Positions 1 to 23,210 of a stretch of DNA of 23,210 nucleotides are shown piece after piece (the first letter of the stretch is position 1; every line of letters starts with the position of its first letter). Under the pieces are notes generated by a model. It was not told the DNA's origin, searched no databases, and saw only the letters and a list, made by a program, of their open reading frames with translations. The position numbers and the translations under genes were made by a program. Origin of the DNA: a virus; the IMG/VR virus record IMGVR_UViG_3300025418_000488, positions 1 through 23,210 of that record; one strand, given 5' to 3'.

Positions 1-161
1 TCTTCGCGCTCTTCATCAGTACGGTCGTCTTGTTCTGCTGCTTCTACTTGACCGCCTTCTTCGTGCTCTTCAATTTCTTCTGGAAACTCTACTTTAGCAA
101 CTAAAGTACCATCTTCCATTTCTTTCATTGGGACGTGATCGTCCTGTTCATTCTTTGACAT
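1..161 (-). CDS. N-terminus of acidic, scaffold-like protein (partial)
   Basis: The first ATG on the minus strand is at 161, and the frame stays open to the window edge, so only about 53 residues are visible. They are strongly acidic, with clusters such as EEIEEHEEGG and DDRTDEERE, and have no hydrophobic segment. The gene follows the co-chaperonin stop by about 20 bases and lies downstream of portal in the same minus-strand operon. An acidic N-terminus between portal and the expected capsid gene is typical of phage scaffolding or capsid-assembly proteins, but that is inferred from position and composition only. The ribosome site is weak (an AGAAAG stretch). Confidence 0.6.
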   Translation of the reverse strand, partial: MSKNEQDDHVPMKEMEDGTLVAKVEFPEEIEEHEEGGQVEAAEQDDRTDEERE

Positions 162-182
162 TCTTGACTTTCTACAAAGTTA

Positions 183-623
183 TTAATCTACAAACGCTTT
201 CATTTTTTGAGCATACTCAAAAGATTTAATCTTGGAGATTATTTCACGCGCTTGTAACGTGATAAATACTACTGCGCCGCCTTCATCATTTGGATCTATA
301 ACAAAACGATCTCCGCCGTATTTGATGGTCCTAACCAAATCACCTTCTTTACACCAAGGGCCTTCAATCCAAGGCTCTAATGTGTCCGGTGACTTATATG
401 CTAGGGGTCCAACTTGAATTACTTTGGCTACTGTTTCGTTAAACTTCAGCGTTTGTTGAGTTTCGTCAACAAAAATGATTCCGCCTTTGCTTTTAATTTT
501 TTGTCTACGCAACTGGACCAATACTCTGTCTCCAGCTACTTCAACACCGTGGTCGACGATAGGAAAACACTCTAATTCTGTTCGTGTGTCCGGCTCATCG
601 TTGGTTTTAATATCAATTGCCAT
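183..623 (-). CDS. GroES-like phage co-chaperonin
   Basis: This 146-aa protein has the GroES/Cpn10 layout. GDRVLVQL is at residues 31-38, then a mobile-loop segment about 40-62 containing KSKGGIIFVDE, then AKVIQVGPLAY at 66-76, and GDLVRTIKYGGDRF at 94-107. GroES proteins cap GroEL and assist folding. Phage versions such as T4 gp31 replace host GroES for folding the major capsid protein. The position in the virion assembly operon, downstream of portal, fits that role. It is longer than host GroES (about 95 aa), with an N-terminal extension of about 28 residues and a longer insert around 77-93. An AAAGGG ribosome site lies upstream of the ATG at 623. Confidence 0.85.
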   Translation of the reverse strand: MAIDIKTNDEPDTRTELECFPIVDHGVEVAGDRVLVQLRRQKIKSKGGIIFVDETQQTLKFNETVAKVIQVGPLAYKSPDTLEPWIEGPWCKEGDLVRTIKYGGDRFVIDPNDEGGAVVFITLQAREIISKIKSFEYAQKMKAFVD

Positions 624-644
624 TCGGCAATCCCTTTCTGAATC

Positions 645-839
645 TTACGATTCGTCGTCATCGTTTTCCGTTAAAATTTCGTTGACAATATCCAAAGATA
701 ACTGCAAACCTTGGATAATGCCTACATATTGCTTATAATCATCAAATGAATTGATGTTTGAACCCGCGGTAACGGTATCCGCATGATTTTGTATCTCAGT
801 CCTTACGCGACCGATAATTTCACTAATAAAGTCTTTCAT
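645..839 (-). CDS. 64-aa phage protein of unknown function, predicted leaderless
   Basis: A 64-aa helical, acidic protein that I do not recognise functionally. Small proteins of similar look (a central YKQYVGIIQGLQ segment at about 36-47, and an Asp/Glu tail) occur in other phage structural operons. The ATG at 839 has no Shine-Dalgarno site. Instead it lies exactly five bases after a copy of the phage promoter element at 845-855, so the predicted transcript starts on the A of this ATG. The co-chaperonin follows after a 21-base gap and would share the transcript. Confidence 0.7.
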   Translation of the reverse strand: MKDFISEIIGRVRTEIQNHADTVTAGSNINSFDDYKQYVGIIQGLQLSLDIVNEILTENDDDES

Positions 840-855
840 ACTTTAACTAATACGT
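839..855 (-). promoter_or_regulatory. Phage promoter element, copy 1
   Basis: On the minus strand ACGTATTAGTT (855 to 845) is followed by AAAGT and then A at 839, which is both the predicted +1 and the A of an ATG. GGGCGGATTT lies exactly 10 bases upstream (875-866). The same upstream element at the same spacing precedes copy 2. Confidence 0.75.
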
Positions 856-881
856 TGGTCGGAATAAATCCGCCCCAAAAA

Positions 882-1109
882 TCAATAAAAGTTTCCGCCG
901 CCGATATCTTTAAGGTTTTTAGCTTGACCAACTTTGCTATCTTTAGCCATTTTGTTTTGATTTAAAACAGCATTGTTAGCGCGCTTGGAGCCAGATGGGC
1001 CTTTGTCGATGGTTTTCTCACCAGGACCGCCAGCGTTGCCGGGGGTGCCAGTCATTTTGTATGTTTTACGGAAGCCTAATTCGCCGCCGTCTTGTTTTTT
1101 GTTTGCCAT
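882..1109 (-). CDS. 75-aa basic Gly/Lys-rich protein, unknown
   Basis: A 75-aa protein rich in Lys, Gly and Asn, with no predicted membrane segment and likely disordered (for example MTGTPGNAGGPGEKTIDKG). Its ATG overlaps the portal stop codon by one base (TAATG), so it is translationally coupled to portal. Function is not recognised. Short basic Gly-rich proteins in this position could be minor virion components. The next promoter copy starts about 26 bases past its stop. Confidence 0.65.
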   Translation of the reverse strand: MANKKQDGGELGFRKTYKMTGTPGNAGGPGEKTIDKGPSGSKRANNAVLNQNKMAKDSKVGQAKNLKDIGGGNFY

Positions 1110-4015
1110 TATTGTTCCTCAGTGGGTGTTTGGGGTTGTGCTTCTTGTTGCTGCTGTGCTTGGGCTAGTTGCTGTTCGTGCATCTGCTGGGCTTGTGCTA
1201 AACCCTGTTGGTGTTGCTGGTCCTGTTGCTGCATTTCTAGTGCATGCTGCTGCTGGGCTTGTGCTAAACCTTGTTGATGCTCTTGAGCGGCTTGTTGTAC
1301 CTCAATTTGTTGCTGAACTTGTTGTGCTTGTTGTTGGAATGCTTGTTGTTGGATAGCTAAACCGTGCTGACGAATATCTTGGTCAGAGGCTTGGATAGCT
1401 TCCATTGCCGATTGGTTTTGTTCTGCTTCCAATTGCGTTTGGAGCTGATCCATCTGGGCTCCGGCGTTAATTGAAGCAACACGCTCTTTTGCCGCATTGT
1501 TGATGTTAGCCATTGCAATATCGGTAGCGTTGCGTTGGTTATCAATGCTAGTTTGGGTGCTGTATTTAGCCTGCAACTCTTGAACTTTAGCTTGCAACTG
1601 AGCAATCTTGACTTGGTAGTCTTGCTGCATGCCCTGAGTATCCAATTGCATCTTGGCCTGAGCTTCTTGCAATTTACGCTGAGTCTCAGCAGTCTGAGTC
1701 TTAACAATTGCCGCAGCAGTTGGGTCAGACATAAGCATAGTCTGTTGCTGAGATTGTTGAGCTTGCGCAACTTTTTGTGCTAATCCAGAAATTTGTTGCA
1801 GGAATGGTCCAATAGTTTGCTGTGAGTCTTGTCCAACCATCTGTGATGCCAGGGCCAAGGCTTGTTGTGCTTCTTGGTCCAGCGGCAACTCTTGGTGTAG
1901 TTTTAAAGTATCTTCGCCACCAGAAGCATGGGCTACATAGGCACGCATAGATTGCAAGTAATGCAGTGTCAAGTGTTGCTTGATGTGCTCTAGTGCATGT
2001 GGCGCAAAAATTGGTCCAATAATAGGATTACCGCCGTACGCAGGATTCATTGCATACTCAAGGTGAATCTTAAGGTGGGCAATATGGTCCTGGTCGGGGT
2101 AGGCGGCAGCGGGTCGTCCCATCGTCATAGAAACGTTCTCTAAGGCCGGATTGGATTCGTTGGCGCCTTGTGGGTTTGGCAGTACTTCTTCAAGTTCAGG
2201 AATTTTAAGTTGTTTAAGAACGCGTTTATATACGGCGCGTACGTCAAACATTCCTGGAGGCGCAGAGCCTGCCATTTGTAACAGTGCTTGATTCTGAGCA
2301 AGACGTTGTGTCTCAGAAAAAATGTTAGGATCAGATACTGGGCGAACATCTGAGTTATACGCAAAGTCGCGTACCTCAATGCTTTCGCCAGATTGATTGT
2401 CCATCTCTTGCAAGTACCAATGGTTGATACGGGAGATGATCTTAAGTGATTTTTCTTGGCTACGATGTAGGCGAGCGTGAATGCTAGAAAATACTTTAGC
2501 GCCTTGTTCAATCAGAGCTTGAGTTGTGCCAACAGGCATTTGACTGTTAGCATCAGCAATCTTCTCTTCAGCGGTTGTAACAACGCCTTTAGCTGCAGAA
2601 GTTAACCAACCAAGCAAATCAAACAATACGCTTGATGGTGGATTGAACGGCATTGCCATGGCAATCTGACGAATGTCAGTTACACCAGCGCCAGCTTCTA
2701 CTTCAACTACTTGGGTTGGTTCAATCCGATCAGACTGTCCACTAACTCGCCCAGTTTTAAGTTTAAGTAATGTCTGGCTGTTGTTGATATGAGCAGCATC
2801 AAGCAGAGCACGTAAAGCGCCAGTGAGAGCAGCAGATAGGCCGCCAATAAGATGGGGGAGGCCAATAGCATAAGCACCACGCCAAGGGATGAACTTGAAC
2901 TCGACCATCCAGTCCAATTTTTCACGTTTTTCATCATTTGCATCCCAGTTGCGATATAGTGCTAATACTTTGTTTGTTGATTCATCAATTGTCAGAATGT
3001 ATGGTGCGCGTTTGCCTTCTGTCTCTGTATCTTCGTCCAGACGCATGAAGCAAGTAATTTCATAAATGCGGCGCAGCTCATCAATATTTTTGCCTGGTAA
3101 GTCTTTGCCTTCAATCTTGTTGTTGGCTTTCTCAGACTGGGTCATGTCATTGATCGGAGCATCAGACGTGTATTCCAAATTGTCTAAGTCACGATACAGA
3201 CCAGCATCAATACGTTTTAAATATTCATCGCCAGTAATGTCTTGCTGTTCGCATACACGCTGTGATGTATAAAAGTTAGTTGTTGCGTATGGTAGAATGA
3301 TGTTGTCAATTGGAACCCACTCACATGTTGGGCGCGCTTGCTCTTCATCGTACATCCACTTGAGATACTGTGATCCACCAAGTGGCAATTGAGTAAACAA
3401 CTGTTCCATCTCATCACGGAACTCAGGAACTTGTTGTGTTAACTGCCAGTTAAGGAAGTTTACTTTTCGTTCTGCTGTTTCTTCTTTTTGTTTATCATCA
3501 CTACCTCTGATGTTCGATTTGACAATGCCGTCTGACGGAAGAAGTTCTTTTGAAGCGGACGCTGCGAAGTCGACGCAAGCCTCAGCCATGACGGGATGCA
3601 CCACTTTAGAAGCACCGTCGAAAGTAGCACCACCAGGAGCGTCCTTACCAAGGCCTGTCCGACGAAGTCCTTCTTCATATTGTTTATCTCTTTGTTTGCG
3701 AGCTTCTTTGTCTACATCAATATAATCGAGATACTCAATCGCCAACGCATTTAATGTTTGCTCATCAAATACTTCTGCAAGGTTTGCGTAAAACTCTGGA
3801 TTCTTTCGTGGGCTAGATTTTTCTACGTAGTTAACCACCACGGAACCGTCGTCAAGTTCAATGAGTTCTTGTTCTACTTCATCAGAGTCTAATCCAAGTA
3901 CTTCTTCGTACTCTTCCATATCAGCGTCTTGCTGCTTTGCGTCCTTAATCTCATCTTCGCGATCGAGATTGGGCAAATTGCCGCCAGCCTGAATGGGTAA
4001 TGTGGGTTGTGCCAT
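1109..4015 (-). CDS. Portal protein with long Gln-rich C-terminal tail
   Basis: This 968-aa protein is the portal: it forms the dodecameric vertex ring through which DNA is packaged and to which the tail attaches. The N-terminal part (about 80-700) carries portal-type features of large podovirus-like families, including SKVVHPVMAEACVDFAAS and PLGGSQYLKWMYDEEQ, and it sits directly downstream of TerL. The first 60 residues are acidic. From about residue 730 to the end the protein becomes a Gln/Ala-rich coiled-coil-like region ending in near-repeats of HQQGLAQAQQ and similar units. Tail sequence of this kind is reported in large portals that extend into the capsid as a barrel; that role here is inference. 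No clear ribosome site precedes the ATG. Promoter copy 2 lies 43 bases upstream. Confidence 0.85.
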   Translation of the reverse strand: MAQPTLPIQAGGNLPNLDREDEIKDAKQQDADMEEYEEVLGLDSDEVEQELIELDDGSVVVNYVEKSSPRKNPEFYANLAEVFDEQTLNALAIEYLDYIDVDKEARKQRDKQYEEGLRRTGLGKDAPGGATFDGASKVVHPVMAEACVDFAASASKELLPSDGIVKSNIRGSDDKQKEETAERKVNFLNWQLTQQVPEFRDEMEQLFTQLPLGGSQYLKWMYDEEQARPTCEWVPIDNIILPYATTNFYTSQRVCEQQDITGDEYLKRIDAGLYRDLDNLEYTSDAPINDMTQSEKANNKIEGKDLPGKNIDELRRIYEITCFMRLDEDTETEGKRAPYILTIDESTNKVLALYRNWDANDEKREKLDWMVEFKFIPWRGAYAIGLPHLIGGLSAALTGALRALLDAAHINNSQTLLKLKTGRVSGQSDRIEPTQVVEVEAGAGVTDIRQIAMAMPFNPPSSVLFDLLGWLTSAAKGVVTTAEEKIADANSQMPVGTTQALIEQGAKVFSSIHARLHRSQEKSLKIISRINHWYLQEMDNQSGESIEVRDFAYNSDVRPVSDPNIFSETQRLAQNQALLQMAGSAPPGMFDVRAVYKRVLKQLKIPELEEVLPNPQGANESNPALENVSMTMGRPAAAYPDQDHIAHLKIHLEYAMNPAYGGNPIIGPIFAPHALEHIKQHLTLHYLQSMRAYVAHASGGEDTLKLHQELPLDQEAQQALALASQMVGQDSQQTIGPFLQQISGLAQKVAQAQQSQQQTMLMSDPTAAAIVKTQTAETQRKLQEAQAKMQLDTQGMQQDYQVKIAQLQAKVQELQAKYSTQTSIDNQRNATDIAMANINNAAKERVASINAGAQMDQLQTQLEAEQNQSAMEAIQASDQDIRQHGLAIQQQAFQQQAQQVQQQIEVQQAAQEHQQGLAQAQQQHALEMQQQDQQHQQGLAQAQQMHEQQLAQAQQQQEAQPQTPTEEQ

Positions 4016-4057
4016 AGATTATTTTATTTGGAATTTGGTGGGCTAGAAATGTGCCCT

Positions 4058-4074
4058 TATTTTAACTAATACGC
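4058..4074 (-). promoter_or_regulatory. Phage promoter element, copy 2
   Basis: On the minus strand GCGTATTAGTT (4074 to 4064) is followed by AAAAT and then A at 4058 (predicted +1), giving a 43-base leader before portal. GGGCGGATTT at 4094-4085 lies 10 bases upstream and overlaps the TerL stop codon. Confidence 0.75.
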
Positions 4075-4093
4075 TATTTACATCAAATCCGCC

Positions 4094-5539
4094 CTACTGA
4101 GCGTATGGATTGGCAAAACGCTTGCGGGGGTCTTCATCCGCATAATCGTAATCTCTGGCTGGTAATGGGTCTAATTGCAGCCAGCCATCGTCTCTGAGGA
4201 TACGCAGGGCCTGTGAAAGCGAGTCTACGTAGTCATCATGCCCGCCGGCTTCTGGGAACGAACAGACTTGGCGCAAGAAGCGTTTAGCCCAATCTGCGTA
4301 TTCACCAGGTTTTTTAGGATCTTCTGGAATAAACACTTTTCCTTTAGCTATCAATGGCGAAACAATGTTTAACCGTTGTATTTTGTCTGCACGACCAGGA
4401 TTGTAACCTTGAACTGGCACACCTGCACCTCGAAGTTCTTGAATTAACGAAATACCCGCTGATTTGTCTTCCATCAAAATAAGATCAGACTTTTTACCTT
4501 TGGCAAAATCGTTATCTGCACCATATACGACTTCTTTAAAATCATTTACCACCTTGCGACGTAACTCCGGATAGGATAGATGCTCATCCCACGCGTCTAA
4601 TAACATCGCGCACACGCCGCCATCCAGTTGCTCAAAGATTCCCCAGACTGTGCAAGCTGTTGGGTCGTTGTGTGTCTTTTCGCTGGTTGCTGGATCGTAT
4701 GACGCCAACACATATTCCAATTCTGGCGTGGGTTTATCGGCTGGCCACATTCTAAAATGCCTGCGCTTGATAATGCCGGAAGATTCTGGGTCAAGAATCT
4801 CACCGTAGATCTCCTGACGACCAATGTCGGTGCCGTCGTATGTCTCTAGCTGTTTGAAAAATGTTTCGGAGAGGTTCTCCCGATTGTCGTACGATGACGC
4901 GTTGACCATGTAGACGTCGCCACCAACTTTACCTTCGGCGAGGTCGACAATGAGCTCGCGTGGCTTGGGGGTGGTGGTGATAATTTGCTGAACACGAGGG
5001 ATTCTTGGGTCTTTAAGACGCAAAGTAAACTGTACGCCATCGTAGGCGTCGTCAAGATAGTCGAAGGCGCACAACTCGTCGAACCAAGCTCCGTGATATT
5101 GCTTACCACGATATCGTTCTGGTTCAGATGCTGGAATGCCTTGAATGATTGATCCGTTGATGAGGGTAATTTCAAAGAGGGACTTGTTGTAATCTCGTAT
5201 AAGGCTCGCGGGTATGATATTGAGAAGACCGGAGTCTCCTTCGAAGCAAGTTGCACGGATATCATTAGAGGTTGGGGCGGTGACAAGCCAGCGAGTGCCG
5301 GGGTAACGCCAAGCGCGTATGCCAATCCAATGGCTGGCAGTGTGCGTCTTACCAGATCCGCGGCCGGCAAGCATAAGGAACGTATCATATTCTCCATCGT
5401 CAGGTTCTTTTTGGTGTGCTAGTGCTTGTTTGGCCCAAGTGATGCGCCAAATTGCTGCATCAAGCTCAGGTTTAGGCCAGTGCTTACGCTCTGCCGCAAA
5501 CTTAGTCAGTTCTTGTTGTTGTTCTTTTGTTAAAGGCAT
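4094..5539 (-). CDS. terL: Terminase large subunit (ATPase and nuclease)
   Basis: This 481-aa packaging motor subunit pumps DNA into the procapsid and cuts it. Walker A is AGRGSGKT at 58-65, and Walker B is WFDE at 152-155 within HGAWFDEL. The RNase H-like nuclease begins with the acidic SYDP motif near 280, and GGHDDYVDSL at about 432-441 supplies late acidic residues. The length is usual for the family. The ATG at 5539 sits inside the last codons of the upstream Hint-like gene (10-base overlap). Unusually, its partner TerS lies about 16 kb away on the other strand. Confidence 0.93.
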   Translation of the reverse strand: MPLTKEQQQELTKFAAERKHWPKPELDAAIWRITWAKQALAHQKEPDDGEYDTFLMLAGRGSGKTHTASHWIGIRAWRYPGTRWLVTAPTSNDIRATCFEGDSGLLNIIPASLIRDYNKSLFEITLINGSIIQGIPASEPERYRGKQYHGAWFDELCAFDYLDDAYDGVQFTLRLKDPRIPRVQQIITTTPKPRELIVDLAEGKVGGDVYMVNASSYDNRENLSETFFKQLETYDGTDIGRQEIYGEILDPESSGIIKRRHFRMWPADKPTPELEYVLASYDPATSEKTHNDPTACTVWGIFEQLDGGVCAMLLDAWDEHLSYPELRRKVVNDFKEVVYGADNDFAKGKKSDLILMEDKSAGISLIQELRGAGVPVQGYNPGRADKIQRLNIVSPLIAKGKVFIPEDPKKPGEYADWAKRFLRQVCSFPEAGGHDDYVDSLSQALRILRDDGWLQLDPLPARDYDYADEDPRKRFANPYAQ

Positions 5540-6522
5540 GCAATAAATCCTTCTTCCACCAGCATGCTGTTATCTTCGCCATCTAGTTCGATGTGAACAC
5601 AGGCTTGTGGGGTGATTGGTTCAATTTTAGACAGCATTCTCCAGTTTTGCCGAACTTTAATTGGCTTGGGGGTTTGCTCGTCCATTAATTTTAATTTAGT
5701 TTTGATGTGAACAGTATACCCGATAACAGAGTCAGGCCCTTCCAGTACTGTTTTGCAACCTAAGCTCTCGGCAAGATACTGAACTTGCTTTACCGTAGGA
5801 AAATGTTGCGATGTAAACCGAAACGTATCAGACTTTTTATTATAACGTCTGGGTTTTGAGTGCATGATGCCACTAAGCAGCTCAATTCTTTGCTCTGGGC
5901 TGGATAATAGGTAGTTGTTTGGAATTTGATACGGGATGTGCGGCGCTAAATGCGACAAGATTGTGGGCTTTGTGTTGTACACCCGCATTTTTTTGATTGG
6001 ATCGCGCCAAGATGTCAGCTGATAGCCGTGTTCTTTTAGCTTTTCGGTAATCAAGTCCATGTAAACGCTAGGAATTTTTATAGTTCCGTCACGGCGCCGA
6101 GTAAAAAACCAGAACCCAAACAAAAATGGTGGTACTGGCAGGTCTTTGTATGGCAATTCTAAGGGGGCTGTTGTAGGTACGCTGAACTTTAGCCGGTTGT
6201 TTTTGTTAACCAGGGGTTCGGCAGTCAGTTCGCTTATTGCTTTTGGTAATAATGGGCGACGAAATTTCTGCACGCCTTTATATGTGACAATTCTATTGCG
6301 GTACTTTGGGGTTTCTATGGGGAATTTAAGGTCCTTATCACCAGCAACCGATGTTCCGTCTAGGAAGGTTGCCCGAAAGCAAGGACGCTTGTCCAGAATT
6401 TGAACGAGTTTGACCCGGACCTTTTTGCCCAGTCTGTTAAATACAATGTCACCCGGTTTAATATCCTGCGCTATTTTCCAATAGTCAAGGGTTAACACTT
6501 TTTGTGTCGATGTGATTGCCAT
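5530..6522 (-). CDS. Degenerate stand-alone Hint/LAGLIDADG (intein-like) protein
   Basis: This 330-aa protein has the order of an intein with a DOD homing endonuclease but lacks the splicing residues. The N-terminus (VLTLDYWKIAQDIKPGDIVF, 9-28) resembles intein block A, yet it starts with Met and has no Cys/Ser1. Residues 53-67 look like block B with the usual T..H lost. Two LAGLIDADG-like helices are at 132-147 (FLFGFWFF) and 211-223 (QRIELLSGIM), and in both the catalytic acidic residue seems missing. The last 24 residues (about 307-330) match blocks F/G, ending in FIACL where His-Asn would be expected. The gene overlaps the TerL start. I infer a decayed or repurposed intein; other roles are possible. 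Confidence 0.7.
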   Translation of the reverse strand: MAITSTQKVLTLDYWKIAQDIKPGDIVFNRLGKKVRVKLVQILDKRPCFRATFLDGTSVAGDKDLKFPIETPKYRNRIVTYKGVQKFRRPLLPKAISELTAEPLVNKNNRLKFSVPTTAPLELPYKDLPVPPFLFGFWFFTRRRDGTIKIPSVYMDLITEKLKEHGYQLTSWRDPIKKMRVYNTKPTILSHLAPHIPYQIPNNYLLSSPEQRIELLSGIMHSKPRRYNKKSDTFRFTSQHFPTVKQVQYLAESLGCKTVLEGPDSVIGYTVHIKTKLKLMDEQTPKPIKVRQNWRMLSKIEPITPQACVHIELDGEDNSMLVEEGFIACL

Positions 6523-6793
6523 AAAAGTTTGTCAATACCCATTTGTCCAGGTATTTGCCTAGTAGCATTCTTATTTTATTGATGACGCTGTTTGGTAAGT
6601 TTTGGATTATCAAAGCGCCATCTGTTATTTGTAAACGAAACTCTAAGTACTTAATCGTTTCTTTATCCAGTATCTGAATGGGTACGTCCACCTTCTCCAA
6701 GTTGTACAGGTCGCAGACCATTACCCGCAAACCCAACAGCTTTTGGTTTTCGTTTTCTAAAGCCCCTTGGATTTGATAAACGTATTTGTTCAT
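6485..6793 (-). CDS. 102-aa protein of unknown function, predicted leaderless
   Basis: First gene of the leftward operon. The ATG at 6793 was chosen over a GTG at 6811, because the longer frame would run through promoter copy 3 and the ATG is exactly at its predicted +1. The 102-aa product is alternately hydrophobic and charged, with no membrane helix and no motif I recognise. Its 3' end overlaps the Hint-like gene by 38 bases in another frame. Its position just before TerL is where a small terminase often sits, but it has no HTH signature and a TerS-like gene is present at 21342. Confidence 0.65.
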   Translation of the reverse strand: MNKYVYQIQGALENENQKLLGLRVMVCDLYNLEKVDVPIQILDKETIKYLEFRLQITDGALIIQNLPNSVINKIRMLLGKYLDKWVLTNFYGNHIDTKSVNP

Positions 6794-6809
6794 ACTTCTA
6801 CTAATACGC
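6793..6809 (-). promoter_or_regulatory. Phage promoter element, copy 3 (leftward)
   Basis: On the minus strand GCGTATTAGTA (6809 to 6799) is followed by GAAGT and then A at 6793, which is both the predicted +1 and the A of the ATG. It heads the whole leftward packaging and structural arm. Confidence 0.75.
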
Positions 6810-6881
6810 ACTTCGTTGCGTTTTAGCCTATATAACTAAAAATCATAGGTATTGATTTCTATATAACTAAAAGTCATCACT

Positions 6882-7081
6882 ATCCACAGTATCCATAGTA
6901 TCCAGGGTATAAACGCAACTTACCCTATATCTCTTTTTATCTTTTTTAAAAAAAATAAAAAAAAGTAAAACAAGGGTGGATACTGTGGATCGTAAGTACA
7001 AAAGCCTTTTTAATCAACGGGTTACCGTGCCACCCTTCGCTAAAAAGGGTGGATTATAATCCAGGATGCAGTGCAACATTT
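6882..7081. repeat. Repeat copy A: nested inverted repeat plus hairpin block
   Basis: ATCCACAGTATCCA (6882-6895) and its exact reverse complement TGGATACTGTGGAT (6977-6990) bracket a T-tract/A-tract centre. Next comes a hairpin, CCACCCTT with AAGGGTGG, at about 7031-7052, and then a 14-base palindrome TGGATTATAATCCA. The same arrangement recurs at 13306-13500. It lies between the leftward and rightward arms. Operator, origin or promoter function is possible but not shown. Confidence 0.8.
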
Positions 7082-7129
7082 TCTTTATACAAAAATTTTT
7101 AAAAAAATTCGCAAACTTGAAGTCTGACA

Positions 7130-7530
7130 TGGGGCCACCGCCCCGGCCCCCCGGGTACCTGTTTAGGGGTGTCGACATTAGCAAAAAGGGACCCTGCCAC
7201 CGAAAAGGAGGGCCATTCCACATTATGAGATGCCATGCCACATTGCGGGGCCAGCACCCTAACACTCACCCACACTGACTGCTAGTAATGGGGACAGAGT
7301 GGCGGGCCCCACTAAGTTAGTGCTCACTAACATAGGCCAGCGCGCCAGTGTGCCAGTGTGGGGTAGAGCTGGGCCCCAGCCAGTGTGCCAGTGTGGCAGG
7401 GTGGGCGCGTGGCAGGGTGGGCCCCAGTGCATCACCAGCGTGGCAGTGTGGTGGCGTGGCACCGTACGCGCACGCGATGTGCAGGGGTGGGGGTGTACTT
7501 CGTAGTGGCGCAATTGCAGGACACAGGGCA
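7130..7530. repeat. GC-rich non-coding mosaic of short repeats
   Basis: A strongly GC-rich tract in a window of otherwise moderate GC. GCCAGTGTGCCAGTGTGG occurs at 7344-7361 and 7379-7396. GGCAGGGTGGG occurs twice, 16 bases apart, near 7395-7421. GGGCCCCA occurs three times between 7309 and 7425. Open frames here on both strands are low-complexity, have no ribosome sites and match no family I know, so I treat the tract as non-coding. The plus strand is G-rich. Confidence 0.7.
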
Positions 7531-7580
7531 TCCCAGCGCATAATTCAATAGGACGCGATTAGAGGGGCCTACGAGACGCG

Positions 7581-7978
7581 ATCGTATTGTGCTGGTACCT
7601 CAGCATCACCTACCCAACGATCTCTAGTAATCCAGTAACCACGAGGGTTAGCGGTCCGTCCCAGCTCATCCGATGGGCCACAACCCAGCCAAATACTTTG
7701 TCATTTTAGAGGGTAGTTTTTTTGTCGAAAGTTCTGTACATTTTGCATAGGCTTTGCGAAACTATCATTGTTGTCTTGATCGTAGTACAGAGTTTGCGGG
7801 ATGCAAACGATACGCAGATCGGCAACGACGGCACGGCGCCACGATACGGCGCCCGAGGTGACTAAGTACCAGCCTCGTTAAACGTGTGGCAGACCTCACG
7901 GCAGGACACGTGAGCGAAGATGTACCAGCGGGGTAGGATGTCCCAACAGTTGGCAGATAGTAATGCTCAGAGCGCATT
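7581..7978 (+). other. Hairpin-dense non-coding stretch, candidate structured RNA
   Basis: No credible gene. Perfect short helices follow one another: TGCTG/CAGCA (7590-7605), GTTTGC/GCAAAC (7792-7808), GGCGCC/GGCGCC (7835-7853), CGAGG/CCTCG (7854-7877), CTCACG/CGTGAG (7895-7914), CCAA/TTGG (7943-7953) and AATGC/GCATT (7962-7978). A longer-range pairing of CTACC...CTCTA (7610-7626) with TAGAGGGTAG (7707-7716) is followed by seven T residues and could act as a terminator. It may be a long leader or a separate non-coding RNA upstream of the early genes. The class is unknown. Confidence 0.45.
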
Positions 7979-8039
7979 GATTATGAGGCAGTGCGCTCGA
8001 GGCAGTACCTATCAACCACCACCACACAGGAGAATTACC

Positions 8040-8291
8040 ATGACAAAATTCACAATCATTAAATTGATCGATGAGAATAAAGTTGTACCAGCAAGACTAT
8101 TGCCTGAGCAGTCAGGTGATTGCCTTGAGTGGACAGTAGATGACCAAAACATCCTGCAGTACAACCCCAAGACTAAACAGTTCAGTTTTGAAGAGTATGA
8201 CTTTCAGAACGATGACTGGGAGCTAGTCAACACGCTGGGCCACGATGTAGCCTACAAAATTGCGTTAAATGAAGGCATCATCTACGAGTAA
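8040..8291 (+). CDS. 83-aa early protein, unknown
   Basis: First gene of the rightward early region. An AGGAGA site at 8028-8033 sits 6 bases before the ATG at 8040, which rules out a longer frame that begins in the non-coding leader. The 83-aa acidic protein has no motif I recognise. Its stop codon (8289-8291) lies inside the outer helix of the first hammerhead ribozyme, so its mRNA end is defined by self-cleavage 28 bases after the stop. Confidence 0.75.
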   Translation: MTKFTIIKLIDENKVVPARLLPEQSGDCLEWTVDDQNILQYNPKTKQFSFEEYDFQNDDWELVNTLGHDVAYKIALNEGIIYE

Positions 8292-8357
8292 TACAGATCG
8301 AAACCGCGTGACCGCGGTCTACACGTTATGCGTGTACTGATGAGATCAACCATTACT
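8287..8357 (+). ncRNA. Type II hammerhead ribozyme, copy 1
   Basis: All core elements are present in type II (open stem II) order. Stem II is GATC 8296-8299 with GATC 8344-8347, and GAAA is 8300-8303. Stem III is ACCGC 8303-8307 with GCGGT 8314-8318, and the cleavage-site C is 8319. Stem I is TACAC 8320-8324 with GTGTA 8332-8336, and CTGATGA is 8337-8343. Beyond an ACA/AACC internal loop, stem II is extended by six exact pairs (AGTAAT 8287-8292 with ATTACT 8352-8357). Predicted cleavage is between 8319 and 8320, in the intergenic space between two small genes. The Shine-Dalgarno site AGGAGG follows immediately at 8358-8363. The core bases and pairings are read directly; activity is inferred from the family. 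Confidence 0.92.
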
Positions 8358-8367
8358 AGGAGGACTT

Positions 8368-8589
8368 ATGATCACCACTGGCAAGACCCAGTATGACGTG
8401 GCCCTGAGCTGGAGTGCTTACGAGCACCTCGGCAATAAGGGCAGGCTGGCATTAAAGCGTGAGCACAACTTCAAGGAGCGCACGTTCAAGACCCGCGAAG
8501 AGGCTGAGCAGTTTGCAAAGGCCGAACGCGAGCGGACTGGACTTGAGCTTAGAGTAGGGGAGTGCACACCGCTCTACGGCATTCTGTAA
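8368..8589 (+). CDS. 73-aa early protein, unknown
   Basis: The ATG at 8368 follows AGGAGG (8358-8363) at good spacing. The 73-aa product is basic in the middle, with FKTREEAEQFAKAERERTG at about 40-58, a pattern often seen in small phage proteins where a helix follows a beta strand; no function is assigned. The gene lies exactly between two hammerhead ribozymes, so after self-cleavage it would sit alone on an RNA of about 296 bases (8320-8615) with a hairpin at each end. Confidence 0.75.
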   Translation: MITTGKTQYDVALSWSAYEHLGNKGRLALKREHNFKERTFKTREEAEQFAKAERERTGLELRVGECTPLYGIL

Positions 8590-8591
8590 CA

Positions 8592-8643
8592 GATCGAAAC
8601 CGCAGGACTGCGGTCTGCACGTTATGCGTGTACTGATGAGATC
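8592..8643 (+). ncRNA. Type II hammerhead ribozyme, copy 2
   Basis: The design matches copy 1. Stem II is GATC 8592-8595 with GATC 8640-8643, and GAAA is 8596-8599. Stem III is ACCGCA 8599-8604 with TGCGGT 8609-8614 (loop GGAC), and the cleavage-site C is 8615. Stem I is TGCAC 8616-8620 with GTGTA 8628-8632, and CTGATGA is 8633-8639. Relative to copy 1, stem III is one pair longer with a changed loop, and one stem I pair becomes G-U, so sequence changes keep the pairing. The stem I loop GTTATGC and the ACA/AACC stem II bulge are identical, as expected for tertiary contacts. The outer stem II helix is absent here. Confidence 0.92.
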
Positions 8644-8667
8644 AACCACCACCAAAGGAGCTATACC

Positions 8668-8868
8668 ATGATGACAGCAGAGCAAATGATGACCGAATCA
8701 GAGGCCATCCAGCGCCGTATTATCAACGGCGAAGTACCCCGGGGTAGTATCCCTGATCAAATAGCACGGGCCCAAAGCCTAAACCTGCAGGCCATTGCGT
8801 TATGGCGCGCTGAGGACCGCGCGACTGAGCGTGCATTGTTAATCAACGAACTGGAGCACAATAAATGA
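8668..8868 (+). CDS. 66-aa early protein, unknown
   Basis: The ATG at 8668 follows AAAGGAG (8654-8660), 53 bases after the predicted cleavage point of ribozyme copy 2. The 66-aa product is predicted all-helical and charged, with no recognised motif. Its stop overlaps the next gene's ATG (8865), indicating translational coupling. Confidence 0.7.
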   Translation: MMTAEQMMTESEAIQRRIINGEVPRGSIPDQIARAQSLNLQAIALWRAEDRATERALLINELEHNK

Positions 8869-9113
8869 ACCAAGAATACAAAATCACCCAAATCGGCAGA
8901 ATCGAGCACGGCATCGACGGCTCAGACCAGTTCTTTCAGGTTGAGTGCGACGAGCCCATCGAGAAGGACGCGTTGTGGGAGAAGTTCAGCGACGAGTTTT
9001 ACTACGAGACCCAGCAGGAGGCTGGCGGGTACTACTGCAAGCGCTTTGAGATCTTTTTAAGTGACTACGAGTACCGCGCCGTCGTCAAAGTAGAGCATCG
9101 CTATGACGTGTAG
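8865..9113 (+). CDS. 82-aa acidic early protein, unknown
   Basis: An 82-aa acidic protein rich in Tyr, Phe and Glu (about 25 acidic residues), starting at the ATGA overlap with the previous gene. There is no membrane segment and no recognised domain. The acidity and the early-operon setting would suit a DNA-mimic or host-inhibitor role, but nothing in the sequence proves this. Confidence 0.7.
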   Translation: MNQEYKITQIGRIEHGIDGSDQFFQVECDEPIEKDALWEKFSDEFYYETQQEAGGYYCKRFEIFLSDYEYRAVVKVEHRYDV

Positions 9114-9126
9114 TATTTTTTCAACA

Positions 9127-9143
9127 AGCTCACTTTATGAGCT
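9127..9143 (+). other. Intergenic hairpin
   Basis: A perfect six-pair stem, AGCTCA (9127-9132) with TGAGCT (9138-9143) and loop CTTTA, lies in the 75-base gap between two early genes. No T-tract follows it, so it is not a classical terminator. It may mark an RNA processing site. It does not contain hammerhead core bases. Confidence 0.4.
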
Positions 9144-9188
9144 AGTACCGCTTTATACTAATCACTCTTATCCACCAAGGAGCTAATT

Positions 9189-9371
9189 ATGGTAAATGAA
9201 CACCAAAAGAAAATCGCCTACGCTGAAGGCTATCACGCTGGCATGATCAGCGAGCAGTTTGACAACCCGTACGAAGACATGGACCTGCGCGTGCAGTTCA
9301 ACTATGGCTACCGTACCGCGACCGAGCGCGTCAACTCGCTTTACCAACTCAATAACAAGGAGTACGCATAA
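9189..9371 (+). CDS. 60-aa protein resembling ribosome modulation factor/CrpP family
   Basis: A 60-aa protein with the pattern of the RMF-like family: AYAEGYHAGM at 10-19, NPYED at 26-30, then an aromatic-Gly segment FNYGYRTATERV at about 37-48. RMF binds 16S rRNA and dimerises idle ribosomes. Short relatives occur in plasmids and phages, sometimes with other roles. The match is a pattern seen by eye, so the function is tentative. AAGGAGC at 9177-9183 serves the ATG at 9189, and the stop overlaps the next start (TAATG). Confidence 0.55.
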   Translation: MVNEHQKKIAYAEGYHAGMISEQFDNPYEDMDLRVQFNYGYRTATERVNSLYQLNNKEYA

Positions 9372-9649
9372 TGAGATCACTACAATCAATCCTACAGGCC
9401 CAAGAAGAGGCACGTTATGTTAGTCGCACATGGTCACGCCCATCGAGCACACCTGATGTTGCGGGTTACGTGCACATTGATAACAAGCCTGAATCACCCG
9501 ACGACATCGTGCATGTTTGGGTCAAAGGTGATGACGGCTTGTTACATAAAACGCCTATCACTCGCGCCCAGTTTGACGCTGAGTTCGAGGCCATGCTGGC
9601 CAAGAATCGCGAAGAGGCTAAGATTTTCAACGCTAAACATGGAGTTTAA
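9371..9649 (+). CDS. 92-aa early protein, unknown
   Basis: A 92-aa protein with a central segment (DDIVHVWVKGDDGLLHKTPI, about 44-63) that looks like a small beta domain, followed by a helical C-terminus. No family is recognised. It is coupled to the preceding gene by a one-base TAATG overlap. The GGAG of its last codons (near 9641) serves as the ribosome site for the next gene. Confidence 0.65.
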   Translation: MRSLQSILQAQEEARYVSRTWSRPSSTPDVAGYVHIDNKPESPDDIVHVWVKGDDGLLHKTPITRAQFDAEFEAMLAKNREEAKIFNAKHGV

Positions 9650-9650
9650 T

Positions 9651-9953
9651 ATGAGCACAATTTACGACATCATCACGATCAATTACGAAAAGCGCAAGCC
9701 TAGCCGTGCAGTCATTATGCGCACGCTTGGTGAGTACCTAAAGCAGGGTGGCAAGGCGTTCGAGATCTGCTGGGGTGAGAACATGATCGACGTGTACTTC
9801 GACCCACGCGATGAGCAGTGGTACGGCTACGGCTGGATCAAGGAGATCGGAGGCGACTCGATTGCCAAAGAGCTCAACGCGATCCGCCAGCAAGCCATTG
9901 CAGAGATCAAGCAGTTCAAAGCAGACCATTTTCAATTCATTCACATTAAATAA
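9651..9953 (+). CDS. 100-aa early protein, unknown
   Basis: The ATG at 9651 is used because GGAG lies 7 bases upstream and the previous stop is adjacent; a longer frame from 9417 would overlap the whole preceding gene. The 100-aa protein has an N-terminal helical part and an aromatic-rich centre (DEQWYGYGWIKE at about 54-65), with a basic helix at the end. No domain is recognised. Confidence 0.7.
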   Translation: MSTIYDIITINYEKRKPSRAVIMRTLGEYLKQGGKAFEICWGENMIDVYFDPRDEQWYGYGWIKEIGGDSIAKELNAIRQQAIAEIKQFKADHFQFIHIK

Positions 9954-9968
9954 CAAGGAGCTACCACC

Positions 9969-10355
9969 ATGGCATACATCAATACAGAAGACGTCGCACT
10001 CATCCGCAAAACACTCAAGGCAGAGTTGCCTGAGTTTAAGTTTGCGGTGCGCAAGGAGGCGAGCGGTCTCGCAGTCAACGTGGCAATCGTTGAAGGCAAG
10101 ACAGACTTCTCACCACTGTTTAAGCATGAGCATCTGATCGGCAGATCACACGCTCAGATCAATCCGTATCACCTGTACCAGTATGGTGAATTTGAGCCCT
10201 TGTTTGAGAAGATCGTCACCATTATTAAGACGGCACCAAACAAGCAGTGGTATGACCGCAGTGACGCGATGGTTGATTATTTTGACACCGCGTACTATTT
10301 CCATCTCAACGTCGGTAATTGGGATAAACCTTACAAGCTAAAGGAGGCAGTATGA
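9969..10355 (+). CDS. 128-aa protein similar to LPD29-type domain
   Basis: The start (DVALIRKTLKAELPEFKFAV, 8-27) and the later YDRSDAMVDYFDTAYYF segment (about 95-111) resemble the large polyvalent-protein-associated domain 29 seen in phage and conjugative-element polyproteins. There it is proposed to act on infection entry, but its biochemistry is unknown. The assignment is by pattern only. AAGGAG at 9955-9960 precedes the ATG at 9969. The stop overlaps the next ATG by four bases. Confidence 0.55.
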   Translation: MAYINTEDVALIRKTLKAELPEFKFAVRKEASGLAVNVAIVEGKTDFSPLFKHEHLIGRSHAQINPYHLYQYGEFEPLFEKIVTIIKTAPNKQWYDRSDAMVDYFDTAYYFHLNVGNWDKPYKLKEAV

Positions 10356-10615
10356 CAAAAGGATTAGAGCGTCGCATTGAGCATTACTCACATGCGAATA
10401 ATAAGTTTGAGATAGGGCTCACCAAGCGTCAAGGTGAGTTGGTAGAGGACGCGCTCAGAGCGCGTATTAAAGAGCTCACCGAGCTCGCAGACTGCGCGCA
10501 TGCGCGCGGTGATAGCAACATGGCTATTGAGCTCGAAAGCTCTGCCAATGTAGTACGCAACACCTTGGCTCAGGTCAAGGACGGTTTGTATGGTTTGATT
10601 AAATGGGAGAATTAA
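10352..10615 (+). CDS. 87-aa helical early protein, unknown
   Basis: An 87-aa, mostly alpha-helical charged protein (LVEDALRARIKELTELADCA at about 30-49), likely a short coiled coil. There is no recognised domain. It is coupled to the preceding gene through ATGA. AAGGAGG at 10341-10347 is the ribosome site. Confidence 0.65.
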   Translation: MTKGLERRIEHYSHANNKFEIGLTKRQGELVEDALRARIKELTELADCAHARGDSNMAIELESSANVVRNTLAQVKDGLYGLIKWEN

Positions 10616-10616
10616 A

Positions 10617-10868
10617 ATGAAAAGAGATTTTCGTAACGCGTTCAACGCACTCAAAAAGCTCGGCGTGCCAGTGCGCGAATACGGCGGTGATGAGCCTAAT
10701 TTTTGGATCACTGCCGAGGACGGTCACGACTTCTGCAACTACTATGACGGGCACATGATCCCTGACTGGGAGTTCGGCGTGTCACCAGTCATCACGCAGA
10801 CCCTGCGCAAGTATGGACTGTTTGCTGAGTGGCAGAACCCAGCTCAATTAACTGTATGGGAGGCATAA
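10617..10868 (+). CDS. 83-aa early protein, unknown
   Basis: An 83-aa protein beginning with a basic helix (FRNAFNALKKLGVPV at about 5-19), followed by an aromatic-rich stretch (DGHDFCNYYDGH at about 36-47). This helix plus beta pattern recurs in small phage proteins of unknown role. Its stop overlaps the start of the next gene by one base (TAATG). Confidence 0.65.
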   Translation: MKRDFRNAFNALKKLGVPVREYGGDEPNFWITAEDGHDFCNYYDGHMIPDWEFGVSPVITQTLRKYGLFAEWQNPAQLTVWEA

Positions 10869-11116
10869 TGCTTACAACAGTAATCAACAGAGTAATGAGC
10901 GAAGAATTGCCGTGCACTGGATGCGCGCATGCGCCAAAGTGTGGTGCTGAAAAGCTCGCGTGTTATGCGTTCGCGATGTACGTGTATAATGGTAATGCTC
11001 ACCCAGCAACACCACGTAAACCTACACGCAGAACGTATGCACGGGTAATGTGGTTCGAGGATAAGAACATGATCCGAGAAATTAACAGAGAGATGTCTAA
11101 CAGGGAGATAACATGA
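10868..11116 (+). CDS. 82-aa small Cys-motif phage protein
   Basis: The ATG at 10868 overlaps the previous stop. Four cysteines in the arrangement PCTGCAHAPKCGAEKLACYA (about 15-34) suggest a metal site (zinc or iron-sulfur). A basic tail with PRKPTRRTYARV follows at about 49-60. Small proteins with this Cys pattern are common in phages of proteobacteria, but I know no assigned function. Confidence 0.65.
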   Translation: MLTTVINRVMSEELPCTGCAHAPKCGAEKLACYAFAMYVYNGNAHPATPRKPTRRTYARVMWFEDKNMIREINREMSNREIT

Positions 11117-11382
11117 TCACAGATAACATGATTGACGACTTAGGAATAATCAACCAACAGATCGCCGAGCTGGAGTCAACCGCTCGCAAGCTCAAGCAGG
11201 CGCTGATCGAGCGTGGCGTGGGTAAATATGCTGGCATGGACTTTGTGGCTGAGGTCCAGCACTATGACCGCGCCTCGATTGATCCAGCACTAGTACGCGA
11301 GATCTGCGACGTCACCACCGTGGCTAAGGTCACGACCATCAAGCCAGTAGACGCTGTGGTGGTCCGCCGTGTCGCAGTATAA
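11113..11382 (+). CDS. 89-aa phage protein, unknown
   Basis: An 89-aa protein with an N-terminal coiled-coil helix (about 8-36) followed by a small beta part (KYAGMDFVAEVQHYDRASID at about 38-57) that ends with TTVAKVTTIKPVD. This helix-then-strand pattern recurs in phage early operons, function unknown. ATG/TGA overlap couples it to the Cys-motif gene upstream. Confidence 0.65.
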   Translation: MITDNMIDDLGIINQQIAELESTARKLKQALIERGVGKYAGMDFVAEVQHYDRASIDPALVREICDVTTVAKVTTIKPVDAVVVRRVAV

Positions 11383-11548
11383 GTACATGCTGATTGACGA
11401 GTTCGGGGGTGCCTGCAGGAAGTTTTTATCCAAGCAGGAGGCAACCCCGTATCTAACTACTGGCATGCGCTTGGTGGCGTTACCGAAGGAGCCTAAACAG
11501 GATCCTTACCAAGTCGCATCTCTCATATTACAGGAGGCACCATTTTGA
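11369..11548 (+). CDS. 59-aa small phage protein with GTG start
   Basis: A 59-aa frame begins with GTG at 11369 (overlapping the upstream stop by 14 bases) and ends with TGA at 11546-11548. The product starts SQYKYMLIDEFGGACRKF, contains the segment FLSKQEATPYL and later LVALPKEPK. This pattern recurs in short orphan proteins of phages, which supports it as real although the role is unknown. An in-frame ATG at 11387 is an alternative start. It is coupled to the membrane protein downstream by a four-base TTGA overlap. Confidence 0.65.
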   Translation: MSQYKYMLIDEFGGACRKFLSKQEATPYLTTGMRLVALPKEPKQDPYQVASLILQEAPF

Positions 11549-11799
11549 GTGGACATCATGGAGTTAAACCATCAACAGGACATAAGACACAATTGATAGT
11601 CGGAATAGCATTGCTGATGGCACTCGTTCAATTAGTTTACGTTGCATATTTAGGGTTGCCCGTGCTGTATGCCAAGATTAAATGGTACGGGTTTGTCGCT
11701 ATAGGATTGTTTATAGCGTTATGTTTTTTCATTCCGCAACTGTGGCTATTACTTTTAGCCGTTGCAGTCGCGACAACCCTAATATGGATGGATTCTTAA
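11545..11799 (+). CDS. 84-aa membrane protein with TTG start
   Basis: The start is TTG at 11545, supported by AGGAGG at 11532-11537 with 7 bases spacing and by overlap with the previous stop. The 84-aa product has a short polar N-terminus and about three hydrophobic segments, at about 16-38 (LIVGIALLMALVQLVYV), 47-60 and 64-81. It is a small inner-membrane protein. A holin-like or superinfection-exclusion role is conceivable, but there is no specific motif. It lies directly before the sigma factor. Confidence 0.65.
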   Translation: MSGHHGVKPSTGHKTQLIVGIALLMALVQLVYVAYLGLPVLYAKIKWYGFVAIGLFIALCFFIPQLWLLLLAVAVATTLIWMDS

Positions 11800-12362
11800 T
11801 GAATGATTTCTTAACTGATTATCTTAAGTCTTTATACGGCATACCAGTACTAGATTCTGAGGAAGAGTACGCGCTGGCTAAGCGCATACAAAAGGGAGAC
11901 GAGGAGGCGCTGGACAAGCTGGTGCTACACAACCTGCGCTTTGTGGTCTACACGGTGCGCAAGCTCACGGCGTGGAACCACTCACGTACACCGCAGGAAG
12001 ACCTGATTGGCATGGGCAATGCGGCACTACTTAAAGCAGCTCGTCAGTGGGTGCCAAGTAACAACGCCAAGTTTGCGACCTACGCCAAGCGGTTTATTCT
12101 GCGCGGTGTAGAGCGCGGGCAGGATGACACCGAGAACCTAGTACGTATACCAATCAAAGTACGTGAAGAGATTCGCAAGATGACGTACACTGAGCGTGCG
12201 CTGACTCAAACACTGGGGCGTGATCCAACGACCCAAGAGTTAGCAACTGTGCTGGGTAAGTCGACTCGGCGCATTAACCAATTAAAGTTTTATATGTTGC
12301 AAGAACCATCCTCATTAGACTCACTTAGCATAGACAAAATGGAAGACGATCAAGATGATTGA
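11799..12362 (+). CDS. Phage RNA polymerase sigma factor lacking region 4
   Basis: A 187-aa sigma-70-type factor. Region 1.2-like YLKSLYGIPVLDSEEEYALA is at 8-27, followed by region 2 with NLRFVVYTVRKL (45-56), QEDLIGMGNAALLKAARQW (66-84) and KFATYAKRFILRGVERG (91-107). A region 3-like part spans about 117-165, and the protein ends in an acidic tail at 187. Region 4, which binds the -35 box and the polymerase flap, is absent, as in T4 gp55. Such a factor would read mainly a -10-type element, which matches the TATTAGTA promoters found outside this early region. The ATG overlaps the preceding stop (TAATG). Specificity is inferred, not shown. Confidence 0.82.
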   Translation: MNDFLTDYLKSLYGIPVLDSEEEYALAKRIQKGDEEALDKLVLHNLRFVVYTVRKLTAWNHSRTPQEDLIGMGNAALLKAARQWVPSNNAKFATYAKRFILRGVERGQDDTENLVRIPIKVREEIRKMTYTERALTQTLGRDPTTQELATVLGKSTRRINQLKFYMLQEPSSLDSLSIDKMEDDQDD

Positions 12363-12681
12363 ATTGACTCAAGAACAAGAGACCGCATACAAGCGGTATA
12401 TCAAAGCCCGCAACAATGTAGCATTAGGACAGTACAGGAGATTGAATAAAAAGCCGTGGCAACCGACTAGTGATGTAATTTGCACGGTGGACGTGGGAGG
12501 TTTGAACCACCCGATGTTTTTAGAGAATGACAACTGGATAGAATACACAGAGGCAAGCCTAGCGTGGTGGGAGATCGAGCCACAGTTTAGGAAGGATGAG
12601 CGCATGAGTATGATTCGAGGTGACTACGGTGACACCGACTCATGGCGTGAGAAGGCAAACAACGTCAAGGAGATAGAATGA
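12355..12681 (+). CDS. 108-aa protein, unknown
   Basis: A 108-aa protein starting inside the last codons of the sigma gene (8-base overlap). It is Trp-rich (WQP, DNWIEY, LAWWEIE, DSWREK) and has a helical N-terminus. No family is recognised. The overlap implies co-translation with the sigma factor, so an accessory role is possible but unproven. Confidence 0.65.
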   Translation: MIELTQEQETAYKRYIKARNNVALGQYRRLNKKPWQPTSDVICTVDVGGLNHPMFLENDNWIEYTEASLAWWEIEPQFRKDERMSMIRGDYGDTDSWREKANNVKEIE

Positions 12682-12875
12682 TTGCGATACCAACAGACAT
12701 TTATGATAAGGACGGCAACATGGTTGCCATTGAGTTTAATGACTCGGCGGGTAACTTCTTGGTCGAGGCAAGCTGGGATGAACGCGATGAGCAGACCAGT
12801 GATAACCGCACCGCATTTAGGAAGTGGGCGTACGACTTTATTCAGAACAACTTAGGATACGAGGTGAACTTATGA
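12678..12875 (+). CDS. 65-aa acidic protein, unknown
   Basis: A 65-aa acidic protein (DERDEQTSD at about 35-43), probably a small alpha/beta fold. AAGGAGATAGA lies just before the ATG at 12678, which overlaps the upstream stop (ATGA). No motif is recognised. Confidence 0.65.
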   Translation: MIAIPTDIYDKDGNMVAIEFNDSAGNFLVEASWDERDEQTSDNRTAFRKWAYDFIQNNLGYEVNL

Positions 12876-13144
12876 AATCATGCACTGGTAATTGTAATCA
12901 AGGAAGAACTATTTGCGACTGTAGTGGCATCGATATGGACTACGGTAAACCTGAGCGTTTTATATTCTTACAGCGCGAGCGTGAATACCATAAGTGGGAC
13001 CGATACCTCAAGCTCCTGTTTGTGCTGATGGTCCTGTACTTTGGCTTTCACATCGTCAACGCGCTGGCACAAGTAGTCACGATGCCCGACGGGCAGATTG
13101 TCAGATGCTCACCTACCAGCATCGGGACCGTGGTCTGTTTATAG
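12872..13144 (+). CDS. 90-aa single-pass membrane protein with N-terminal Cys motif
   Basis: The ATG at 12872 overlaps the previous stop and follows a GAGG-type site. An N-terminal cysteine set (C4, C8, C15, C17) could bind metal. A hydrophobic helix at about 46-66 (LLFVLMVLYFGFHIVNALA) ends in ALA-Q, which could be a signal cleavage or a membrane boundary. The remaining 25 residues contain two Cys and would lie across the membrane. It is the last gene of the early run. Function is unknown. Confidence 0.6.
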   Translation: MKSCTGNCNQGRTICDCSGIDMDYGKPERFIFLQREREYHKWDRYLKLLFVLMVLYFGFHIVNALAQVVTMPDGQIVRCSPTSIGTVVCL

Positions 13145-13305
13145 CCCCGTGGTGGCATTTTCTCAGCATGGGTGAGGCTACCCCCTTACCCAATCAAAAT
13201 AAACGGCTCTACGGGCCTGTTTTAAAAAGTGGCAGGATAGTGGCAGGATTGCATACCCAAAGGGTGGCACGGTAACATATTGATTTTATTAGGTATTTTG
13301 GGTAC

Positions 13306-13500
13306 GATCCACAGTATCCATAGAAGTTTTTACTTTTTACTCCAGTTTTATATTTTTTATTTTTTTTAAAATAAATAAAATAAGTGAAACAAGGGTGGAT
13401 ACTGTGGATCCTGATACAAATAGTCTTAATAATCAACCAGTTATCGTGCCACCCTTTGCCATAAAGGGTGGATTATAATCCAGGATGCAGTGCAGCATTT
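13306..13500. repeat. Repeat copy B: nested inverted repeat plus hairpin block
   Basis: GATCCACAGTATCCA (13306-13320) and TGGATACTGTGGATC (13396-13410) form a 15-base perfect inverted repeat around an AT-rich centre. Then come a CCACCCTTT/AAAGGGTGG hairpin (about 13450-13471), the palindrome TGGATTATAATCCA and AGGATGCAGTGCA, as in copy A 6.4 kb to the left. A further inverted piece, AAAGGGTGGCACGGTAAC, lies at 13259-13276. The rest of the 13145-13555 gap shows no confident gene. Confidence 0.8.
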
Positions 13501-13539
13501 TTCCATATTTCATAATGTGAAACGAATTTAAGAATATTT

Positions 13540-13556
13540 GCGTATTAGTATGGGCA
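13540..13556 (+). promoter_or_regulatory. Phage promoter element, copy 4
   Basis: GCGTATTAGTA (13540-13550), then TGGGC, then A at 13556 (predicted +1). This gives a 17-base leader with an AGGAG ribosome site before the primase-helicase ATG. Confidence 0.75.
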
Positions 13557-13572
13557 AGATAAGAGGAGATTT

Positions 13573-15882
13573 ATGTTACAAAAACCACCAGCACTTGAGG
13601 TAGATTTTAATGCAATACCCAGTGACCTCAAGCGTATACCAAGATTTTGTTTGTGGAAGTACACCCTAGTGGGTGACGGTGAATCACAGAAGTGGTCCAA
13701 GCTACCAGTCCAGCACACAGGCAAGTCAGCCTCATCGACCAACCCTGCAACTTGGACAGACTTTTTTACCGCTCAGAAGGCATACGAGAACGGCAACTTT
13801 GACGGTATCGGGTTTGTGTTTACAGGCGACGACAACCTCATCGGCATCGATATTGACGACTGCCGTGACCCGCAGACTGGTAACCTGAACACACTGGCAC
13901 AGTCCATTATGGACAACGTAAAGGGCTACGTGGAAGTCAGTCCATCAGGGACCGGCATCAAGGTATTTACCCGCGCCGACCTGCACTCAGCGCACGTCGA
14001 CCACGCTATCGGTTTGGAGGTATACCCAAAGAGCCGATACTTTACGATGACGGGCCACAAGATTACGGGCGAGGTGCCCACAGAGCCACAGGACCTTACA
14101 GCCCACGTGCCAGCGCGGACAGTTCGGCACAGTGACGACGACTTTGCAAACTACACGCCACCCGTCGAGGGCTGGGACGTGCACCGCGTGGAGCATGAAC
14201 TCCTTGCGCACCTTGACCCAGACTGCGGATATGATGACTGGTACAAGGTGGGTATGTGCCTGCACCACCAGTTCCAAGGTGATGTTGAGGCGCTCGAGGC
14301 GTGGGACCGGTGGAGCGCGCTATCATCAAAATATACATCAAGTGGCATCAATTCTTGCACCACTAAGTGGTCCACGTTTAAGGGTCAGGGCACTACACTG
14401 CGCTCACTGATATTTAAGGTGAACCAAAAAAAGTTACAGACGGCACTGGCCAACGGAGAAGTAGTGCTGGACGTGTCGAACCCACTAGACCACGCAAGGA
14501 AGTTTTTGTCATCGATGTACACGGTGGAAAATGGTTATAGGTTAGTGCACTACTCGGAAGAGTTTTTTGTCTACACTGGCACACACTACACCGCCATCGA
14601 AGAGGCGACGGTGCGCAGTCAACTGTACAAGTTCTTAGACAAGTGCCAAAAGCAGGACAAGAAGGGCAACTTGGTACCGTTCAACGCAAACCCTGCGGTG
14701 GTCAACGCGGCACTGGACGCGATCAAGTCGATCGTGCACCTTGCCAATGATCCAAACACCAAGCCACCAGTGTGGCTCGACGGCTATGCGCAGTCGAACC
14801 CACCTGCCGATAAGCTGATCAGCATGGTCAACGGACTGTTTCAGATGGACCAGCTCGTATTATTCCCGCACTCACTAGGGTTCTTTACCTACAACTCACT
14901 GCCGTTCGAGTACGACCCCAGCAAGTCGTGCCCAGAGTGGATGAAGTTCTTAGATGACGTGTGGGGCGAGGACCAAGAGAGCAAGGACCTACTGCAGGAA
15001 TACTTTGGCTACATCCTATCGGGTGACACCATGGAGCAGAAGTTTTTAAACGTGATTGGTCCGCGACGTAGCGGTAAGGGTACGATCAACAAGGTGCTGG
15101 TCGACCTGCTTGGACAACATAACACTGTGGCACCACAACTGGAGGAACTCTGTGATACGTTCGGTCTTCAACCTTGGCTCGGTAAGCTCCTTGCCTCATT
15201 TACAGACGCTCGCGCTCCAGAGCGCAATCGTTCTGCTGTGGTTAGTCAGCTGCTTCGTATTGTGGGCGGTGATACGGTCACAGTTAACCGAAAGAACAAA
15301 GAGTCTTGGAACGGTTATCTTCCTACTCGCATCATTGTTTATTCTAACGAGGTACTTCAGCTAACTGAGAACAGTAACGCGCTCACAGGTCGTATGCTAG
15401 TGCTCAAGATGAACAAGTCGTTCTTTAACAAGGAAGACACCACCCTGTCATCGCGCCTGAGAAAAGAATTGTCGGGCATCTTTAACTGGGTGATCGAGGG
15501 ACAGCGCAGACGTCTTGATCGTGGCGGTCAGTTTATCCAGCCACAGTCAGGCAAAGACTACCTTGAGTTGATGGCTGAGCTGGGTAATCCAATCGGCTCA
15601 TTCATTGATGACGTGCTGGAGATCAGCCCAGCGTACAGCGCCAACAAGGACGACATCTTTGCGTGCTATAAGAAGTGGGCGCTCCACAAGAGCATCACCC
15701 CAGGCTCTGAGCTATCATTCAAGCGCCGGTTCTTAGCCGCGATTCAAGAGCACCACGTTGAATCCGACTCGACGCGTATTGGCGGACAGAGACAGCATAT
15801 TTATAAGGGCATACGTCTGAACTCAAAGGCTCAGAAGTATATTGACAGCATTGAAAAACTAGACAACGGAGAGATATTTTAA
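13573..15882 (+). CDS. Primase-polymerase/superfamily 3 helicase
   Basis: A 769-aa replication protein that should prime and unwind DNA at the fork. The N-terminal primase-polymerase domain (about 15-170) shows GIGFVFTGDDNLIGIDIDDC at 78-97 with catalytic acidic residues, and SPSGTGIK at 123-130. A PriCT-2-like linker domain covers about 200-285 (YDDWYKVGMCLHHQF). A D5_N-type region precedes the SF3 helicase, with Walker A GPRRSGKGT near 496-504, SFTDAR about 540, and the sensor segment RIIVYSNEVLQLTENSNAL at about 585-603. The architecture is typical of phage D5/NrS-1-like proteins. It is the first gene after repeat B and has its own promoter copy. Confidence 0.9.
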   Translation: MLQKPPALEVDFNAIPSDLKRIPRFCLWKYTLVGDGESQKWSKLPVQHTGKSASSTNPATWTDFFTAQKAYENGNFDGIGFVFTGDDNLIGIDIDDCRDPQTGNLNTLAQSIMDNVKGYVEVSPSGTGIKVFTRADLHSAHVDHAIGLEVYPKSRYFTMTGHKITGEVPTEPQDLTAHVPARTVRHSDDDFANYTPPVEGWDVHRVEHELLAHLDPDCGYDDWYKVGMCLHHQFQGDVEALEAWDRWSALSSKYTSSGINSCTTKWSTFKGQGTTLRSLIFKVNQKKLQTALANGEVVLDVSNPLDHARKFLSSMYTVENGYRLVHYSEEFFVYTGTHYTAIEEATVRSQLYKFLDKCQKQDKKGNLVPFNANPAVVNAALDAIKSIVHLANDPNTKPPVWLDGYAQSNPPADKLISMVNGLFQMDQLVLFPHSLGFFTYNSLPFEYDPSKSCPEWMKFLDDVWGEDQESKDLLQEYFGYILSGDTMEQKFLNVIGPRRSGKGTINKVLVDLLGQHNTVAPQLEELCDTFGLQPWLGKLLASFTDARAPERNRSAVVSQLLRIVGGDTVTVNRKNKESWNGYLPTRIIVYSNEVLQLTENSNALTGRMLVLKMNKSFFNKEDTTLSSRLRKELSGIFNWVIEGQRRRLDRGGQFIQPQSGKDYLELMAELGNPIGSFIDDVLEISPAYSANKDDIFACYKKWALHKSITPGSELSFKRRFLAAIQEHHVESDSTRIGGQRQHIYKGIRLNSKAQKYIDSIEKLDNGEIF

Positions 15883-16034
15883 TGGACGAGAAAGAAGAGA
15901 AGTTATTGTTTGCGGCGTGTGCGATGATGGGCCTCGTTGCCCGAGGTGCTACACCGGCAGAGGTACGCGACATGATGTGGATATACGCAGACTTCGCAAT
16001 GGCCGCTAAGCCAAATGAGAATGATTCTCAATGA
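15882..16034 (+). CDS. 50-aa protein, unknown
   Basis: The ATG overlaps the primase-helicase stop by one base (TAATG), and the stop overlaps the next ATG. The 50-aa acidic-to-neutral helical product (DEKEEKLLFAACAMMGLVAR at 2-21) has no recognised motif. Tight coupling on both sides supports translation. Confidence 0.55.
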   Translation: MDEKEEKLLFAACAMMGLVARGATPAEVRDMMWIYADFAMAAKPNENDSQ

Positions 16035-16276
16035 GATCGTTTGCCTTTCGCAAGACAGCGCCGCGAACCCACTTCACTACCATCTTTGGTAGAGTGGGTA
16101 AGCGTCGGGTGTTGCGTAATAGGCAACTAACGTTGCTCCAAAAGCAACGCACCAAGATGCAAATGATCCGCCGCGCCCACCAAGGCTGGCGTAACAAACG
16201 CATCGGTAGCATAGAGGCGCTGAAGATTCGATTGCAGTATGGCAGACGTAAACCCATTCCACAATTTAGGAGATAA
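16031..16276 (+). CDS. 81-aa very basic protein, unknown
   Basis: An 81-aa protein with about 24 Arg/Lys residues and very few acidic ones, likely to bind nucleic acid. The N-terminal part (FAFRKTAPRTHFTTIFGRVG at about 4-23) suggests a small structured region before basic helices. It is coupled by ATGA to the upstream gene. Its final codons supply the AGGAGA ribosome site of the next gene. No family is recognised. Confidence 0.6.
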   Translation: MRSFAFRKTAPRTHFTTIFGRVGKRRVLRNRQLTLLQKQRTKMQMIRRAHQGWRNKRIGSIEALKIRLQYGRRKPIPQFRR

Positions 16277-16277
16277 C

Positions 16278-16433
16278 ATGACCACTTTTACCACAGAAGA
16301 CAAGCTACACGCTGGTGAGTATCCGTTGAGCGAAGAACAAATAAAAGAAATAATGAGTGAATTTTACTCATACAATCCTAGGTTATTAGAGTTCGCCCGC
16401 GCCATCGAACGCGCCCACGGAATTACAGAATGA
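16278..16433 (+). CDS. 51-aa protein, unknown
   Basis: The ATG at 16278 follows AGGAGA and begins two bases after the preceding stop; a longer frame from 16239 lacks a ribosome site. The 51-aa product is mainly helical (LSEEQIKEIMSEFYSYNPRL at about 16-35). No function is recognised. The stop overlaps the next tiny gene. Confidence 0.6.
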   Translation: MTTFTTEDKLHAGEYPLSEEQIKEIMSEFYSYNPRLLEFARAIERAHGITE

Positions 16434-16492
16434 CAATCATCGGATACGTAGCAATCATTGGGCTTTTGTTAATACTTTTATGGAATAAATAA
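16430..16492 (+). CDS. 20-aa single-pass membrane micropeptide
   Basis: An ATG at 16430 overlaps the previous stop (ATGA), and its own TAA at 16490-16492 overlaps the next ATG (TAATG). The 20-residue product is nearly all hydrophobic (IIGYVAIIGLLLILLW), ending in Asn-Lys, a minimal transmembrane helix. The coupling on both sides and the composition argue for a real gene. It could be a membrane regulator or lysis-related peptide, but the role is unknown. Confidence 0.55.
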   Translation: MTIIGYVAIIGLLLILLWNK

Positions 16493-16764
16493 TGGCAACT
16501 AAAATTAAGGTAGTAGAACCCGCAATTAAAACTAAATCTGGTAAGGTCATTAAAGACACGCCAGCATACTCGCACGAAGAGATTGAAAAGAAAGCCGGCG
16601 TGAAGAAAGACAAGCGCGGCTTCTTGCTATCCAACAAAGAGTTTGTTAGCAGAGAGAAAGCAGCCAAGGTGGCCAAGGCTGCCGGTGAAGTAAAAAAACC
16701 CGGCAAGAAACTACACAGCCACGAACTACGTGAGGCACTTAAAATTAAAAAGGCAAAGATATGA
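16492..16764 (+). CDS. 90-aa lysine-rich phage protein, unknown
   Basis: A 90-aa basic protein. A segment KRGFLLSNKEFVSREKAAKV (about 42-61) followed by KPGKKLHSHELREA recurs in phage proteins that I know only as hypothetical. It has no membrane helix. It is coupled at both ends by start/stop overlap. Confidence 0.65.
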   Translation: MATKIKVVEPAIKTKSGKVIKDTPAYSHEEIEKKAGVKKDKRGFLLSNKEFVSREKAAKVAKAAGEVKKPGKKLHSHELREALKIKKAKI

Positions 16765-16961
16765 CGACACACGACGGCGGTAAGGGTGACAAGCAAATTC
16801 CACCCAAAGACTTAGAGCAGTTTGAAAAGAACTGGGACGCTATTTTTAATAAAGGCATTCCTACGCTTGAAGAACTTGAAGAGCAACGCAAAGTAAACTT
16901 TGACATTGAAGTGGACAACGACCACGCAGCCATTCTTGCAACTATTCCGTTTGGGAAGTGA
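16761..16961 (+). CDS. 66-aa phage protein, unknown
   Basis: A 66-aa protein beginning MTTHDGGKGDKQIPP, with a helical FEKNWDAIFNK segment at 22-32. Short proteins with this start and segment recur in phages without a known role. Its ATG overlaps the upstream stop. Confidence 0.65.
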   Translation: MTTHDGGKGDKQIPPKDLEQFEKNWDAIFNKGIPTLEELEEQRKVNFDIEVDNDHAAILATIPFGK

Positions 16962-16962
16962 T

Positions 16963-17208
16963 ATGAAAAGAGAAGAGCTATCCGAGATGTACCCTGACTT
17001 GCTAGTGATGACCCCAAGCTATTTTGATGAGGCCATCGTCGGCGTTGCTACCCGTATTGGTTTAGAGGCAATCTGTTACAGCCAAGAGAAAGTTATTGAT
17101 CTGCTAATGAAGCACGATGGCATGGAGTACGACGAGGCCGTCGAGTACATGGAGTTCAACATGAAAGGCGCTTGGGTAGGTGACTCTACCCCAGTATTCT
17201 TAGAATGA
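16963..17208 (+). CDS. 81-aa phage protein, unknown
   Basis: The ATG at 16963 is two bases after the previous stop. The 81-aa acidic protein contains SYFDEAIVGVATRIGLEAIC (19-38) and DGMEYDEAVEYMEFNMKGAW (52-71). The pattern is shared by many phage hypothetical proteins, and no activity is known to me. Four-base overlap with the next start. Confidence 0.65.
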   Translation: MKREELSEMYPDLLVMTPSYFDEAIVGVATRIGLEAICYSQEKVIDLLMKHDGMEYDEAVEYMEFNMKGAWVGDSTPVFLE

Positions 17209-17786
17209 TTAAAAAGAAAAAGTACAACTACTACAAGTTAGACGTTGGTTTTTTTCCTGACGTAGTCAAGCTGTGTTTTGACGATAAAGTATTTCAACAA
17301 ATCTTAAAGGACCATGATGTTACGCTCAAAGCTAACGCGCTCGATTATGGAATTGCTGAGACGCATCTCATTGGAGATGGAAAAGACGCTATCATTATTT
17401 TGGTTTTTGACCTATCTCTTGTTAATGACAATCTCAGTGAGCTGGTTGATACTATTACTCACGAAGTTAGTCATGCTGTGGATCACCTTGCGGAGCATAT
17501 AGGCGAGGAAGATAATTTTGTAAATGAAACACGCGCGTATCTCAGCGGACACTTAGCAGGACAAATCTTCAAAATCTGCATGCACGAAAAGGAAAAGTAT
17601 GCTCGAAAAGCAAATAGAGGCAAGGCTAAACAAGATGGTAAAGGAGCAGGGGGGAATGAGCTTAAAATTCATCTCGACTATATCGGGCGTTCCGGATCGC
17701 ATAGTGTTGCTGAACTCCAAGCTATCATTCGTGGAGCTGAAGACGGAGACGGGCAAGCTGAGCAAACGCCAAGAGATAGTGTTTGA
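17205..17786 (+). CDS. Putative zinc metallopeptidase-like protein
   Basis: A 193-aa protein with the HExxH zinc motif: THEVSHAVDHLAE at about 85-97 gives His86, Glu87 and His90. A later acidic residue in NETRAYLSGH (107-116) could be the third ligand. The layout fits small phage-encoded metallopeptidase-like proteins of unknown substrate. The last about 62 residues (from residue 132) are low-complexity and basic, and are encoded over the start of the VRR-NUC gene in another frame, so the folded part probably ends near residue 131. Confidence 0.65.
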   Translation: MIKKKKYNYYKLDVGFFPDVVKLCFDDKVFQQILKDHDVTLKANALDYGIAETHLIGDGKDAIIILVFDLSLVNDNLSELVDTITHEVSHAVDHLAEHIGEEDNFVNETRAYLSGHLAGQIFKICMHEKEKYARKANRGKAKQDGKGAGGNELKIHLDYIGRSGSHSVAELQAIIRGAEDGDGQAEQTPRDSV

Positions 17787-17991
17787 TCAATTAGGTGAGC
17801 AGGGCTTTCCTGTTCACGTGTTAAGAAGTATTGATGACGTAGAGGATTTTATTTGTGAAGCGATCAGACCTGCATGCGTACCAGAAACACCTAATCAATC
17901 TGGCGAAATCCATCCCGAACTTGGGACTTTTTCTGCCACCTGGCTTAGGGAAGACGACGACATCATTGACGATACTGGCGGATCAGTTTAA
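17599..17991 (+). CDS. VRR-NUC family nuclease
   Basis: A 130-aa VRR-NUC (PD-(D/E)XK) nuclease, a family that acts on branched DNA and often sits beside SNF2 helicases in phages. Visible residues are Glu7, GVPDR at 30-34 (Asp33), ELK at 46-48 and the KLSKRQ helix at 53-58. The domain ends near residue 85. The remaining 45 residues run out of frame over the helicase start (GTG at 17855). The first 188 bases overlap the metallopeptidase-like gene. AAGGA about 7 bases upstream supports the ATG. Confidence 0.83.
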   Translation: MLEKQIEARLNKMVKEQGGMSLKFISTISGVPDRIVLLNSKLSFVELKTETGKLSKRQEIVFDQLGEQGFPVHVLRSIDDVEDFICEAIRPACVPETPNQSGEIHPELGTFSATWLREDDDIIDDTGGSV

Positions 17992-19195
17992 TGGACCAAC
18001 ACTTATCGTGGCCCCTAAGCGAGTTGCCGAGACTGTGTGGGCGGAGGAAGTAACAAAATGGGATCATCTGAAACACCTGACAGTGGCAAAGATTCTTGGG
18101 ACCCCAGCTCAGAGGACGGCGGCACTGAAAAGCTCCTGCGACGCGCACATTGTCAATTTAGAGAACTTGAGTTGGCTGCTAGAACAGCCAGAGGCAAGCA
18201 AATTCAAGAACCTGATCATCGACGAGAGCAGCCGGTTCAAGGACCCATCGACCAAACGGTTCAAGGCACTGAAGAAGCACCTCAAAAACTTCGATCGACG
18301 TATTATCCTTACTGGTACGCCAACACCACAGGGCATAGCGGATCTGTGGTCACAGGTTGGCATCTTGGATTTAGGACAACGCTTGGAGACGAGCCTGACA
18401 AGGTTTAGGGATAAGTACATGCTGCCAGACCAAGTCAACCGGCACACACGCGTCGTGTATAGCTGGAAGTTAAAGCTGGGCGCGGATATGCAGATCCAAG
18501 AAAAGATATCAGACATCTGTTACTCACTCAAGGCCGAAGATTATCTCGAGCTGCCCGAGTGCACTAAGCTGTACCACAAGATTGAAGTAGAGAAGGGAAT
18601 AAAGGCAAAGTATGATGAACTTAGAAAAGACATGGTCGCTGAGATCGGTAAAGAAAGGATCACAGCTCCGACAGCAGCAGCACTGGCGAACAAGCTGCTC
18701 CAATTCACATCGGGAGCAGTCTATAATGAGGAAGGAGAAACGCAAGAAGTACACCGCGCTAAACTGGAACGTCTTGAGTCGATCATGGAAGAATCTTCCA
18801 GTCCCACGCTGGTCTTCTACCACTTCAAGCACAGCCTCCAACGGCTACGTCTTCAATTCCCAGAGGCGGTGGTGCTGGACGATGACAACATTGCGGCGTG
18901 GCGTCGTGGCGAGATTCGTATGCTGCTTGCCCACCCGCAGAGCGGCGGAATCGGGCTTAATCTACAGTGCAACGTTGGAGACACAGCACAGACGGTCTGG
19001 TTCGATCTACCATGGAGCTCAGAGAACTACATCCAGGCGAATGCTCGGATCTACCGCCAAGGGCAAGAAAAACCGGTTATTATACATCATCTAACCTTGT
19101 CTAATAGCATCGACCAGCAGGTTGTCAAGGTGCTAGACGGCAAAATAAATTTGCAAGATGCCCTGTTAGATGACCTAAAATGCGTATTAGTATAG
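17855..19195 (+). CDS. SNF2/DEAD-like helicase
   Basis: A 446-aa SF2 helicase or translocase of the SNF2 group. It starts with GTG at 17855 behind AGAGGA. Motif I is PPGLGKTT (28-35), motif II IIDESS (121-126), motif III LTGTP (152-156), motif V-like SGGIGLNLQ (about 362-370) and motif VI ARIYRQGQ (about 398-405). These proteins move on double-stranded DNA and act in phage replication or recombination, here with the VRR-NUC partner upstream. Its stop codon lies inside promoter copy 5, so the 3' end doubles as a regulatory site. Confidence 0.9.
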   Translation: MKRSDLHAYQKHLINLAKSIPNLGLFLPPGLGKTTTSLTILADQFNGPTLIVAPKRVAETVWAEEVTKWDHLKHLTVAKILGTPAQRTAALKSSCDAHIVNLENLSWLLEQPEASKFKNLIIDESSRFKDPSTKRFKALKKHLKNFDRRIILTGTPTPQGIADLWSQVGILDLGQRLETSLTRFRDKYMLPDQVNRHTRVVYSWKLKLGADMQIQEKISDICYSLKAEDYLELPECTKLYHKIEVEKGIKAKYDELRKDMVAEIGKERITAPTAAALANKLLQFTSGAVYNEEGETQEVHRAKLERLESIMEESSSPTLVFYHFKHSLQRLRLQFPEAVVLDDDNIAAWRRGEIRMLLAHPQSGGIGLNLQCNVGDTAQTVWFDLPWSSENYIQANARIYRQGQEKPVIIHHLTLSNSIDQQVVKVLDGKINLQDALLDDLKCVLV

Positions 19196-19198
19196 CTA
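19182..19198 (+). promoter_or_regulatory. Phage promoter element, copy 5
   Basis: GCGTATTAGTA (19182-19192), then TAGCT, then A at 19198, which is both the predicted +1 and the A of an ATG. The element overlaps the last codons and the stop (19193-19195) of the helicase gene. Confidence 0.75.
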
Positions 19199-19509
19199 TG
19201 AGAACAAAAACCAAACACCGAGTATGCGCCGCGACTCCACGACTTTCAGATGAAGAGCTAGACCCCATCGAGCAAGATGACAATGATGGTATTTCTACTG
19301 AATTGTTTGAGGCGTTTTTACCTTGGAGTGTTGAGGATATTGAAGACATCAAGCGGCTGATAGCCACCAAAATGCCAGTAAAAGAACGTTTTATTTTAGA
19401 AGCATTTTTAAGTGGCTTGACGCACATAGAGGCAAACGTTACGGAAAAGTATTGGCGCTACCATTTTAATAAGGGCGTCGAGTTTATTAAGAAAGAGCTA
19501 AAGCTATGA
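19198..19509 (+). CDS. 103-aa protein resembling sigma region 4, predicted leaderless
   Basis: The start at 19198 is chosen because it is at the predicted +1 of promoter copy 5; an upstream ATG at 19180 lies within the element. Residues 1-35 are basic then acidic. Residues about 57-101 look like sigma-70 region 4: MPVKERFILEAFLSGLTHIE (59-78) fits region 4.1 and the first HTH helix, and TEKYWRYHFNKGVEFIKKEL (82-101) fits the recognition helix. A free region 4 could complement the sigma encoded at 11799, or act like a T4 gp33-type coactivator. The similarity is by eye and modest. Confidence 0.55.
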   Translation: MRTKTKHRVCAATPRLSDEELDPIEQDDNDGISTELFEAFLPWSVEDIEDIKRLIATKMPVKERFILEAFLSGLTHIEANVTEKYWRYHFNKGVEFIKKELKL

Positions 19510-19700
19510 GCCACTTTATTGTTGAACACAAGATTAAGGGATACTATGTTATGGAGACGCTTACTGGTGTGGAGGATATCGACACTAGCCGCTATCAAGA
19601 TTTATTGGGAATCTGGGTTTGTGAAAGCATGGAAGAGCTACAGACTATGGAAAACGAGCTTAGGAAGATGAGACATGAACGATCCAGTCAACAAGCCTAA
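19506..19700 (+). CDS. 64-aa protein, unknown
   Basis: A 64-aa acidic protein with a beta-like N-terminus (SHFIVEHKIKGYYVM, 2-16) and a C-terminal helix (SMEELQTMENELRKM, about 41-55). No family is recognised. It starts in the ATGA overlap with the previous gene and shares its last 26 bases with the DUF3310 gene. Confidence 0.6.
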   Translation: MSHFIVEHKIKGYYVMETLTGVEDIDTSRYQDLLGIWVCESMEELQTMENELRKMRHERSSQQA

Positions 19701-19899
19701 GCACTACACCAGTCACCCATCCGGCATTGACTGCATTCAAATCACCGAGCACATGGGCTTTAACCTTGGCAACGCGATCAAATATATCTGGCGCGCAGAT
19801 TTAAAAGATGACGCCTTGGAAGACTTGCGCAAGGCTGAGTGGTACATTCGCAGAGAGATTGAAAAACGTTCAAAAATTAAAGAGGAGTGTGGCAAATGA
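19675..19899 (+). CDS. DUF3310 family protein
   Basis: A 74-aa protein with the DUF3310 signature: VNKPKHYTSHPSGIDCIQ at 5-22, GNAIKYIWRA at 32-41 and LRKAEWYIRRE at 51-61. The family is widespread in phages and often annotated as a nucleotide kinase-like accessory on weak grounds. Its true activity is unknown. The stop overlaps the next ATG (ATGA), and GAGGAG in its last codons is the ribosome site for that gene. Confidence 0.85.
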   Translation: MNDPVNKPKHYTSHPSGIDCIQITEHMGFNLGNAIKYIWRADLKDDALEDLRKAEWYIRREIEKRSKIKEECGK

Positions 19900-20108
19900 A
19901 ATTAGAACTTGATGACGACTTTGCTGATGGTATTACACGCGCCAACCTAGCGCAGAGCTATGTCAGCGTTTCAAAAATGATTAAGAACAATGCAGGTTGG
20001 CACGAAGACGATGTGGCAACTTGGAAGGAACTGCTCCCAGCACTGATGATTGTTGGCAACTGGTACAGTGTGGACTTTGCAGCCGATATTAAGAAAGCTA
20101 AAAAATGA
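19896..20108 (+). CDS. 70-aa protein, unknown
   Basis: The ATG at 19896 is preferred over a GTG at 19887, because GAGGAG (19882-19887) sits at the right distance and the ATG overlaps the previous stop. The 70-aa protein is helical and acidic (ITRANLAQSYVSVSKMIKNN at about 12-31). A pattern of this kind occurs in other phage replication regions, function unknown. Confidence 0.65.
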   Translation: MKLELDDDFADGITRANLAQSYVSVSKMIKNNAGWHEDDVATWKELLPALMIVGNWYSVDFAADIKKAKK

Positions 20109-20401
20109 ACAACAGCGTAGATTTAGAAAGCGCCATTATGGTGGCGTGGCAAACCAGCGAAGACATTGACCTGCTGTACAAGCATCATGGCGACGCGCCC
20201 AAACCGATGACTGAAGACGAAGTGGCAACCGCGCTGCTCGGCATCAAATCCCTGCATGATATGCGCATGGAGCATCTCATGGATATGTACTGCAAGAAAC
20301 TAGAATTAAACGAGTATTGTACAGATCCAGAAAAGTTAGCAGCAAGAGAAGAAATGTTTTCGCAATTATTAACACCGAAGAAGAAAGGTAAAAAGAAATG
20401 A
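20105..20401 (+). CDS. 98-aa helical protein, unknown
   Basis: A 98-aa protein with helices rich in Met and charged residues (HDMRMEHLMDMYCKKLELNE at about 51-70) and a lysine tail (KKKGKKK). There is no recognised domain. Overlaps at both ends with its neighbours show coupled translation. Confidence 0.6.
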   Translation: MNNSVDLESAIMVAWQTSEDIDLLYKHHGDAPKPMTEDEVATALLGIKSLHDMRMEHLMDMYCKKLELNEYCTDPEKLAAREEMFSQLLTPKKKGKKK

Positions 20402-20604
20402 CAGACCAAGCACAACAACCCGATCCATTGGAAAATGAGATTTTAGATTTTAAATTTACTGTTAAACAGGTAAACATGATCCTACACTTACTTGGACAAG
20501 CACCATACATCGCATCTGCAGGATTGATCGCGTTGGTACAAGACCAAGGAGCTCCACAGTTTAAAGCATTGCTAGAAGCGGAAAAAGCTAAGCCAAATGA
20601 GTGA
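20398..20604 (+). CDS. 68-aa phage protein, unknown
   Basis: A 68-aa protein with FKFTVKQVNMILHLLGQAPY (18-37) followed by a helix around GLIALVQDQGAPQFKALLEA. The same pattern recurs in many phage genomes without known function. It is coupled to the preceding gene by ATGA. Confidence 0.65.
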   Translation: MTDQAQQPDPLENEILDFKFTVKQVNMILHLLGQAPYIASAGLIALVQDQGAPQFKALLEAEKAKPNE

Positions 20605-20839
20605 TGAAAATTTTATTCGACAGTTTTTAAAGCACCGCAAGTTTAGCACCAAGATTGCTGACAACGTGGACGAGAAAACTAGAAAGACTACAGCAGAGCA
20701 GGAGATGGAACACCGCCTGCTGGCTGAGGCCATGACAAAAGGTATTGTCAACGAGATGATGCCCACGTTCAGAAAAATGCTAGAAGAAGAGCAAAAGGCC
20801 AAGGAAAAACCAGTACGTAAGATCATTATTCCAGACTAG
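20597..20839 (+). CDS. 80-aa charged helical protein, unknown
   Basis: An 80-aa, highly charged, predicted all-helical protein with no recognised family. It overlaps the previous gene by eight bases. Its stop is followed by a short gap with promoter copy 6. The GGGCG element of that promoter begins on the last base of the stop codon. Confidence 0.6.
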   Translation: MSDENFIRQFLKHRKFSTKIADNVDEKTRKTTAEQEMEHRLLAEAMTKGIVNEMMPTFRKMLEEEQKAKEKPVRKIIIPD

Positions 20840-20858
20840 GGCGCTTTGGTTGTAAAAA

Positions 20859-20875
20859 GCGTATTAGTAGATATA
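20859..20875 (+). promoter_or_regulatory. Phage promoter element, copy 6
   Basis: GCGTATTAGTA (20859-20869), then GATAT, then A at 20875 (predicted +1 and the A of an ATG). GGGCG at 20839-20843 is at the same -36 position as in copies 1 and 2. Confidence 0.75.
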
Positions 20876-20907
20876 TGGGTAGTAAAACTCGTCGTGAGAC
20901 GCTTTGA
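20875..20907 (+). CDS. Possible 10-residue leaderless leader peptide
   Basis: A frame MGSKTRRETL starts with the ATG at the predicted +1 of promoter copy 6 and stops at 20907, 26 bases before the next gene. It could be a regulatory upstream peptide, or chance. The only support is the exact coincidence of +1 and ATG, as at three full genes. Confidence 0.25.
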   Translation: MGSKTRRETL

Positions 20908-20933
20908 ACCCCTCCAAATTCAAGGAGATAGAC

Positions 20934-21086
20934 ATGGCAACTAAACCTGGCCTATACGCCAACATTCAAAAAAAGAGAGAGCGCATAGCAGAAGGCTCAG
21001 GCGAAAAGATGCGCAAGCCCGGCACCAAAGGTGCTCCCACCAAGCAAGCATTTATCGAATCAGCTAAGACTGCTAAGAAGAAATAA
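20934..21086 (+). CDS. 50-aa basic phage protein, unknown
   Basis: The ATG at 20934 follows AAGGAGA (20922-20928). The 50-aa basic product (PGLYANIQKKRERIAEGSGE at 5-24, then KMRKPGTKGAPTKQAF) fits a small phage protein type often found near terminase or structural genes. No function is known. The stop overlaps the next start (TAATG). Confidence 0.7.
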   Translation: MATKPGLYANIQKKRERIAEGSGEKMRKPGTKGAPTKQAFIESAKTAKKK

Positions 21087-21352
21087 TGGCAACCAAAAAG
21101 AATGGCCCATCGCTTTCAATTGGCCGTGGTGAGAAGCTGCCTGCGTCTAAAGGCGCTGGGCTTACCGCCAAGGGTCGTGCTAAGTATAATGCGGCTACTG
21201 GCTCGCATTTAAAAGCACCACAACCAGAGGGCGGATCCCGCAAGGATTCGTTCTGTGCTCGCATGTCTGGTGTCAAGGGCCCTATGAAGGATGAGAATGG
21301 CAAACCAACACGCAAAGCAGCAGCACTGAAAAGGTGGAAATGTGGTAGCTAA
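21086..21352 (+). CDS. DUF6321-like phage protein
   Basis: An 88-aa basic protein with KGAGLTAKGRAKYNAATGSH (22-41), LKAPQPEGGSRKDSFCARM (42-60) and a GPMKDENGKPTRKAAALKRW tail (65-84). This matches what I recall of DUF6321, a small phage family of unknown role commonly found near DNA packaging genes. Here it sits directly upstream of the small terminase. Confidence 0.7.
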   Translation: MATKKNGPSLSIGRGEKLPASKGAGLTAKGRAKYNAATGSHLKAPQPEGGSRKDSFCARMSGVKGPMKDENGKPTRKAAALKRWKCGS

Positions 21353-21737
21353 GAAGTCACCCCCAAACAAAAAGACATTTACCCCAGAAATGGCTGAGAC
21401 CATTTTAGAACTGGGTAAACAAGGCGCGTCCCAAAAAGCCATGTACGCTGCTATTGGTGTTAGCAAGACCACTGCAGCTAGATGGAAAGAAGAAGATCCA
21501 TTCTTTGCCGAGACCATGGATATGGCTACAACTTATGGCCAAGCCTACTGGGAAAACATGATGTTGGCAAACATTGACAATAAGGCATTTAATAGCCGAA
21601 TTGCTGAGATTGCCCTACGTGGTCAGTACCCAGACGAATACAGAGATAGACTTGATGTTAAGCAAAACATTAAGCAAGAAGTCGTAGTGGACTTCGATGC
21701 ACAAGTTACAGAACTAATTAAAAAGCTAAACGCTTAA
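21342..21737 (+). CDS. terS: Terminase small subunit
   Basis: A 131-aa protein with an N-terminal helix-turn-helix (about 24-50: ASQKAMYAAIGVSKTTAARW at 29-48), a helical middle and a C-terminal acidic/hydrophobic helix. This is the plan of small terminases that recognise the packaging site and load TerL. The start is GTG at 21342 within an 11-base overlap with the upstream gene; AGGTGG is nearby. It is on the opposite strand from TerL and 16 kb away. A general HTH regulator is the alternative reading. Confidence 0.72.
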   Translation: MVAKKSPPNKKTFTPEMAETILELGKQGASQKAMYAAIGVSKTTAARWKEEDPFFAETMDMATTYGQAYWENMMLANIDNKAFNSRIAEIALRGQYPDEYRDRLDVKQNIKQEVVVDFDAQVTELIKKLNA

Positions 21738-21766
21738 ACATCAACGGGGAATCGGCTTAGCGGCCT

Positions 21767-21805
21767 GCCAGTGCTCACTCACTGGCTACCCACCAAATAC
21801 CAGTG
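21767..21805 (+). promoter_or_regulatory. Mutually exclusive hairpins before the endonuclease gene
   Basis: GCCAGTG (21767-21773) can pair with CACTGGC (21780-21786), and the same CACTGG can pair with CCAGTG (21800-21805) next to the GAGGGTG ribosome site. The two folds exclude each other, so one can expose and the other crowd the start region. A role in translation control is inference. Confidence 0.45.
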
Positions 21806-21814
21806 AGGGTGTCA

Positions 21815-22207
21815 ATGAAGAAGTGCTCTAAGTGTAAAATTACAAGACCGTACTCCGAATTTCATAAAGACAAATCAAGAAAAGATGGGTATCGATTGTA
21901 TTGTAATGTATGCTCTAAAGAGTATTATCAAAAAAATCGTATTGAAAAGTTAGATAAAGCACGTGCTAGAACCTATGGTATTAGCCGAGAAGAATTTGAC
22001 AAAAGAATAGCAGATCAAAATAATCAATGCGAGATTTGTAAGCTACTTTTTGTACCAGAAAAAACCCCCCACGTAGATCATTGCCATACCACTAATAAGG
22101 TACGTGGATTACTCTGTAATCACTGCAACCGTGGTCTGGGCGCATTTAGAGATTCCCTTCAAATTATGCAATCCGCCCAAGAATATATAAAAAAATATTC
22201 TGTATGA
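21815..22207 (+). CDS. Endonuclease VII-like HNH nuclease
   Basis: A 130-aa protein with zinc-ribbon cysteines CSKC near the start and CNVC at about 30-33, followed by CEIC at about 73-76. The His-Me/HNH core PHVDHCHTTNKVRGLLCNHC spans about 86-105. It matches the recombination endonuclease VII family, which resolves branched DNA; close relatives also act as free-standing homing-type nucleases. The ATG at 21815 is used because GAGGGTG lies just upstream. The gene is visibly more AT-rich than its neighbours and has a structured leader, which suggests separate acquisition. Confidence 0.83.
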   Translation: MKKCSKCKITRPYSEFHKDKSRKDGYRLYCNVCSKEYYQKNRIEKLDKARARTYGISREEFDKRIADQNNQCEICKLLFVPEKTPHVDHCHTTNKVRGLLCNHCNRGLGAFRDSLQIMQSAQEYIKKYSV

Positions 22208-22220
22208 AATGCACCAAAAT

Positions 22221-22237
22221 GCGTATTAGTAAATATA
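22221..22237 (+). promoter_or_regulatory. Phage promoter element, copy 7
   Basis: GCGTATTAGTA (22221-22231), then AATAT, then A at 22237 (predicted +1). This leaves a 26-base leader before the TTG start of the DUF2800 gene. The upstream ACCAAAATG resembles the ACCTAAAATG before copy 5. Confidence 0.75.
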
Positions 22238-22262
22238 CGACAAACCGAATTGAAAGAATAAA

Positions 22263-23210
22263 TTGACTGCACACGCTCTATTATCAGCTTCCAGCTCTAA
22301 ACGTTGGCTAATGTGTACACCTAGCCCTAGACTAGAGGCCACTCTTCCAGAACAAAAAAGATCTTCCAATGGGATAGACTTTTCTGCTGAAGGAACATTA
22401 GCCCACTCTTTAGGTGAAATTAGACTACGACTTAACTTTAACCAAATTACACAGGAAGAATATGATAAAGAATACGAAGAAATTAAAGCCCACAAAATCT
22501 ATCAAACCTACACTTTGGACGCGCGTGATGATTTTGAAGCTAACGTGGACAATTATGTACTATACGTTCGTTCTCAAATTGGTGAGGGGGACACGCCTCT
22601 TTTTGAACAGCGTGTCGACTTTAGTGACTGGGTGCCTGACGGCTTTGGTACGGCCGACGTGGTTATTCTTTCTAAACACTCCATTCGAGTCATCGATTTC
22701 AAGTTCGGAAAAGGCGTGGCCGTTTCCGCAATCGACAACACTCAGCTCCGCCTCTACGCCCTCGGTGCGTACTCGAAGTTCAAGGAAGAATACCCCGATA
22801 TTAAAGAAGTCGTCTACACGATCCACCAACCAAGACTCGACTCTATTAGCAGCGATGGCACGACCATCGCCAAGCTCATCGACTGGGCCAACTACTACGT
22901 CAAACCGAAAGCCAAGAAAGCCTGGAGCGGCAGCGGCGAGTTCCTCCCCGGCGACTGGTGCGGCTTCTGCAAAGCAAAAGCCACGTGCCGCGCGCGCAGT
23001 GATTTCAACAGCGACCTCGCCAAGCAAGACTTCAAAGCCCCGCCTCTCCTCACCGAAGAAGAAGTCAGCGAAGTCTTAATTAAAGCGCAGAACCTACGCA
23101 CTTGGGTTAACGATGTAGAAGACTACGCACTAAACCGTGCAGTAGAACAAAACATTGTACCGCCAGGATACAAGCTGGCGACCACCACAACGCACCGCAA
23201 GATATCAGAT
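22263..23210 (+). CDS. DUF2800 nuclease (PD-(D/E)XK, Cas4-like), 3' end outside window
   Basis: At least 316 residues, open to the window edge. The start is TTG at 22263, since a stop lies just upstream (22251-22253) and GAAAG is at good spacing; the first in-frame ATG would remove the conserved start (HALLSASSSKRWLMCTPSPR). Catalytic elements of the PD-(D/E)XK fold are GTAD near 129-132 and VIDFKFGKG near 143-151. A cysteine group WCGFCKAKATC near 232-242 recalls the iron-sulfur cluster of Cas4/RecB-type nucleases. The family occurs in phage replication modules beside an ssDNA-binding protein and polymerase A. The promoter copy directly before it makes it the head of a new operon. Confidence 0.85.
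   Translation, partial: MTAHALLSASSSKRWLMCTPSPRLEATLPEQKRSSNGIDFSAEGTLAHSLGEIRLRLNFNQITQEEYDKEYEEIKAHKIYQTYTLDARDDFEANVDNYVLYVRSQIGEGDTPLFEQRVDFSDWVPDGFGTADVVILSKHSIRVIDFKFGKGVAVSAIDNTQLRLYALGAYSKFKEEYPDIKEVVYTIHQPRLDSISSDGTTIAKLIDWANYYVKPKAKKAWSGSGEFLPGDWCGFCKAKATCRARSDFNSDLAKQDFKAPPLLTEEEVSEVLIKAQNLRTWVNDVEDYALNRAVEQNIVPPGYKLATTTTHRKISD

Follow-up and report, generated by a model that had tools for sequence, protein, structure and literature searches.

Compact type II hammerhead ribozymes in tandem around a small early phage gene, their apparent exchange with promoters and a linked structured leader RNA

Introduction

Self-cleaving RNAs between phage genes are not a new observation. Perreault et al. 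(2011; PMC3088659) report type II hammerhead ribozymes in clusters that flank individual phage genes, describe clustered copies as active both in vitro and in E. coli, and propose that hammerheads cut phage transcripts into gene-length mRNAs; a pseudoknot between loop I and the 3' tail is stated there for the majority, not all, of type II hammerheads. A 2017 review describes hammerheads at the flanks of small, functionally uncharacterized ORFs and treats their role in phages as open (PMC6155905). One hammerhead, from Burkholderia phage Bcep176, is active in vitro but slow, at under 0.1 per minute.

We analyzed a virus record of 23,210 bases, hereafter the window, in which two type II hammerheads enclose a gene for a 73-aa protein. 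A preliminary description of this DNA had presented both the tandem gene-isolating pair and the RNA-processing scheme built on it as novel. This was overstated: both were published in 2011 (PMC3088659), and the ribozyme arrangement itself is already described. What is added here is a layout rule relative to genes, an exchange with promoters, a compact subtype missed by Rfam, and a linked leader RNA. A layout of one ribozyme per gene, together with the leader, helps in asking what phage hammerheads are for.

Results

The early operon

Portal and terminase genes occupy the minus strand of the window, and a run of small genes begins on the plus strand at 8040, followed by genes for a sigma-like factor, primase, helicase and endonuclease VII. 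This confirms the early-gene context proposed in the preliminary description. The features of this strand, in window coordinates, are:

8040..8291, plus strand: first gene of the early run (83 aa), preceding ribozyme A, with homologues in L164 and L167
8296..8347, plus strand: hammerhead ribozyme A, type II (Rfam, leave-out model R2, fold)
8320..8615, plus strand: predicted 296-nt RNA freed by two cuts, containing the 73-aa gene only (from the predicted cleavage sites)
8368..8589, plus strand: 73-aa gene (MITTGKTQYDV...), SD AGGAGG at 8358-8363
8592..8643, plus strand: hammerhead ribozyme B, type II (layout of A, +296; Rfam, leave-out model R2, fold)
8668..8868, plus strand: gene of 66 aa that follows ribozyme B, SD AAGGAG at 8655-8660
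11682, plus strand: sigma-like factor (phrog_351), early operon
13573, plus strand: primase, early operon
17855, plus strand: helicase, early operon
21803, plus strand: endonuclease VII, early operon

Only three intergenic gaps exceed 20 nt in the early operon up to 12681, and two of these are the hammerheads. The remaining long gap (9114-9188) holds a small hairpin, AGCUCA-CUUUA-UGAGCU, and no hammerhead. The stop codon of the 83-aa gene lies 4 nt 5' of stem II of ribozyme A, and the 66-aa gene, overlapped by an 82-aa gene (8865-9113), has homologues at 80-91% in L147, L149, L169 and L171.

Elsewhere in the window, a 131-nt noncoding sequence occurs at 6953-7082 and 13373-13501 (87% identical), upstream of the primase gene, and is also present in relatives. 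Two adjacent minus-strand ORFs (4094-5539 and 5530-6522) each have matches among terminase large subunit families, and in Caulobacter phage RW, too, two genes are annotated as large terminase. At 7162-7101 on the minus strand, Rfam gave the CPEB3 (HDV-like) ribozyme below threshold (E 0.006); we rejected this match, which lacks room for P2/P3, enters a T tract and is probably a product of chance or a terminator. When the entire window was compared with named phages by Megablast, nothing matched, and the named phages closest to it in terminase (Caudoviricetes sp. MW202545 and Caulobacter phage RW) are without a hammerhead of the window's type. Host searches returned nothing for the leader pattern (described below) in bacterial genomes, and the primase, used as a host probe, matched solely a distant metagenome-assembled contig.

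Anatomy of the two ribozymes

In copy A, stem II is formed by GAUC 8296-8299 with GAUC 8344-8347; between its strands lie GAA (8300-8302), stem III (8303-8318), C17 (8319), stem I (8320-8336) and CUGAUGA (8337-8343). The core elements GAAA (8300-8303), U16.1-H17 (8318-8319) and CUGANGA (8337-8343) are all present, and each recurs 296 positions further on in copy B, whose C17 is 8615. Fold and alignment agree on loop-closed stems I and III and an open stem II, which is the type II topology, and each copy folds as drawn when excised as 60 nt. The type II identity claimed in the preliminary description is thus borne out by core, topology, covariation and relatives, and our predicted cleavage sites, after 8319 and 8615, fall at the positions it had given. 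Its motif start at 8287 needs correcting to 8296, 8287 being within the upstream gene.

Over 60 nt the copies, 296 nt apart, are 93% identical, with four base differences: two in a single stem III pair, one in stem I and one in a loop. At the innermost pair of stem III, G-C is replaced by A-U, which is truly compensatory, and in the loop UGAC gives way to GGAC; the stem I change from A-U to G-U had been correctly noted. The view that the differences preserve pairing holds for these pair changes and fails for the additional stem III pair, as both copies have six pairs, counting A15.1-U16.1, which rules out a gain from five to six. A and B are a duplication of one ribozyme; they are ruled out as mutual independent proof, and independent evidence has to come from relatives.

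Detection

The Rfam Hammerhead_II model, the scan suggested earlier for checking the motif, matched both copies, with 27.9 bits for A (E 1.5e-5) and 25.4 bits for B (E 6.5e-5; E-values for the whole record), but neither reached the gathering score of RF02276, 37 bits. R2, a leave-out model whose training set of 18 phage hammerheads contained none from the family of this phage, gave 65.9 bits for A (E 1.7e-17) and 63.1 bits for B (E 1.1e-16), with no further match in the window at E<=1. In 1.1 Mb of fetched loci, mostly brought in by a core pattern, a strict structural descriptor matched 160 times; dinucleotide-shuffled versions of this DNA yielded no match.

At its gathering score, Rfam recognized no family in ten loci with about 30 related hammerheads, and the experimentally active Bcep176 hammerhead has no Rfam hammerhead match at E<=10. 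The threshold is therefore uninformative for the compact subtype defined below: a large group of hammerheads is missed at the current setting and is largely invisible to routine annotation. On the combined sequence and comparative evidence, we regard both elements in the window as genuine ribozymes, and both are very likely active.

A compact type II subtype

Searching viral contigs with the core pattern, which carries no pairing rule, returned at least 120 stretches; a near-exact search of viral contigs for the window's own ribozyme returned none. By adding relatives of the primase, the 73-aa gene and the leader to the core-pattern matches, we gathered at least 196 distinct hammerheads in at least 127 viral loci, a set that retains near relatives and does not represent 196 independent events.

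Their shape is highly uniform: stem I spans 17 nt (6 bp and a 5-nt loop) in 189 of 196, and stem II has 4 bp in 191 of 196. The stem I loop of this compact subtype begins with U. All 41 hammerheads of the leader-linked sample, which was not selected for hammerheads, share the compact shape. An extra U between A9 and stem II (CUGAUGA-U-GACC) occurs in 28 of the 196 and in 16 of the 41 leader-linked ones; it was seen in L140, L143, L147, L022, L042 and others. Descriptors for types I and III, run over all loci, produced only a type III in L143, a type I in L025 and one doubtful match. The densest array noted, at L078 3039-6240, has eight type II hammerheads in 3.2 kb, often one gene apart.

Double changes affect 13 of 16 pairs and are spread over all three helices, and 100% of alignment cells are paired, against 67% in shuffles and 22-43% when the alignment is slid. 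The rows used for covariation had passed a pairing descriptor; the counter-check is that, among the core-pattern matches listed, chosen without a pairing rule, 94 of 102 distinct ones fold strictly, most of the others looking like near misses. Stem III has a GC content of 79% even in AT-rich phages, compared with 49% for stem I, and its tetraloops are GNRA or UNCG in 81 of 131 cases.

Placement relative to genes

The typical slot begins about 2 nt 3' of a stop codon and ends about 21 nt 5' of the next start codon. Of 193 hammerheads, 169 are followed on their own strand by an SD and start codon no more than 60 nt away (opposite strand, 11 of 195), the distance from cut to start codon being 42-60 nt (5-95%). 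On the other side, 170 of 193 have a stop codon between -4 and +10 nt ahead of them, as opposed to 131 of 1,930 random places (6.8%). All the hammerheads of a locus share one strand; no locus has them on both.

Exactly one gene, with a median length of 73 aa, fills 45 of the 70 segments between consecutive hammerheads. The setting apart of a single gene by two ribozymes, described earlier for the window, is thus a recurrent layout, and the window pair forms a cluster in the sense of two or more hammerheads on one strand around single genes. A single hammerhead is all that is present on 91 of 146 hammerhead-bearing locus-strands (many of them contig fragments), so that isolation of a gene from both sides is not required.

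Hammerheads and promoters around the same gene

The 73-aa protein belongs to no Pfam family and weakly matches phrog_3627 (E 0.004). It has a predicted alpha/beta fold (mean pLDDT 83), with which a fold search returned no match at E<=0.001. Homologues with 73-88% identity were found on 10 viral contigs, where the surrounding genes are syntenic. The gene has hammerheads on both sides in L140 and L143, and one directly after its stop codon, as in the window, in L147 and L149. The other six (L141, L142, L144, L145, L146 and L148) have no hammerhead, including when whole records are searched with model R1; these carry three to six exact TTGACA-N-TATAAT sigma-70 promoters among their small early genes. 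No exact-consensus promoter is found in the homologous early region of the window, L140 or L143, and 135 of the first 149 loci fetched lacked the promoter sequence.

Hammerhead and promoter thus look like alternative devices by which a small early gene acquires its own 5' end. The switches are few: the promoter-bearing relatives represent few lineages, namely five closely related contigs and L148, and downstream promoters also occur in some hammerhead phages (L149, L150). The same small early gene, with hammerheads in some phages and promoters in others, constitutes a natural comparison.

A structured early leader

Upstream of the first early gene lies a conserved RNA with two nested features:

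7851..8018, plus strand: wider structured early leader, formed by the leader element and three more covarying hairpins (covariation, 8 sequences)
7955..8013, plus strand: leader element (LE), imperfect hairpin AGAUAGUAAUGCUCAGAGC...GCUCGAGGCAGUAC, directly 5' of the first early gene's SD

The wider leader has 39 consensus pairs, 11 of them with double changes among the 8 sequences, and LE is the last of its four hairpins, with five pairs showing double changes. Loops of the leader hairpins are invariant, such as UGACUAAGUACCAG. Rfam 15 gave no match over 7500-8060 at E<=1, so the analysis exposes a conserved leader RNA that no Rfam family describes. Structured leaders were also seen at L149 4215-4377, L172 7843-8003 and elsewhere, with modules that are interchangeable in relatives.

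The exact LE pattern occurs in 31 viral contigs. In 28 of these, hammerheads follow on the same strand, and of the three without, two break off soon after LE. A dozen relatives have a consensus promoter that precedes LE by 123-222 nt, mostly by 162-166 nt; the window has no such promoter there.

The least expected part of the finding is that the last hairpin of this leader seems to trade places with hammerheads. In L166, which carries two LEs (7656, 7887), the second lies across the gene 1 stop codon and ahead of the gene 2 SD, which is the hammerhead slot. Conversely, in L143 the leader slot (4501-4559) is taken by a type III hammerhead, matched by Rfam Hammerhead_3 at 33.7 bits, below the cut-off, with E 9.5e-6 over that stretch and no match in shuffles. 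These substitutions suggest that LE might be a processing element or an undescribed ribozyme; the leader may also have a structural or antitermination role.

Discussion

Proposed division of the early transcript

The best-supported reading, to which we give a probability of about 0.7, is that the hammerheads cut a long early transcript into short mRNAs, each new end of which carries a hairpin. Cleavage, the protection of ends and an effect on expression are what we infer from the sequence, covariation, position and recurrence of the ribozymes and their swap with promoters. The long transcript would start ahead of the structured leader; during transcription stem III would form first, then stem I and then stem II, and the RNA would cut itself after each C17 (8319 and 8615), dividing the transcript into separate mRNAs.

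Hammerhead chemistry leaves a 3' end consisting of stem III and one base with a cyclic phosphate, and a 5'-OH end that begins with stem I. The upstream piece would accordingly carry at its 3' end the GC-rich stem III hairpin, a one-nucleotide tail and a 2',3'-cyclic phosphate, and the downstream piece would present a 5'-OH on a stem I hairpin without an unpaired base, with its start codon about 50 nt on. Both new ends should withstand the usual exonucleases and 5'-end-dependent decay, and because of this each small early gene would have a short protected message with a fixed 5' leader, making its own promoter or terminator unnecessary. Stem III loops have no catalytic task, and the GC-rich stems with GNRA or UNCG tetraloops fit a protective 3' hairpin; as an alternative to end protection, the stable tetraloops may be an aid to folding. 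The precedent for cleavage comes from the Bcep176 hammerhead, whose stem I is near-identical and which cleaves slowly in vitro, and from clusters elsewhere that are active in vitro and in E. coli. The fixed succession of stop codon, ribozyme and RBS makes the idea of a ribozyme as mRNA divider directly testable.

A broader and more tentative possibility is that hammerheads and LE are interchangeable parts of an RNA-punctuated early operon, LE being itself a site of RNA processing, whether as a previously unrecognized self-cleaving ribozyme or as the target of a host nuclease, and that both replace individual promoters in this phage family. It is prompted by the second LE of L166, the type III hammerhead of L143 and the hammerheads in 28 of 31 LE contigs.

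Alternative explanations

The ribozymes might act as 5'-leader devices only, trimming upstream RNA to leave the downstream gene a fixed hairpin leader, with release of the upstream RNA a mere by-product. The fixed cut-to-start distance, the frequency of single hammerheads and the equivalent place of LE before the first gene's SD all agree with this, and in E. coli, hammerheads of the RiboJ type are reported to make 5' leaders uniform and to increase the stability of mRNA (PMC7536230). We nonetheless find it unlikely, as placement is equally tight relative to the upstream stop codon and the unusually stable stem III hairpin points to a role at the upstream 3' end as well. Less probable again is that a hammerhead with its RBS marks the border of exchangeable small-gene cassettes, where repeats aid recombination and cleavage is incidental. 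Such an origin would account for the gene content between borders, which varies strongly among relatives, and for the greater likeness of hammerheads within than between phages (57% versus 43% for stem III, 66% versus 47% for stem I); this likeness is modest, recent duplicates excepted, and the strong covariation with an intact core indicates selection on the RNA fold, beyond homology.

There is little to recommend a regulated switch, in which cleavage would respond to a ligand, to temperature, to Mg2+ or to whether the upstream gene is being translated. A ribosome terminating at a stop codon about 2 nt before stem II would be expected to overlap the 5' strand of the ribozyme, but tight packing is common in compact phage genomes anyway, no extra aptamer-like domain is present, and stem II has just 4 bp almost throughout (191/196). 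Finally, the sub-threshold Rfam scores could be taken as a sign of inactive remnants or a chance motif, which we consider scarcely credible given that the Bcep176 example deprives that threshold of meaning for this subtype. The E-values of 1e-17 and 1e-16 obtained with a model from other phages, the compensatory change between A and B and the core kept in 196 distinct relatives rule out a chance motif. Division of the early transcript thus remains our preferred reading.

Comparison with known systems

According to the 2011 report (PMC3088659) and RF02276, previously described type II hammerheads share with the window copies the GAAA/UH/CUGANGA core, closed stems I and III, an open stem II and intergenic locations in phages, and the report also has clusters around single genes and the transcript-cutting proposal. 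The window subtype differs from these in its 6-bp stem I, 5-nt loop starting with U and 4-bp stem II; its copies score below the cut-off, and the extra U after A9 is found in 28 of its 196 relatives. Compared with the 2011 consensus (PMC3088659), the window copies have by inspection no evident loop I-3' tail pseudoknot of at least 4 bp, the most that could form being GUU/AAC (3 bp).

The Bcep176 hammerhead (NC_007497, about 12168-12240) has the same stem I as copy B (UGCACG-UUAUG-CGUGUA) and a GGUC/GAUC stem II, and scores 49.7 bits with model R1. It differs by its long stem III, its single copy, the opposite strand of the next annotated gene, and an A6C core change, to which its slow cleavage is due. 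The tandem ardA hammerheads of Agrobacterium tumefaciens (Perreault et al. 2011) likewise flank a small phage-type gene and are active in vitro and in E. coli; they comprise three ribozymes and other genes, and the available text of that paper reports no structured leader there.

Two systems outside this class offer functional parallels. RNase III processing of T7 early mRNA also cuts a polycistronic early transcript between genes into short mRNAs (PMC4858673), through a host protein enzyme acting at double-stranded sites, whereas the cuts proposed here would be made by RNA alone. The synthetic insulator RiboJ, like the ribozymes of the window, places a hammerhead upstream of an RBS to fix the 5' leader (PMC7536230), but it is engineered, belongs to a different kind of hammerhead and follows a promoter rather than a stop codon.
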